The position numbers and the translations under genes are program-made. 64,000 bases of DNA from positions 1 through 64,000 of the forward strand of contig NZ_JAQTZU010000020.1 in NCBI RefSeq assembly GCF_028687615.1, in the 5' to 3' direction. Each line of letters begins with the position of its first letter. The stretch's first letter is position 1. The notes under the pieces were generated by a model. The model ran no database searches. It was not told the DNA's origin and saw only the letters and a list, made by a program, of their open reading frames with translations. The stretch comes from Methylovulum sp. Its GTDB lineage: Bacteria > Pseudomonadota > Gammaproteobacteria > Methylococcales > Methylomonadaceae. Shown here in pieces: positions 1-64,000 of the stretch.

Positions 1-116
1 CCAAGCCTACCGATTGATTGGGTCGAATGCCCGTACTTCAAGGCGTACGGTCATCGCAATATTTTATTGACAAATCTATTATCATTCCGATTGCAGGACT
101 ACCGCAAATTTAACGC

Positions 117-148
117 AAAAAAATACCCCGGCAAGCCGAGGTATTTTT
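117..148 (-). terminator. Intrinsic terminator of fae
   Basis: On the minus strand a GC-rich hairpin (arms ATACCTCGG and CCGGGGTAT around a short loop) is followed by a run of T, starting about 25 bases past the fae stop codon. The opposite strand also has a T-run, so it may work in both directions. The first 116 bases of the window hold no gene I can support. Confidence 0.85.
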
Positions 149-170
149 AACATCCGATAAACGACTAAGC

Positions 171-689
171 TTATGCTTCGTTGTTTACTGCGAATGGGTG
201 TTTTGCTTCTTTTTTAGCAGCTACAACTTCAGCAGCCGTTGGTGAACCGTCTACAGCACGTTTCAGGGCTTCTTTAGTTGCCGCATAGTTGAAAGATTCA
301 ATTTTAGCGTCGTCTTCAGCCAACCAGTGAATGAATACACCGACAGAGATGAACAGGTCATCCGCTTCATCAGCCGGGATAGTACCGTCTTCTACACAAT
401 CAGCAACCGCCATAGCAACTGCGCGTTGTGCCGGGCCAAACATTTGTACGGCTTGTTTAGAACCTTTGATGGTTACTTTGTTGAACAAAATAGTTGCTGG
501 TTTAACCATCAGGTTAGGAGCAACAACTGCCAACAAAGTTGAAAAACCGTCTTTGTTGTTGGTCAACGCAGTTGCGAAAGCAGTTTCAGCGGCTGAACCT
601 CTTGGTCCAACGATCAAATCAATGTGGGCGATTTCGTTGCCGTCGCCAACTAAAGATTCACCGACGCACATTTTAGTAATTTTTGCCAT
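171..689 (-). CDS. fae: Formaldehyde-activating enzyme Fae
   Basis: Catalyses condensation of formaldehyde with tetrahydromethanopterin to methylene-H4MPT in the cytoplasm, the entry step of the H4MPT-linked formaldehyde oxidation pathway of methylotrophs. The 172-residue product has the usual family length and matches the Methylobacterium-type sequence closely from memory: the N-terminal MAKITK start, the segment [18 protein letters not shown] with the conserved catalytic His at residue 22, the block [18 protein letters not shown], and the C-terminal HPF. The minus strand carries AGGGGA upstream of the ATG. It is the last gene before a strong terminator. The 122-base gap to the upstream CitG-like gene leaves room for its own promoter. 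Confidence 0.97.
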
Positions 690-811
690 TTTTATTTTTC
701 CCCTGTGAAGAAAAAGGTTGAAAGGTTTAAGCTAATAGTGGCACAGTTTGTTTTTAATACTGTCCGTACCGGATTATTTGTTTTTGAAAACAAATTCTTG
801 ATGGATAGAGT

Positions 812-1657
812 TCAAATCAACTCTTCCTGTAAAAGTACCGCCAGCAACGTCGCTACGGTCATGTCTGCTGTGGTGCCTGGATTTATTCGTTTGGCTTTTA
901 GCTCTTGATCCACCTGATATAGCAACGGCAAGATTTGTTCAGGATTCCGGCTTGCCAGTTCACGACCCAACTTGGCCATCGTTTGCATTATCATGTCAGA
1001 ATGTTGACCACCATATTTCCTTTCGATATGGCTATCAGGAAACCGGCTTAACAAGGCCATGTAGACCCCTACTGCTGACCAACTTTTGCTTTTCCATATA
1101 TTCATAGCATTATAGTAGGATAAGATGGCGAAATCAAAAATATCTTCATAATCTGTAAGGTATTGAAGGGCAATACGGTCTTTGTCACTCGCCAGTCCCA
1201 TCGCGGTTTTTAAGCTTACTGTCGCAGCGGCATGCACATCTTGTGCTTGCGCTTCGCCCAATCCCCCCGGAGCCGCCAAGGCAATTGCCCGGAACACCCA
1301 ATCAGCATCGGCTATGGTCGTGGTATTTAATATTTCCCTTAAAGAGCCGCGTAAACCAAGGCCGTTTGTGTCAAGGGCGGCTTGTAGCAAAGGCGCGGCC
1401 AACAGGACAATACCTAAGTTGGTGTTGCAAGCGACTGCTTCCCGTGTAGCTTTGACGGCGTAATAAATTTTCTCGCCTACACTGTATTCAGGATTACACA
1501 ATGGTGCGGCACTGACTTCGGCACTGATGCGGAAGTCAGCGACGGTCATATCATGACCATCGGCGTAAACACTGACGTTGCCAGGCTTGAAGGCTTGCAA
1601 TTCAAGCTCGCAAGCTTCTTTATAAAGTTCTGCCAAACGGGTTGGGGATAGAGCCAT
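812..1657 (-). CDS. CitG-like (triphosphoribosyl-dephospho-CoA synthase family) protein, probable H4MPT biosynthesis
   Basis: A 281-residue protein of the CitG/MdcB fold family, shown by the KPGNVSVYADGHDM stretch near residues 24-38. In methylotrophs a CitG-like gene (called orf5 in Methylobacterium) lies close to fae and belongs to the tetrahydromethanopterin synthesis gene set. True CitG makes the citrate lyase prosthetic group, but no citrate lyase genes are nearby, so the cofactor role is inferred from the fae neighbour. I place the start at the ATG at 1657 rather than the in-frame TTG at 1663. Either way the start overlaps the end of the upstream ATP-grasp gene by about 38 bases, suggesting translational coupling. 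Confidence 0.82.
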   Translation of the reverse strand: MALSPTRLAELYKEACELELQAFKPGNVSVYADGHDMTVADFRISAEVSAAPLCNPEYSVGEKIYYAVKATREAVACNTNLGIVLLAAPLLQAALDTNGLGLRGSLREILNTTTIADADWVFRAIALAAPGGLGEAQAQDVHAAATVSLKTAMGLASDKDRIALQYLTDYEDIFDFAILSYYNAMNIWKSKSWSAVGVYMALLSRFPDSHIERKYGGQHSDMIMQTMAKLGRELASRNPEQILPLLYQVDQELKAKRINPGTTADMTVATLLAVLLQEELI

Positions 1658-2609
1658 TGTCAATTATTTCAGCGTTGTTGGATAGGGACTTTTCGTCAAC
1701 TGCATTGTTTATGAATCTGGGTTTATGAATCCGGCGATTAATCAAATCATCGACGAGCAATCCGGCGATATTGACTTCACAGACACTTTGCAGCCCTTTC
1801 CAAGCAGGGATGCTATTGACTTCAATGACAGTGTACCGCCCTGCCCTGTCTTCAATAATATCGACACCCGCATAATCCATATTCAAGGCGGCGGCGGATT
1901 TGACCGCCAAATCAGCCAGCCCGGTATTTAATGTGATAGGTTCACAACTCGCGCCACGCGCGACATTGTTCAGCCAGAATTTGCCGCGCCGCTGCATGGC
2001 GGCGACCGCAAGACCATTGATGACAAAAACTCGGTGGTCAGAAAATCCTTCCCCCGCACAGTCGACAAAACGCTGTAAATAATACACACCGCGGCTGCTA
2101 GTCAGCCAGATTAAATCGGTCATTTTTTCAACGCGGCGTATGCCTTCGCCCTGGGAACCGAACAGCGGTTTGCTGATGAGAAAATGTCCATTTTTTAACT
2201 CTTGTCCGGCAATCGCCAATGCTTCTTCCCGATTACGTAGCACCCAAGTCAACGGGGTCGGCAACCCGGCATTGTGCAGCAAAAAACTGGTCATGCCTTT
2301 ATCAACACTGCGCTCTATTGCCTGTCCGTCATTGTAGACAGGAATGCCCAATATTTTTAAGGCATGCAGTATATCCAGATATAACACCACTTCTTCCAAG
2401 GAACCACCTGGAACGCCGCGTACAAAAACAGCATCAGGCAAAGATTCTTCAAAACCAGGAATCAGTAACGGCAGGCTACCGGCGGCAATCCGCAAACGGC
2501 ATTCGGTCAAGGACGCATAAGTGCTTGCGTAACCATAGCCAGCAAAAGCCAGTTGCAATTGTTTGCCATGCCAGCCTGGATCATCGGTAAAAATAGCTAT
2601 TTTGCCCAC
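1620..2609 (-). CDS. RimK-like ATP-grasp ligase, probable methanopterin-type cofactor biosynthesis
   Basis: ATP-grasp carboxylate-amine ligase of the RimK/COG0189 type. Such enzymes add amino acids such as glutamate to acceptors and occur in the H4MPT gene sets of methylotrophs. Visible signs are the N-terminal KIAIFTDDPGWHGKQL, the ATP-binding FLISKPLFGSQGEGIRRVE, and the metal-binding end motif YAGVDIIEDRAGRYTVIEVNSIPAWKGL. The open frame extends to an ATG at 2744, abutting the fusA stop, but those extra 45 residues are unlike the family. I therefore take the GTG at 2609 (VGKIAIFTDD). Its ribosome-binding site is weak, so the start is uncertain. Overlaps the CitG-like gene downstream. Confidence 0.8.
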   Translation of the reverse strand: MGKIAIFTDDPGWHGKQLQLAFAGYGYASTYASLTECRLRIAAGSLPLLIPGFEESLPDAVFVRGVPGGSLEEVVLYLDILHALKILGIPVYNDGQAIERSVDKGMTSFLLHNAGLPTPLTWVLRNREEALAIAGQELKNGHFLISKPLFGSQGEGIRRVEKMTDLIWLTSSRGVYYLQRFVDCAGEGFSDHRVFVINGLAVAAMQRRGKFWLNNVARGASCEPITLNTGLADLAVKSAAALNMDYAGVDIIEDRAGRYTVIEVNSIPAWKGLQSVCEVNIAGLLVDDLINRRIHKPRFINNAVDEKSLSNNAEIIDNGSIPNPFGRTL

Positions 2610-2744
2610 GGGAATTTTATAGTCGGGAGCGATGGACAAGGCAAAGTGCCTTAAAACATGCAGGGAAAAGAGTGGATATGGCGATGGGGAATGTAGGGGT
2701 GGTGCGTAACTGGACACAATCATCCAGCTACGCATCCAATCCAA

Positions 2745-4832
<2,088 letters not shown>

Positions 4833-4895
4833 GTATTTACTCTAGGGTTGGGCAATAAAAAACTTTTGGGTGACCACTCATGAACCTTAAACTCA

Positions 4896-4965
4896 AGAGG
4901 GCTCGGTTCGGACTGGGGCATTGGACTACCTTTGCTTCTCACCCGTCCAGCTTCGAAAGCCCCCT
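4896..4965 (-). promoter_or_regulatory. Possible structured leader upstream of the EF-G2 gene
   Basis: A GC-rich stretch in an otherwise AT-rich gap, 64-133 bases before the EF-G2 start codon. It can fold with GGGGC (4915-4919) pairing GCCCC (4959-4963), and inside that GGAC (4923-4926) pairing GTCC (4945-4948). An alternative pairing of 4896-4903 with 4958-4965 (8 bp, one mismatch) excludes the outer stem. I do not recognise a known riboswitch or RNA family. The folding is by eye. Confidence 0.35.
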
Positions 4966-5095
4966 ATTCTAACCTAAAAACTTAGCAAAAATATAGGAAA
5001 CCATGGAATAGAAAGTATAAAGCCACTCGAACAGGGATATTTTGAAACGCAAGGGCCGCAATTAGCGGATAAAACAGTCTATATTGCCCGTAAAC

Positions 5096-5320
5096 TTATA
5101 CACAAAACCTGTGGATAAGTTTGTGGATAGCGTGTCGGCTTTTAGGGTTAATTACGGTTTTTATTAAAGTTTTGTTAAATTGTACAAATATAGACCATTC
5201 ATATAATTATCTTATTTATCAAATAATTAGATTTTATAACCGATTATCATACAGTTACCTGAACAGTAAATCCAAGTCGTTGATTCTTTCTGTGGGCAAC
5301 TGTTATTGAATCAAAACCAA
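5096..5320 (+). repeat. DnaA-box repeat unit 1
   Basis: Opens with TTATACACA (5096-5104) facing TGTGGATAA (5110-5118, the reverse of TTATCCACA), then TGTGGATAG (5122-5130). All three fit the DnaA consensus TTATNCACA exactly or with one mismatch. In the middle is the conserved palindrome TTGTACAA followed by AT-rich sequence. It ends with CTGTGGGCAACTGTTAT enclosed by TTGATTC and GAATCAA. Confidence 0.75.
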
Positions 5321-5431
5321 TTTCGTTGATGAAGCCTAACGCTATTTAGTATTTTTAATTTTTTCTATTCCGCAAACACAATCAAGAATATTTTGCCGGA
5401 CTGTATTTTAAATCTATACACCTTAAAAAAG

Positions 5432-5640
5432 TTATACACAAAATCTGTGGATAGCTTGTCGTTACAAATGTTTAGCTACGGATTTTATTGGTGTTTTGTT
5501 AGATTGTACAAATCCACGTCAATAATAAATACAATTAAAAACAGTTAGTTATATTTTATAACTATATTTCATGTAGTTAAAATCAGGGCAATCTAAGTGC
5601 TTGATTGATTCTGTGGGCAACTGTTATGGAATCAAAACAA
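5432..5640 (+). repeat. DnaA-box repeat unit 2
   Basis: Same order of blocks as unit 1: TTATACACA (5432-5440) facing TGTGGATAG (5446-5454), then TTTTGTTAGATTGTACAAAT near 5494-5513, then AT-rich sequence. The CTGTGGGCAACTGTTAT block follows near 5611-5627, with TTGATT before it and GAATCAA after it. Confidence 0.75.
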
Positions 5641-5742
5641 ATCAGCCCCAAAAAGGTTTTTTATTTGTAAGTTTGCGCTATTTTTGCGCCGCGTTAAAAA
5701 CGGCTTTGTCCAGTCATTATTTAAAATAGGTTACTTTTTAAC

Positions 5743-5950
5743 TTATACACAAAACCTGTGGATAACTCTGTGGATTGATTGTTTTATTTACAGCTTAATT
5801 GCGGTTTTTGTTACAGTTTTGTTAGATTGTACAAATATAAACCAATATAATTGTTTATATTTTTCATTCACTTATAATTTTTCTAATGAGTCAATAGCTT
5901 ATCTGAATAATAAACTTAAGTGCTTGATTCTTACTGTGGGCAAGTTTAAA
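5743..5950 (+). repeat. DnaA-box repeat unit 3
   Basis: TTATACACA (5743-5751) faces TGTGGATAA (5757-5765), followed by the weaker TGTGGATTG (5769-5777). TTTTGTTAGATTGTACAAAT follows at about 5817-5836. The closing CTGTGGGCAA is kept, but the hairpin arm after it is lost, so this is the decayed or end copy. Confidence 0.75.
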
Positions 5951-6129
5951 AACTCGAAAACATCTTCTATTCAAAATAGCAATATTTTTGTGCTTCAAAT
6001 CACAAAAAATAGCAAATACTATGTGTTCAGCAACAAATAGGTTGGTATCTAAACTATCCGATGCCTCTATCCTTCCGCCGCCGGCCAAACAAGCTTACCC
6101 AAATCTACAGAACGTTACTTCCCCCGATT

Positions 6130-9100
6130 TCAAACCCGCTCATCCCAGGCTTTATCCAAACGTTTTGCTGAAATTGGATAAGGTGTTTTCAGATGCTGGG
6201 CGAACAGCGACACGCGGAACTCTTCCAGCATCCAACGAAAAACCTCCTGCTCAGGCAGGATTTGGATTTTGGCGGCCTTTTTTTCCACGTCTTTCCAATA
6301 GCGCAAAACATAGCGGTTCAGCTCTTGGTTTTTCTGGGCATTATTGTCCAGCTTATCCAAGCGGTAGCTGATTGCCTTTAAATAACGCGGAAACGCTTTG
6401 AGCTGTTCATAAGGCGTGTTGCGCAAGAAACCGGCATAAACCAATACCGCCAATTGCGCGTTAATGTCTTGCGCCAGTGGATCACTCGCGTTCAGGCGTT
6501 GCAATTGGTTTTTGATAGCTGAATAAGCGTTCATGACCTCTAAGGCCAAGCGTCCGGCTTCGTTGGCGACACTCAGCAAACTCGCTTTGTTTTGCTTCAA
6601 ACTGTCTTCAAACGCGGCTTGGGTGCGGATCGTGCGCCCGTCGATAAAAACATGGTGCAAAATCAATTGCAGCATATCCTCTTTATAAGACGCAGTGGCG
6701 GGTAGTTTGAGAATCGGATGTGGGGGCAAACGCTGGTAAGCCAGCTCGGCAGCGGCGGCTTGCAGATTGTTTTTGGTCAAATAGGTGCAGTCTTTGCGTA
6801 AAGACAGTTGGAATAAACGCAATAGACCTGCCTGATGTTCGGCATCGGCTTTGGCCCCCGTATCGAAAATCTTCACGCCCACGGCATCGCCTTCATCGAC
6901 TATCGCCGGAAAACCGACAAAATTTTGGCCTTGCTGGATGGCGGCACGGGTTCCCGACCCGTCGCCGCACTTCCACCCTCCCTGGCGGTCGAACGCATAG
7001 GTATCCGGCAAATCATCAAACGCCCATTGGATGCAGCCCGTGTAACTCAACTCATCGGCGGCGATTTGGTCGAAACTTTGCACGGCTTGGCTGGCATGTT
7101 TTTGTTGTAATTTTTTTAAATCCCGCCCGTAATCCAGCAATTTGCCGTTTTCGTCGATGACGCGGAAATTCATTTTCAAATGCTCGGTCAGGCCGTCCAG
7201 CACCCACGCATTCAACGGAATCGCTTCGCCCGTCAATTTGCGCAAGCGGTTGCCTAGCCATTCTTGCAACGTGCCTTTAAAATCCGGCTCGATTTCCAAA
7301 CAACGTTTGACCGTTTCCGGCACAGGCACAAAATGCTTGCGGATGTTTTTGGGCAAACCCTTAATCAGCGCGACGCATTTTTCTTCCAGCATCCCCGGCA
7401 CTAGCCAATCAAACGGCACGGGCGACAATTGGTTAAGCTGATGCACCGGAATCACCGCCGTCACACCATCCTCATCATGACCTGGTTCAAAACGGTATTG
7501 CAGGGCGATGCTGAGATTGCCGATTTTCTTGTGGTCAGGATAATCCCATTCGTTGACGTAACCGTCTTTTTCACGCGTCAAATCTTCCTTGGTCAAGAAC
7601 AAAAATTTCGGGTTCGTTTTTTCAACCGTCTTGCGCCATTGGTCCAGCGTGATGCCGTTGACGACTTCAGCGGGCAGTTTTTGGTCATAAAACGAATACA
7701 GCCACAATTCATCTTCGACCAAATCCACGCGCCGCCCTTTGTGCTGGATCATGCCGACTTCTTCCAAGAGCTTTTGGTTAGCGACATAAAACGGCGCGTT
7801 GCTGTGGTATTCGTGGCTGACCAAGGCCGATTGGATGAACAGCATACGCGCTGATTTGGCATCGACGCGCTCGTAAGGAATTTTCCGTCCCGCTTGCAAG
7901 GTCAGACCGTAAAGCATGGTGCGTTCGTAAACCGCCGAGCGTCCAGCTTTTTTCTCCCAATGCGGGTCGTAATGCGTGTGCTTGACCAAATGCCCCGCAC
8001 AGGCTTCTATCCATTCCGGCTCGATACGCGCCACGTTACGGGCGTAGACTTTGCTGGTCTCCACCTGTTCCGCCGCCATAATCCATTTGGGCTTGACTTT
8101 GTGCAATCCAGAACCTGGGAAAATGAAAAACTTCAGGCCACGTGCGCCGAGATATTCGTGGGTTTCGTGGCGGAAACCAATGTTGGATAGCAGACCCGTT
8201 AATAAGGCGCGGTGGATGTTTTCGTAGCGGTATTCGAAAATCCCCCCCGCCCCCTCGGCAAATGCTCCCGGCTTTGCTCTACCTCCTGCATCCATGCAGT
8301 CGCCTTTTTCAAAGGGAGGAGTTTTGTCTTTACCTTTATTAGTTGCAGAATGTTCAGCTTCCCCACCCTTTGAAAAAGGGGGGCTGGGGGGGATTTTTTG
8401 AACGGTTGAGATTTCATTCAACTTCATATTCAAATCGCCCTTCACCACCTGCAAAATCTGCGCGTGAATATCAAACCATTCGCGCATCCTTAAATACGAC
8501 AAGAAATTATCCGAGCAATATTTCCGTAATTTGCTGTTGGAAAGATGCTTTTTCTGTTCTTCGTAAGTGTTCCACAAATTGAGCAGCGTCAAAAAATCCG
8601 ATTCAGGATGACGGAACGCCGCATGTTTGGCTTCGGCCTGGCCCATTTTTTCGGCAGGTTTATCGCGCGGGTCTTGCACGCTCAAAGCCGCGACGATAAT
8701 CGCCACTTCGTGCAAACAACCTTCCTCATGCGCGGCGACCAACATCCTCGCCAGTTTCGGGTCGGTCGGGAATTTTGCTAACTGCTTGCCCGTTTCGGTC
8801 AATTGCCCCGCTTTATCGAGCGCATTGACCTCGTGCAGCATGGTTTTGCCGTCGCGGATCATCTTGTCATCGGGCGGTTCGATGAAAGGGAAATCTTCAA
8901 TATCGCCCAATTTCAAGGCCAACATTTGCAAAATGACCGCCGACAAATTCGTCCGCAAAATTTCCGGTTCGGTAAATTCCGGCCTAGCTTCGTAGTCTTG
9001 CCTTGAATACAAACGGATACATATCCCTTCCGCGACCCGTCCGCAACGTCCGGCGCGTTGGTTCGCGCTGGATTGCGAGATGCGCTCTATCGGCAGGCGT

Positions 9101-10260
9101 TGGATTTTGCTTTTGGGGCTGTAACGGCTGATGCGGGCGTGGCCCGTGTCGATTACGCCACGAATGCCGGGTACGGTGAGCGAGGTTTCGGCGACGTTGG
9201 TGGCCAAGACGATGCGGAGTTTGCCACCCTTAGGATTGAACACGCGCTCTTGTTCGCTGACGCTGAGCTTTGAATACAGCGGCAAAATGTCGTACTCGGT
9301 GGGATGATGTTTTTTTAACGAATCAGTGGTTTCGCGGATTTCCCGCTCGCCGCTTAAAAAAATCAGAATATCGCCGCGCAAATCGCGGCTCAGTTCATCC
9401 ACAGCATCGAGAATCGCATTTTGGAGGTCATCCGTCGTTTCGTCATTGGCAGCTTCTTCATCGTCATCCTTGGGTTCAATCGGGCGATAACGGACATCCA
9501 CCGGATACGTCCGCCCCGATACTTCAATTATCGGCGCACCGCCAAAATGTTCGGAAAAACGTTGGGTGTCGATGGTCGCCGAGGTGATGATAAGTTTCAG
9601 ATCAGGCCGTTTCGGCAACAGCCATTTCATATAGCCAAGCAGAAAATCAATGTTCAGGCTGCGTTCGTGCGCCTCGTCAATGATGATGGTGTCGTATTGG
9701 TTCAGGTACGGGTCGTTTTGCGATTCCGCCAATAAAATCCCGTCGGTCATCAGTTTAACCAGCGATTCGGCATGGGTTTTGTCGTTAAAACGAATTTTAT
9801 AACCCACCGATTTGCCGATAGTCTCGCCCAATTCCTCGGCAATGCGATCCGCCACCGTCCGCGCCGCAATCCGGCGCGGTTGGGTATGCCCGATAAAACC
9901 CGCCGCACCGCGTCCAATCGACAGACAAATTTTCGGCAACTGCGTGGTCTTCCCTGAACCCGTTTCGCCGCACATCACCACCACTTGATGGTTTTTAATC
10001 AGCTCGGCAATTTCATCTTTTTTGCCCGTAACCGGCAAATCAGGGAAGTTCAGCGGCGGGATGCTGGCTAGGCGTTTGTTCCTGAACGCCACGGATTTGT
10101 CGATACGGCCGGCAAGATTCGCCAACGCACTATCAACAGGCTTGCCTTTCTTGGCATCCTGACGCAAACGGTCTAACTGCCGTTTCAGCGCGTGGCGGTC
10201 TTGGTTCAGGCAAAGGGGTAATTGGCGGGTGAGTTGTTGGAACAGTTCGGTAGTGGACAT
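6130..10260 (-). CDS. hrpA: ATP-dependent RNA helicase HrpA (DEAH box)
   Basis: Large cytoplasmic DEAH-box RNA helicase, linked in other bacteria to mRNA processing and rescue of collided ribosomes. The 1376-residue product shows Walker A GETGSGKT (residues 98-105), DEAH (195-198), SATIDTQRF, the C-terminal helicase motif QRAGRCGRV, then the HA2/OB and DUF3418-type region. Family members are near 1300 residues. The excess is explained by about 54 residues (roughly 621-675) encoded by an inserted palindromic repeat (8237-8400), which reads KIPPSPPFSKGGEAEHSA at its start and stays in frame. The insertion falls in a linker between MKLNEI and YENIHRALLTGLL, where a surface loop could tolerate it. 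Start ATG at 10260. Confidence 0.96.
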   Translation of the reverse strand: MSTTELFQQLTRQLPLCLNQDRHALKRQLDRLRQDAKKGKPVDSALANLAGRIDKSVAFRNKRLASIPPLNFPDLPVTGKKDEIAELIKNHQVVVMCGETGSGKTTQLPKICLSIGRGAAGFIGHTQPRRIAARTVADRIAEELGETIGKSVGYKIRFNDKTHAESLVKLMTDGILLAESQNDPYLNQYDTIIIDEAHERSLNIDFLLGYMKWLLPKRPDLKLIITSATIDTQRFSEHFGGAPIIEVSGRTYPVDVRYRPIEPKDDDEEAANDETTDDLQNAILDAVDELSRDLRGDILIFLSGEREIRETTDSLKKHHPTEYDILPLYSKLSVSEQERVFNPKGGKLRIVLATNVAETSLTVPGIRGVIDTGHARISRYSPKSKIQRLPIERISQSSANQRAGRCGRVAEGICIRLYSRQDYEARPEFTEPEILRTNLSAVILQMLALKLGDIEDFPFIEPPDDKMIRDGKTMLHEVNALDKAGQLTETGKQLAKFPTDPKLARMLVAAHEEGCLHEVAIIVAALSVQDPRDKPAEKMGQAEAKHAAFRHPESDFLTLLNLWNTYEEQKKHLSNSKLRKYCSDNFLSYLRMREWFDIHAQILQVVKGDLNMKLNEISTVQKIPPSPPFSKGGEAEHSATNKGKDKTPPFEKGDCMDAGGRAKPGAFAEGAGGIFEYRYENIHRALLTGLLSNIGFRHETHEYLGARGLKFFIFPGSGLHKVKPKWIMAAEQVETSKVYARNVARIEPEWIEACAGHLVKHTHYDPHWEKKAGRSAVYERTMLYGLTLQAGRKIPYERVDAKSARMLFIQSALVSHEYHSNAPFYVANQKLLEEVGMIQHKGRRVDLVEDELWLYSFYDQKLPAEVVNGITLDQWRKTVEKTNPKFLFLTKEDLTREKDGYVNEWDYPDHKKIGNLSIALQYRFEPGHDEDGVTAVIPVHQLNQLSPVPFDWLVPGMLEEKCVALIKGLPKNIRKHFVPVPETVKRCLEIEPDFKGTLQEWLGNRLRKLTGEAIPLNAWVLDGLTEHLKMNFRVIDENGKLLDYGRDLKKLQQKHASQAVQSFDQIAADELSYTGCIQWAFDDLPDTYAFDRQGGWKCGDGSGTRAAIQQGQNFVGFPAIVDEGDAVGVKIFDTGAKADAEHQAGLLRLFQLSLRKDCTYLTKNNLQAAAAELAYQRLPPHPILKLPATASYKEDMLQLILHHVFIDGRTIRTQAAFEDSLKQNKASLLSVANEAGRLALEVMNAYSAIKNQLQRLNASDPLAQDINAQLAVLVYAGFLRNTPYEQLKAFPRYLKAISYRLDKLDNNAQKNQELNRYVLRYWKDVEKKAAKIQILPEQEVFRWMLEEFRVSLFAQHLKTPYPISAKRLDKAWDERV
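8237..8400. repeat. MITE-like palindromic element inserted in frame in hrpA
   Basis: The ends are inverted repeats (AAAATCCCCCC on the left, GGGGGGATTTT on the right). Inner arms also pair: a CCCTTTGAAAAAGGGGGG block at the right and a related CTTTTTCAAAGGGAGG in the middle. On the minus strand it is translated as part of HrpA, with proline- and glycine-rich text (PPSPPFSKGG, KTPPFEKGD). The exact ends and any target duplication cannot be fixed from one copy. Confidence 0.75.
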
Positions 10261-10344
10261 TAAGTAATGAATAGAAATGACTAAGCTTGGACAATTTTCG
10301 GAAACTAACGGCCTTAAACCATTAAGTTTAGGTTCACAGAATTG

Positions 10345-10747
10345 TTAAGCGGGTACTGGAGGCAATAAACTGACATACGGATAATTTCGGATTTTTCCGT
10401 CTAACGTCATAAGCTGGCAACCATAAATACGGGTAGTTGCCACATTTAATTGATCGTCGGGATCGGTGAAATGGTTGTGGCAACTGAGTGGCATCTATAA
10501 CGATTTCGGGAGTTAAGTTGAGCAATTGGATATTGAGATAAGCAAGAGCTTGCCCGAACCATTCATTTACAGGGCAAGGCAGGGATAAGCGTTGGTATTC
10601 GACCAGTTTTGCTATCTCCCAACACGAAATGATGCTGACACCCAAAGCGGTATTTTCATGATTTTCTAAATATTGGGCATATTCAGGCTTTAAACGCTCA
10701 TCACCATGCACCCACCATAGCCAAATGTGCGTATCCAGCACAATCAT
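10345..10747 (-). pseudogene. PIN-domain toxin (VapC type), 3' part frameshifted
   Basis: Begins MIVLDTHIWLWWVHGD, a PIN ribonuclease N terminus with the first catalytic Asp. The ATG overlaps the antitoxin stop as ATGA. Reading stays normal to QLPQPFH near 10470. The next bases then read RSRRSIKCG in the open frame (stop at 10334). The +1 frame instead gives TDPDDQLNVATTRIYGCQ and TLDGKIRNYPYVSLLPP, stopping at 10345. That is the expected PIN end with its acidic DPDDQ motif. A one-base insertion or two-base deletion at about 10466-10469 therefore splits the gene, either a real inactivation or a sequencing error. Confidence 0.75.
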
Positions 10748-10968
10748 TTCAATACATCCCAATCTGTCAACGCCACAGGTTCAAAAGGCTCTTGATAATC
10801 AATTTTTGTGTTCCGCAAAGGATATTTAGTTTCTGGCAGTGTTTGTTGTTGCTCTTGGGACAAGCCTAATCGGAATTTATGAATCAAATTATAAAGCTCA
10901 GCGAGCTTATCAGCAGGGATATGGTTAATTTCATTGAAAATTTGTTCTTGTAATAACATTTTCTGCAC
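10744..10968 (-). CDS. Antitoxin of the PIN toxin pair (DUF2281/VapB-like)
   Basis: A 74-residue protein with an N-terminal helical segment (QIFNEINHIPADKLAELYNLIHKF) and the C-terminal EPFEPVALTDWDVLK, a tail typical of small antitoxins paired with PIN toxins. The tail normally binds the toxin, and the N terminus usually binds the operon promoter. The stop overlaps the toxin ATG as ATGA, so the two would be made from one transcript. Family assignment rests on the tail and the partner. No DNA-binding fold is obvious by eye. Confidence 0.7.
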   Translation of the reverse strand: MQKMLLQEQIFNEINHIPADKLAELYNLIHKFRLGLSQEQQQTLPETKYPLRNTKIDYQEPFEPVALTDWDVLK

Positions 10969-11032
10969 ATTTTTAGAAATTTATACCGCATCTAAATCCA
11001 GTAATAGGGTTTTTCCTTATTGGTATTCGCGT

Positions 11033-12109
11033 CTAAGTATCAGATTTCGAGTTATACACCGTTATCAAACACCGGCCTTGTCGTTTACTGATATACATGG
11101 CCTTATCCGCGTTGTTCAATAACACTTCAATGGTGTCGCCATGTTCAGGAAAACTGGCTATACCAATGCTTGCGCTGAGTTTAATGTATTTAGATTGATG
11201 GCGGATTTGTGTGTTATTGAACTCGTCAACAATTCGTTGGGCCACATCAATTGCTTCATTCTGGTCACAATCCGTCAGGAATACTGCGAATTCATCACCA
11301 CCATAGCGGGCGGGAATATCACCATCCCTCAGCACCGAGACTAGACACTGGGCAATATTGGTCAATAATAAATTACCCGCTTCATGACCATAATCGTCAT
11401 TAGTCTGTTTTAAATTATCAGCATCTATCATCAGCACCGATACTTTCCGATTGTGGCGTCTAGCCTGGTTAAGCAATTTTTTTGCAACGGAATTAAATGT
11501 CCTATAGTTAAATAATTTGGTTAACTCGTCTATTTCGGATTCGGATTTAAGGATATTAAAACCGCTTTGAATATCAGAAGTCAGCATGGTTGAGATATAG
11601 CCAACCAAAAGCATCGGAAAAAATAGCATCAACACATCGCTACTGCCAGCCATGGAAAATAAAACTTCAATATTATTTTGATAAAAATTATTTTCTAAAT
11701 ACACAAAAATAGAAAAAATCAGGCCAACTTGCAATAAGGTGACTAATTTACCTAACGTGATGGCACTGGCAAGCACTGGCAATAAGTAAAGGTTGAACAA
11801 TGGGCTTTGCAGTTTTCCTGTGTACCATATCACCCAACTGATAAAAACAATCATCACCCAACTTTGGAAAGCAATTTTCCATTGTTTTGCTTCTTTAAAA
11901 AAATCCCAATATTGAAAAGCGGCGACACCTAACGCATAAATACAAGCAGCCAGTACAACCAGATTTTTTTCGGCATTTTCTACTTTTCCGACAACTAAAT
12001 AAAATAATATCAAAACTAATAGAAGCCATTCGATTTCACCTAAAGTCCGCCTAAAACTATTGATGATTAGAGGTTCAGTATTTAGTTTGTAATAATTGTT
12101 TTTTTTCAT
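11033..12109 (-). CDS. Membrane diguanylate cyclase (GGDEF)
   Basis: Makes cyclic di-GMP from two GTP, controlling attachment, motility or biofilm formation. The first about 185 residues hold five or six hydrophobic segments (for example WLLLVLILFYLVVG and WVMIVFISWVIWYTG), a sensor-like membrane domain of no family I recognise. The C-terminal half is a GGDEF domain: DELTKLFNYRTF, DADNLKQTNDDYGHEAGN, and the active-site RYGGDEFAVFL. An RDGD sequence five residues before GGDEF fits the RxxD inhibitory site, so product inhibition is likely. No EAL domain. It stands alone, divergent from speA. Confidence 0.93.
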   Translation of the reverse strand: MKKNNYYKLNTEPLIINSFRRTLGEIEWLLLVLILFYLVVGKVENAEKNLVVLAACIYALGVAAFQYWDFFKEAKQWKIAFQSWVMIVFISWVIWYTGKLQSPLFNLYLLPVLASAITLGKLVTLLQVGLIFSIFVYLENNFYQNNIEVLFSMAGSSDVLMLFFPMLLVGYISTMLTSDIQSGFNILKSESEIDELTKLFNYRTFNSVAKKLLNQARRHNRKVSVLMIDADNLKQTNDDYGHEAGNLLLTNIAQCLVSVLRDGDIPARYGGDEFAVFLTDCDQNEAIDVAQRIVDEFNNTQIRHQSKYIKLSASIGIASFPEHGDTIEVLLNNADKAMYISKRQGRCLITVYNSKSDT

Positions 12110-12691
12110 TTCGAAGTCAGTCGCCTCAATGATTTGCTTGCAATCCAGTATAGCGGCTTTACACCTTTATCGGAACAGCTTAGCCTCTTGAAAAACGGCA
12201 AAAAAATGAATAAATCATGGGTTGTTTGTGCAAGACATTTATTAGATTGGAAATTATCAATAGTTTTCGAACGGTTTTTCGCTTTTAAAACCTTAAATGC
12301 GGGCGATGATTACTGCCTTGTACAACATATTTACCGACTCTTTACGCCTATCAAAGCCTATCATCCGCGTATATACTCAAACTATATACCTTAAACAAAC
12401 GTCAGAAAAACAGGGTCAGGCATATCATTCCTATCGAAAACCATTGTTACCACCTTAAGCCTGAACTACACTTTAACTGTTTAACCGTGGGAACTGTCAA
12501 TGTATTCCACCAACGTCAACAACCTAAAGAGCAATTCCTAAAAGACCCTTTGGTAAAAACAAAATGGGTGATACTTCATAGTTATCGTAATTGCTGAAGC
12601 TGGGCACTTGACCATCAGACTCAAACAAATCTGCCATCCCATTTCTACGGCTGTGATTGCCGAATTACACACTTCTCACCGGAGCCAATAA
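12110..12691. other. Intergenic gap between diguanylate cyclase and speA
   Basis: About 580 bases that should hold the divergent promoters of the two flanking genes. One short plus-strand frame (12134-12394) has no recognisable features and no ribosome-binding site. I see no repeat, RNA gene or clear promoter hexamer pair. Confidence 0.5.
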
Positions 12692-14521
12692 GTGAACTTA
12701 ACCAACTGGACTATCCAGCAATCTGCACAAACCTACGCCATTGATTTATGGGGTGACAGTTACTTCTCGATCAATGAAAACGGGCATGTCTGCGTCAAAC
12801 CCAGTGCCGATAAAGCCATCGCCCTGGATTTGTACGAAATTGCCCAATCTCTGAACGACAAACAATTGTCCTTGCCCGTGCTGGTGCGTTTCACCGACAT
12901 CCTGAAAGACCGCGTCACCCGTTTGGACAATGCCTTCAAAAATGCCTGTGCCAAGTTGGAATACACGGGCAAGTACACGCCTGTCTACCCTATCAAAGTC
13001 AACCAGCAACGGCAAGTGGTCGAAGGCATACTGGCGGCGGACAATATCGGTTTGGAAGCGGGCAGCAAGCCGGAATTGCTGGCGATCATGGCCTTGTCGC
13101 ACCAAGGCGTGGTGGTCTGCAACGGCTACAAAGACCGCGCCTATATCCGCCTCGCGCTGATTGGCCTGAAAATGGGCTTGAACCTGCATCTGGTGATAGA
13201 AAAACCGCTGGAATTGGAGCTGATTATCGAAGAAGCGGCCAAGCTGGACGTGCAGCCCGTGTTGGGTGTGCGTGTACGATTGTCCAGCATCAGCGCGGGC
13301 AAATGGCAAAACAGCGGCGGCGAAAAATCCAAATTCGGCCTTCATGCCTACGAAGTGTTGCAATTGATCGACCGCCTTAAAAAAGCCAATTTGCTAGCTT
13401 GCCTAAAGTTGATGCACTTCCACATGGGTTCGCAAATCGCCAACATCCACGACATCAAAATCGCCCTGAAAGAAGCCGGACAATTTTATGTCGAATTGCA
13501 CCGCCTAGGCGCGGCGATAAAAATTGTCGATGCGGGTGGTGGTTTGGGCGTGGACTACGATGGCAGCCGTTCGCGCAGAGAATCGTCGATCAACTACAGC
13601 CTGGACGAATACGCGCACAATATCGTCCGCAGCTTCGCCGACATTTGCGCCGAAAAGCAAGTGCCGCAACCGGACATCATCACCGAATCAGGCCGCGCCC
13701 TGACCGCGCACCACGCCGTACTGATCACCAACGTCACCGACATTGAATCGGTGTACAGTAACGATAAAGCCGCGCTGGACGTAACGGACAACCGCAACCT
13801 GGTCGAAGCCTACCACGACGCCTATTTCCAATTGTCCGAAGCCCGCGCCAAATTCGCCCGCGACAAACTCAGTATCAATCGCTTGGCGGAAGCCGAAAAC
13901 GACTACGCGATTTTCTGCCAACAACTGCAAAATTCGCTAAACCCGAACAACCAGAACGAAGCGGAGATTTTGCAGGAACTCAACGAAAAGCTCGCCGACA
14001 AGATTTTCTGTAATTTTTCCTTGTTCCAGTCCCTGCCGGACATCTGGGGTATAGACCAAATCTTCCCCATCATGCCCATCCATCGTTTAGACGAACAACC
14101 CACCCGCCGCGCCGTCATCCAAGACTTGACCTGCGATTCCGACGGACGTATCGACCAATACATCGACGGGCAAAACCTAGAAAAAACCCTGCCAGTGCAT
14201 AACATCAACAGTGAAGAGCCGTATCTGATTGGTTTTTTCATGGTCGGCGCCTACCAGGAAATCTTGGGCGATATGCACAACCTGTTCGGCGACACCCATT
14301 CCATCAACATCAAACTCGACGACAACGGCTACCATTTCTACGACCTGCAAGAAGGCGAAGACGTGTCGGAATTGCTGGATTATGTCCATATCAGCAGCGA
14401 AGAACTCAAAGCCGCGTTTAGGGAGAAATTGGCGAACAGTGATTTGAGCGACGGGCAACGCCAAGAGTATGAACAGGAGTTGGTGGCGGGGTTGAATGCT
14501 TATACTTATTTGGAGAAATAG
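12692..14521 (+). CDS. speA: Biosynthetic arginine decarboxylase SpeA
   Basis: PLP enzyme converting arginine to agmatine, the first step of the agmatine route to putrescine and spermidine. The 609-residue product has the SpeA layout: N-terminal WTIQQSAQTYAIDLWGDSYF, the PLP lysine in YPIKVNQQRQVVE (about residues 99-111), the glycine-rich VDAGGGLGVDYDGSRS, and the C-terminal FFMVGAYQEILGDMHNLFGD with the substrate-binding region. The start is GTG at 12692, with GGAG at 12681-12684 at good spacing. It is slightly shorter than the Escherichia coli enzyme and has no operon partner. Confidence 0.96.
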   Translation: MNLTNWTIQQSAQTYAIDLWGDSYFSINENGHVCVKPSADKAIALDLYEIAQSLNDKQLSLPVLVRFTDILKDRVTRLDNAFKNACAKLEYTGKYTPVYPIKVNQQRQVVEGILAADNIGLEAGSKPELLAIMALSHQGVVVCNGYKDRAYIRLALIGLKMGLNLHLVIEKPLELELIIEEAAKLDVQPVLGVRVRLSSISAGKWQNSGGEKSKFGLHAYEVLQLIDRLKKANLLACLKLMHFHMGSQIANIHDIKIALKEAGQFYVELHRLGAAIKIVDAGGGLGVDYDGSRSRRESSINYSLDEYAHNIVRSFADICAEKQVPQPDIITESGRALTAHHAVLITNVTDIESVYSNDKAALDVTDNRNLVEAYHDAYFQLSEARAKFARDKLSINRLAEAENDYAIFCQQLQNSLNPNNQNEAEILQELNEKLADKIFCNFSLFQSLPDIWGIDQIFPIMPIHRLDEQPTRRAVIQDLTCDSDGRIDQYIDGQNLEKTLPVHNINSEEPYLIGFFMVGAYQEILGDMHNLFGDTHSINIKLDDNGYHFYDLQEGEDVSELLDYVHISSEELKAAFREKLANSDLSDGQRQEYEQELVAGLNAYTYLEK

Positions 14522-14535
14522 TATTTTGTGCTTAC

Positions 14536-14645
14536 TCTGGTTCCCAAGCTCCAACTTGGTAACCCAAGTCAGAAGCTCTAGCTTTGAGAATGGCAGGAAG
14601 CTAGGGCTTCCCAGCCCGCATTCCCAAGCCACAGCTTGGGAATGC
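14536..14645. repeat. REP-like palindromic repeats after speA
   Basis: Contains a clean hairpin GCATTCCCAAGC (14618-14629) with GCTTGGGAATGC (14634-14645), and just before it a decayed copy, GTTCCCAAGCTCCAACTTGG. The core TTCCCAAGCT recurs in the repeat at 28689-28720, so this belongs to a dispersed family. It could also act as a 3' stabiliser or weak terminator for speA. Confidence 0.65.
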
Positions 14646-14940
14646 GCGGGATGCTGATTTTTATTGGGCAGCTAGGGCTTTTCACTTCCGTCGCAGGTTT
14701 GAGCCGAAGGGAGAGGTCATTTATGCAGGTAATACCGGTCTTAAACTCGTTGATGCCCACCTCAACGGCGGATCGGTTCCAACCCAACACATCTTCGGCG
14801 GCACGGTGCTTTCCGTCCAGCAAGGACAAGGTGGCATCGCCCATTGCACAGCGCCTGCCAGGGATCAAGCCAACCAAGCGCGAAACCAAAGCCACCACTT
14901 CCTTAGAAATTCCGTTTCGTTCAAGAGTTGACGTTTTCAT
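14578..14940 (-). pseudogene. Transposase N-terminal remnant
   Basis: A 120-residue open frame whose first about 85 residues (VVALVSRLVGLIPGRRC, AEDVLGWNRSAVEVGIN, KTGITCINDLSLRLKPATE) resemble, from memory, the N-terminal helix-turn-helix part of ISAzo13/IS630-type DDE transposases. The catalytic domain is missing. The last about 35 codons run into the palindromic repeats at 14618-14645. No terminal inverted repeats of a whole element are seen. Family naming is tentative, but a truncated mobile-element gene is the best reading of this gap. Confidence 0.5.
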
Positions 14941-15188
14941 CTGTGGGACTCAATTATTACACTTAGTCATCATTGTACGCGGTATGTTGGTTATTGCTGC
15001 TTCCCTTATGGCAATACTGAAAGTTTTTAAAGATACCCAAAAAGCCAAACAGCCACTTGTGTGATATAAAGATTAACTAGAAGGCTGGCTTCTGGTATAT
15101 TCATTATCAGCGGAATGAGATTACAAGAGCGGATATGGCTCTGTTTTAAATAGAATAATAAGAAATTTACTAAAGGAGAGATGTCGTT

Positions 15189-15623
15189 ATGACAGAAATA
15201 TTATTTATCCTAACTACTATTTTTGTTGCGTATGTGATTTACAGCATTGTCAATGAGCAGAAAGCATCAATCAGTTCCATCCGGTCGGGGCCTTCCGTAC
15301 CAATGGTTACTGAAGAAGCGAAGCTTGATGTCGTTATGGAGAAAGAGGCGGTGCCAGTTGTTGGTAAAGTAACGGTCAATGCGCCTTCAGCGACCACCAA
15401 ACCGGTGGCAATACCCAAAGGTAGTGTCCGTGACCCTAAAACCGGAGAAGTGGTGGCGGTCGCCAATAATTACCGCTTTACCAAACGCTGGATAAAAGAA
15501 GCTTTGGTTACTGAGGGCTTGCTGGATAAAGTTTATAAGAACAATGAGTTGGATACTACGGCTGAAACGGTCATCAAAACGGCATTAACGGCGTTTGCGG
15601 CGATGGACAAATACCGCACCTAA
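15189..15623 (+). CDS. Small membrane-anchored protein of unknown function
   Basis: 144 residues. One N-terminal hydrophobic segment (ILFILTTIFVAYVIYSIV) is followed by a polar linker rich in V, T, P and A (about 25-80), then a more ordered C-terminal part (TGEVVAVANNYRFTKRWIKEALVTEGLLDKVY) to residue 144. I do not recognise a family. The start ATG at 15189 is preceded by AGGAG (15174-15178). A three-codon frame ATG TCG TTA TGA at 15181 ends on the main start as an ATGA overlap, so ribosomes may begin at either site. Its 3' end overlaps the convergent pilR end by four bases. Confidence 0.75.
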   Translation: MTEILFILTTIFVAYVIYSIVNEQKASISSIRSGPSVPMVTEEAKLDVVMEKEAVPVVGKVTVNAPSATTKPVAIPKGSVRDPKTGEVVAVANNYRFTKRWIKEALVTEGLLDKVYKNNELDTTAETVIKTALTAFAAMDKYRT

Positions 15624-16954
15624 TTGTCTAGATTAAGTTTCTTCAGACGGTAACGGAAGGAGCGGAAAGATAAGCCCAGTTGTTTGGCGGCAGCGGTCTT
15701 GTTCCATTTGTTGTCTTCCAACGCGGCAGATATGGCTTTTCTTTCAATATCCTCCAGATAGTCTTCCAAAGATCCCTGTGCCGGATCATAATCTGCCTGA
15801 GTTGTCGTTTGTGGGCTGCTAACCGGCAGATTTAGGTCATCAACTTCAATATTTTTACCATTGTATAAAGCCAGCGACCGTTCCAGGATATTCTCCAACT
15901 CACGCACATTGCCGGGAAAATGGTACTGTTGTAAAGCCTCTTGTGCGCTGGGCGATAATCCTGGGCTATTATCGCCCGTCAATCTTGCCAAAATATGCCC
16001 GGTGAGCAAAGGAATGTCATCAATGCGGTCACGCAAGGGTGGGATGCAAAGGTCAATAACATTAATCCGATAATACAAATCCTGGCGAAAGCTGCCTTCT
16101 TGGACCATATTGGCAAGATTGCGGTGCGTGGCGCTTAACAGCCGGATATCGACCGGAATTTCCTGATGCTCGCCAACCGGGCGGATTTTTTTCTCTTGGA
16201 TGGCGCGTAATAACTTCACCTGTAGTGAAAGTGGCAAGTCAGCCACTTCATCAAGAAATAAAGTGCCGCCTTCAGCCGCTTGGAACAAACCTTTCTTATC
16301 GCTGATTGCCCCGGTAAAACTGCCTTTTTTATGCCCGAAAAATTCGCTTTCTATCAATTCATGCGGAATCGCCCCGCAGTTTATCGCAATAAAGGGCTGG
16401 TCACCGCGTGAGCTTTGCTGATGGATCAAGCGGGCAACCAGTTCTTTGCCGGAACCTGATTCCCCGCTGATATAAACTGGAGCTTGGCTACGTGCCAGCT
16501 TAGTGATTTTCGTGCGTATCTCGCGCATGACAACTGATTCACCCAGCAACGAGTGGCGCATTTGCTGGTTTTTTTCAGTATGGGTATCGGACAGTTTCAA
16601 CGCGCTTTTGATTAACTGCCTGAGCACCGCCAAATCCACCGGTTTGGAAACAAAATCAAACGCGCCTTTTTTCATCGCTAAAATCGCCGTGTCCATACAG
16701 CCATGTGCAGTAATGACGGCAACCGGCATGGGGGCCTGCATGGCTTGGATTTGGTCGATTAATTCCAGGCCGTTACCGTCAGGCAGGCGCATGTCCGTCA
16801 GACAAATATCAAAAACATGGTTTTGTAGTAGCGTGTTGGCCTGCCCAAGCGTGTAGGCGCAATGGGTTTCGATTCCCATCCTACTCAGCGTGATTTCTAG
16901 TAATTCCAGAATATCAGGTTCGTCGTCAACGATTAATGCCAATGGTTTATTCAT
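15620..16954 (-). CDS. pilR: Sigma-54-dependent response regulator PilR
   Basis: NtrC-family activator that, when phosphorylated by PilS, switches on sigma-54 promoters, classically the type IV pilin gene. The 444 residues comprise a receiver domain with phospho-acceptor Asp54 in CLTDMRLPDG and the late motif FDFVSKPVD. An AAA+ domain follows, with Walker A GESGSGKE, the sigma-54 contact loop KKGSFTGA and LFLDEVADLP. A Fis-type helix-turn-helix (NKTAAAKQLGLSFRSFRYRL) ends the protein. Its start overlaps the pilS stop, giving a coupled two-gene unit. The PilR name rests on the receiver sequence and on the matching PilS. No pilus genes are in view. Confidence 0.9.
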   Translation of the reverse strand: MNKPLALIVDDEPDILELLEITLSRMGIETHCAYTLGQANTLLQNHVFDICLTDMRLPDGNGLELIDQIQAMQAPMPVAVITAHGCMDTAILAMKKGAFDFVSKPVDLAVLRQLIKSALKLSDTHTEKNQQMRHSLLGESVVMREIRTKITKLARSQAPVYISGESGSGKELVARLIHQQSSRGDQPFIAINCGAIPHELIESEFFGHKKGSFTGAISDKKGLFQAAEGGTLFLDEVADLPLSLQVKLLRAIQEKKIRPVGEHQEIPVDIRLLSATHRNLANMVQEGSFRQDLYYRINVIDLCIPPLRDRIDDIPLLTGHILARLTGDNSPGLSPSAQEALQQYHFPGNVRELENILERSLALYNGKNIEVDDLNLPVSSPQTTTQADYDPAQGSLEDYLEDIERKAISAALEDNKWNKTAAAKQLGLSFRSFRYRLKKLNLDN

Positions 16955-18579
16955 ATTTCAATCAGATTTTTTTCAGCGTTCAGCATACAGAGCCGGAAGC
17001 ACCCTCGGTTATTGTCAGCTAAATAATAACTTAATTTAGCCTGATTGAGTTCAGCCAGTTCTTTGGAAATGTACAAACCCAAACCCGTGCCATTCGGTGA
17101 CGTGGTAAAAAAAGGTTCAAAAAGGTTTTTAAGATGTTGATGGCTAATGCCGGTACCATTGTCTATCACTTCAATATAGGGCAGTTCCTGAAAAATAAAT
17201 GATTGGACAAGGATGTGGCCTAATTCCGGTTTTCCGTATTTCAACGCATTTTCGCACAGATTATTTAAAATTTGCCTTAAATGGTTAGGATCAATAAACG
17301 CATACAGCGGTGTCTGGTTATGGACGAGTTCGAATGAATGGGCATAGTGTTGATGATGCGACAAAAAACTTTTCAAGTAATTATCGAGCCATGATGTGAG
17401 TTCTAGCCGCTTTCTCTTGGAATCGTGGCGTTTCGAAACCCGCAAAATGTCTTCAATAATGACATTAATGCGGTTAGATTGAGTTTGAATGATATTGGTC
17501 AAGCGACGGTCACCGGGGGGCATATCGACAGATTCCGCCAGTAATTGCCCGGCGTGGCTGACGGCCGCTAGCGGATTACGTATTTCGTGGGCGATACTGG
17601 CGGTTAGCCGTCCTAAAGAGGCCAATTTACCTTGTTGGACACGCTGGTTATAGAGAGCTATGTCTTCAAGGATAATCATGTAAAAATTGTCATAATGAGT
17701 GGACAACAACATGAAACGGAACCTGATTTCCGATTGGTTGGTAATCGGTAGGGAGACAGTATCGGCTTCTGGTTCGTTTAGCCAAGTCGAAAATGCCCGT
17801 GATAATTGTGGGGAAACATCGCTCAGATGGTTGGGGGATTTGTCCAGATTGGCCAATCTTAACGTGGCTTCATTCACCATTAGGACGCTTTGTTCCTGGT
17901 CGATAATAATGATGCCGGATTGCAGGTTCTGGATGATGTATTGGTTGAGGTATTCGAGATTGACAATCGTTTTTTGCTGTTGATCAGCCAATTGCATGCT
18001 GTCTTCACTATGTTTGGCGAGCACATAAGATAATAAGGCAATGGTAAAATAAGCCGCGCCCAGCATCCCAGTGTAAGTATAAGAGCTTGGATCGAAACCA
18101 TGCAGTTGATCCGTAAAAATCCGTTCGGCCAGTATGGACAGGCTCGCTATCGCGGCAAACAACACCGAACAAACACCGCCGATCAGTAACCCGCCAGAAG
18201 CAATGGATACTGTGATTAGAATGCCGAGGCCGCATTTAATGCCGCCACATGCGTGCATTAGCAAAGTGAGCAGAATAATATCAGTAAAAATAAGCAATTG
18301 CGCTTGCACCGTATAGGGTGTTAATCGCCAGAATACGCAGACCACCGAAATGATGGTCAGCAACCAATAACTTTGGCTGCTGTATATGTACAATTCGTTG
18401 TAATAACCGCTTAGCAGGGACGAATCAATCCGCTGATAAATCAAGAGAATAAATAGCGTTGCAAGAACAAGGCGATAAATCAAAAAAACTTTTAACAGCG
18501 TCCAGGCTTGCTGTGCAGGAATACTATAAGCTTTGGAAAAAGGGCAGGGATAAAGCCTATCGGGAGAATTTTTAGTCAT
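16951..18579 (-). CDS. pilS: Sensor histidine kinase PilS
   Basis: Membrane sensor partner of PilR. Residues 25-190 contain about six transmembrane segments. A PAS-like domain (about 205-310, IIQNLQSGIIIIDQEQSVLMVN) follows, then the HisKA box SIAHEIRNPLAAVSHAGQL with phospho-acceptor His331. The HATPase part has N, G1 and G2 boxes (NNLCENALKYGKP, EVIDNGTGIS, GTGLGLYISKEL). Length 542 fits the PilS family. It overlaps pilR by four bases and is transcribed away from sucC. Confidence 0.9.
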   Translation of the reverse strand: MTKNSPDRLYPCPFSKAYSIPAQQAWTLLKVFLIYRLVLATLFILLIYQRIDSSLLSGYYNELYIYSSQSYWLLTIISVVCVFWRLTPYTVQAQLLIFTDIILLTLLMHACGGIKCGLGILITVSIASGGLLIGGVCSVLFAAIASLSILAERIFTDQLHGFDPSSYTYTGMLGAAYFTIALLSYVLAKHSEDSMQLADQQQKTIVNLEYLNQYIIQNLQSGIIIIDQEQSVLMVNEATLRLANLDKSPNHLSDVSPQLSRAFSTWLNEPEADTVSLPITNQSEIRFRFMLLSTHYDNFYMIILEDIALYNQRVQQGKLASLGRLTASIAHEIRNPLAAVSHAGQLLAESVDMPPGDRRLTNIIQTQSNRINVIIEDILRVSKRHDSKRKRLELTSWLDNYLKSFLSHHQHYAHSFELVHNQTPLYAFIDPNHLRQILNNLCENALKYGKPELGHILVQSFIFQELPYIEVIDNGTGISHQHLKNLFEPFFTTSPNGTGLGLYISKELAELNQAKLSYYLADNNRGCFRLCMLNAEKNLIEI

Positions 18580-18747
18580 TTATTTATTAACAATAGCGTT
18601 TTATGGAGACTTGGCTAGAATATCGAGGCCATTGCCAGATACAAAAGCAACGGTAGCAACCGAAGCCTATCAAATTTATAAACATTCTAACTAAATAACG
18701 CAAATGAAGCCGCAATCATTTTTTAACCACCCCGTCAGGAGTAAATA

Positions 18748-19917
18748 ATGAATATCCATGAATATCAAGCCAAACAGTTGTTCCAGCAATACCGCATTCC
18801 TGTTCCTGAAGGTAAACAAGCGGTAACGCCGGAACAAGCTGTAGAAATTGCCAAGGGATTGGGTGGCGATGGCTGGGTGGTAAAAGCGCAAGTCCATGCG
18901 GGTGGAAGAGGTAAAGTCGGCGGCGTAAAACTGGCGAAAACAGCGGCTGAAATCGACGAATTTAGCCGCGATTTGCTTGGCAAACGTCTGGTGACCATCC
19001 AAACCGACGCAACCGGTTTGCCGGTCAATTCCTTGTTGATAGAAAATATTTATCCGATCCAACGCGAAATGTATTTAAGCCTGTTGCTGGACCGTGCCAG
19101 CGAACGCTTGATCTTTATCGCCTCAGCCGCCGGCGGTATGGACATAGAAACCGTTGCCCATGAAACGCCTGAGAAGATTATTTCCGTGCAAGTCCATCCA
19201 GCCGCCGGACTGCAAGGCTACCAATGCCGCAAAGTGGCGTATGCGCTGGGCTTGCAAGGCCCGCAACACAAGGCGATAACGGCCATCATGCAAGGCATGT
19301 ATGATTTGTTTTTAGCCAAAGACGCCAGCCAGATTGAAATCAACCCGCTGATAGAAACCGACAGCGGCGATTTGTTGGCTTTAGACGCTAAAATCAACTT
19401 CGATGACAACGCTATCGCCATCCATCCCGATATTCTGGCGATGAAAGATGCCAGCCAGGAGGATGACAAAGAAAACGAAGCGCAACAATTTGGCTTGAAC
19501 TATATCACCCTGGATGGCAACATCGGCTGTATGGTCAATGGTGCGGGCTTGGCGATGGCGACGATGGATTTGGTCAAACTCAAAGGCGGCTTGCCCGCCA
19601 ATTTCCTGGATGTCGGCGGCGGCACCAATGTCGAAAAAGTCTGCGAAGCCTTCAAATTGATTTTGTCGGACGGCAACGTCAAAGCCGTGTTGGTAAACAT
19701 CTTTGGCGGCATCGTCAAATGTGACGTGATTGCCCAAGGCATTTTGGAAGCCATTAAACAAATTCATGTCGCCGTTCCCGTCGTTGTCCGCCTGGAAGGT
19801 ACAAACGTCGAACAAGGCCGTGAATTATTGAGCAACACCGGCTTGAATATTTATCCGGCGGATGATTTGGCGCACGCGGCGGAACAAGTCGTCGCTTTGG
19901 CGGAGGCAGTGGCATGA
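18748..19917 (+). CDS. sucC: Succinate-CoA ligase beta subunit
   Basis: ATP-grasp subunit of succinyl-CoA synthetase (TCA cycle, substrate-level phosphorylation). 389 residues, the normal SucC length, starting [20 protein letters not shown]. The nucleotide-binding [19 protein letters not shown] and the metal-site QIEINPL are both present, and the C-terminal ligase domain has [16 protein letters not shown]. An AGGAG site (18737-18741) precedes the ATG. In some methylotrophs related genes encode malate-CoA ligase (mtkA) of the serine cycle. No serine-cycle genes are adjacent here, so SucC is preferred. It overlaps sucD by four bases (ATGA). Confidence 0.9.
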
Positions 19918-20780
19918 GCATATTGATCAACAAGGACACCAAAGTGATTTGCCAAGGTTTCACAGGCAAACAAGGCACCTTCCATTCTGAACAAGCTTTG
20001 GATTACGGTACGCAACTGGTCGGCGGCATAACCCCCGAACGCGGCGGCGAAACCCATTTAGGTTTGCCCGTGTTCAACACCGTCCAAGCTGCCGTTGACA
20101 GCACCGGCGCAACCGCCAGCGTCATCTATGTGCCACCGTTTTATGCCGCCGATGCGATATTGGAAGCGGTCGATGCGGGTATCCAGCTCATCGTCTGCAT
20201 CACCGAAGGCATCCCCATCTTGCAAATGCTGCGCGTCAAAGCGGCAATGGCGGGCACCGGTGCGTTGCTGATCGGTCCTAATTGCCCTGGCATCATCACT
20301 CCCGGCGAATGCAAAATCGGCATTATGCCCGCGAAAATCCACAAACCCGGCTCTATCGGCATTGTCTCGCGCTCCGGCACCTTGACTTACGAGTCCGTCC
20401 ATCAAACCACCGCCCAAGGCTTAGGCCAAAGCACCTGCGTCGGTATTGGCGGCGATCCTGTGCATGGCATGAACTTCGTCGATGTCCTCAGCCGTTTCCA
20501 GGAAGATGAACAAACCCAAGGCATCGTCATGGTCGGCGAAATTGGCGGCGGCGAAGAAGAAGATGCCGCCGATTACATTAAAGCCCATGTCACCAAACCC
20601 GTCGTGGCGTATATCGCCGGACAAACCGCACCGGCAGGTAAACGCATGGGTCATGCGGGGGCGATAGTCACCGGCGGCAAAGGCACGGCGGCGGGCAAAA
20701 TTGCCGCGTTGAAAGCGGCGGGGATTGAAGTGGTGAGTTCGCCTACTGAAATTGGCGTGGCTATGAAGGCGTGTTTTTGA
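19914..20780 (+). CDS. sucD: Succinate-CoA ligase alpha subunit
   Basis: CoA-binding and phosphohistidine subunit of succinyl-CoA synthetase. The 288 residues show the N-terminal Rossmann CoA site ([19 protein letters not shown]), the [19 protein letters not shown] segment, and the active-site histidine in [18 protein letters not shown] near residue 247. The start overlaps the sucC stop. Tight translational coupling fits the equal stoichiometry of the two subunits. The operon ends at the hairpin at 20898-20930. Confidence 0.92.
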
Positions 20781-20897
20781 TTAACTTAAACTCCCCCCGG
20801 CAAAGCTTGGTGCTGGAGAGCTGAACCTATCAAAGCATCTAATCTAGGGTGAATTTGGTAGTATTTTGAGACTATTTTACTTGTAAGGGTTTCAAAT

Positions 20898-20930
20898 AAA
20901 AAAAGGGCGGTGAAAACCGCCCTTTTTTGT
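20898..20930. terminator. Bidirectional terminator between sucD and the parvulin gene
   Basis: Perfect stem AAGGGCGG / CCGCCCTT with loop TGAAAA, flanked by an A-run on one side and a T-run on the other, so it can end both the plus-strand sucCD transcript and the minus-strand parvulin operon. Confidence 0.9.
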
Positions 20931-20945
20931 TTGCCAAGGTCAAGC

Positions 20946-21980
20946 TTATTTCTTTTTCTCAGTCGCCGGTTTAGCCGCTTCTGGTTTCTTTTCTTCCGCT
21001 ACCGGGGCTTTTTCTTCTGTCACTTCTTCAACATCGACTTCTTTAGCGACGGTTTTGCCATCTTTGTCTTTGATTTCTTCTTCAATGACCACTTCTTCGG
21101 TCACGGGTTTTGGCGCTTCGGCAGGTTTGGCGGCTTCGTCTTTCACTGGCATCAAGATTTCGACTTTTGCTGTTTTACGCAGGTTTTCCAACATGTCTTG
21201 GACTTTTTTGCGTTGCAGGAACGGCATCAATTGTTCTTTTACCGCTTCCAATGGAGGTGGTGTTTGGGCGCGGGAGTCTTCACGCAAAATCACATGCCAA
21301 CCGAATTGGGTCTGTACAGGCGTTTTAGTGTATTTGCCTTTTTCCAATGCAATGACGGCTTTTGAGAAAGGTTCAACCATTTGATTGGCAACAAACCAGC
21401 CTAGATCGCCGCCGTTTTGCGCTTCTTTGCCATCCAGCGAATTTTTGTTTGCCAATTTGGCGAAGTCCGCGCCTTTATCGAGTTCAGCAATCAATTTCTT
21501 TGCTTCGGCTTCGGTTTTTACCAGGATGTGACGGGCTTTATATTCGGTGTTATTGTTGCCGCCAACTTTGCTGTCGTATTCGGCTTTGATTTCCGCATCG
21601 GTGACCGGATTGGCTTTCATGAAGTTTTGCACTTCGGCTTGGGTCAGGATAGCTTTTTTGGCTTCGTCAAGACGTTCCACCACTTCAGGTGATTTATCCA
21701 GTTGTTTTTGGAGTGCGTCCTGAACCAGTAATTCGCGTTGGATCAGCTCTTCAAGCAATTTTTCTTTAGGGATGGCTTGGCCTTGTGAGCGTTCGGCAAT
21801 TTCTTTTTCCATGTTGTCGAAAGTTGTTTTGGCGATGTATTTGCCGTTCACAACGGCGATGGCATCGGCTTTGTTGACAACGGGTGCAGGAGCGCTGCCG
21901 TTATCACCGGCTTTCTGGTCACAAGCGGTTACGAGAAGTGCGGTGCCGACAACAAGTAAGGGGATGAAGTTTTTTTTCAT
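20946..21980 (-). CDS. Parvulin-type peptidyl-prolyl isomerase lipoprotein
   Basis: Periplasmic, membrane-anchored proline isomerase likely assisting the folding of exported proteins. The 344-residue protein has a lipoprotein signal peptide (MKKNFIPLLVVGTALLVTAC, lipid Cys at 20), a helical SurA/PrsA-like N domain, and a single rotamase domain at about 145-235 (YKARHILVKTEAEAKKL, NGGDLGWFVANQMVEPFSKA, QTQFGWHVI). From about 270 to the end is a low-complexity tail of Glu, Lys, Val, Ala and Pro, unusual in length for the family. Last gene of the yciB-yciI-bolA run. Confidence 0.9.
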   Translation of the reverse strand: MKKNFIPLLVVGTALLVTACDQKAGDNGSAPAPVVNKADAIAVVNGKYIAKTTFDNMEKEIAERSQGQAIPKEKLLEELIQRELLVQDALQKQLDKSPEVVERLDEAKKAILTQAEVQNFMKANPVTDAEIKAEYDSKVGGNNNTEYKARHILVKTEAEAKKLIAELDKGADFAKLANKNSLDGKEAQNGGDLGWFVANQMVEPFSKAVIALEKGKYTKTPVQTQFGWHVILREDSRAQTPPPLEAVKEQLMPFLQRKKVQDMLENLRKTAKVEILMPVKDEAAKPAEAPKPVTEEVVIEEEIKDKDGKTVAKEVDVEEVTEEKAPVAEEKKPEAAKPATEKKK

Positions 21981-21992
21981 TGCTAATTTCCT

Positions 21993-22259
21993 TTAGTTTT
22001 GTTCAGAGGGTGAGAGGGCATTAATGCCTAAGGCATGAATTTGTTGTTTCATCAGATCACCGAGGGCCTTATAGACCAATTGATGACGCTGTACCAAAGA
22101 TTTACCTTCGAAAGCATCGGCAACAATAGTGACGTGGTAGTGGCCGCCGCCGCTTCTGGCTCCGGCATGACCGGCGTGGGCGGCACTGTTGTCGAGGATT
22201 TCTAGGAGTTCAGGGTGGAAGGTTTCGGTTAATGCGGTTTTGATTAATTCAGTGCTCAT
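21993..22259 (-). CDS. BolA family protein
   Basis: 88-residue BolA-fold protein. BolA proteins pair with monothiol glutaredoxins in iron-sulfur cluster handling and also affect transcription. Visible family features are [27 protein letters not shown] and the ending [18 protein letters not shown]. The invariant His of the RHQ motif is present. The start overlaps the end of the yciI gene by four bases, so the pair is translationally coupled. Confidence 0.92.
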
Positions 22260-22558
22260 TGGGGAAATATTTTTTTAAAGGGTTTAACGGTGACTTTGGC
22301 GTAAACGCCCGCCTCAAGGTAAGGATCGGTATCAGCCCAGTTTTGTGCGGCTGGTAAATTGTCGAATTCGGCGATGACCAGGCTGCCGGTAAAACCCGCT
22401 TCGCCTGGGTTGTCACTGTCCACCGCCGGATGGGGCCCTGCCAACAGCAATCGTCCGGCATCTTGCAAGGCTTGTAAACGCGCTAGATGGGCAGGCCTTG
22501 CTGATAGGCGTTTCTCCAGGCTGTCCGCGACATCTTCGCTGATGATGGCGTATATCAC
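22256..22558 (-). CDS. yciI: YciI family protein
   Basis: 100-residue protein of the YciI-like fold (dimeric alpha-beta barrel) of unclear catalytic role. Recognised by [20 protein letters not shown], the [22 protein letters not shown] block with its His, and the aspartate in [12 protein letters not shown]. It stands between yciB and bolA, the same order seen in pseudomonads. Confidence 0.9.
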
Positions 22559-22559
22559 A

Positions 22560-23096
22560 TTATTCCTCGGCGTCGGGGACGTATTTGTACAAATAAACCA
22601 TTTGTAACGCGATAAACAACACCATTAGCCCAGGTACGCCAAAGGTTTTAAAAGTGACCCATTCATCGGTGCTGAAATTGAACATGACGTAAAGGTTGAT
22701 AAAACCCACGCTGGTGAAGAACCCCCCCCACAGCATGTTCAAGCGTTTCCATATTGGTTTTGGCAACGTTATGCTTGCAGACATCATGCGTTCCACAAAA
22801 GTTTTCTCGCCAAAAAATTGGCTGCCAAAAAAAGCTACGCCGAACAGCCATTCTATAATGGATAATTTCCATTTGATAAATTGTTCGTCTTGGAGATACA
22901 GGGTCGCACCCCCCATGACCACGACCAAACCTAAGGTGATCCATTGCATGGATGCGACTTTGCGGTAACGCAGCCAAGAATAGCTGACCTGGACAATGGT
23001 CGCAACCATCATGACCCCTGTGGCGACATAAATGTCATAGGTCTTGTAAGCAATAAAAAACAGGATAATGGGGAAAAACTCTAAGAGTTGTTTCAT
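22560..23096 (-). CDS. yciB: Inner-membrane septation protein YciB (IspZ family)
   Basis: 178-residue inner-membrane protein with about five transmembrane helices. The family affects cell-envelope synthesis and septation. Signs are the N-terminal [18 protein letters not shown], the [23 protein letters not shown] block, and [16 protein letters not shown] near the end. First gene of the four-gene minus-strand run. The upstream gap of about 150 bases to the divergent DUF1244 gene should carry both promoters. Confidence 0.93.
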
Positions 23097-23247
23097 AGCG
23101 GTGGTAAGCGGTATCGGATAGGGTTTTAGGCGGCAAACTGTCCTGGCGGCAGTTTAAAAATTTCGCCATTGTAGAAGTTTTGCCGATGAATGTACATGTT
23201 TGCATGATGGTTTCTGCTAGAATAGGCGACATTTTGGGAGCTTAGCG

Positions 23248-23544
23248 ATGACAGACAATATCCACACAGAATTGGAAGCGGCGGCATTTAGACGCTTGCT
23301 CAAGCACTTGCAGCAACATACCGAAGTGCAAAATATAGACCTAATGATACTGGCGGATTTTTGCCGCAATTGTTTGGCGAAGTGGTATGCAGAAGCGGCG
23401 GTGGAGCGGGGTGTTGCTGTGGATTACGAACAAGCCAGGGAAATTGTTTATGGCATGGCTTATAAAGACTGGAAAGGACAATTCCAAACCGATGCAACAC
23501 TTGAGCAATTGGCTGCTTATCATCACAAACAGGAGGCCAAATGA
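23248..23544 (+). CDS. DUF1244 family protein
   Basis: 98 residues of the small helical DUF1244 family, with the conserved DFCRNCLAKWY and GMAYKDWKGQFQ motifs. No biochemical role is known to me. The two cysteines in CRNC could bind metal, but that is speculation. Its stop overlaps the next gene's ATG as ATGA, so the two are likely translated together. Confidence 0.88.
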   Translation: MTDNIHTELEAAAFRRLLKHLQQHTEVQNIDLMILADFCRNCLAKWYAEAAVERGVAVDYEQAREIVYGMAYKDWKGQFQTDATLEQLAAYHHKQEAK

Positions 23545-24278
23545 CGTATAACTCACCATATGACGCCATGTTTTCCGGTCTGATCGGGCAAGATTACGGG
23601 ATGTTGAAGCGGCTTGCGCCAATGACCGTGGCAATGAGCCACTTGGTTGGCGTGGCCGTGGGCCAATATCCAGATCCCCTATCAGGCTCCTTGAAGGTAG
23701 TCGAATTGGGCGGCGGTACCGGCATCACCACTTTGTCGTTATTGATGGCAAAACCTGCAATCGAGATTTTAAGCGTTGACAACGAACCGGTCATGCAGGA
23801 TCAAGCCAAGCAAAACTTGCAAGAATGGCAAACACAAGGCAAATTGGCTTTTTGCACCGATGACGCATTAAGCGCATTAACTAAGCTCGCCGATGGGAGC
23901 GTCGATGTCGTGGCGTCGGCTTACACGCTGCACAATTTTACCAATGACTATCGCCAGCAAGTCATCACGGAAATTTTCCGTGTGCTAAAACCGGCAGGCC
24001 AGTTTGTCAATGGCGACCGTTATGCTTTGGATGACATCGACCAACACACGCGCACCACCCAGGCAGAAGTCAGTCGTTATTTCCAGATTTTGATCGAAGC
24101 CGACAAACTGGCCTTGCTCGAACACTGGATAGTGCATTTGTTCAGTGATGAATCAGCAAACCACATCATGCGCGAAACGCAGTCCCTGCAACAATTGGCG
24201 GCTGCCGGCTTTATTGATATTCACTTGAGCAAGCGAAATGAAGTCAACGCGCTGGTGGTTGCCAATAAACCTTATTAA
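23541..24278 (+). CDS. Class I SAM-dependent methyltransferase
   Basis: 245 residues with a Rossmann-type SAM site: motif I VVELGGGTGITTL (about 50-62), an acidic motif II (EILSVDNEP), motif post-III DVVASAYTLHNFTND, and FRVLKPAGQFVNGDRY. This is the UbiE/Tam-like arrangement. The substrate cannot be told from sequence. The four-base overlap with the DUF1244 gene upstream makes a two-gene unit ahead of the heat-shock operon. Confidence 0.85.
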   Translation: MTYNSPYDAMFSGLIGQDYGMLKRLAPMTVAMSHLVGVAVGQYPDPLSGSLKVVELGGGTGITTLSLLMAKPAIEILSVDNEPVMQDQAKQNLQEWQTQGKLAFCTDDALSALTKLADGSVDVVASAYTLHNFTNDYRQQVITEIFRVLKPAGQFVNGDRYALDDIDQHTRTTQAEVSRYFQILIEADKLALLEHWIVHLFSDESANHIMRETQSLQQLAAAGFIDIHLSKRNEVNALVVANKPY

Positions 24279-24325
24279 TCATTTAAGCAATTGAATAAAA
24301 GCAATTACCGGCATCTAGCCCTGTG

Positions 24326-24354
24326 TTGACAAGCGTTTGATGAGCTGATATTTT
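24326..24354 (+). promoter_or_regulatory. Sigma-70-type promoter of hrcA
   Basis: TTGACA (24326-24331), 17 bases, then TATTTT (24349-24354). Transcription would begin just at or before the CIRCE operator, the usual arrangement for HrcA repression. Confidence 0.7.
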
Positions 24355-24360
24355 CGCCCT

Positions 24361-24387
24361 TTGGCACTCCCGCTACAAGAGTGCTGA
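24361..24387 (+). promoter_or_regulatory. CIRCE operator (HrcA binding site)
   Basis: TTGGCACTC, nine bases, GAGTGCTGA, against the consensus TTAGCACTC-N9-GAGTGCTAA: one change in each arm, and the changes are compatible with pairing. It lies between the promoter and the HrcA start, implying autoregulation. Confidence 0.9.
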
Positions 24388-24410
24388 TTCTGTTATTTGT
24401 CGAGGTCGGT

Positions 24411-25469
24411 GTGGGCAAGCATACGCAACTATTAAACGAACGGTCACTACAATTATTGAAAACCTTGGTTGAGCGTTACATCAGTGATGGCCAACCCGTA
24501 GGCTCCAGGGTTTTATCGAAAGATTCCGACTTAAACTTAAGCCCTGCAACTATCCGTAACGTCATGGCGGATTTGGAAGACTTGGGCCTTGTGCATTCTC
24601 CACATACCTCGGCAGGCCGTGTGCCAACCGTCAGCGGTTATCGGCTGTTTGTCGATAACCTGTTGACGGTCAAGCCCTTAAATACCCAGGAATTGAGCCA
24701 TCTTGAAGGATCCCTGTCAGCCCAGCACGATACCGGCCACATGATAGGTATTGCCTCGCGCTTGCTGGCGGATTTAACCCAAATGGCGGGTGTGGTGACC
24801 GTGCCGCGTCGTGAAATTGTCTGCTTCCGTCATATCGAATTCCTGCCCTTGTCGCATAACCGTGTATTGGTAATTTTTGTCACCAATGAGCAGGAAGTGC
24901 ACAACAAGATCATCCATACCGCCAAGCTGTTCAGTCCGGCCGAATTGCAACAGGCCGCAAATTATATCAACTCCATTTACACTGGACGTAGCCTCAATGC
25001 CGTGCGCGAAGCCGTCATCAAGGATTGGCAAGATGATCGGGAGCGCGTCAACCAGGGGATGCTGGATGCGGTTACTATGGCGCAACAGGCATTCAACCAG
25101 GACGATTTAAAAGACGATTATGTGCTGGTCGGCGAAACCAATTTGATGGGCTTTTCGGAACTGGCGGATCGTGACCGCTTGAAATCCTTATTCGATGCGT
25201 TTTATCAAAAACAAGGCGTGATTGATTTACTGGACCAGTGCATGAAGGCTGATGGCGTGCAAATTTTTATCGGCGAAGAATCGGGTTACCAGGCCTTCGA
25301 CCATTGTAGCCTGGTGACATCTTCCTATTCAGTCAGTGATGAAGTGGTGGGTGTGCTCGGCGTGATCGGCCCGACCCGCATGGCTTATGAAAAAATCATC
25401 CCTTACGTTGACATCACCGCAAAATTATTAGGTGCGGCCTTGAATCCGAAAGCGACACCCCCATTGTAG
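24411..25469 (+). CDS. hrcA: Heat-inducible transcription repressor HrcA
   Basis: Represses heat-shock genes by binding CIRCE and is itself stabilised by GroEL. The 352-residue product has an N-terminal winged helix (LLKTLVERYISDGQPVGSRVLSK, LSPATIRNVMADLEDLGLVHSPHTSAGRVPT) and a C-terminal domain including VGVLGVIGPTRMAYEKIIPYVD. The frame opens at a GTG at 24381, but that codon is inside the CIRCE element and probably at the transcript start. The GTG at 24411, with GAGG at 24402-24405, is therefore the likely start. First gene of the hrcA-grpE-dnaK order. Confidence 0.95.
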   Translation: MGKHTQLLNERSLQLLKTLVERYISDGQPVGSRVLSKDSDLNLSPATIRNVMADLEDLGLVHSPHTSAGRVPTVSGYRLFVDNLLTVKPLNTQELSHLEGSLSAQHDTGHMIGIASRLLADLTQMAGVVTVPRREIVCFRHIEFLPLSHNRVLVIFVTNEQEVHNKIIHTAKLFSPAELQQAANYINSIYTGRSLNAVREAVIKDWQDDRERVNQGMLDAVTMAQQAFNQDDLKDDYVLVGETNLMGFSELADRDRLKSLFDAFYQKQGVIDLLDQCMKADGVQIFIGEESGYQAFDHCSLVTSSYSVSDEVVGVLGVIGPTRMAYEKIIPYVDITAKLLGAALNPKATPPL

Positions 25470-25867
25470 GCATAGTTATTTACAGATCCCCGCCGTTGCC
25501 ATGATTCGGCGTGTTTTTAAGATTAGGTTAGAAATAACTTCATAGAACGGGGCGTAGGATGTGCCGACGGCAGGAGGCGCATCGTTTGCTTGAGGCGGAG
25601 CGATGAGCTTTGTACCTCAGAACGTGTTTTAAAAGCTGCTACGCGGTTCGATTGCGGCGTTGCGCGGTGCTCAAAATCCTCATGTACTCCAGTACACTCC
25701 GGTTTTTCCGCTCCGTGCGCCTTGCGCTCGAACCGCTCGCGACGCTTTTAAAACACGTTCTCAAGTATCTACACCGAACCCGTGAAGTAATCACAAGGCC
25801 AAATCACTGGCGGAATCAGCCCGATATTCGCTTGACATAATCCCCACATATCCCAAAGGTAGAAATA
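25470..25867. other. hrcA-grpE gap
   Basis: About 400 bases without a gene. It holds a small imperfect palindrome near 25558-25583 (GATGTGCC / GGCGCATC) and the larger element at 25620-25760. The last 100 bases lead to grpE. No clear promoter was found there. Confidence 0.6.
25620..25760. repeat. MITE-like palindromic element between hrcA and grpE
   Basis: 141 bases bounded by a perfect 17-bp inverted repeat (GAACGTGTTTTAAAAGC and its complement). A second inner pair is GCGGTTCGA / TCGAACCGC. The centre reads CCTCATGTACTCCAGTACAC, itself palindromic (GTACTCCAGTAC). No coding capacity. It resembles short dispersed elements found in many gammaproteobacterial genomes. Confidence 0.8.
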
Positions 25868-26482
25868 ATGAGTAATGAGCAAGAAAAACCGGAATCACCA
25901 GTGGATGCTGACGTAGAAACTGGGGCGCAAACCGGGCAGGAAACGGTTATCGACCAGGACACAACTGAAACGGTTGCCGATACCGAAATTGGCGAACACG
26001 AATACACCATAGACGAATTAAAAAAAGAGCTGGCAGAAGCCAAACAAAAAGCCCATGAAAATTGGGACAAAGCCGTGCGCACCCAGGCGGAAATGGAAAA
26101 CCTCAAGCGCCGTACCCAAAAAGATTTGGAAGACGCGCATAAATTCGCGCTGACAGGCTTCGCCAAAGAATTGTTGCCTGTGTTGGATAGCCTGGAATTG
26201 GGTTTGCAAGCGGCGACTGGCGATAATGACGAAGTGAAAAAATTCCGTGAAGGCAGCGAGTTGACCATCAAACAATTTGAGGCGGCTTTTGCAAGATTTA
26301 ACGTCGTGACTATCAACCCCGTTGGCGAGCCGTTCAACGCCGAACACCACCAAGCGATGGTCATGCAAGCCGTGGAAGGCGCAGTGCCCAACACCGTTGT
26401 GACCGTGTTCCAAAAAGGTTATTTACTCAATGGACGCTTGCTCCGTCCGGCAATGGTTGTCGTTGCCAAAGCAGCAGATTGA
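25868..26482 (+). CDS. grpE: Nucleotide exchange factor GrpE
   Basis: Co-chaperone that releases ADP from DnaK. The 204 residues comprise an acidic disordered N terminus (to about 50), a long coiled-coil helix (YTIDELKKELAEAKQKAHENWDKAVRTQ) and a beta domain with the GrpE signature NTVVTVFQKGYLLNGRLLRPAMVVV. It is preceded by AAAGGT and lies 81 bases before dnaK. Confidence 0.96.
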   Translation: MSNEQEKPESPVDADVETGAQTGQETVIDQDTTETVADTEIGEHEYTIDELKKELAEAKQKAHENWDKAVRTQAEMENLKRRTQKDLEDAHKFALTGFAKELLPVLDSLELGLQAATGDNDEVKKFREGSELTIKQFEAAFARFNVVTINPVGEPFNAEHHQAMVMQAVEGAVPNTVVTVFQKGYLLNGRLLRPAMVVVAKAAD

Positions 26483-26489
26483 CCGCAGG

Positions 26490-26517
26490 CTTGAAATTAA
26501 CAAAAACAGCCTCATAT
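26490..26517 (+). promoter_or_regulatory. Sigma-32 heat-shock promoter of dnaK
   Basis: CTTGAAA (26490-26496), 13 bases, CCTCATAT (26510-26517). Against the consensus CTTGAAA-N11-16-CCCCATNT this is perfect at -35 and one mismatch at -10. It sits in the grpE-dnaK gap 47 bases before the dnaK ATG, allowing dnaK to be raised independently of grpE. Confidence 0.75.
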
Positions 26518-26563
26518 CGCCCATAACAACAAACATTTACATTCAAGTCTGGAGAAAAATTCA

Positions 26564-28486
26564 ATGGCTAAAATTATTGGTATAGATTTAGGGACCACCA
26601 ATTCCTGCGTAGCGGTACTGGAAAACGGTGTTGCTAAAGTGATCGAAAACAGCGAAGGTGCACGCACCACGCCGTCCATCATCGCGTTCAGCAGCGATGA
26701 CGAAGTGTTGGTCGGCCAATCGGCAAAACGCCAAGCCGTCACCAACCCTAAAAACACCTTGTTCGCGATCAAACGCTTGATAGGCCGCCGTTTTAAAGAT
26801 GATGTCGTGCAAAAAGACATCAAAATGGTGCCTTACAACATCGTTGAAGCCGAAAATGGCGACGCGTGGGTAGAAGTCCACGGCAAAAAAATGGCGGCAC
26901 CTGAAATTTCCGCCCGCGTGTTGATGAAAATGAAAAAAGATGCCGAAGCGTATCTGGGTGAAACCGTCACTGAAGCGGTCATCACCGTCCCTGCTTATTT
27001 CAACGATTCACAACGCCAAGCGACTAAAGACGCCGGACGTATCGCGGGTCTTGACGTAAAACGTATCATCAACGAACCCACCGCGGCGGCATTGGCGTTC
27101 GGTATGGACAAACCCAAAGGCGACACCAAAATTGCCGTGTACGACTTAGGCGGTGGCACGTTTGATATTTCCATCATCGAAATCGCTGAAATTGACGGCG
27201 AGCACCAGTTTGAAGTCTTGGCGACCAACGGCGACACCTTCCTGGGTGGTGAAGATTTTGACTCACGCGTCATCGAATATCTGGCGGAAGAGTTCAAAAA
27301 AGACACAGGCGTGGATGTCCACAACGACCCGTTGGCATTGCAACGTTTGAAAGAAGCGGCGGAAAAAGCCAAAATCGAATTGTCATCCAGCCAACAAACG
27401 GATGTGAATTTGCCGTACATCACCGCCGATGCGACTGGCCCGAAACATTTGAACGTCAAACTGACCCGCGCCAAATTGGAATCATTGGTTGAAGAATTGA
27501 TCAACCGCACCAAAGGCCCTTGTGAAATGGCCCTGAAAGATGCGGGTTTGTCGGCTAAAGAAATCAACGACGTGATCTTGGTCGGCGGCCAGACCCGTAT
27601 GCCGAAAGTCCAGGAAATGGTCAGGACTATTTTTGGTCAAGAACCGCGCAAAGACGTCAATCCAGACGAAGCCGTGGCTTTGGGCGCGGCAATCCAGGCG
27701 GGCGTTTTGGGCGGCGAAGTCAAGGACGTGTTGTTGTTGGACGTTATCCCATTGTCGCTAGGTATCGAAACCCTGGGCGGTGTCATGACCAAGCTGATCG
27801 AGAAAAACACGACTATTCCGACCAATGCGTCACAAGTGTTCTCGACTGCTGATGACAATCAAACGGCGGTGACGGTGCATGTGTTGCAAGGCGAGCGCGA
27901 AAAAGCGGCGGCCAACAAATCTTTGGGACGTTTTGATTTGTCGGACATCCCCCCTGCGCCACGCGGCATACCGCAGGTTGAAGTGTCGTTTGACATTGAT
28001 GCCAACGGTATACTGAACGTGTCGGCAAAAGACAAGGCGACCGGCAAAAAACAGTCCATCGTCATTAAAGCGTCCAGCGGTTTGTCCGATGACGAAGTTG
28101 AACGCATGATCAGAGATGCCGAAGCCCATGCCGACGAAGACCGTAAATTGCACGAATTGGTGCAAGCGCGTAACCACGCCGACGCCATGATCCATGCGAC
28201 CGAAAAATCGCTGAAAGAACTGGGCGACCAAGTCAACAGCCAAGAAAAAACCGACATTGAACATGCGGTGGAAGCGTTAAAAGCCGCTCTGAAAGGTGAC
28301 GACAAAGACGACATCGAAGCCAAAACCAACACCTTGACCGAAATTTCCGGCAAATTAGCGGAACGTGTCTATGCCCAAAAAGGCGCGGCGGAAGGTGGCG
28401 AAGCCCATGCCGGCGGTTCAGCCCATGCGGCGGATGATGGCGTGGTTGATGCCGAGTTTGAAGAAGTCAACGACAATAAGAAATAA
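26564..28486 (+). CDS. dnaK: Chaperone DnaK (Hsp70)
   Basis: ATP-driven chaperone for folding and heat-shock control. Normal 640-residue length. Visible are the N-terminal [52 protein letters not shown], the interdomain linker [15 protein letters not shown], and the acidic C-terminal tail ending in [17 protein letters not shown] precedes the ATG. DnaJ does not follow: a terminator hairpin and then a repeat region come next. Confidence 0.98.
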
Positions 28487-28490
28487 GGTG

Positions 28491-28524
28491 TTGGGTTGAT
28501 GCCAAAACATCAACCCAATCTTTA
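28491..28524 (+). terminator. Terminator of dnaK
   Basis: Stem TTGGGTTGATG / CATCAACCCAA (11 bp, perfect) with loop CCAAAA, followed by TCTTTAAAAT. It begins four bases after the dnaK stop. Confidence 0.85.
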
Positions 28525-28622
28525 AAATAACTAAGCTGGAATACCCGCAGGGCATAGCGCAGAGTGGGTTTTTCCGGCTTTTTTGTGTTTGGGTGGTGAG
28601 CAGGGAACACAAATTTTGTTAT

Positions 28623-28753
28623 CGTTCCCACGCTCCAGCGCCACTGCCCACAGTTAAGGGTTTATATTTGTGTTCAATAAGATAGAACGCTGGTTCCCAA
28701 GCTCCAGCTTGGGAACCAGCGTCAACGCTCCAGCGCCACTGCCCACAGTTAAG
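28623..28753. repeat. Composite repeat: palindrome between two 28-bp direct repeats
   Basis: CGCTCCAGCGCCACTGCCCA plus CAGTTAAG occurs twice without change (28631-28658 and 28726-28753). Between the copies is a near-perfect hairpin, GCTGGTTCCCAAGCT-cc-AGCTTGGGAACCAGC (28689-28720). The direct-repeat text resembles the arms of the element at 37605-37845, and the hairpin resembles that at 14536-14645. The rest of the dnaK to kinase gap shows nothing else. Confidence 0.8.
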
Positions 28754-28896
28754 AAAAAACCATTTAAAAACAATGTTTTTTCTGTCGTTTATGGAAGCTC
28801 AACAACGCCCTCGCCGAAGGGTTTTTCCGTGGCGGATGGCGGTGGCTCCGCTCCAGGCAGGTTGATGAGGAATAAGGACGCTTACAGCTTATCGAA

Positions 28897-29964
28897 TCAA
28901 ATCGGCAAGGCCGCAAACGCATCCCAATCATCCACTGCCGCCGCCGTGCGGCGTATCAACTCCAGATTGCTTTCCGTAGCCATCATATCGCCGACCGCCA
29001 AGGTCACCACCATCGCTTCAAAGGCATACACTAGATGCGCCCGATAACGTTCCGTAAGCTGTGGGCCATCCATTCCGGTGACGCCATAGCTTGCCAATTG
29101 CGCGACATACCGTTCCAACAGCGTTGTTTCGTGTAATCGCCGTTGCTCAGGTGTCAATGCCGTTGCTAAAAAATACGCGACATCACTGGCCCCTTCACCT
29201 AACCGCACCAATTGCCAATCCAGAAAACCCGCGTGATTGTGCTGCCAAAATAAATTGCCCGGATGGCAATCATGATGCACCAAGGTTTGCGGTCTAGCCG
29301 ATAAAAACCGCATGGCACGGCGACGATTTTTGGCATAGTGCAAGCCCCGTTTGTGCAAATTTTTCGGAACCCAGGCCCCCGCACGGCGTAGGCCTTGTTT
29401 CATCAACGGCACAGCCAACACGGCACCCAAATGGTCTTCCACTTGCCGCACCCGGCCTGCCAACCAGCGATAATGGGCAGTGCTTTCATTTTGCCAGAAA
29501 CGGGCATGAAAACGCGCCAATCCGTCAATCACTAACGCGGCTTGCCCAATAGTCAAGCTATCGTGCGCCTTTCCCGGTAACGCACCGTTTTCCTCCAGAT
29601 CGGCAAGCACCAAGATGCCCCCTACCCCCCAGCGGCTCTGTGCCGCCAGACAGACGGGCAAGGCAATTGGTACGGATTTGGCTAGTTCCTGATAAAAACG
29701 GATTTCAGTCGCCAACAACTGTGGCAACGCGGTAATAAACCACGCCCGCCAAGCCAAGGACGGCAATTTGACAAACCAGCGGCGTGGCAGGGCACTAAAG
29801 CCTTTATAGTCTATCGCCAAGCGTATCCGCGTTGTCGTGCCAACATCAACCGAAACGACCTCGACCTTCGTCACCACCGTATTAGCGTCGTGTTGGTTTA
29901 CAATGCCTTGGGCCCAAACAAGCGTCAACTCGCTAGGTTGGCTAACCATAATATTTTGCGACAT
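28897..29964 (-). CDS. APH/EcKinase-like phosphotransferase of unknown substrate
   Basis: 355-residue protein of the aminoglycoside phosphotransferase-like kinase fold, closer to the ecdysteroid kinase-like branch. Catalytic-loop motif LVHHDCHPGNLFW (about residues 226-238) and the metal-binding AGFLDWQLVRLGEGASDVAYF are intact, and ILVLADLEENGA fits the hinge region. No resistance or transport genes are nearby, so the substrate is unknown and drug resistance should not be assumed. It stands alone between repeat-rich gaps. Confidence 0.75.
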   Translation of the reverse strand: MSQNIMVSQPSELTLVWAQGIVNQHDANTVVTKVEVVSVDVGTTTRIRLAIDYKGFSALPRRWFVKLPSLAWRAWFITALPQLLATEIRFYQELAKSVPIALPVCLAAQSRWGVGGILVLADLEENGALPGKAHDSLTIGQAALVIDGLARFHARFWQNESTAHYRWLAGRVRQVEDHLGAVLAVPLMKQGLRRAGAWVPKNLHKRGLHYAKNRRRAMRFLSARPQTLVHHDCHPGNLFWQHNHAGFLDWQLVRLGEGASDVAYFLATALTPEQRRLHETTLLERYVAQLASYGVTGMDGPQLTERYRAHLVYAFEAMVVTLAVGDMMATESNLELIRRTAAAVDDWDAFAALPI

Positions 29965-30138
29965 GTTTTTAGATTAATCGTTGGAAATTTTGATAATGGA
30001 ATGCCAGTTACCGTATTCCCAAATTATGAGATTAGCTGTATTGATATTTTACCGGCTTTAAGAAACAGGATGGTTAAACCGATGATATTGAATTGGAACA
30101 GAAGTCTGATGGAGGCAAAAAAGCTTGTAATGGCTACT

Positions 30139-30176
30139 AAAAAAATAGGGGCGGAATAACCGCCCCTATTTTTTAA
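30139..30176. terminator. Terminator of the SmbP-like gene
   Basis: Stem ATAGGGGCGG / CCGCCCCTAT around AATAA, with A-runs and T-runs on both sides. It follows the minus-strand smbP-like gene by about 15 bases and could also stop plus-strand transcription. Confidence 0.9.
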
Positions 30177-30191
30177 AAAACCAAGACTTAT

Positions 30192-30530
30192 TTACTTGGC
30201 TGCGCTGGCTTTGATATGTCCAACCGCTTCCTCTGCCGATTTAGTGGCGGGTTCAACTTGCTCCAAACTACCTTGGTCAATGGCATTTTGCAATGATTTG
30301 GCTGCTTCGTTCAAATGGTTTTTTGGCGCCCCTTTGGCAACCAAGGAACCCGCCAGTGTATGTTCCAGAGCCAATTTCGCATGCTCAACCAAAACAGGGG
30401 CGTGGCCCGCTTTACCATGCTCCACCGCTGCTTGGGCATGCTCCAAAGCTTCGGCGGAATGTTCTTTGGCAATAACGGCAGTACTTAAAATAAGAAGTAA
30501 ACCTGCACAAATGGATGCTATTTTTTTCAT
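30192..30530 (-). CDS. smbP: SmbP-like small metal-binding protein
   Basis: 112 residues with a signal peptide (MKKIASICAGLLLILSTAVIA, cut after AKE or nearby). The mature part is helical and carries regularly spaced His residues: HSAEALEHAQAAVEHGKAGH, then VLVEHAKLALEHTL. This matches the periplasmic SmbP of Nitrosomonas europaea, a histidine-rich helical bundle that binds copper and other divalent metals. A role in copper buffering is plausible in a methanotroph, whose methane monooxygenase needs copper, but that is inference. The His density falls in the C-terminal third. It is a single gene with its own terminator. Confidence 0.8.
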   Translation of the reverse strand: MKKIASICAGLLLILSTAVIAKEHSAEALEHAQAAVEHGKAGHAPVLVEHAKLALEHTLAGSLVAKGAPKNHLNEAAKSLQNAIDQGSLEQVEPATKSAEEAVGHIKASAAK

Positions 30531-30970
30531 TATTCTTTCCTCATTAATTTAAATTGTCGATACGACTAATTATTGTGGGTAATGGTTGAGCTAAAACTGA
30601 TCCAACGATACCTTACCTCTTTTTGTAGGCTAGATTCCGGTAGCTTGTACGCAATTGCCGCTTAAACGCCAACAGTTAGATCACACCACTTACCGTATTG
30701 TCTTGCTTGCCGATGCCGCTATTGCGACCCGACACCCTGTATTCTAATAGCAAATTATTTATTTTCAATATACTTTTGCCACCCAGTTTTTATGCTAACC
30801 ATATTGTTTTACAACCCATCTTTTAATGCACAAAAACACAGTAATTAGCCGCTTTATATGCCTAAATCCCACACACACCACTCGAACAAACCCATAAACC
30901 AGCAGCCTTCATAGTTATTCCCCTGCGCCGATTCTGTGATTGCAGAAAAACCGCCACATGTCTGCGGACA
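30531..30970. other. Gap between the SmbP-like gene and mltD
   Basis: About 440 bases. The SmbP-like promoter should lie near 30540-30620. I see no gene, strong hairpin or repeat in the remainder until the mltD terminator. Confidence 0.5.
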
Positions 30971-30971
30971 T

Positions 30972-31001
30972 AAAAAAAGGCGGATTGACCGCCCTTTTTT
31001 C
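30972..31001. terminator. Terminator of mltD
   Basis: Stem AAGGCGG(ATTGA)CCGCCCTT, imperfect by one base, flanked by seven A and six T. It is placed about 25 bases after the minus-strand mltD stop. Confidence 0.85.
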
Positions 31002-31025
31002 TTTTTCTTCGTCAAATCAAATTGA

Positions 31026-32777
31026 TTAGGTCGATGGCTGGCCTTCCACAATCACTTTCAGTTTTTGACCAGGACGCAGGCCTTTGCCCAAAACATCGGC
31101 ATTGGATTTACGCAAGTCATTGACAGTGACGTTAAATTTTTTGGCTATTTGGGTCAAAGAATCGCCATTGCCCACTTTGTAATGCACCAAACGGATGGGC
31201 GACACTGAGGCAATTTGTTGATGCGATGATTTTATGACTAATTTACGACCAGGAAGCAGTGCCGTTTTTAAGGTGATTTTGTTCCAATCGGCAATGTCTT
31301 TCGGTGTCACGGCAAAACGTTGGGAAATATTCCAAAAAGTATCGCCTTTTTTCACGGCATAAGTTTGTTGGTTTGACGTTTGGATTTTTGCAGCCTTGGC
31401 GACCAAAATATGGTTATCAGCTTTGTTGTCAGCTTTGTTGTCAAATTTTGACGGAATTTGCAAGGTCATGCCTGACATGACTGTATTGCCGGACAAATGG
31501 TTGGCCTGACGCAAGGTCGCTATCGTCGTGTGGTTGCGGTTAGCAATAATCGACAGGGTTTCACCTCGCTTAACTTTATAGCGTCCAGAAATTGCAGTAG
31601 TCAGGATTTCCTCATGCCTGACTTCCTTGATTTCAGGTTTTTTGCTTGCCGTTACCATCCGGTGGTCATCAAGCTTAGGTTTTTCTGCGGTTTTGTTTCT
31701 GGCAAGCGTTGTTTCTTGGTAAGCCTGATTGAAATTGACCCGTTCGTTAAAAGGAAGCTGGGCAAGATTTCTTTTGAAAGAGTTTGCTTGCCCAACAGGG
31801 ACCAGCAAACGGTGGGGGCCTTGTGGGGCGGTACATGAACGGTTGAAGCCAGGGTTGAGCTTCAAAAACTGATCGTATGGAGTATTCGCCAATTGCGCGG
31901 CTTTGTGTAAATCCAGCGGGGCTTTTATATCGACGACTTCAAAATAGGGTTTGTTGGGGATGTATTGCAAATCAATATTGTATTGCTCGGCATTGGCGAA
32001 TATTTTCGCAATCGCCAGCAAACGCGGGACATAATCCATCGTTTCTTGAGGCAGATCCAGTGACCAATAATCGGTCGGCAAATCCCGCTCTTCATTTTTC
32101 TCCACCGACCTTCTAACACGGTTCTTGCCGCAATTATAGGAAGCCAGGGCTTTTAACCAATCGCCATCAAAAAGTTCGCTGAGTTCTTTGAGATAAGTTG
32201 TCGCCGCTTGGGTGGACGCATAAACGTCACGGCGACCGTCATACCAAGCATTTTGTTGCAAACCGTATTCTTCACCGGTTGACGGGATGAATTGCCACAA
32301 GCCCGACGCATCGGCGTCAGAATAAGCATTGACCACAAAAGCGCTTTCCACGACAGGCAATAGTGCCAATTCACCTGGAATATTTTTGGCTTCAATTTCA
32401 TCCAAAATGTGGTGCAGATAAGGTTCAGCACGCTCCTGAATAATGGCTAGGGATGCTGGATGCTGCAAGTACCAATCGACCGCACGATCAACCCGATAGT
32501 TGTCAATTTCAGGTAAGGAATACAAAGACAGTAAGCGGTCCCACACCGTCTCATGTTCGGTGGAAGCACTATTCAATCTATGTTTGTTGAATTTAAGGCG
32601 GGAACTCGCTGGGGGATATCGTCCTGAAAAACCCTCTAGACCATCAGATCCGGATTGTCCAGGTAATTGATCACTTACGCTAAGCGGAGTTTTGGGGGTT
32701 TCCGAGCAACCTGCTGCAATTAAAGACAGCAAAATCAAAAGGAAATTGACTGGTCTTTTAAAATTAACATGCATCAT
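31026..32777 (-). CDS. mltD: Membrane-bound lytic murein transglycosylase D
   Basis: Cleaves peptidoglycan glycan strands with 1,6-anhydromuramoyl formation in the periplasm. 583 residues: a lipoprotein signal with lipobox LIAAGC, an SLT domain (about 125-250) with the catalytic Glu in VVESAFVVNAYSDADASGLW and the YNCGKNRVRRSV motif, then three LysM domains (YKVKRGETLSIIANRN, YAVKKGDTFWNISQRF, YKVGNGDSLTQIAKKF) in the last 200 residues for glycan binding. Three LysM repeats exceed the two of the Escherichia coli protein. It is divergent from the YafS-like gene. Confidence 0.95.
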   Translation of the reverse strand: MMHVNFKRPVNFLLILLSLIAAGCSETPKTPLSVSDQLPGQSGSDGLEGFSGRYPPASSRLKFNKHRLNSASTEHETVWDRLLSLYSLPEIDNYRVDRAVDWYLQHPASLAIIQERAEPYLHHILDEIEAKNIPGELALLPVVESAFVVNAYSDADASGLWQFIPSTGEEYGLQQNAWYDGRRDVYASTQAATTYLKELSELFDGDWLKALASYNCGKNRVRRSVEKNEERDLPTDYWSLDLPQETMDYVPRLLAIAKIFANAEQYNIDLQYIPNKPYFEVVDIKAPLDLHKAAQLANTPYDQFLKLNPGFNRSCTAPQGPHRLLVPVGQANSFKRNLAQLPFNERVNFNQAYQETTLARNKTAEKPKLDDHRMVTASKKPEIKEVRHEEILTTAISGRYKVKRGETLSIIANRNHTTIATLRQANHLSGNTVMSGMTLQIPSKFDNKADNKADNHILVAKAAKIQTSNQQTYAVKKGDTFWNISQRFAVTPKDIADWNKITLKTALLPGRKLVIKSSHQQIASVSPIRLVHYKVGNGDSLTQIAKKFNVTVNDLRKSNADVLGKGLRPGQKLKVIVEGQPST

Positions 32778-33041
32778 CTTAAATCCTAAGAGTGTAGTTT
32801 AATTATATAAGGTATATAGTATAACGTGTTTTTCTTGAAAATAATCAAAGTTATATTACATTGGCTTGGAGGGAACGTTAATAATCAAGCCTTATTCGAT
32901 TAGGTAACGATTGACTAAACATGCCAAGCCGCTTTTCCAGTCGCCGTAAACCTAGCGAAAAAATAAAAATAACCACGCTAAAACATCAATATATCTGGCC
33001 TTGCCCTAAAATGGGACGGGTCTTAATCCTCAAGCACGACA

Positions 33042-33773
33042 ATGAAACGTAATTTTTTATTTTCCTGGTATCAAACACCTAGAGGCAAATTGCTAAAAGA
33101 GCTGGAAGCGGAGTATCTGCAACGCGCCATCACGGTTAGCTGCCAACAAACGATTTTACAAATTGGTGGCTTGGGCTGGGAAAATGACTTTATTGATTGT
33201 ACCTTATACAAATTTTATACCATACTCGATGCTAAAAATTTGGGTTGGAACCAAGCCCGGAAAATCCAGGCCAAGGCGTACCGTTTACCGCTAAAAAGCG
33301 AATCTGTCGATATGATCATTGTCCCGCATTTATTGGAATTCGACACCTCCCGCTTCCAGACCATGCGCGAAATAGAACGTGTCTTAAAACCGGAAGGCAT
33401 TGTTTTAATTATGAACTTTAACCCGTGGAGTATTTGGGTCAGGTATCATTTTTTGTGGGAAATCAAAATGGCAGATTCTTTGCGCGGTCATTTTCTCAGC
33501 CATTCCAGGGTTATGGATTGGTTAAAATTGTTAAATTTTGAAGTATCGGTGTCCACCGCCTTCTATCTGGATGAAATCAAATCCAGACATGGCAAAGCCA
33601 TACGCACCAGAGGCTCGTTCACGTCAACCTCCTATGCAATCAAAGCCATAAAACGCCGCTATAACCTGATCCCCCTCACGCCGATAACAGAAGAACTCCC
33701 CCTGATTAACGCAACCTCGCTAGCCTCCTCTACACATCTATACGACGGTGCAAAACCCCCTGGGCATAATTAA
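33042..33773 (+). CDS. YafS-like SAM-dependent methyltransferase
   Basis: 243-residue putative methyltransferase of the type found beside mltD, gloB and rnhA in gammaproteobacteria (YafS). The SAM fold is seen in TILQIGGLGWENDFIDC and in the downstream pattern SVDMIIVPHLLEFDTSRFQTMREIERVLKPEGIVLIMNFNPWSIW. The motif I glycines are not the standard GxGxG, so activity is unproved. Its position next to mltD supports the assignment, but gloB, rnhA and dnaQ are absent here. Confidence 0.75.
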   Translation: MKRNFLFSWYQTPRGKLLKELEAEYLQRAITVSCQQTILQIGGLGWENDFIDCTLYKFYTILDAKNLGWNQARKIQAKAYRLPLKSESVDMIIVPHLLEFDTSRFQTMREIERVLKPEGIVLIMNFNPWSIWVRYHFLWEIKMADSLRGHFLSHSRVMDWLKLLNFEVSVSTAFYLDEIKSRHGKAIRTRGSFTSTSYAIKAIKRRYNLIPLTPITEELPLINATSLASSTHLYDGAKPPGHN

Positions 33774-33908
33774 CCTGTTTAAGTGTTTGAATACCGGCTT
33801 AATTAAGCCCGTTCCTTGGGTTTATCAACCGACATCGCCAGCTACGAAATCCCCGCCAATCCTCTGCGTAACCCGACGATAATATTCCGCCAACCGGACA
33901 ATACCCTT

Positions 33909-33914
33909 TATAAT
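33909..33914 (+). promoter_or_regulatory. Possible -10 box of gshA
   Basis: A perfect TATAAT, with only a weak -35 (TTCCGC at 33885-33890). The first in-frame ATG of gshA (33913) overlaps this hexamer, which favours the later ATG at 33955 as the true start. Confidence 0.45.
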
Positions 33915-33954
33915 GCCAGCACTCTTTTGGACTATTGGGGTAAACACCCAGGCT

Positions 33955-35556
33955 ATGACTCATTTTACTAACACGCTTTCGGCGCGGCTGGACGGGCTGC
34001 TGGCAAACGGAACGGAAAACCTGCTTCGCGGCGGGCTAAAAGGCATCGAAAAAGAAAGCCTGCGCATTTCCCGCGATGGAATTATCGCCCACACGCCACA
34101 TCCTTACGCCCTAGGTTCGGCCCTGACCCACCCGCATATCACCACGGATTATTCCGAGGCTTTGATTGAACTGATTACGCCGCCATTTACCGACATCCAG
34201 GACACGTTGGATTATTTGCAGCGCGTCCACCAGTTTGTCTACGCCCATTTGGAGCAGGAACTTTTGCTGGGCGCCAGCATGCCTTGCGGTATCAGCGGTG
34301 ATGAAAGCATCCCCATTGCCGAATACGGCTCATCCAATGTCGGGCGCATGAAACATATTTACCGCCACGGTTTGTGGCATCGTTATGGGCGCACAATGCA
34401 GGCGATTGCCGGCATCCATTTCAATTATTCCGTCCCGGAAGCCTTATGGCCTGTGTTGCACAGCCAAGAAAACAGCCCGTTAAGCCTGGCAGATTTTATC
34501 GCCGCGTCTTATTTCGGACTGATCCGCAATTTCCAGCGCGTAGGCTGGTTGATTTTGTACCTGTTCGGTGCCTCGCCGGCAATTTGCAAAAGCTTTTTCA
34601 AAAGCCGTCCTGATTTGATGGCACAATTTGAACAGTTCGACGGGCACACGCTGTACCATCCGTATGCCACCTCGTTACGCATGAGCGATATTGGTTACAA
34701 AAGCCTAAACCAAGCGAACCTGGACATCGATTACAATTCCCTAGCCGGTTATGTCGAGAGCTTAAGCCAAGCAATCAACACGCCTTACCCTGAATATGAA
34801 AAAATCGGCACGGTGGTGGATGGCGAATACCGCCAATTAAACACGCATATCCTGCAAATTGAAAACGAGTTTTACAGCACAATACGACCGAAACAAATTG
34901 CGCAATCTTGCGAAAAACCGACCGTGGCTTTAAAACGCCGTGGCGTGCGTTATGTGGAAATGCGCTCCCTGGATTTGGACGTATTCCACCCGCTGGGCAT
35001 AGAAACTGACACGGCCTATTTTATCGAAACCTTGTTACTGACGTGTTTGTTGACTGACAGCCCGTTGATGGGCGGACATGACCACCGGATAAACAACAGC
35101 AACCAACTGGCAGTCGCCCATGCAGGCCGCAAACCGGGGTTGGAATTGGCACGCAATGGCGGCACTATCCTTTTGCAAGACTGGGCACATGAAATCCTTG
35201 CCGCGATGCAGCCTGTCTGTTCCGTATTGGATGCGGACAATCCACACCAACCTTACACAACGGCACTGAAAACCCAACAAGCCAAGGCCGACAATCCCGA
35301 CCTGACCGCCTCGGCACGATTGCTGGCGGTTATGCGCGAACGCCCGCAGCCCTTCGCCAGTTTCGCTATTGGACAATCCGTCGAACACGCAAATTATTTT
35401 AATGACCAGACGCTGGACGACAAGACGGCCCAAACCTTTGTCGATATGGCGGTTCAATCCCACGCCAGACAACAGTTCATCGAAAGCCAACCCCAACTGC
35501 CTTTCGCTGAATTCCTGCACCGTTACTTTACCCAAACCTGTACTGAACCATCATGA
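33955..35556 (+). CDS. gshA: Glutamate-cysteine ligase GshA
   Basis: Makes gamma-glutamylcysteine, the first step of glutathione synthesis. Glutathione-linked routes matter in methylotrophs for formaldehyde and redox stress. The protein of 533 residues from the ATG at 33955 has the proteobacterial GshA pattern: [69 protein letters not shown]. The longer frame from 33913 adds 14 unlikely residues. It ends in a four-base ATGA overlap with cysH, linking thiol synthesis with sulfate reduction. Confidence 0.95.
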
Positions 35557-36278
35557 ACGCCGCCGACATTGACGAATTAAAAAGCCAATTACAGCAAAAA
35601 AGCCCGCGTATTATCCTGAAACAAGCCCTGTCCTTGTTCGACAACATCGCCATTTCCTTTAGCGGAGCCGAAGATGTGGTGCTGATTGACATGGCTTTGC
35701 ACATCCGCAAAGACATTTCTGTATTTTGTCTGGACACCGGACGCCTGCACCCTGAAACTTACCGTTTCTTGGAAAAAGTACGCAAGCATTACCAAATCGA
35801 CATTGACATCCTCAGTCCCAACCGCGATGTGCTGGACGAATTTGTCAAACGCAAAGGCTTGTTCAGTTTTTATGAAGACGGCCATCATGAATGTTGCGCC
35901 ATCCGCAAAGTCGAGCCGCTGTCACGCAAACTGGCAAGTTTGGATGCGTGGATCACCGGACAGCGCAAAGACCAAAGCGCGGACACCCGCCAGCACATCC
36001 CCGAATGCGAGCTGGACGGCACGTTTTCTAGCGAAGGCCATCCCCTGGTAAAATTCAATCCCCTGCTGAATTGGAATTCCGCGCAGGTGTGGGACTATAT
36101 CGAAGCCTACCAGGTGCCATTTAATGAATTGCACGAAAAAGGTTTTGTCAGCATAGGCTGCGAACCCTGCACCAAAACCGTGTTGCCGAACCAGCATGAA
36201 CGCGCCGGACGCTGGTGGTGGGAAGCGGAAACCAAGAAGGAATGCGGTTTACATGCGGGGAATTTACGGGCGGGTTAA
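35553..36278 (+). CDS. cysH: Adenylylsulfate (APS) reductase, CysH family
   Basis: Reduces APS to sulfite in assimilatory sulfate reduction. The 241 residues carry the ATP-pyrophosphatase-like [13 protein letters not shown] and [13 protein letters not shown], the ITGQRKDQS loop, and the catalytic ECGLH near the C terminus. Two cysteine pairs, ECCAIRK (about residue 113) and GCEPCTK (about 200), would hold a [4Fe-4S] cluster. That marks the APS-using (plant or Pseudomonas type) enzyme rather than the PAPS-using one of Escherichia coli. Coupled to gshA. Confidence 0.93.
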
Positions 36279-36406
36279 TGATGAGTTGCCGGAAGTTATG
36301 TAGCACACTTTAACTAAACCCATTGAATGCGTTAAAGCCATCCTACAACTGCTTCAGACACGCGATGGCAAGGAAATAGATACCTCTCTGCCTTCGCGTC
36401 TTTTAT

Positions 36407-37465
36407 CTAACCCCCGATCAAAAACCGTAAAATAAACGGCATGTTTTTATAAGCCTGTTTGACACGGGCCAAACCGTAGCCTGTGGCTATCATGACGGCG
36501 ATAACCACCAAGTAAGTCAGGCTAAAAGACCACAAGGGCTGGTTATTCAAGGCAGGGATCGGTTTAAGCACAGCCACCAAAATGATCTGGTGGAAAATGT
36601 ACATAAACAAACTGGCGTGGCCTAGGTTTAGGAAAAGGCCATAAACTGGCAGGTGGCGCGTTTTTTCAACGGCATAAAAACCCAGCAGGATCAAACCGCA
36701 AGCCGTCAGGAAATAGCCCATGCTAGGCGGGTAAAAAAGTTCAGAATAGCCGTCGCGGATGACCAGATGCGGTTGTTGCCAACACCAGATAGCAATGCCA
36801 GCCGCTGCCAACACCAAACCGCTGGACAACAAAGATTGGGCGGCAAGCGAATAACCCTTGACATAACGGGTACCTAAGATACTGCCAATGATGGCAAAAC
36901 TCAGCCAAGGCAGCAGCGGAAACCAGCCATCCAGCAACAGCCGTTGCAAGGTACTGGCAGACCCTAGCAATTGCAAATATTCCTGTATATTCAGTTGGTT
37001 TAATTCAAAACTGATTAGCTCTTCCCGATAAGCAAACAGCCTTTGCAACAAGGGCGTGACCAACACGAATAAAGACGCAATAACCAGCCGGACCGTTATG
37101 CTGCAATAGCACGCCAACACATAAATCATGGGGATTGCCAGCCCGGTCAGGTACAACACGTCATAACCCAGCAAAGGCCAAGTTTGCCAGACCGTTAAAT
37201 CCAACAAGCAAGCAAAGCCGATGATCAACAAGCCACGTTTTAGATAATGCGTAAACCCACCATGCCGGGCTTGGGTGATGACGACCATCATCCCCGCCAA
37301 CAGGATAAACAACGGTGCGGCAAAAGTACCGTAAAGCCGGAAGGCGAAAACTTTGTCCTCTGCTTGCAGCAATGAGGAACTCAGATTGGCGGCAACCATC
37401 GTGAAAATGGCAATGCCGCGTAAAATGTCTATGGTGGTGTTGCGGGAGGATAAAAGCTTCGTCAT
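36407..37465 (-). CDS. DUF1624/acyltransferase-like multi-spanning membrane protein
   Basis: About 352 residues with some ten hydrophobic helices. The start TTIDILRGIAIFTMVAANLS, with an Arg just after the first helix begins, fits the DUF1624 (heparan-alpha-glucosaminide N-acetyltransferase-like) and acyltransferase-3 type enzymes that move acyl groups across the inner membrane. The substrate is unknown. The open frame goes back to an ATG at 37507, but that adds a hydrophobic stretch not expected in the family. Neither start has a strong ribosome site. It is isolated between cysH and a repeat cluster. Confidence 0.7.
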   Translation of the reverse strand: MTKLLSSRNTTIDILRGIAIFTMVAANLSSSLLQAEDKVFAFRLYGTFAAPLFILLAGMMVVITQARHGGFTHYLKRGLLIIGFACLLDLTVWQTWPLLGYDVLYLTGLAIPMIYVLACYCSITVRLVIASLFVLVTPLLQRLFAYREELISFELNQLNIQEYLQLLGSASTLQRLLLDGWFPLLPWLSFAIIGSILGTRYVKGYSLAAQSLLSSGLVLAAAGIAIWCWQQPHLVIRDGYSELFYPPSMGYFLTACGLILLGFYAVEKTRHLPVYGLFLNLGHASLFMYIFHQIILVAVLKPIPALNNQPLWSFSLTYLVVIAVMIATGYGLARVKQAYKNMPFILRFLIGG

Positions 37466-37507
37466 AAGCTGTTGTTTTGTGAAAAATAAAATAAGAAAAA
37501 CTGGCAT

Positions 37508-37939
37508 CTTTTCATAGTTCCCACGCTCCGGCGCGGGAATTCATCCCCTAACGCTCCGGCGTTGCGAAATGGCAAAACGCGATGCTGGAAGCGTCACGAA
37601 CTGCGTTCCCACGCCGGAGCATCACTGCCATTAAGTTAAGATATAAATTTTAATAATCAAGATATTAGAATTGTGTAGGTTGGGTTAGCGATAGCGTAAC
37701 CCAACATTTACCGTTCCGATGTTGTCGGGTTACGCTATCGCTAACCCGACCTACGGAAGAATATTTCGCAAAAGACAATACACAACTAATTGATTATTAA
37801 CATACATTCATTAACTTAATGGCAATGACGCCGGAGCGTGGGAACGATGGTATAAAAAAAATATAAAACCGTTGCAGTACAACGTATCCGCCGGTTTAAA
37901 GGCTTTTTTATTGGCTAAAAATACACAAGGATTTCGGCT
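37508..37939. other. Repeat-rich gap before the dicarboxylate symporter
   Basis: No gene. It opens with an imperfect hairpin (GTTCCCACGCTCCGGCGCGGGAA, arms 37517-37539) and ACGCTCCGGCGT copies. The long nested inverted repeat at 37605-37845 follows. The last 90 bases lead to the symporter and end with AAGGA about 8 bases before its ATG. Confidence 0.65.
37605..37845. repeat. Long inverted repeat with a nested palindrome
   Basis: The outer arms pair: GTTCCCACG...CTGCCATTAAGTTAA (37605-37639) with its complement TTAACTTAATGGCAATGACG...GGGAAC (37811-37845), three mismatches. AT-rich inner flanks also match in part (TTAATAATCAA near 37650 and TTGATTATTAA near 37790). At the centre is a second palindrome, GTAGGTTGGGTTAGCGATAG (from 37675) against CTATCGCTAACCCGACCTAC (to 37754). 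Confidence 0.8.
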
Positions 37940-39205
37940 ATGACCACACACGCAAACCATCCGCCCCAACACCCCAACCGCCAAACCTTTTATGTCGCCC
38001 TCGCCCTGGTTTTAGGCATCGCACTAGGTGACGTGCTGAACTTGACACTAGGCGGGACGGGGCCGCATGATCCGTTGCTGGCCCAAATCGTCGCCGTGCT
38101 CAATATGTTGACGGACGTGTTCCTGCGCTTGGTCAAAATGATCATCGCGCCGCTGGTGTTCGCCACGCTGGTGGTGGGCATGGCGAAAATGGGCGACATC
38201 CACACCGTCGGGCGCATCGGCCTTAAAGCCATGCTGTGGTTTTTTTCAGCCTCCCTCGCCAGCCTGCTCTTGGGCATGTTGCTGGTGAATGTCTTCGAAC
38301 CGGGCGGCTCCCTGCATATCCCCTTGCCGCCTGCCGATGCGGTGAGCGGCTTGCCGAATGTCAAACCGACGCTCAGCAATTTTATCGCCCATATCTTCCC
38401 GAAAAGCATCTTCGAAGCGATGTCCGCCAACGAAATTTTGCAAATCGTCGTGTTCTCGATGTTCTTCGGCATCGCCTGCGCATCCTTGGGCGAACTGGCG
38501 CATCCTTTCGTCAAATTGCTGGATTCGCTGGCGCACATCATGCTCAAAGTCACCAGCTACGTCATGCACTACGCGCCCGTGGCGGTGTTTTCGGCAATGG
38601 CCTCGGTGATCGCCCAACAAGGGATAGGCGTGTTGCTGTCTTACGGCAAATTTATTGGCGAGTTCTATTTTGGCCTGTTGTTGCTGTGCAGCTTGCTGGG
38701 CGGCTTCGCTTGCCTGTTCCTAGGGCGGCGGATGCTGTCGCTGATCCGCCATATCCGCGAACCCATGCTCTTGGCTTTCGGCACCGCCAGCAGCGAAAGC
38801 GCGTATCCTAAATTATTGCAACAACTGGAGCGTTTCGGTTGTGATGAAAAAGTCTGCGGGCTGGTGTTGCCGCTAGGTTATTCGTTTAATTTAGACGGCA
38901 GCATGATGTACATGACCTTCGCCGTGCTGTTCATCGCCCAAGCTTACGGCATCGACATGCCGCTGGCGGACCAATTGCTGATGCTCTTGGTGCTGCTGTT
39001 CACCAGCAAAGGCGTGGCGGGTGTGCCCAGGGCCTCGTTGATCGTCATCTCGGCAACCTTGTCGATGTTCAAAATCCCCGAAGCCGGTTTGCTGTTGTTG
39101 CTAGGCATAGACCAAGTGCTGGACATGGGCCGTAGCGCGACCAATGTGTATGGCAATAGCATCGCTTCGGCCTTGGTTAGCCGTTGGGAGAAAGCGTTGA
39201 GGTAA
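37940..39205 (+). CDS. Dicarboxylate/amino acid:cation symporter (DAACS family)
   Basis: Inner-membrane Na+ or H+ symporter for C4-dicarboxylates or acidic amino acids (GltP/DctA-like). 421 residues, eight or so membrane segments and two re-entrant loops. Family motifs: AFGTASSESAYPKL (serine-rich loop, about 281-294), GYSFNLDGSMMYMTFAVLFIAQ (NxDG cation-site region) and FTSKGVAGVPRASLIVI. The choice between dicarboxylate and glutamate substrate is not settled by what I can see. A single gene flanked by palindromic repeats on both sides. Confidence 0.9.
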   Translation: MTTHANHPPQHPNRQTFYVALALVLGIALGDVLNLTLGGTGPHDPLLAQIVAVLNMLTDVFLRLVKMIIAPLVFATLVVGMAKMGDIHTVGRIGLKAMLWFFSASLASLLLGMLLVNVFEPGGSLHIPLPPADAVSGLPNVKPTLSNFIAHIFPKSIFEAMSANEILQIVVFSMFFGIACASLGELAHPFVKLLDSLAHIMLKVTSYVMHYAPVAVFSAMASVIAQQGIGVLLSYGKFIGEFYFGLLLLCSLLGGFACLFLGRRMLSLIRHIREPMLLAFGTASSESAYPKLLQQLERFGCDEKVCGLVLPLGYSFNLDGSMMYMTFAVLFIAQAYGIDMPLADQLLMLLVLLFTSKGVAGVPRASLIVISATLSMFKIPEAGLLLLLGIDQVLDMGRSATNVYGNSIASALVSRWEKALR

Positions 39206-39277
39206 CATCAGGCTACGCGGGTTGTTTGGGGCGGTTTTCCTAACTCGGCCAATATTATTTTGACGGGTATTGCGTAG

Positions 39278-39323
39278 GCCGGAAACACCCGTTCGGGCGA
39301 TAGCGAGAACGGGTGTTTCCGGC
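39278..39323. repeat. Palindromic repeat after the symporter
   Basis: GCCGGAAACACCCGTTC (39278-39294) pairs perfectly with GAACGGGTGTTTCCGGC (39307-39323) over a 12-base loop that includes GGGCGATAGC. It may serve as a shared 3' end between the convergent symporter and ubiB genes. It lacks a T-run, so it is more REP-like than terminator-like. Confidence 0.8.
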
Positions 39324-39378
39324 AAACACCTAATCGGCACTCGTTTATAAATATTGGGCAAAAAGCCCCACCCACAAA

Positions 39379-40938
39379 CTACTGAAATAACACCGCCAAG
39401 CTAATCAACGCCGCACCAATGATCATCGCCCACAGGGTACTGCGTTGGTGGCTGTCGATTTGCTCGCGCAATAAGGCCAGTTCACGTTGTTGGGCTTCGG
39501 CTTGGTGTTGGGCATGGGCGGCGTTGTCCAGGGCTTTGTAGACCAGGGAAGGAATTTCGGGGAATTGCTGGGCAAATTCGGGAAATTGTTTTAACAATTG
39601 GGTGATTTTGGCTTTAGGGCCCATGCGCTCATGAAACCAGCTTTCCAAGAACGGTTTTGCGGTTTGCCATAAATCCAGATCGGGATACAGTTGACGTCCC
39701 AAACCTTCGATGTTGAGCAAGGTTTTTTGCAGCAAGACCAATTGCGGTTGCACACGCATGTCAAAACGGCGGGCGGTTTGGAACAGGCGCAGCAGCAATT
39801 GCCCGAAGGAAATGTCTTTTAACGGTTTTTCAAAAATCGGCTCGCAAACGCTACGGATTGCCGATTCGAATTCTTCGATGCGTGTGCCGCGCGGCACCCA
39901 GCCGGATTCGACGTGCATTTCCGCCACTTTGCGGTAATCGCGGTTGAAAAAGGCAAGAAAGTTTTCCGCCAGATAATGTTGGTCGGACAAGGACAAAGAC
40001 CCGACGATGCCAAAGTCGATGGCGATGTATTTGGCGGGCAATTCGACGAAGATATTGCCAGGGTGCATGTCGGCGTGGAAGAAATTGTCGCGGAACACTT
40101 GCGTAAAAAAGATTTCCACACCGCGTTCGGCGAGCAATTTAAAATCAGCCCCCCCTGCCCGCATTTGTTCGATGTCGCCGACCGGGATGCCATAAATCCT
40201 TTCCATGACCATGACTTTTTGGCGGGTGAACTCCCAGTGTATTTCGGGGATGTAGATGATCGCGGATTTTTCAAAATTGCGGCGGATTTTGGCGGCGTTG
40301 GCGGCTTCGCGCACCAAGTCCAATTCATCCAGCGTGGTTTTTTCAAATTCGGCGACGACTTCCATAGGCCGTAACCGCCGCGCATCGGGCGAGAATTTTT
40401 CGGCGATACGCGCCAGTTCGTAAATCAGGCCCATGTCGGAATGGATGCGCTCTTCAATGTCGGGGCGCAGGACTTTAACGACCACTTGTTGCCCGGTATG
40501 CAACACCGCGCCGTGTACTTGCGCGACGGAAGCGGAAGCCATCGGCTCCGGGTCAAATTCGGCAAACGCCTCGTTAATCGACATGCCCAGCTCTTTTTCG
40601 ATGATGGCGAGGGCAATGTCACTGCCGAATGGTGGCACACGGTCTTGCAATTTGACCAGTTCGTCGGCAATGTCATCCGGCAGCAAATCTTTGCGCGTCG
40701 ATAAGGCTTGCCCGAATTTGACATAAATCGGCCCCAAGTCTTCCAAAGCCTGGCGGATTCTGACCCCACGGGAAACCGTCTTGCCCGACTGTCGGCTCAC
40801 CCAATAATACGGTGAAAAGATTGCCAAAAAACGGATGGGGCGGAAGTAAGGCGTTTTTAAGACAATTTCATCAAGGCCGTGCATCATCAAGACCCAATTG
40901 ATATGGACCAGGCGCATTAGTATTTTTGGGCGGATCAC
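39379..40938 (-). CDS. ubiB: UbiB kinase-like ubiquinone biosynthesis protein
   Basis: Atypical (ADCK/ABC1) kinase-like ATPase needed for ubiquinone synthesis at the inner membrane. 519 residues: the KxGQ motif [19 protein letters not shown], the A-rich nucleotide loop [22 protein letters not shown] with the invariant Lys, MHPGNIFV and [11 protein letters not shown], and a single C-terminal membrane anchor ([17 protein letters not shown]). Most relatives have two C-terminal helices and about 545 residues, so this one is a little short. Separated from ubiJ by the repeat at 41004-41159. Confidence 0.95.
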
Positions 40939-41003
40939 TGCGTTACCTTTGGTGGCGTTTTGAACCAGCTAGCGGGGCCGCTGGTGTGTTTATTGTTTTT
41001 ATA

Positions 41004-41159
41004 GTCCACGAAAGACACGAAAGTCACGAAAAATTGCATATTTTGGTTGGGGCGAGGCATCCTGTGTCCGCTTTGCTGTCAGAATGACCACATTCCCAGC
41101 AGCAACCTCCACTTTCGTGCTTTTCGTGTCTTTCACTTCGTGCTCTTTGGGTCGTGGAC
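41004..41159. repeat. Inverted-repeat element between ubiJ and ubiB
   Basis: The left end GTCCACGAAAGACACGAAAG (41004-41023) continues into TCACGAAA. The right end holds TTTCGTG, TTTTCGTGTCTTTC and finally GGTCGTGGAC (to 41159). Arms thus repeat the word CACGAAA in both orientations. The rest of the gap shows no gene. Noncoding, MITE-like. Confidence 0.65.
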
Positions 41160-41166
41160 AATATTT

Positions 41167-41778
41167 TTATTTTAGCTGATTTTCCAAGCGTTCCACGCGG
41201 CTTTGTAAACGGTCAAAATCCAGCCGTAAATCGTCGATATACTGGTAGAAAATATCCGCTTCCGGCACGGCGGGCAGGTCGCGGGTTTCTTCTTGCAGGA
41301 ATTCGGCGGTGTTGAGGCGGAAAGTTTCCAGCGTTTCTTTGCTCCAGTCCTGCCCTGCGCGAAACCACTGACTGAGATTATGGGCGAAGCGTTCCCCTGT
41401 ATAACGCGCCAGCTTGTTTTCCAGATTGATGTCCAGTTTGGCGAACAATTCCTGAAACCGTCGTCCGGTGTGCATATCGCCGTCGATTTTCACTTCACCT
41501 GAAAAAATTGACCGCATCGGTTTGTCGCTGATACCCATCAAACCGAATGCCAGCAACGAACCAGTCAAGTGCGTGTCGGGTTCATCAGGATATTGGTCTA
41601 TGAGTTGAATCGTATCCGTAGCCGGACACAAATACAAAGTTTCACCAAACGGCGTGATGGTGACAGCGATGACTTTGCCAACCATCGGCGCGAGCAAGAC
41701 AGGGCTGTTGACGTCCAAAGCCAGATATTCACGGAAGGCGGTTTCCAACACGCCCAATAACAGCGGTTTAACCAGCAT
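41167..41778 (-). CDS. ubiJ: Ubiquinone biosynthesis accessory factor UbiJ
   Basis: 203-residue SCP2-domain protein that binds ubiquinone intermediates and, with UbiK, helps organise the soluble Ubi complex. It was recognised by position between ubiE and ubiB, by the SCP2-like N-terminal half (TDTIQLIDQYPDEPDTHLTGSLLAFGLMG, FSGEVKIDGDMHTGRRFQELF), and by the C-terminal coiled-coil IDDLRLDFDRLQSRVERLENQLK. It follows ubiE after one base. Confidence 0.92.
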   Translation of the reverse strand: MLVKPLLLGVLETAFREYLALDVNSPVLLAPMVGKVIAVTITPFGETLYLCPATDTIQLIDQYPDEPDTHLTGSLLAFGLMGISDKPMRSIFSGEVKIDGDMHTGRRFQELFAKLDINLENKLARYTGERFAHNLSQWFRAGQDWSKETLETFRLNTAEFLQEETRDLPAVPEADIFYQYIDDLRLDFDRLQSRVERLENQLK

Positions 41779-41779
41779 A

Positions 41780-42526
41780 TTAAATTTTATAACCGCGATG
41801 CACGGCGACTATGCCTTGCGTCATATTGAAATATTCGCAGCGTTCTAGCCCCGCGTTTTCCATCATCATTTTTAGCTCTTCCTGCTTAGGGTGCATACGG
41901 ATAGATTCTGCCAGATAGCGGTAGCTCTCTTCATCTTTAGCCACAAAGCGGCCTATTTTCGGCAGTATATTAAACGAGTAAAAATCGTAGACTTTTTCGG
42001 TGACTTTATCGGTGGGATGCGAAAATTCCAAGACGATGACGCGACCGCCAGGTTTCAAGACGCGGTGCATGGAACGTAAAGCCGCGTCTTTATCGGTGAC
42101 GTTACGCAGGCCAAAGGCGATGCACACGCAATCAAAGGTATTGTCTGCAAACGGCAGGCACTCGGCGTTGACCTGGGCATAGCGGATGTTCGCCAAACCA
42201 CGGTCTATCATGCGGTCACGCCCGGTACGGAGCATTTGCGCGTTGATGTCCGCCAGCACGACTTGGCCTTCCGGGCCGACGCGCTCATTGAATAAAGCGG
42301 TCAAATCGCCTGTGCCACCTGCCAAATCCAGCACATGCTCGCCTTTGCGGACATTGCTGAGTTGTACGGCGATGCGTTTCCAAATACGGTGTATGCCTAA
42401 CGACATCAGGTCATTCATGACATCGTATTGTTCGGCGACGGAATCAAATACCCCGCGCACCAGTTTCACTTTTTCATCGACAGCGACTTGCTTGAAGCCA
42501 AAATGGGTGGTGTTGTCGGTAGTCAT
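41780..42526 (-). CDS. ubiE: Ubiquinone/menaquinone C-methyltransferase UbiE
   Basis: SAM-dependent C-methylation of the quinone ring. 248 residues from the ATG at 42526 ([14 protein letters not shown]). Motifs are [52 protein letters not shown], and the ending [15 protein letters not shown]. The open frame extends upstream to 42682, but that part overlaps the DUF971 gene. AGGGG lies 7 bases before the chosen ATG. Operon order DUF971-ubiE-ubiJ, then ubiB. Confidence 0.96.
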
Positions 42527-42542
42527 GGTCATTCCCCTTTCA

Positions 42543-42938
42543 TTAATGCGAGTTTGGTCGTGTGGTTTTGCGCTGGATTCCTGCCAGTTCCAGTTGTTCC
42601 AAGTAAGCGGCCCACAAAGTTTGATAGTCGGCGCCAAGCTGGTACAACAAATCCCAAGTGTAAATACCCGTGTCATGCCCATCGCTAAACACCAGCAAAA
42701 TGCCGTAATTGCCGATGGGGCGGATTTCTTTAATGCTCACGTCTTCTTTGCCGTATTGCAAAGTTTCCTGACCTGGCCCATGCCCGACCGCTTCCGCCGA
42801 TTGGGTGTAGACGCGCAGGTATTCGGTAGGCAGGACGAACACGCTACCATCGTCGTAGCTGATTTCCAGACGGTTGGACAATTGGTGATGTTTGATTTCA
42901 ACCGGTTGGCTGTTGCAGGGTTTGATGTTTAGGCGCAT
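42543..42938 (-). CDS. DUF971 domain protein
   Basis: 131 residues from the ATG at 42938 ([16 protein letters not shown]). DUF971 is related to the N-terminal domain of gamma-butyrobetaine hydroxylase and is often found alone in proteobacteria, beside ubiE or hslVU. Family text is seen in [20 protein letters not shown] and [15 protein letters not shown]. No biochemical role is known to me. The gene is 16 bases upstream of ubiE, so probably co-transcribed. An upstream ATG at 42977 adds an unlikely hydrophobic lead. Confidence 0.88.
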
Positions 42939-43193
42939 AGGAACTAGAAAGATAAGGAAGGTAATGGATAAACACATTCTTGTGTTCTGGGTTCGCTTCG
43001 CGGTCTATGGCCTTGGCGCCCGCTAGGACACGAGGTGAATCCCTGCCGGAATGGCGGCTTACTGACGGGCTTGGCTGTTTAAGAGCCATTCAAAAGCTCC
43101 TTAACATTTGTGCTGGAGTCCAAAACATGTTTTGGACTCCAATCGTCTAAACACCACAACAACCGTCATTGTTAAAAAAATTTGAACGATTAC

Positions 43194-43475
43194 TTACAAC
43201 ACGCCTTCTTCCAGTAAATCCAAATACATAAATTCGGGAGCTTTCACTCCGGCTTGTTTGCGGATTTCCACCAATTCGGGCGATTCAAAAAACGCCTTGG
43301 CATTGGCGATGCTTGACCATTGGGAAAAATGCACGATGTGGTTGGCATCGTCGGCAAATTTTAAAACTTGGTAGTTCTGCTCGCCCGCATTTTTTCTGAT
43401 GGTTGTAGCGTTATCGAATATTTTTTTCCATGCGGTGTAGTCTTCGACTTCATGGATGATGAGTACGCGGGGCAT
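43194..43475 (-). CDS. Antibiotic biosynthesis monooxygenase (ABM)-domain-like protein
   Basis: 93 residues beginning MPRVLIIHEVEDYTAWKK, a small dimeric alpha-beta barrel of the ABM/YgiN type; FSQWSSIANAKAFFESPEL fits the second helix region. Such proteins range from quinol or haem oxygenases to proteins without known activity, so no reaction is claimed. AAAGGA lies 6 bases before the ATG at 43475. An upstream ATG at 43499 is less likely. Single gene. Confidence 0.75.
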   Translation of the reverse strand: MPRVLIIHEVEDYTAWKKIFDNATTIRKNAGEQNYQVLKFADDANHIVHFSQWSSIANAKAFFESPELVEIRKQAGVKAPEFMYLDLLEEGVL

Positions 43476-43499
43476 TGTTGTCCTTTGTAGGATAGGCAA

Positions 43500-43806
43500 A
43501 TAGCTTTATTTAAGTCGGGTACGTGGTTAGTAAAGCCACCTACTAAATACCTAGGAATGTAACTTTCCCACCAACAATAATTTTGGAACGACATGAGCTT
43601 TTATAAAAAATTGTAACTACCTACCCCCACCATGCCAATTTTCTGTTTATTAAAAACAGTCAGTTACTTTTTGAGCCGCTATGTGAATTTGGCAAAAAAC
43701 AACGATTTTGTCTCAAAATTGCTCATTTTTTGACCATTTTCCTTACGCTTGAATTTTTAACTACCTGTTTCTAAAGTATTTAAGTTGGCATGGTAGGGGT
43801 AGGTAG
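43500..43806. other. AT-rich gap occupied by an inverted-repeat element
   Basis: No gene. Most of the gap (from 43611) is the element described separately. The first 110 bases are the upstream region of the ABM-like gene. Confidence 0.7.
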
Positions 43807-43812
43807 TTACAA
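43611..43812. repeat. MITE-like element with 28-bp terminal inverted repeats
   Basis: Left end TTGTAACTACCTACCCCCAC then CATGCCAA (43611-43638). The right end (43785-43812) is its complement with one mismatch in 28. The inside is 146 bases, AT-rich and without an open frame of note. TAACTACC recurs at 43758-43765, a possible inner binding site. The right end runs into the toxin gene at 43807 and forms its stop codon. Confidence 0.85.
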
Positions 43813-44199
43813 AAAATTAACCCTAGGCGCAATACCTTGCTGAATTGCTTTTTTACAAAAACGCTCATCAAAAGTATAAAAAGGTAGTGATTTTGTGTGG
43901 GCTAAATGGATGGCATCGGCAAAATCAGCTCCTAGGCGATACCAACAAATAGCGTTAATTAATTCTTCTTCATTTTCACAAAGTATTTTCGTTTTTTGTA
44001 ATAACAGGCTAAAGAAATTGGCAATTTCTTCAACGGATTGTTTATAACGTGAACGTAATACCCATTCCATTTCCAATTGTACAGTCCGGCTAATAAAAAA
44101 TTGGTGTCCTGTTAATAAGGCGAGGGCTTTTTGATAATGTGCCTCATCATCGCGCATGGCAAGACGGATCATGATGCTGGTATCAACCGCAATCAGCAC
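43807..44199 (-). CDS. PIN-domain toxin (VapC type)
   Basis: 130-residue PIN ribonuclease toxin. The acidic catalytic set is present: Asp6 in IAVDTSIMIRL, Glu in TVQLEMEWVLRS, Asp in LGADFADAIHLAH, and a late Asp in FYTFDERFCKKA. It follows the AbrB-type antitoxin by three bases. The final residues and stop (FL then TAA) lie in the end of the inverted-repeat element at 43611-43812, so the C terminus was probably altered by its insertion. The catalytic core is upstream of that point. Confidence 0.9.
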   Translation of the reverse strand: MLIAVDTSIMIRLAMRDDEAHYQKALALLTGHQFFISRTVQLEMEWVLRSRYKQSVEEIANFFSLLLQKTKILCENEEELINAICWYRLGADFADAIHLAHTKSLPFYTFDERFCKKAIQQGIAPRVNFL

Positions 44200-44202
44200 G
44201 GC

Positions 44203-44445
44203 TTATGCCTCGGTTAAATTAACAGGTTCACACAGCGATTCGGTATTCAGTTTTATGGGGTTGTTTTTAAAAAATCCGCCCAAATCACTAATGTCATCGG
44301 TTTTTTGATAGTGGGCGGGGCGCAAAATAACCGTATCCCCTAAGCAAATTAAGGTCAACTCTTTGTTATTTTGCCATGCGTCTATTTTTAGCACTTCATT
44401 GGGCAATGTGATTTGCCCTTGGGGTGATATAGAAACGGTGGTCAT
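44203..44445 (-). CDS. AbrB-type antitoxin (VapB/MazE-like)
   Basis: 80 residues from the ATG at 44445 (MTTVSISPQGQITLPNEVLK), a swapped-hairpin AbrB DNA-binding domain in the first 45 residues, then a tail (DISDLGGFFKNNPIKLN) that would bind the toxin. GGAGA lies 7 bases before the ATG. An in-frame ATG at 44484 is rejected because the family begins at the later one. Partner of the PIN toxin downstream and likely autoregulator. Confidence 0.9.
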   Translation of the reverse strand: MTTVSISPQGQITLPNEVLKIDAWQNNKELTLICLGDTVILRPAHYQKTDDISDLGGFFKNNPIKLNTESLCEPVNLTEA

Positions 44446-44500
44446 TTTATTTTCTCCGTTTGGGGAAATTTTTTGGATAGGCAATACCCATGCCGTACTT

Positions 44501-45832
44501 TTACAAAATATACCGGCTCAAATCCTCATCTTCAACAAATTCGCTCAGATGCTTATCGACATAATCGCCATCAATAACGATAGTTTTTTCCTGCAAATCC
44601 GGCGCATCAAACGAAATTTCTTCCAACAAACGCTCCAAAATCGTATGCAAACGCCGTGCCCCGATATTTTCAGTTTTCTCATTCACTTGCCAACCTAATT
44701 CGGCGATGCGCTGGATACCGTCAGGGGTAAACGACAGCGATACGCCTTCGGTTGCCAGCAACGCGGTATATTGTTCGGTCAATGAGGCATTGGGTTCAGT
44801 CAGGATACGGACAAAATCCTCGGCTGACAACGGATTTAATTCCACACGGATCGGAAAACGGCCTTGCAATTCCGGGATCAAATCCGAAGGTTTGGCGACA
44901 TGGAATGCGCCGGAAGCGATAAATAAAATATGGTCGGTCTTAATCATGCCGTATTTAGTGCTGACGGTGCTGCCTTCGACGATAGGCAACAAATCACGTT
45001 GCACACCTTCGCGTGACACTTCACCGCTACCGCCGCCATGTTCACCACGTTTGCAGATTTTGTCGATTTCATCCAGAAACACAATGCCATGTTGCTCTAC
45101 GGCGTCAAGGGCATGTAATTTGATGTCATCGTCATTCAGTAATTTGGCGGCTTCTTCTTCCTGCAAGACCTTTAAGGCTTTGCTGACTTTCATCTTGCGT
45201 GGTTTGGTGCGTTCTGAATTGATGTTCTGAAACATGCCTTGCAGTTGGCTGGTCATTTCTTCCATGCCTGGCGGCGCCATAATCTCCACGCCCATCGGGG
45301 CGACATGGACGTCAATTTCAATTTCGCGGTTGTCCAAATCCCCGGCGCGTAATTTGTTACGCATTTTCATGCGCGTGTTTTCTTCGGACAGGGACAAACT
45401 GCCTGTTGGTGACAAAGGCAATGGCAATAATATATCCAGCAAACGCTCTTCGGCGGTTTCGACGGCTTGGCCCTGCATTTTTTCCATTTCGTCCAGGCGC
45501 GTCATTTTTATCGCCGACTCAACCAGGTCGCGGATAATCGACTCGACATCACGGCCGACATAACCGACTTCGGTAAATTTGGTGGCTTCAATCTTGATGA
45601 ACGGGGCATTCGCCAAACGCGCCAGACGACGGGCGATTTCAGTTTTGCCGACACCCGTGGGCCCAATCATCAAGATATTTTTCGGCGTAATCTCGTCACG
45701 CAAGGCCGGATCAACATTTTGCCGCCGCCAGCGGTTACGCAATGCAATAGCCACCGAACGTTTGGCACTGGTCTGGCCAATAATGTGTTTGTCCAATTCT
45801 CGGACAATTTCTTTAGGGGTCATTTGGGTCAT
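44501..45832 (-). CDS. hslU: ATP-dependent protease ATPase subunit HslU
   Basis: AAA+ unfoldase that feeds substrates to HslV. 443 residues from the ATG at 45832 ([20 protein letters not shown]). Walker [16 protein letters not shown], the pore motif GYVGRDVE, the inserted I domain (about 110-240), Walker [12 protein letters not shown] and the C-terminal YIL tail that docks on HslV. An upstream in-frame ATG (45877) overlaps hslV and is rejected. Order hslV-hslU with a 13-base gap. Confidence 0.97.
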
Positions 45833-45845
45833 GGTTTTGCTCGTT

Positions 45846-46391
45846 TTATTCGTTAGGTTCTGCGTCGAGTTCTTCAATACGAAGATTGTGGTTGGTATAA
45901 ATGCAAATATCAGCGGCGATATTTAAAGACCGCTCAACAATATCCCGCGCACTCAAATCGGTATTTTCCAACAAGGCACGCGCCGCCGCTTGGGCAAACG
46001 CGCCACCTGAACCTATCGCCATCAAATCATGCTCCGGCTCAATCACATCGCCGGTCCCTGAAATAATCAACGAGGTTTTGGCATCGGCGATCACCAACAA
46101 GGCTTCCAATTTGCGTAATGCCCGGTCGGTGCGCCAATCTTTAGCCATTTCGACAGCGGCGCGGGTCAGATTGCCGCGATGCTTTTCCAGCTTGCCCTCG
46201 AAATGCTCAAATAAGGTAAACGCATCCGCCGTCGCCCCCGCAAATCCGGCAATCACCTTGTCATGATATAAACGGCGCACTTTCCGGGCATTGCCCTTCA
46301 TGACCGTATTGCCCAAAGTTACCTGCCCGTCGCCGCCGATGACCACTTTGCCGCCACGACGCACAGAAAGTATGGTTGTTCCTCTAAACAC
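45846..46391 (-). CDS. hslV: ATP-dependent protease subunit HslV
   Basis: Proteasome-like threonine peptidase. 181 residues, [20 protein letters not shown]: a four-residue propeptide precedes the catalytic Thr5 (the position that follows Met in Escherichia coli). Also [35 protein letters not shown] and the C-terminal DICIYTNHN. Translated just ahead of hslU. No convincing sigma-32 promoter was found in its upstream 200 bases. Confidence 0.97.
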
Positions 46392-46732
46392 GATTTTTAT
46401 ATCCTAAAAGTGACAAAACTTAAAAACCATCAAAATAACTTTGCGATTTTACATGGTCTCACCAATAAAGTGCGAATAAATGTCAACCAAACCTGCTGGA
46501 TATTGATTTTCCCATTCAATTAATAACACCGGCAATTGGCAAAAATACGGGCAAACTAACGCTAATCCAAGCTACGCGTAGCATTTACATTTTCTCTTGC
46601 CATTAATCTCTGCTAACATCAGAAAAGTTCGGTTTTCCCCTTTCCCTTTAATCGAACGACGGGTTAAACAGACTGCCTCACTGGATAATCCGGCTACAAT
46701 AATTCACTGAGGCCACTATTGGAGATACATTA
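46392..46732. other. Divergent promoter gap hslV / DUF1097
   Basis: 341 bases without a gene. A TACAAT (46695-46700) may be the -10 for the DUF1097 gene, whose GGAG lies at 46720-46723. No repeats or strong hairpins seen. Confidence 0.45.
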
Positions 46733-47254
46733 ATGAACAAACTAACCGCACTTTCTGTAAGTATCGGCGTCCTTGCCGGCCTTGCAACATTTTTGGCAGT
46801 TGGCCCCTTAAGCGGCGTCTTTTTTATCTGGGCGGCAACCATCGCCTGGGCGGCTTACTTCCTTTTGGGCGGCACTAAAGAAGCGTTGGTCAACACCATC
46901 GTCTGCGGCATCTTCGGCGTGTTCATGGCGTGGATTACCGCGTTGCTGTTGACTGAAATTGCCCCTGACACCATGCTCGGCTTCCCGTTCATGGCGGCGA
47001 TTACCGTTGCCATTGCCGTCATCGTCCTATGCCTTGCCGCAAGCTGCCCAATGCTTGCCGCGATTCCTGCCAGCGTCTTGGGTTATTCTTCGACTTTCGC
47101 CTACCTGCTACAAACGCCTGACAAATTGACCCAAGACGTGTTGTTGAACATTTCCCTCAACAACCCACTGCTGGTCATCTCAATTTCCATAGTTGTCGGT
47201 ACTTATTTTGGTCAGCTTTCAGGCCAATTGGCTGCTAAATGGACTAAAGAATAA
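46733..47254 (+). CDS. DUF1097 family membrane protein
   Basis: 173 residues, almost wholly hydrophobic, with about five or six membrane helices (SIGVLAGLATFLAVGPLSGVFFI, TIVCGIFGVFMAWITALLLTEI, AAITVAIAVIVLCLAASCPMLAAIP). It fits the DUF1097 (YcdZ-like) inner-membrane family, whose transport or other role is unknown to me. Single gene with a downstream hairpin. Confidence 0.85.
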   Translation: MNKLTALSVSIGVLAGLATFLAVGPLSGVFFIWAATIAWAAYFLLGGTKEALVNTIVCGIFGVFMAWITALLLTEIAPDTMLGFPFMAAITVAIAVIVLCLAASCPMLAAIPASVLGYSSTFAYLLQTPDKLTQDVLLNISLNNPLLVISISIVVGTYFGQLSGQLAAKWTKE

Positions 47255-47281
47255 GCGTTGAAAAATTGAAACTCTGAAAGC

Positions 47282-47334
47282 ACCAAGTGGTTAGCAAAGC
47301 GTAAAATTAAAAAAAGCTGACCACTTGGTATTTT
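47282..47334 (+). terminator. Possible terminator after the DUF1097 gene
   Basis: ACCAAGTGGTTAGC (47282-47295) pairs with GCTGACCACTTGGT (47316-47329), 14 bp with one G-T pair, then ATTTTA. The loop is 20 bases and A-rich, so it is weaker than the other terminators of the window. Confidence 0.55.
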
Positions 47335-47463
47335 ATTGGAAGCAAACGCCCACCACGCGGGCTTGTTAAAAACGAAAGGTGATTGTCCAGTAAATCGATA
47401 GCACAAGCCCCCATCAAATGCCTAACTGCTTTTAAAACATCGGTCAAACGTCTGGTGCAATAA

Positions 47464-48396
47464 TCAAATCATTTTACTGATGCTTGCCATCACTTTGTTT
47501 AGCAACTCGCTATCCCCCGTCTCAAAATGTAGCGCGTCGGTTTCTTTGCGTAACCAGGTAAATTGCCGTTTCGCCAATTGCCGTGTCGCGGCGATGGCTT
47601 TTTCGGTCATGGTCGGCAAATCCATCCCCCCTTGCAAATACGCCCACGCTTGCCGATAACCCACGGCGCGGATGGCTGGCAGGGTTTCGTCCAAATCTCC
47701 CCGTTGATAAAGTGCCTGCACTTCTTCGAGAAAGCCCTGTTCCAGCATTTGCCGGAATCGTCCGGCAATTTTTATGTGCAAAATGGCGCGGTCTGATGGC
47801 GCGACGATTAATTTACTGGCACGGTACGGCAAGGTCGAACCCGTATCGGCAAAAAAATCTGATAAGGCTTGACCGCTCAATTCATACACTTCCAACGCCC
47901 GTTGCACCCGTTGCGGGTCATTCGGGTGGATACGCGCAGCGGCTTTAGGGTCTAGCATCGCCAGGCGTTGATGCAGGACTTCTTTGCCAAAATCCGCCAA
48001 TTCCTGATCGAGCCGCGCCCTGATTTCAGGATCGGCTTCCGGCAATTTTGCCAAGCCCTTGCTTAAGGCATTGAAATACAGCATCGTGCCACCGACCAAA
48101 ATCGGCAATTTACCGCGTCCGGTAATATCCGCCATAGCCGCCAAGGCCAAGCTGCGAAATTGTCCGGTTGAGAACGTTTCGGACGGGTCAAGAATGTCGA
48201 TGAGATGATGCGGTATGCCACCGCGTTCTTCTACAGTCGGTTTGGCTGTGCCTATGTCCATGCCTTTGAAAACCAGAGCAGAATCCACGCTGATGATTTC
48301 GCCGTTAAGCTGTTGCGCCAATTCCACGGCTAAGTAGGTTTTGCCGGAGGCGGTCGGGCCCATTAAGAAAATAGCAGGGGGTTGCATTGCCGTCAT
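47464..48396 (-). CDS. miaA: tRNA dimethylallyltransferase MiaA
   Basis: Adds dimethylallyl to N6 of A37 in tRNAs reading U-starting codons. 310 residues. GPTASGKTYLAVELAQQL P-loop near the start, the SVDSALVFKGMDIGTAKP substrate region, HHLIDILDPSETFS, GGTMLYFNAL, and RQLAKRQFTWLRKE. Ends the amidase-mutL-miaA run. Hfq, often next in gammaproteobacteria, is not present. It begins 9 bases after mutL. Confidence 0.96.
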   Translation of the reverse strand: MTAMQPPAIFLMGPTASGKTYLAVELAQQLNGEIISVDSALVFKGMDIGTAKPTVEERGGIPHHLIDILDPSETFSTGQFRSLALAAMADITGRGKLPILVGGTMLYFNALSKGLAKLPEADPEIRARLDQELADFGKEVLHQRLAMLDPKAAARIHPNDPQRVQRALEVYELSGQALSDFFADTGSTLPYRASKLIVAPSDRAILHIKIAGRFRQMLEQGFLEEVQALYQRGDLDETLPAIRAVGYRQAWAYLQGGMDLPTMTEKAIAATRQLAKRQFTWLRKETDALHFETGDSELLNKVMASISKMI

Positions 48397-48405
48397 GAAA
48401 AGTTA

Positions 48406-50208
48406 TTACTGCCCACGTAAAAAGAATTTATCCAAATCACCCGTTGATAACGCAATCCACGTCGGGCGGCCATGATTACATTGCCCGCTGCGTTCGGTTT
48501 TTTCCATATCCCGCAACAAGGCGTTCATTTCGTCAACGGTCAAGCGGCGTTGGGCACGGACCGAACCGTGGCAGGCCATCGTCGCCAGCAATTCCTGGAT
48601 GTGTTCCTGCACCCGTTGGCTCATGCCGTGTTCGGACAAATCCGCCAGCACATCACGCAATAAAGTCTCCACATCGGTGTTACGCAATAAAGCGGGGACT
48701 GAGCGCAAGACCAAGGTTTCAGGACCGAAACGGTTGATTTCAAAACCCAAAGCGGTGAAAAGGGCTTGGGATTGTTCCGCCAATTCGGCTTCGGCAAGGC
48801 TGACCGAAATTTTGATCGGCAATAACAAGGGTTGGCTGGCGATTACGCCTTCCTGGTATTGCTGTTTCAGGCGCTCGTAAGTGACGCGCTCGTGGGCGGC
48901 ATGGGCATCGACCAAGATAATGCCGGTACGGGTTTCCGCCAAAATATAAATATTGTGCAAATGGGCAATGGCATAACCTAGCGGCGGAAAATCATCTGGC
49001 GTTTGGGTATCCATGCGGGCAGCCGCCAGCGGTTCGGGTACGAGTTTGGCATATTGGCGGATTTGTTCTTCGACTTGCAAGGGCACGAAGGCTTGCTGGG
49101 GCGGCCTTGATTGATACGCGGATTGATATGTGCCAACGGTGTGTATTGGTGGCACAATTTCGGATACCGGCAACCCTCGCTTGGTGGCGGCAATGTCTTG
49201 AAAACCTGGGCGAAAATCCGCCAAACTGCGGTGCAGGGCACTGAACAGGAAATCATGCACTAACCGCCCTTCCCTAAACCGCACTTCCAATTTAGCGGGA
49301 TGGGCGTTGACATCAACCAAGGTCGGGTCCAGCGTCAAATACAGGACAAACACCGGATGGCGTCCGTGGAACAACACATCCTGAAAGGCTTGTTTGACGG
49401 CATGGGCGACCAGTTTGTCTTTAACCAGGCGGTTGTTGACGTAAAAAAACTGCATGTCCTGCTGGCTGCGCGAAAATGTCGGCAAGCCCACCCACCCCGT
49501 CAACTGCAAGCCGGACGCGGCAAAATCAATCGTCACGGCATTGTCGACAAACGCGCCGCCACAAATGCCCGCCACCCGTTGGGTTTGCTGCGCTTCGGTC
49601 AGTGCGGGTTTTAATTTGAGGATTTCTTTCTGGTTGTGCAGCAAGGTGAAACCAATGTCGAAACGGCTTAAGGCCATGCGTTGGATCAGGGTTTCGATAT
49701 GGGTGAATTCGGTTTTTTCAGTTTTTAAAAACTTGCGTCTGGCGGGCGTGTTGTAAAACAAATCACGCACTTCGATGGTCGTGCCTTGCGGGTGCGGGTC
49801 AGGTTGCGGAGCGTAGCCCTGTTCCGAACCATCGGCATTGACGCGCCACGCGCACTCGGCTTCGGGGATCCGGGAGATCAAGGTCAAACGCGATACCGAG
49901 CTGATGCTAGGCAAGGCTTCACCGCGAAAACCCATGCTGGCGACGTGCTCCAAATCTTGCAAGGACGCGATTTTGCTGGTGGCGTGACGCGACAAGGCCA
50001 GCGGCAAATCGTCTTTGACGATGCCGCAACCGTCATCACGGATTTTGATGAGCCTGATGCCGCCTTGTTCGATGTCGATATGGATTTGAGTGGCCCCGGC
50101 ATCGAAACTATTTTCAACCAGTTCTTTGACCACCGATGACGGCCTTTCGACCACTTCGCCGGCGGCGATTTGGTTGACGAGTTGGGTGGGGAGCGAGTGT
50201 ATGCGCAT
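48406..50208 (-). CDS. mutL: DNA mismatch repair protein MutL
   Basis: Mismatch-repair ATPase linking MutS to strand cleavage. 600 residues: the GHKL N domain (IAAGEVVERPSSVVKELVENSFDAGAT, DDGCGI, SMGFRGEALPSI), a linker of about 70 residues, and a C-terminal dimerisation domain. There DAHAAHERVTYE fits the endonuclease motif DQHA(X)2E(X)4E with Ala for Gln. That type is found in bacteria without MutH, so nicking by MutL itself is likely. Preceded by the amidase gene after a 119-base gap. Confidence 0.96.
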   Translation of the reverse strand: MRIHSLPTQLVNQIAAGEVVERPSSVVKELVENSFDAGATQIHIDIEQGGIRLIKIRDDGCGIVKDDLPLALSRHATSKIASLQDLEHVASMGFRGEALPSISSVSRLTLISRIPEAECAWRVNADGSEQGYAPQPDPHPQGTTIEVRDLFYNTPARRKFLKTEKTEFTHIETLIQRMALSRFDIGFTLLHNQKEILKLKPALTEAQQTQRVAGICGGAFVDNAVTIDFAASGLQLTGWVGLPTFSRSQQDMQFFYVNNRLVKDKLVAHAVKQAFQDVLFHGRHPVFVLYLTLDPTLVDVNAHPAKLEVRFREGRLVHDFLFSALHRSLADFRPGFQDIAATKRGLPVSEIVPPIHTVGTYQSAYQSRPPQQAFVPLQVEEQIRQYAKLVPEPLAAARMDTQTPDDFPPLGYAIAHLHNIYILAETRTGIILVDAHAAHERVTYERLKQQYQEGVIASQPLLLPIKISVSLAEAELAEQSQALFTALGFEINRFGPETLVLRSVPALLRNTDVETLLRDVLADLSEHGMSQRVQEHIQELLATMACHGSVRAQRRLTVDEMNALLRDMEKTERSGQCNHGRPTWIALSTGDLDKFFLRGQ

Positions 50209-50327
50209 GAATATTTGAGTACGGCCTTGGCTAGGATTAGGCCGGAAAGATGGGATTTACTGCGTAGTCAAACGAAAAAAACGCCAGAAATACAAACAAA
50301 GTGGTATTCCTGACAGTTGCAATGTTT

Positions 50328-51545
50328 TTACAATGCCGCCATACGGCTATCGACAGGGGCTGATTCTTTGAAATAATCGTAAACACCTTTAAAAATAGCT
50401 TTAGCCATTTGGGTTTGATAACGCGGGCTAAGCAGGTTTTGCTCTTCCAAAGGATTGGATATGAACGCGGTCTCCACCAAAATGGACGGGATATCGGGTG
50501 ATTTTAGGACAATAAACCCGGCCTTCTGGACAGAATCACGATGCAATGGGCTGATATTATGGAAATGTTTCAAGACGCTTTGGGCCACTTGTTGGCTGGC
50601 GGACAAGGTCGCAGACTGTGATAAATCCAACAGCACCGAAGCCAATACGTCTTCTTTGTCACTCAAACTGACCCCGCCCACCAATTCAGCGGCATTTTCA
50701 GATTTTTCCAGCCAACGGGCGGCTTCGGTAGATGCCCCTTGGGTAGACAGCGTAAAAACCGAAGCCCCTCGTACTGTCGTGTCATTAAACGCATCGGCAT
50801 GTATCGAAATGAACAAGTCTGCTTTTGCTGCCCTGGCTATTTGTATCCGTTCGCGCAAACCCACATAATAATCATCTTTACGCACCATCACCGCTTTTAA
50901 GCCAGCTTGGGCATTAAGCAATGCGGCCAATTTTTGCGCGATAGCCATAGTAACGACTTTTTCTTCCGTGCCCTGCTGGCCATGCGCCCCCGGATCGTTG
51001 CCGCCATGACCGGCATCTATCGCGACAATAATATCCCTGCCTTTGTTGGCAACGGATTTTTGTTCAATAGATTTGGTAGATTTGGTTTTAGTGACTTGCT
51101 TGGCGGGCTTAACCACTTTAGTTTTCACCGTGTCCGCCTCACTGCCCGTTTTGCTGGCAAGATTGACCATCAAACGATGTTCATCACGGTTATTGGAGGT
51201 TAAGGAAAATTTCTCAGGACTAACCGGTTTTTTTAAATCAACAACCAACCTTAAACCCGCAGCATTTTGGGCGGCTAGTTTTACTTTGGCAAACAAAGGG
51301 TGCGCCGCAGGAGGTTGGCTCAATGCCCCAACCCAATTGGCATTTTTTATGTCGATGACCAGACGTGAAGGGTTGTCCATGACAAAAACACGATGTTTCG
51401 GCGAGGCAGAAACGGCAACCGACAAACGCCCTTGGCGAGCATCATAAGCCAATGAATTAACTTGGATTTGCCCTGCATAAACCGTCGCGGACAAAAACAG
51501 CAACACCAGAATACACAATCTTTTATGGTAATTTTTCATAGACAA
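50328..51545 (-). CDS. N-acetylmuramoyl-L-alanine amidase (AmiB/AmiC type)
   Basis: Periplasmic zinc amidase that splits septal peptidoglycan during cell separation. 405 residues: signal peptide (MKNYHKRLCILVLLFLSATVYA), AMIN domain (about 30-125) for septal targeting, a Lys/Thr-rich linker, then Amidase_3 with zinc motifs IDAGHGGNDPGAHG, the His in SIHADAFND, and the catalytic Glu in LVETAFISNPLEE. There is no LysM domain, unlike many AmiB proteins of this position. It stands upstream of mutL, as in other gammaproteobacteria. Confidence 0.94.
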   Translation of the reverse strand: MSMKNYHKRLCILVLLFLSATVYAGQIQVNSLAYDARQGRLSVAVSASPKHRVFVMDNPSRLVIDIKNANWVGALSQPPAAHPLFAKVKLAAQNAAGLRLVVDLKKPVSPEKFSLTSNNRDEHRLMVNLASKTGSEADTVKTKVVKPAKQVTKTKSTKSIEQKSVANKGRDIIVAIDAGHGGNDPGAHGQQGTEEKVVTMAIAQKLAALLNAQAGLKAVMVRKDDYYVGLRERIQIARAAKADLFISIHADAFNDTTVRGASVFTLSTQGASTEAARWLEKSENAAELVGGVSLSDKEDVLASVLLDLSQSATLSASQQVAQSVLKHFHNISPLHRDSVQKAGFIVLKSPDIPSILVETAFISNPLEEQNLLSPRYQTQMAKAIFKGVYDYFKESAPVDSRMAAL

Positions 51546-51717
51546 AGCCGAAAAAATAATATCCGAACAGTGATTATATATAGTAGCGGATAAATATTAT
51601 ACAAGTTGGGGTTATTTTTTATTCAATGAACGCTTTTAAACTGATTGTCACAAGCCTCTTGTGATCTAAACCAACAGTCATTACCAATTATTAGGTAACC
51701 CAATTCCAAAATTGTTA

Positions 51718-51746
51718 ATGACCCAAACAGCATAATTTTGTATAGT
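51718..51746 (+). promoter_or_regulatory. Probable promoter of carA
   Basis: ATGACC (51718-51723), 17 bases, TATAGT (51741-51746). Four of six and five of six matches to the sigma-70 hexamers, about 75 bases upstream of the carA start. Confidence 0.5.
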
Positions 51747-51766
51747 GTCAGGGTTAATTTATTGAT

Positions 51767-51799
51767 AACGGGATGCGTCCTTCCGGGTCCGTCCCGTTT
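51767..51799 (+). promoter_or_regulatory. Leader hairpin before carA
   Basis: AACGGGA (51767-51773) pairs with TCCCGTT at 51792-51798. GGA/TCC steps lie within the loop. It lies between the promoter and the carA ribosome site. It has no clear T-run, so a translational or mRNA-stability role is as likely as attenuation. Confidence 0.4.
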
Positions 51800-51820
51800 T
51801 GCATATTTGAGGTAACGCAA

Positions 51821-52945
51821 TTGGTTAAGCCTGCTTTATTAGTGTTGGAAGATGGTACCGTATTTAGTGGCGTGTCTATAGGCGCGGACGGCTGTTCAGT
51901 CGGTGAGGTGGTGTTCAACACCGCAATGAGCGGTTATCAGGAAATTCTTAGTGACCCGTCTTATGCACAACAAATTATCACACTGACGTATCCGCATATC
52001 GGCAATGTCGGCACCAACAGCGAAGATGATGAATCAGTCGGCGTATTCGCCAGCGGCTTGATAATCCGCGATTTGCCTTTGCTGGCAAGTAATTGGCGTA
52101 GCGAGCTTAGCTTGCAGCAATATTTACTGGACAACAATGTCGTAGCCATCGCCGACATCGACACCCGCAAACTGACCCGCATTTTGCGTGACAAAGGCGC
52201 ACAACGTGGTGCGATTGTCGCTGGTGATGGGGTTGACAAAGCCACCGCTTCCGCCGCCATCGCCGGATTTGCGGGCTTGAAAGGTTTGGATTTGGCTAAA
52301 GAAGTCACCACCGCCGAAAGCTACGAATGGACGGAAAACGTCTGGACTTTGCAAGAGGGGCATCAACAACGTGCTAACTTGACCAAACATGTGGTGGCTT
52401 ATGATTTTGGCATCAAACGCAATATCCTGCGCTTGCTGGTCAACCGCGGTTGCCGCGTCACCGTAGTCCCCGCCCAAACTCCCGCCGCCGATGTGTTGGC
52501 AATGAATCCCGATGGCGTATTTTTATCCAACGGCCCTGGCGACCCGGAACCCTGCACTTACGCGATTGAAGCCATCAGCGAGATTTTGGCGCAGAAAATC
52601 CCTGTGTTTGGCATTTGCTTAGGCCATCAATTGCTGGCCTTAGCCAGTGGCGCAAAAACCGAAAAAATGAAATTCGGTCATCACGGCGCGAACCATCCGG
52701 TACAAAACCTCACCACCGGTCACGTCATGATCAGCAGCCAAAACCACGGTTTTGCCGTTAATGAAGCCAGTCTGCCAGAAAACCTGGTCGCCACGCACCG
52801 TTCCTTGTTTGATGGCAGTTTGCAAGGTATCCGCCGTACTGATGTGCCCGCGTTTAGTTTTCAGGGGCATCCTGAAGCGAGTCCTGGCCCGCATGATGTT
52901 GAAGGGTTGTTTGATGGGTTTATGGAAATGGTAAATAAATCATAG
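51821..52945 (+). CDS. carA: Carbamoyl-phosphate synthase small subunit CarA
   Basis: Glutaminase subunit that supplies ammonia to CarB for arginine and pyrimidine synthesis. 374 residues from a TTG start at 51821, chosen because GAGGT (51809-51813) is well placed and [16 protein letters not shown] aligns with the family start. An in-frame ATG at 51773 lies in the leader hairpin. Motifs: [37 protein letters not shown], glutaminase nucleophile in [15 protein letters not shown], and [10 protein letters not shown]. Unusually, carB does not follow directly: four accessory genes intervene. Confidence 0.96.
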
Positions 52946-53004
52946 TGTTTCGTTAATTAGCGGTGAATATTTGTACCTTTATTTAGGGGATTCAAAAAGA
53001 AATC

Positions 53005-53544
53005 ATGGCTGTTCACGAACTAGATGTACTTAAAGATATTCCCGCTAATGTATTGACCTCTAATATCATGAACGCCTTTGCAGAAGCGGCAGTGGTCTGT
53101 TTAGATAACCAAGGCCATAAATCAGGTGTGGAGTTAGAAATAATTGGTCATCTGAACAGTCACATCATTTTGTCATGGTCAGATGAAATCACTCCTCAAA
53201 TAAAAGATGCTTGGCATGATTTACAAGAAACAACAGAATACGGGGCAACGTATTTAGCTATTTTAATTATTTATCGCCTTACTCCTTTCAAAGTTATCGA
53301 ACGGTCATTGAAAAGAACCGGATTTGATTATTGGTTAGGTGAAAAAGAAGACGAGGCTTATCCTTTTCAAAAAAAGGCAAGATTAGAAATATCAGGGATA
53401 TTACAAGAGAATAAAGGCAATACTATTGCTAGACGAGCGGATATAAAACTGACTCAAACCAAGCAAAGCGATGATTTGGATTTACCCGCTTATATTGTTA
53501 TCGTAGAGTTTAGCAAACCACGTTCATGGGTGGAAAAGAAATGA
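53005..53544 (+). CDS. Unknown protein, first gene of the carA-carB island
   Basis: 179 residues, soluble, mixed alpha/beta, no signal or membrane segment. Not recognised. Visible points: an N-terminal helical stretch (NVLTSNIMNAFAEAAVVCLDNQGHKSG), a hydrophobic core ATYLAILIIYRLTPFKVIERS, and the polar end VEFSKPRSWVEKK. AT-richer than carA. Its TGA overlaps the next gene's ATG (ATGA), so the two products are probably made together and may form a complex. Confidence 0.7.
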   Translation: MAVHELDVLKDIPANVLTSNIMNAFAEAAVVCLDNQGHKSGVELEIIGHLNSHIILSWSDEITPQIKDAWHDLQETTEYGATYLAILIIYRLTPFKVIERSLKRTGFDYWLGEKEDEAYPFQKKARLEISGILQENKGNTIARRADIKLTQTKQSDDLDLPAYIVIVEFSKPRSWVEKK

Positions 53545-54731
53545 GCAACCAAGTCAATGAACTACATTCTAAAGCAATGGGCATTGCCGAAGCGGCTTTT
53601 TTTGCCAAGCGTAAAGGCTCGTTCGATGAAGCTAAACGCTTGGCTAGTGAAGCCTTTGAGTACGAGCATGACGCTGCTTTGCTATTGCATGACCAACTCG
53701 AAATAGAACCAACGCGGTCAGTTTTATTTAGAAGTGCGGCTTGTTTAGCATTAGATGCTGAAAAATATGAGCAAGCCGAAAAGATGATTTGTTTGGGTTT
53801 GCAAGGTAATCCTCCCAATGAAATTAAAGAAGAATTGGAAGGCCTGAAAAAGGAGTTACAAGAAATAAAAGCCGTTGAAGACATAATGATTGAGCAACAA
53901 TCTGATGTTCTGAATATTCATTTCAACGATGGCGAAGCGGTTAGCGCAGGAAAAATAAAACTGGATTTTTTTGCTCCTATCGTCAGTAGCTTTAATGATC
54001 TTAGACACGCTGCTGCCAATTGTTTTTATGGAGATGGTTTAGAACTATTTGCTAGTGCTCCCGGTTCTTTTAATCTTTTCTTAAAACCTATAAAAGAAAG
54101 CAATCAACAAAATGAGGTATTCGAAAAAGAATATCCTTTGGAAAAAAGGCTTAGTGACATTCTCACTTATTCAAATGATATTAATCAGTTACGCGGCCTT
54201 AAATTAAATGAAAAAGAAATAAAGGCTCTTAAAAAATTTTTACAATGCATTTCCCGACATGAAGCATCAATTGATTTTCATTTTAACGCTTTAAGTGGCG
54301 AGAAAATCAATTACCAAATTGATAGGCCAAAATCGGATTCTATTTTAAGGGCCATAAATAATTTGGATTATAGCAATCAAACCAATCTCTTATATAACGG
54401 AGTATTTGTGGCTATTAGTTTGGTAACGAAAACGTTTAAGTTTTTGGTGGATTCTCAAAACGATCCAATGGACGGAAAAATTAGCGACTCTATTTTTAAC
54501 GAAATCAAAAAGGTGTCCTTTGCTGGTTATTACAACATAGAAGTTTTAAGGCATGAGAGCAAAAAAGCCGGAGAAGAAAAAATTAAAGTTAAGAATATAC
54601 TTACTCGAATTTATGAAAACGAATTACCTAGCGAAGAAACCTTAATAGCAATTGAAGATGGGCGTAATAACGCGGTTGAACGTTACTCTTCCTTAGAAAC
54701 CATGTGGTCGGATTTGGATAATGATCAATAG
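53541..54731 (+). CDS. Unknown protein with N-terminal TPR-like helices, second gene of the island
   Basis: 396 residues from the ATG at 53541 (MSNQVNELHSKAMGIAEAAF). Residues 1-100 look like paired TPR-type helices (KAMGIAEAAFFAKRKGSFDEAKRLASEAFEY, SAACLALDAEKYEQAEKMICLGL). A domain of unknown fold follows (about 125-330), containing DVLNIHFNDG and ELFASAPGSFNLFLKP. The last 60 residues are acidic. No nuclease, kinase or helicase motif is visible. An in-frame ATG at 53526 is possible but lies inside the previous gene. Coupled to that gene. A cytoplasmic scaffold or sensor role is only a guess. Confidence 0.7.
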   Translation: MSNQVNELHSKAMGIAEAAFFAKRKGSFDEAKRLASEAFEYEHDAALLLHDQLEIEPTRSVLFRSAACLALDAEKYEQAEKMICLGLQGNPPNEIKEELEGLKKELQEIKAVEDIMIEQQSDVLNIHFNDGEAVSAGKIKLDFFAPIVSSFNDLRHAAANCFYGDGLELFASAPGSFNLFLKPIKESNQQNEVFEKEYPLEKRLSDILTYSNDINQLRGLKLNEKEIKALKKFLQCISRHEASIDFHFNALSGEKINYQIDRPKSDSILRAINNLDYSNQTNLLYNGVFVAISLVTKTFKFLVDSQNDPMDGKISDSIFNEIKKVSFAGYYNIEVLRHESKKAGEEKIKVKNILTRIYENELPSEETLIAIEDGRNNAVERYSSLETMWSDLDNDQ

Positions 54732-54740
54732 AATTTGAAT

Positions 54741-54977
54741 ATGCTACAAATAACCCTAGAACTCAAAAATAGCGAAGATGAAATGCTTTTGTTGCCGTTG
54801 TTGCAACGCCTAGGCATCAGCTACTCAACGCAAAAAAAAGCAGAAATTAATAATGAAAGCCTCGATTATCACCGCCGTATCATTGAACAAGGTGTTGATG
54901 TGGCGAACTTTGATGCTTTCTTGCAAGAATTTAATGACAGCCGCAAAGATAGAAAACTACCGTTTAGAGACGAATGA
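54741..54977 (+). CDS. Antitoxin partner of the PIN protein in the island
   Basis: 78 residues from the ATG at 54741 (a TTG at 54735 is in frame). MLQITLELKNSEDEMLLLPLLQRLGISY may form a beta-hairpin and helix, and the tail FLQEFNDSRKDRKLPFRDE is polar and probably wraps the toxin. No family is certain. It is called an antitoxin because it overlaps the PIN gene by four bases and has suitable size and composition. Confidence 0.65.
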   Translation: MLQITLELKNSEDEMLLLPLLQRLGISYSTQKKAEINNESLDYHRRIIEQGVDVANFDAFLQEFNDSRKDRKLPFRDE

Positions 54978-55342
54978 AATTACTGGACAGTAATATCTTG
55001 ATTTATTCACAGCTAACGGAATACGCTTATTTGCGTCCGCTTATCTTCGACAAAGAAAGTTCAGCTTCAAAAATCACCCAGCTTGAGGTTTCAGGATTCC
55101 ATCGTTTAGATGATAAAGCCAAGCAGTATTTTGTAAGCTGTTTTCAGTTTATAAACTTGATTGATATAAACAGCAGCATTATTGATAGGGCAATCACCTT
55201 ACGTCAGCAACGCAAAATGTCATTAGGTGATGCCATTATTGCCGCAACAGCCTTGTACTATAACGCAACGGTTATAACCCGAAATGTGAGCGACTTTGCG
55301 CAAATAGCCAATTTAAATATAGTAAACCCCATTCATAATTAG
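54974..55342 (+). CDS. PIN-domain toxin (VapC type) in the carA-carB island
   Basis: 122-residue PIN ribonuclease. Catalytic acids: Asp5 in MKLLDSNILIYS, Glu in ITQLEVSGFHRL, Asp in RKMSLGDAIIAATAL, and Asp of TRNVSDFAQIANL. It starts in an ATGA overlap with its antitoxin. It ends 50 bases before carB, so it would share the carAB transcript. Confidence 0.85.
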   Translation: MKLLDSNILIYSQLTEYAYLRPLIFDKESSASKITQLEVSGFHRLDDKAKQYFVSCFQFINLIDINSSIIDRAITLRQQRKMSLGDAIIAATALYYNATVITRNVSDFAQIANLNIVNPIHN

Positions 55343-55392
55343 CGGTTATAATTTTTACTATAACTAATTAATTAGATTAACAAAATTACAAT

Positions 55393-58300
55393 ATGCCCAA
55401 AAGAACCGACATAAAATCCATCTTATTACTAGGCGCAGGCCCTATCGTCATCGGCCAGGCTTGCGAATTTGATTACTCCGGCACCCAAGCCTGCAAAGCC
55501 TTGCGCGAGGAAGGCTACCGCGTGATTTTGGTCAATTCCAATCCCGCGACGATTATGACCGACCCCGATATGGCGGACGCGATTTACATCGAGCCTATCG
55601 ACTGGCAAACCGTGGAAAAAATTATTGCCAAAGAACGCCCCGATGCGGTATTGCCGACGATGGGCGGACAAACTGCGTTAAACTGCGCCTTGGCCTTGGA
55701 CAAACACGGCGTATTGGCGAAATACAATGTCGTAATGATCGGCGCAACCAAAGAAGCGATTAACAAGGCGGAAGATCGCCAGCTATTTAACGAGGCGATG
55801 GCGCGTATCGGCTTTGAGGTCGCCAAGTCAAAAACCGCGCATTCTATGGAAGAAGCCCTCGCCGCGCAAAAAGAGGTCGGTTATCCGACAGTCATCCGCC
55901 CTTCTTTCACGATGGGCGGCAGTGGCGGCGGCATTGCTTACAACAAACAGGAATTCATGGAGATTTGCGAACGCGGCCTGGATTTGTCGCCGACCAATGA
56001 ATTGCTGATTGAAGAGTCGGTGTTAGGTTGGAAAGAATACGAAATGGAAGTGGTGCGCGACCGCAACGACAATTGCATCATCGTCTGCTCGATTGAAAAC
56101 TTCGACCCGATGGGTGTGCATACCGGCGACTCGATCACCGTCGCGCCCGCGCAAACCTTGACCGACAAGGAATACCAAATCCTGCGGAATGTATCGCTGG
56201 CGGTGTTGCGCGAGATTGGCGTGGACACGGGCGGCTCGAACGTGCAGGTGGCGATCAATCCGGTCGATGGGCGTTTGATTGTTATCGAGATGAATCCGCG
56301 TGTGTCGCGCTCTTCCGCTTTGGCTTCCAAAGCCACTGGCTTCCCCATCGCCAAAGTGGCGGCAAAATTGGCGGTGGGCTACACGCTGGACGAGTTGCAA
56401 AACGAAATCACCGGCGGACGGACACCCGCATCGTTCGAGCCTAGCATCGATTACGTCGTGACCAAAGTGCCGCGCTTTACCTTTGAAAAATTTCCGCAAG
56501 CCGATGACCGTTTGACCACGCAAATGAAATCGGTCGGCGAAGTCATGGCGATAGGCCGCACCTTCCAGGAGTCTTTGCAAAAAGCCTTGCGCGGTTTGGA
56601 AATTGGCATTAGCGGGTTGGATGAAATTATCGACCTGAACGCCGACGACGCGGTGGACAAAATCCAACGGGAAATGCGCCATCCAGGACCTGACCGTTTG
56701 CGCTATGTCGCCGATGCCTTCCGCATGGGCATGAGTTGGCAGGAAATACACGCCGTGTGCAAAATCGACCCGTGGTTCTTGGCGCAATTGGAAGATTTGG
56801 TATTGGCGGAAAAAAATCTTGCCAGCAAAACCCTGTCCACCCTAAAAGCGGGCGAGCTGTACCAACTCAAACGCAAAGGCTTTTCTGACTTGCGTCTGGC
56901 AAAATTGCTCGACACGTCGGAAACGGAAGTACGTAACACCCGCCATAAGCAAAATATCCGTCCCGTCTACAAACGCATCGACTCCTGCGCTGCGGAATTC
57001 GCGTCCGATACGGCGTATTTGTATTCGACGTATGAAGAAGAATGCGAAGCGCGAGTTTCCGACAAAGACAAAATCATCATCTTGGGCGGCGGCCCCAACC
57101 GCATCGGGCAAGGTATCGAGTTTGACTATTGCTGTGTCCACGCAGCCTTGGCCTTGCGCGAAGACGGCTATGAAACCATCATGATTAACTGTAATCCTGA
57201 GACCGTTTCAACGGATTTTGACACTTCTGACCGTTTGTATTTTGAATCGTTGACGCTGGAAGATGTGCTGGAGATCGTCCATTTGGAAAAACCCAAAGGC
57301 GTGATCGTGCAGTACGGCGGACAAACCCCGCTGAAACTGGCGCGGGCTTTGGAAGCGGCGGGCGTACCGATTATCGGCACGTCACCGGATTCGATAGACT
57401 TGGCGGAAGACCGGGAGCGTTTCCAAAAACTGTTGGAGCGTCTGAATTTACGCCAACCGCCCAACGCCACCGCGCGTTCAGTCGAGCAAGCCCTGATCGC
57501 GGCGCGGGAACTGGGTTATCCGCTGGTGGTGCGCCCGTCCTATGTGTTGGGCGGGCGGGCGATGGAAATTGTCGTCAACGAAGAAGGGCTGCAACGCTAC
57601 ATGAAAGAAGCGGTGAGCGTGTCCAACGATTCCCCCGTGTTGTTGGACCGCTTCTTGGATGATGCCGTGGAAATGGACGTGGATGCCATTTATGACGGCG
57701 AACGTGTCCTGATCGGCGGCTTGATGGAGCATATCGAACAGGCGGGCGTACATTCCGGCGACTCTGCCTGTTCCTTGCCGCCCTATGATTTACCGGCGCA
57801 TCTGCAAGACCAATTGCGCCAACAAGTCGCTAAAATGGCGGAGGCCTTGGGTGTGCGAGGTTTGATGAACACCCAATTTGCTATTCAGGGCGAAGACATT
57901 TATGTGTTGGAAGTCAATCCCAGGGCCTCGCGTACCGCGCCATTCGTATCCAAAGCGACTGGATACCCCTTGGCAAAAATCGCCGCGCGGGTGATGGTCG
58001 GACAAACGTTAGAACAACAAGGCGTGACCGAAGAGCGCATCCCTGGTTACTATTCCGTTAAAGAAGCGGTGTTCCCGTTTGTGAAATTCCCTGGCGTTGA
58101 CCCGTTATTGGGGCCGGAAATGAAATCGACAGGCGAAGTCATGGGGGTGGGCAAAACTTTCGGTGAAGCGTTTGCCAAATCGCAACGCGCTGCTGGAGTT
58201 AATTTGGACCATAGCGGCAAGGTGTTGATCAGCATCCGCGACGTTGATAAAGCCAAAGCACCGGAAATCGCCCGCATGTTGGTGGACAAAAAATATGAAG

Positions 58301-58611
58301 TGGTCGCCACGGGTGGCACGGCGAGATACCTGAAAGAGCATGGCATCCCCTGCGAACTGGTTTACAAAGTCAACGAAGGCCGCCCTAACACCGTGGATAT
58401 GATTAAAAACGGGCAAATCCAGTTAATCATCAATACTACGGTCGGCAAAAAAGCCATTTCCGATTCCTTCACGATGCGCCGCGAAGCCTTACAAAACCGC
58501 GTGCCGTATTACACGACGATGGCGGGTGCGAAAGCGGCGTGTTTTGCCTTGGGTGAACTGGACGCAGGCGATGTGTCATGCCTACAGGATTTGCATAAAA
58601 GTTTAAGCTGA
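55393..58611 (+). CDS. carB: Carbamoyl-phosphate synthase large subunit CarB
   Basis: Makes carbamoyl phosphate from bicarbonate, ammonia and two ATP. 1072 residues with two homologous ATP-grasp halves: [26 protein letters not shown] and, in the second half, [46 protein letters not shown] and [18 protein letters not shown]. The C-terminal allosteric MGS-like domain (about 930-1072) has [14 protein letters not shown] and [14 protein letters not shown]. The start [21 protein letters not shown] is standard. No strong promoter seen in the 50-base gap after the island. Confidence 0.97.
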
Positions 58612-58754
58612 GCAGATAACATAATTAACAAAACAGGACACAGCGGCACTTATCGTTGGAGCTTAGGCTGATCTTCCAGTTTCTTGAAACTTAAAAGATC
58701 TAACAGCACAATAATAAAAGTGACGGACATAAAATTAATTGGAGTTTTTGAAGA

Positions 58755-59231
58755 ATGAGTAAAGTACCACTAACCGTAAAAGGCGCGGAAAAACTGCGCA
58801 CCGAATTGGAAGAATTAAAATCCGTGGTCAGGCCACGCATCATCGCGGCGATTGCCACTGCCCGTGCACACGGCGATTTGAAAGAAAACGCGGAATATCA
58901 TGCCGCGCGTGAACAACAAAGTTTTGCCGAAGGACGGATTGGCGAAATTGAAGGCAAATTGTCGAACGCGCAAGTGATTGATGTCACCAAACTGGATGCC
59001 AATGGCAAAGTCGTGTTTGGCGCGACTGTGGAAATTGAAGATTTGGATTCTGAGAAAAAAGTAACTTATCAAATAGTTGGCGAAGATGAAGCCAATATCA
59101 AAGAAGGCCGCATTTCCATCGGCTCACCGATTGCGCGGGCTTTGATCGGTAAAGAAGCTGGCGATGTGGTGACCGTTAAGGCACCTGCCGGAAATGTCGA
59201 GTATGAAATTCTGTCGATTGAATACATCTAA
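58755..59231 (+). CDS. greA: Transcription elongation factor GreA
   Basis: Rescues backtracked RNA polymerase by stimulating transcript cleavage. 158 residues: N-terminal coiled coil with the acidic tip ([24 protein letters not shown], Asp and Glu present) and the C-terminal FKBP-like domain ([29 protein letters not shown]). It lies after carB with a 143-base gap, as in other gammaproteobacteria, and may have its own promoter there. Confidence 0.97.
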
Positions 59232-59244
59232 TTAAAATCAGTAA

Positions 59245-59281
59245 AAAGGCACAAGGGTGACAACAGTCTTGTGCCTTTAAC
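59245..59281. terminator. Bidirectional terminator greA / yhbY
   Basis: AAAAGGCACAAG pairs with CTTGTGCCTTT over an 11-base loop, between the convergent greA and yhbY stops, with A-run and T-rich flanks. Confidence 0.8.
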
Positions 59282-59284
59282 GGA

Positions 59285-59557
59285 TTATTTATTAGGGTTC
59301 AATCGGTAAACAACCGCAATTTGCCCAATCGACTGGATTAACTCCGCACCCGTCGCCCCGCAAATTCTTTCAGTGATCTGCTTGCGTTCATCACGTTCAG
59401 CGCGTATTTTTATTTTAATCAGTTCGTGGCTATTCAAAGCCAGTTCAATTTCCGCCAGAACAGGGTCGGTCAAACCCGCTTGTCCTATTATCACTACGGG
59501 ATTTAAAACATGGGCATTGGCGCGCAGTTGCTTCTTATCTACTGAGTTCACTCTCAC
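59285..59557 (-). CDS. yhbY: CRS1/YhbY-type RNA-binding protein
   Basis: 90 residues of the CRM domain family, associated with 50S ribosome assembly. Recognised by KKQLRANAHVLNPVVIIGQAGLTDPVLAEIELALNSHELIKIKI and ICGATGAELIQSIGQIAVVYR. It faces the opposite way from greA and rlmE, the usual arrangement in the group. Confidence 0.95.
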   Translation of the reverse strand: MRVNSVDKKQLRANAHVLNPVVIIGQAGLTDPVLAEIELALNSHELIKIKIRAERDERKQITERICGATGAELIQSIGQIAVVYRLNPNK

Positions 59558-59600
59558 TTCCTGAAAATCAAAATATTAATTCTACACTAAACAAAGGGCT

Positions 59601-60218
59601 ATGGGACGAAGTAAAAGCAGCAACCGTTGGATGCAGGAACATTTCGATGACGAATACGTCAGAATGGCGCAAGCCCAGGGCTATCGCTCACGGGCGGTAT
59701 TTAAATTAAGTGAAATTCAGGATAAAGACCAGGTAATAAAATCTGGCATGAATATCATCGATTTAGGGGCTGCACCAGGTGGCTGGTCACAGTTTGCAAG
59801 GCCGCTGATAGGTAAAAGTAATAAATTGGTTGCCTTGGATATTTTGCCGATGGAACCGCTAGAAGGCGTTGATTTTATACAGGGAGATTTTCGTGAAACA
59901 GAGGTGCTGGAAGAACTTTACCGGGTTTTGGACAATGCCCCCATCAATCTGGTCATGTCAGACATGGCTCCGAATATGAGCGGCAATAATAGCATCGACC
60001 AGCCACGCGCTATTTATTTAGGGGAATTGGCGTTAGATACCGCAAAAACCGTGTTGGCAAAAAATGGCAGTTTTTTAGTCAAATTATTTCATGGTGAAGG
60101 CTTTGAAACTTTTCATCGGGAAGTGCAACAATCTTTTTCTAAAGTGGTTATCCGAAAACCTAAAGCGTCTCGACCACGAAGCAATGAGGTTTATATTTTG
60201 GCTAAAGGCTTTAAATAA
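59601..60218 (+). CDS. rlmE: 23S rRNA Um2552 methyltransferase RlmE
   Basis: 2'-O-methylation of U2552 in the ribosomal A loop, late in 50S assembly. 205 residues with YRSRAVFKLSEIQDKDQVI (catalytic Lys region), SAM motif IIDLGAAPGGWSQFA, LVMSDMAPNMSGNNSIDQPR and FLVKLFHGEGFETF, giving the K-D-K-E set. It is upstream of ftsH, as in Escherichia coli (rrmJ-ftsH). Confidence 0.97.
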   Translation: MGRSKSSNRWMQEHFDDEYVRMAQAQGYRSRAVFKLSEIQDKDQVIKSGMNIIDLGAAPGGWSQFARPLIGKSNKLVALDILPMEPLEGVDFIQGDFRETEVLEELYRVLDNAPINLVMSDMAPNMSGNNSIDQPRAIYLGELALDTAKTVLAKNGSFLVKLFHGEGFETFHREVQQSFSKVVIRKPKASRPRSNEVYILAKGFK

Positions 60219-60347
60219 GCCCTTACCGCCCATAGATCAACAAAGATAAAAGAATTTCCAAGACAAATAACAACAATCTGGACTGTAAGTCCTGATATAA
60301 TTTAATAAATTTATTAAACAAAACGGTTCAAGCCTAGGGCGTGTAAT

Positions 60348-62258
60348 TTGAACGATATGATAAAAAATATAATCTTGTGGGTCGTCATTGCAGTGGTTTT
60401 GATGTCCCTCTTTAATAATTTTGCCCCTCAAAGTGAGCGGGCTGATAACGCATTATCGTATTCGCAATTTATCGAATCGGTAAAAGCAGGTCAAGTTCAG
60501 CAAGTTATGATTGATGAACACATTATTAAAGGCAAGATGCAAGGCGGCCAACTATTTAAAACCTACGCCCCATCAGATCCGCATCTGGTTGATGACCTGT
60601 TGGCAAACGGCGTGGAAATTAAAGCAGTGCCGCCAGAACAACCGTCATTGCTGATGCAGTTGCTGGTGTCTTTCGGCCCCATGTTGCTGCTGATTGCCGT
60701 GTGGGTGTTTTTTATGCGCCAAATGCAAGGTGGTGGCGCGGCAGGCCGCGGCGCCATGAGTTTTGGCAGAAGCAAGGCGCGTATGCTAGAAGAAGACCAA
60801 ATTAAAGTGACCTTCGCCGATGTTGCCGGCTGTGATGAAGCCAAAGAAGAAGTCGAGGAAATGGTCGACTTTTTGAAAGATCCGGCCAAATACCAAAAAT
60901 TGGGTGGAAAAATCCCTAGAGGCGCGTTGATGATAGGCCCTCCAGGGACAGGGAAAACCCTGTTGGCGCGGGCGATTGCTGGCGAAGCGAAAGTGCCGTT
61001 CTTCACTATTTCTGGTTCGGATTTTGTCGAAATGTTCGTCGGTGTCGGTGCATCACGGGTGCGGGACATGTTCGAACAAGCCAAAAAACACGCGCCTTGC
61101 ATCATTTTCATCGACGAGATTGATGCCGTAGGCCGTCAACGGGGCGCTGGTTTGGGTGGTGGCAATGATGAACGCGAACAAACCTTAAACCAATTGCTGG
61201 TCGAAATGGACGGCTTTGAAGGCAATGAAGGCATTATCGTGATCGCGGCCACCAACCGCCCTGATGTGCTTGATAAAGCTTTGTTGCGCCCGGGCCGGTT
61301 TGACCGCCAGGTGACGGTTGGCCTGCCTGATGTACGAGGACGTGAACAAATCCTTAAAGTCCACATGAAAAAAGTACCTGCTGCCGACGACGTTGAAGTC
61401 AAATACATCGCCCAGGGTACGCCAGGATTTTCCGGCGCCGATTTAGCCAACTTGGTCAACGAAGCCGCTTTATTTGCCGCCCGTATGAACAAGCGTGTAG
61501 TGAGCATGTTTGATCTGGAAAAAGCCAAGGACAAGCTCATCATGGGAGCCGAACGGCATACCCTGGTGATGGGCGAAAAAGAGAAGAAAATGACCGCGTA
61601 CCACGAAGCAGGCCACGCGATTGTCGGCAAACTGGTACCAGAACACGATCCGGTTTATAAAGTCAGCATCATGCCCAGAGGCCGCGCCTTGGGCGTGACC
61701 ATGTTCCTGCCGGAAAAAGATCAATACAGTGCCAGCAAACAAAAACTCGACAGCATGATTTCCAGTTTATACGGTGGCCGTATTGCTGAAGAAATTATCT
61801 TTGGCTGGGAACAAGTCAGTACCGGAGCCTCCAACGACATAGAACGGGCGACGGAACTGGCGCGGAATATGGTCACCAAATGGGGCTTGTCACAACGTTT
61901 GGGGCCACTAGCCTACAGTGAAGAAGAAGGCGAAATATTCCTGGGCCGTTCAGTTACCCAGCATAAAACCGTCGCCGAGGAAACATCGCATACCATTGAT
62001 GAAGAAATCCGTTCTTTTATTGACCGCAACTATGAACGTGCAGAACGTATTATCAAAGAAAACATTGATATTCTTCATGCGATGGCCGATGCTTTGATGA
62101 AATACGAAACCATTGACAAAGACCAAATTGAAGACTTAATGGCCCGTCGGCCTGTGCGGGATCCGCAAGGTTGGCATGACATACCGCCCCGTAGCGGCCT
62201 TAAGGTGGATGAAGTCAAGGACGATAAAATCATCGGCGGTGCGGCAGAACAAAGCTAA
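60348..62258 (+). CDS. ftsH: ATP-dependent zinc metalloprotease FtsH
   Basis: Membrane AAA+ protease for quality control and for degrading sigma-32, LpxC and others. 636 residues: two N-terminal membrane helices ([34 protein letters not shown]) flanking a periplasmic domain, Walker [25 protein letters not shown] pore and arginine-finger region, zinc motif [11 protein letters not shown], and the third metal ligand in the [10 protein letters not shown] region. In this window sigma-32-type control is visible at dnaK, so FtsH may act on that regulon. Confidence 0.97.
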
Positions 62259-62279
62259 CACATTAAGGGCTTGATAGAT

Positions 62280-62312
62280 AAAAGGGGAGGCTCAAAGCCT
62301 CTCCTTTTTTTT
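62280..62312 (+). terminator. Terminator of ftsH
   Basis: AAAGGGGAGGC pairs with GCCTCTCCTTT over TCAAA (one mismatch), followed by a run of T. It separates ftsH from glmM, which therefore needs its own promoter or readthrough. Confidence 0.85.
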
Positions 62313-62350
62313 AACCATTTTTTTTACGATCCAATCAAGAATAAATCATT

Positions 62351-63691
62351 ATGACAAAAAAATATTTTGGCACTGACGGCATCAGAGGCAAAGTTGGGGA
62401 GCCGCCTATCACGGCTGATTTTTTGTTGAAACTAGGCTGGGCGGCAGGCCGTGTTTTCGCCAACGAACGCCATGATTTTGTTTTGGTGGGCAAAGACACG
62501 CGCATTTCCGGTTATATGTTCGAATCCGCATTGGAAGCGGGCTTGACCGCAGCGGGCGTTGACACCCGCCTGTTAGGCCCCATGCCTACACCAGGGATTG
62601 CTTATTTGACCCGGACGTTAAGGGCGCAAGCAGGCATAGTCATTAGTGCCTCACATAACCCTTACTATGATAATGGCATCAAGTTTTTTTCGGTACAAGG
62701 GACCAAACTGCCGGATGAAATAGAACATGAAATAGAACGGTATATGGACTTACCAATGACGACGGTCGAATCGGCCCGTTTAGGAAAAGCCAAACGCCTG
62801 GAAGATGCGGCAGGCCGCTACATTGAATATTGCAAAGCCAGCGTACCGACACGCTTGGACTTTGACCACATGAAAATCGTTGTCGATTGCGCCCACGGAG
62901 CGACATACCACATAGCCCCCCATGTGTTCAGCGAGATCGGCGCGGAAGTCATCAGCATCGGTGTCCAGCCAAACGGACTCAACATCAATGACAACTGTGG
63001 CGCAACCAAGCCGGAAACGTTGGTGGCAACCGTTTTAGCCAATCAGGCCGATTTAGGGATAGCCTTGGACGGTGATGGCGACCGTTTGATTATGGTCGAC
63101 CATAAAGGCGAAATCGTTGACGGGGATGAGCTGATTTACATTATCGCCAAATCCAAACAAGCCGCCGGACAAATGACCGGGCCAGTAGTCGGCACCTTAA
63201 TGACTAATCTAGGTATGGAACACGGCTTAAAACAACTGGGCATCAACTTAGTTCGGGCTAAAGTTGGTGACCGCTATGTCATGGAAATGTTGACTGAACA
63301 TCATGGCATTTTGGGCGGCGAAAACTCAGGCCACATCATTTGTCTGGACAAAACAACGACCGGTGACGGCATTATCGCCGCCCTACAAATCTTGGCGGAA
63401 ATGCAATATAGCGGCAAAACCCTGCATGAACTCAAGTCAGGAATGCAAAAATATCCACAAATACTGATCAATGTCAAAACCGGTAAAAAGATCAATCCAG
63501 ACAAACATGCTGGCATACAGCAAGCGGTCAAAGCGATTGAAAATAAACTAGGCAATCAAGGCAGGGTATTGCTTAGGGTTTCGGGGACAGAGCCATTAAT
63601 CCGCGTCATGGTGGAAGGCGAATATGAGGATGTGGTAAAGGATTATGCCCAGCAACTTGCTGAAGAAGTGCAGAGCGCAATCGGTGCTTGA
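62351..63691 (+). CDS. glmM: Phosphoglucosamine mutase GlmM
   Basis: Converts glucosamine 6-phosphate to the 1-phosphate for peptidoglycan and lipopolysaccharide precursors. 446 residues: [17 protein letters not shown], active-site phosphoserine at about 101 in [19 protein letters not shown], metal loop [12 protein letters not shown], sugar-binding GGENSGHI, and the phosphate-binding [14 protein letters not shown]. FolP, which stands between ftsH and glmM in Escherichia coli, is absent here. Confidence 0.97.
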
Positions 63692-63745
63692 ACTCAAACC
63701 TGTAAGCCTATATCATAGGCGGCTTTATTCTATGTGGAGGTAATG

Positions 63746-64000
63746 ATGCGTCAGTCACTGGTTATCGGTAATTGGAAAATGAATGGCACTCGTGCTAGTG
63801 CTGAGTTGCTTGCACAGGGTATTTTGGCAGGTTTAGGCGATAATAAAGCAGGCATTGCCGTTTGTGCGCCTTATATTTACCTGCCTAGCGTTGGTGAAAT
63901 AATCAATGATAGCCGTTTGGCTTTAGGCGCGCAAAATGTCGCCGACAAAGCTTCCGGTGCTTATACTGGTGAAATATCAGCCGCCATGCTAAGCGAATTT
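63746..64000 (+). CDS. tpiA: Triosephosphate isomerase TpiA, cut by the window end
   Basis: Interconverts dihydroxyacetone phosphate and glyceraldehyde 3-phosphate. Only 85 residues are in view: MRQSLVIGNWKMNG (active-site Asn and Lys), VCAPYIYLPSVGEII, LGAQNVADKASGAYTGEISA. Two ATGs stand side by side (63743 and 63746). GGAGG at 63736-63740 is better spaced for the second. Adjacent to glmM, as in many proteobacteria. Confidence 0.96.
   Translation, partial: MRQSLVIGNWKMNGTRASAELLAQGILAGLGDNKAGIAVCAPYIYLPSVGEIINDSRLALGAQNVADKASGAYTGEISAAMLSEF

Follow-up and report, generated by a model that had tools for sequence, protein, structure and literature searches.

In Escherichia coli, DARS2 is located upstream of mutH and DARS1 upstream of uvrB. 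The hallmark of these DnaA-recharging sites, as given in PMC5742627 and PMC10380432, is an equal spacing of the DnaA boxes in DARS1 and DARS2, with boxes I and II arranged head to head in a pair that is essential. According to PMC5742627, the flank of DARS1 is about 50 bp long, and no added factors are required in vitro; for DARS2, the sites IBS1-2 have been published as lying 3 bp apart (PMC4245941). In addition, datA, oriC/mioC, polA, purH, nrdA, and nrdD are bound by DnaA in E. coli (PMC11317965). DARS outside E. coli are already known, inasmuch as many proteobacterial species are stated to contain sequences resembling those of DARS1 and DARS2 (PMC10380432), and E. coli-proximal beta- or gammaproteobacteria to retain the layout of DARS2 (PMC5742627).

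In the window (the whole stretch of 64,000 nucleotides analyzed here, on contig C52 of a genome of 56 contigs), sequence inspection and repeat alignment revealed three direct-repeat units whose first DnaA boxes start at 5096, 5432, and 5743. Successive starts are separated by 336 and 311 bp, and ungapped repeat blocks recur at distances of 321-324 bp. The array is intergenic, being situated between a gene for EF-G (2745-4832, minus strand) and hrpA (6130-10260, minus strand), and its GC content is 29%, compared with 48% for the whole window. One ORF of 118 aa with a TTG start (5684-6040, plus strand) overlaps unit 3 and was taken for a chance reading frame; a search of the window for non-coding RNA gave no Rfam match at gathering scores. 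The window also contains genes for a formaldehyde-activating enzyme, a CitG-like protein, and a RimK-like protein, which, together with those for EF-G and HrpA, suggest a methanotroph-like gammaproteobacterium. Adjoining hrpA is a PIN-domain ORF (10334-10762), possibly the toxin of a toxin-antitoxin pair.

Each unit begins with box I, which reads TTATACACA on the plus strand in all three cases (5096-5104, 5432-5440, and 5743-5751). Exactly 5 bases past it, box II faces box I from the minus strand, reading TGTGGATAA in units 1 (5110-5118) and 3 (5757-5765) and TGTGGATAG in unit 2 (5446-5454). Box III, parallel to box II and 3 bp beyond it, reads TGTGGATAG in unit 1 (5122-5130, minus strand) and TGTGGATTG in unit 3 (5769-5777, minus strand), so that the plus-strand cores extend over 5096-5130 and 5743-5777. 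The core of unit 2 (5432-5454, plus strand) has no box III; the alignment of the units contains a 12-base gap at this place, box III has been lost through a 12-bp deletion, and the IHF-like sites of unit 2 are displaced by about the same 12 bp. When the 22-base facing pair was searched for with up to 3 mismatches, it was found three times in the window and not once in 100 shuffles. Single DnaA boxes were not in excess (10 in the window versus 8.6 expected); what is non-random is the arrangement of the boxes, not the number of single ones. The earlier note had described three tandem units of facing boxes 5 bases apart, two of them with a third box, in an AT-rich and gene-free stretch between EF-G and hrpA; its description of the boxes was borne out, and the cluster is real, non-random, and likely to manage DnaA. 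Across the 56 contigs, the facing pair occurs at four places, namely the three array units and one site on contig C3. At this second locus (C3, 55529-55551; locus L041, 10530), the facing pair is accompanied by a weak box III, with tamA/tamB-like genes on one side and a gene for an ABC substrate-binding protein on the other; a similar element lies at 553821 of genome G001 and on contig C5 of genome G003, beside a tamA-like gene.

In units 1 and 3, the three boxes start at 0, 14, and 26 (box I, 5 bp, box II, 3 bp, box III; start spacing 14 and 12 bp), and the same trio with identical orientation and spacing was found in DARS1 and DARS2 of E. coli. Accordingly, units 1 and 3 possess the three-box core and the head-to-head box I at DARS spacing; the three-box core is not present in unit 2. 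Among eight DnaA-binding regions of E. coli that were scanned, only DARS1 and DARS2 contained the trio, and none was detected in datA, oriC/mioC, polA, purH, nrdA, or nrdD (3.5-6.5 kb each, one threshold). Because the spacing and orientation of the trio are those of DARS1 and DARS2 and are absent from the six other E. coli regions, we consider it likely that the array is a set of tandem DARS-type DnaA-recharging sites, two complete and one decayed; recharging activity we infer from E. coli biochemistry.

Behind the core, unit 1 contains, at +86 counted from the start of the unit, a Fis-like 15-mer with 1 mismatch (5182-5196, plus strand), an exact IHF 13-mer, TATCAAATAATTA, at +121 (5217-5229, plus strand), a second exact IHF 13-mer at +177 (5273-5285, minus strand), and, past the IHF sites, a weak box IV, TGTGGGCAA, with 2 mismatches (5291-5299, minus strand). 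In unit 2, an IHF 13-mer with 1 mismatch lies at +107 (5539-5551, plus strand), as expected after the 12-bp deletion, followed by an exact second IHF 13-mer (5594-5606, minus strand) and the weak box IV (5612-5620, minus strand). Unit 3 carries the Fis-like 15-mer, again with 1 mismatch, at +86 (5829-5843, plus strand), a degenerate IHF 13-mer with 2 mismatches at +119 (5862-5874, plus strand), a further one with 1 mismatch at +146 (5889-5901), an exact second IHF 13-mer (5917-5929, minus strand), and the weak box IV (5935-5943, minus strand).

The same anatomy was examined in the genus, using 37 elements that remained from 51 readings after 14 had been dropped, by our own choice, as reverse readings of the same pair. 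The Fis-like 15-mer (at most 1 mismatch) lies at +86 in 30 of the 37 elements. Exact plus-strand IHF 13-mers were found at +119-121 in 17 of the 37, and elsewhere within 0-199 only at +149 (two cases); exact minus-strand 13-mers were found only at +162-177 (19 matches in the 37 elements). This second IHF site is found mainly at 164-167 or at 173-177, positions that differ by about one helical turn. Most elements also have a weak fourth box (at most 2 mismatches, minus strand) at +180-207 (27 matches). When exact facing boxes were sought with gaps of 0-30 allowed, 16 of the 20 genus genomes had such pairs, and the gap was 5 in 28 of 29 distinct places and 20 in the remaining one (a second reading of one place in genome G002, via its third box, was not counted), and the spacing of the facing pair is thus under constraint. 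In the family, the pair (at most 1 mismatch) was found in 111 of 121 genomes, compared with two hits of a reversed-pattern control, both in one genome.

As an independent test, loci were picked by the box trio alone in a scan of GTDB contigs, which yielded at least 116 loci; these are a sample, and related species among them are not independent. Their labels are mostly gammaproteobacterial, including betaproteobacterial genera (such as Nitrosomonas and Sulfuritalea), with a few others. Flanking sites were assessed in 110 of the at least 116 loci, six having been dropped for flanks that were too short. Among these 110 listed loci, an IHF site (at most 1 mismatch) was found at +118-122 in 58 and a Fis-like site at +85-87 in 72; both were present in 40 and neither in 20. 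The largest counts in 200 composition-only shuffles were 4 for IHF and 11 for the Fis-like site. Moreover, among 42 viral loci with nearly the same trio, the IHF site was found in none and the Fis-like site in one. The part behind the boxes was also represented by a profile trained on the genus only (R2), which was run on 100 of the at least 116 listed loci and gave 31 matches at E ≤0.1, a rough E-value; 30 of these 31 lay within 12 bp of the predicted place, 24 of the 30 being in records without a methanotroph label and six in methanotroph-labelled ones.

The likeness to DARS2 extends beyond the boxes, in that IHF-like sites lie behind the core, more DnaA boxes follow, and Fis sites are involved. 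The same motif scan of E. coli DARS2 placed IHF-like sites at +93 (minus strand) and +109 (plus strand) and an exact Fis match at +145; by our own assignment, the two IHF-like sites would fit the published IBS1-2. The array sites are at fixed offsets, but their order and distances are unlike those of DARS2. The E. coli order is core-IHF-Fis, whereas that of the array is core-Fis-IHF (Fis-like at +86, IHF at about +120); the first array IHF site is about one helical turn past the +109 site of DARS2, and the second is at +162-177. Furthermore, DARS2 is one locus in E. coli, whereas the array consists of tandem units. With DARS1, the array shares the trio geometry, and it differs in having conserved IHF and Fis-like sites.

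A 140-position profile (R1) was also compared with E. coli; its E-values, like those of R2, are rough. R1 matched DARS1 over the core only (17.8 bits, E=0.001), scored 10.4 bits at best with DARS2, and gave 13.0 bits (E=0.03) with datA and 12.5 bits with the dnaA-dnaN gap of the array's own genome; outside the core, DARS2 was without a match to the module (R1 E=0.48; R2 no hit). With 18.0 bits for the dnaA-dnaN gap of G001 and 23.0 bits for that of G003, these gaps, like datA, rank above DARS2, and R1 is not specific for DARS at low scores. In both of these gaps, R1 aligns from box II onward with box I missing. These likely origin gaps (L250, 7128-7253, in G001; L251, 7743-7844, in G003) contain module boxes II and III without box I. 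A 38-base sequence from a relative, compared with E. coli genomes, gave mostly partial matches (at least 80% covered in 8 of 5,426) and was not used.

If the array acts as DARS-type sites, the head-to-head boxes I and II would be occupied by DnaA-ADP in a complex that box III makes stronger. Behind the core, Fis (near +86) and IHF (near +120) would bend the DNA and aid ADP release by the complex, and the freed DnaA would take up ATP and be able to start replication at the true origin. Partners for such a process are encoded in the same genome, including Hda (253 bits), IhfA (158 bits), and a Fis-like protein of 94 aa, whose score of 82 bits falls short of the Fis family cut-off (99) and whose gene lies directly downstream of dusB (408 bits). 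The presence of Hda suggests that DnaA-ADP is made and would need recharging. Our guess is that tandem copies raise the strength of the array or buffer the loss of one unit.

Several findings count against the DARS-type reading. These include the missing box III of unit 2, the 2 mismatches of the unit 3 IHF site at +119, the unmatched flanks of DARS2 with the reversed Fis/IHF order, and the ranking of datA and the origin gaps above DARS2 by R1. In addition, the orthologue of the array in G001 lies at 0.80 of the replichore, i.e. between origin and terminus (the array's own genome is too fragmented for placing); in E. coli, moving DARS2 near terC moderately inhibited initiation timing (PMC5742627). 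Finally, many relatives have the module upstream of priA, a position that could equally be accounted for by a promoter role.

The spread of the module was assessed with R1, which was run on 80 of the at least 116 listed loci; genome counts take every match at E ≤0.001. In the order, R1 matches were found in 145 of 151 genomes (127 of 132 good ones), a positive genome having 1-15 of them, and in the class, in 195 of 229 genomes (169 of 198 good ones). The class matches listed (E ≤3e-9) all cover model positions 7-116 or more; weaker ones are possibly partial or in origin gaps. The array's own genome has five matches, four of which were located. When the units were used in BLAST searches, a match was found in 18 of the 20 genus genomes including their own, some over only about 30 bases. 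One genus, g14, had the facing pair in none of its seven genomes (G032, G058, G080, G097, G111, G123, and G132), and G032 was without an R1 match; the module has perhaps been lost there.

The chromosomal place of the module was determined in 21 genomes with dnaA placed, minus G124 and G223, with genome lengths rounded except for G001. Among the matches listed for these 19 genomes, in which dnaA and the module share a contig, replichore positions ranged from 0.02 to 0.98, so no single chromosomal place is kept. Tandem pairs were placed at 0.80-0.98 of the replichore in G001, G046, G070, and G077.

An alternative is that the array is a DnaA-controlled promoter region, where DnaA together with Fis and IHF regulates the neighbor gene (EF-G here, priA elsewhere); we regard this as unlikely. 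It would fit the frequent proximity of PriA, whose gene lies close to the core in 30 of the at least 116 named loci listed and in 31 of 89 other loci; the longest PriA ORF starts 62 bp from the core edge in five genomes (G004, G010, G012, G016, and G017) and 181 bp from it in G006. It would also fit the retention of EF-G within the genus, where EF-G lies beside the units in G003, G012, G013, and G019 with no hrpA seen in the fetched flank. However, neighbors vary on both sides, as hrpA adjoins the units without EF-G in G015, G028, G047, and G070. Tandem units beside hrpA recur in G001, G011, G015, G047, and G070, and on their far side EF-G was found in G001, DNA polymerase III alpha in G070, and a different gene in G015. 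In the window, the EF-G start is 264-911 bp away from the beginnings of units 1-3, and promoter-like matches in the gap were no more numerous than expected by chance (5 versus 5.4), on which ground an array of promoters was rejected. As for the E. coli DARS neighbors, UvrB and MutH were found near none of the at least 116 loci listed.

It is also quite improbable, in our estimation, that the array is a datA-like site that titrates DnaA or, with IHF, drives hydrolysis of DnaA-bound ATP. Of the options raised in the earlier note, which did not name DARS, a titrating site comes nearest in spirit. Both the array and datA are non-coding and combine several DnaA boxes with IHF binding; a double box resembling boxes II and III is present in datA, and R1 scores datA above DARS2. 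The geometry, however, is that of DARS1 and DARS2: datA is without the facing trio at the same scan threshold, and the head-to-head pair is a hallmark of DARS (PMC10380432). The proposed effect of datA on DnaA is also the opposite one, and datA is close to oriC in E. coli (PMC5742627), unlike the G001 units, which are 1.87 Mb from dnaA.

The remaining proposal of the earlier note, that the array serves as the replication origin either of the chromosome in this lineage or of an integrated element, has very little probability: although the stretch is AT-rich and nearly gene-free, its boxes carry the words of E. coli oriC boxes, and the dnaA-dnaN gaps of G001 and G003 have boxes II and III in common with R1, the sampled cumulative GC skew of G001 (single contig, same genus; 20 samples of 20 kb) has its minimum at about 1.17-1.42 Mb, bracketing dnaA at 1.28 Mb, with the orthologous units at 3.15 Mb, and on this result a replication origin was rejected. 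In the array's own genome, dnaA is on a different contig and the dnaA-dnaN gap holds five strict boxes; the true origin is most likely in that gap. Several modules per genome and the wide conservation in genus and order likewise argue against an origin, and because of this conservation that of an integrated element was rejected too, though two genomes have cores beside an F-type traN. A dnaA homologue was found in the fetched stretch of one (L192) of the at least 116 cores listed. This single locus may be an origin.

With the DARS-type reading preferred, the array is most likely a known kind of site in a different layout, having Fis between core and IHF and being arranged in tandem. Among the titles and abstract openings surveyed, a scope that excluded most subscription papers, none concerned a core-Fis-IHF layout, a link to priA, or tandem DARS. 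We tentatively suggest, as a possibility, that the compact core-Fis(+86)-IHF(+120) form is the widespread form of the recharging site in the Gammaproteobacteria in the wide sense (betaproteobacterial orders included), often by priA and, in several genera, in tandem near hrpA; that E. coli DARS1 and DARS2 are rearranged, derived forms; and that copy number and place are evolvable settings of initiation timing. The DARS work we have seen is on E. coli, and a rigidly spaced module that can be recognized throughout a class would serve as a comparative yardstick of the DARS parts that matter. It would reveal reproducibly placed sites for Fis and IHF, and the idea that bacteria adjust initiation through the number and place of DnaA-recharging sites would become testable. 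Named relatives include Methylomonas and Pseudomonas species.

DARS-like cores were also observed next to an F-type T4SS gene, traN, in two loci (L239, 7593-7639, and L247, 6609-6655; contig C89 of G003 and, with a homologous gene, contig C14 of G010), which suggests that DnaA-recharging sites, or decoys, may be present on mobile elements. In addition, 43 viral contigs (L328-L370) carry the exact three-box trio, searched for with a pattern slightly looser than that of the GTDB scan; 42 had enough flank for the comparison given above. These viral trios are possible DnaA-binding decoys. Spread of the module by viruses was considered and set aside, as none of the 42 had the IHF site. Still, most of the R1 profile could be aligned to a few viral loci (L330 with 32 bits, L361 and L367 with about 27 bits), and these few may contain a diverged module.
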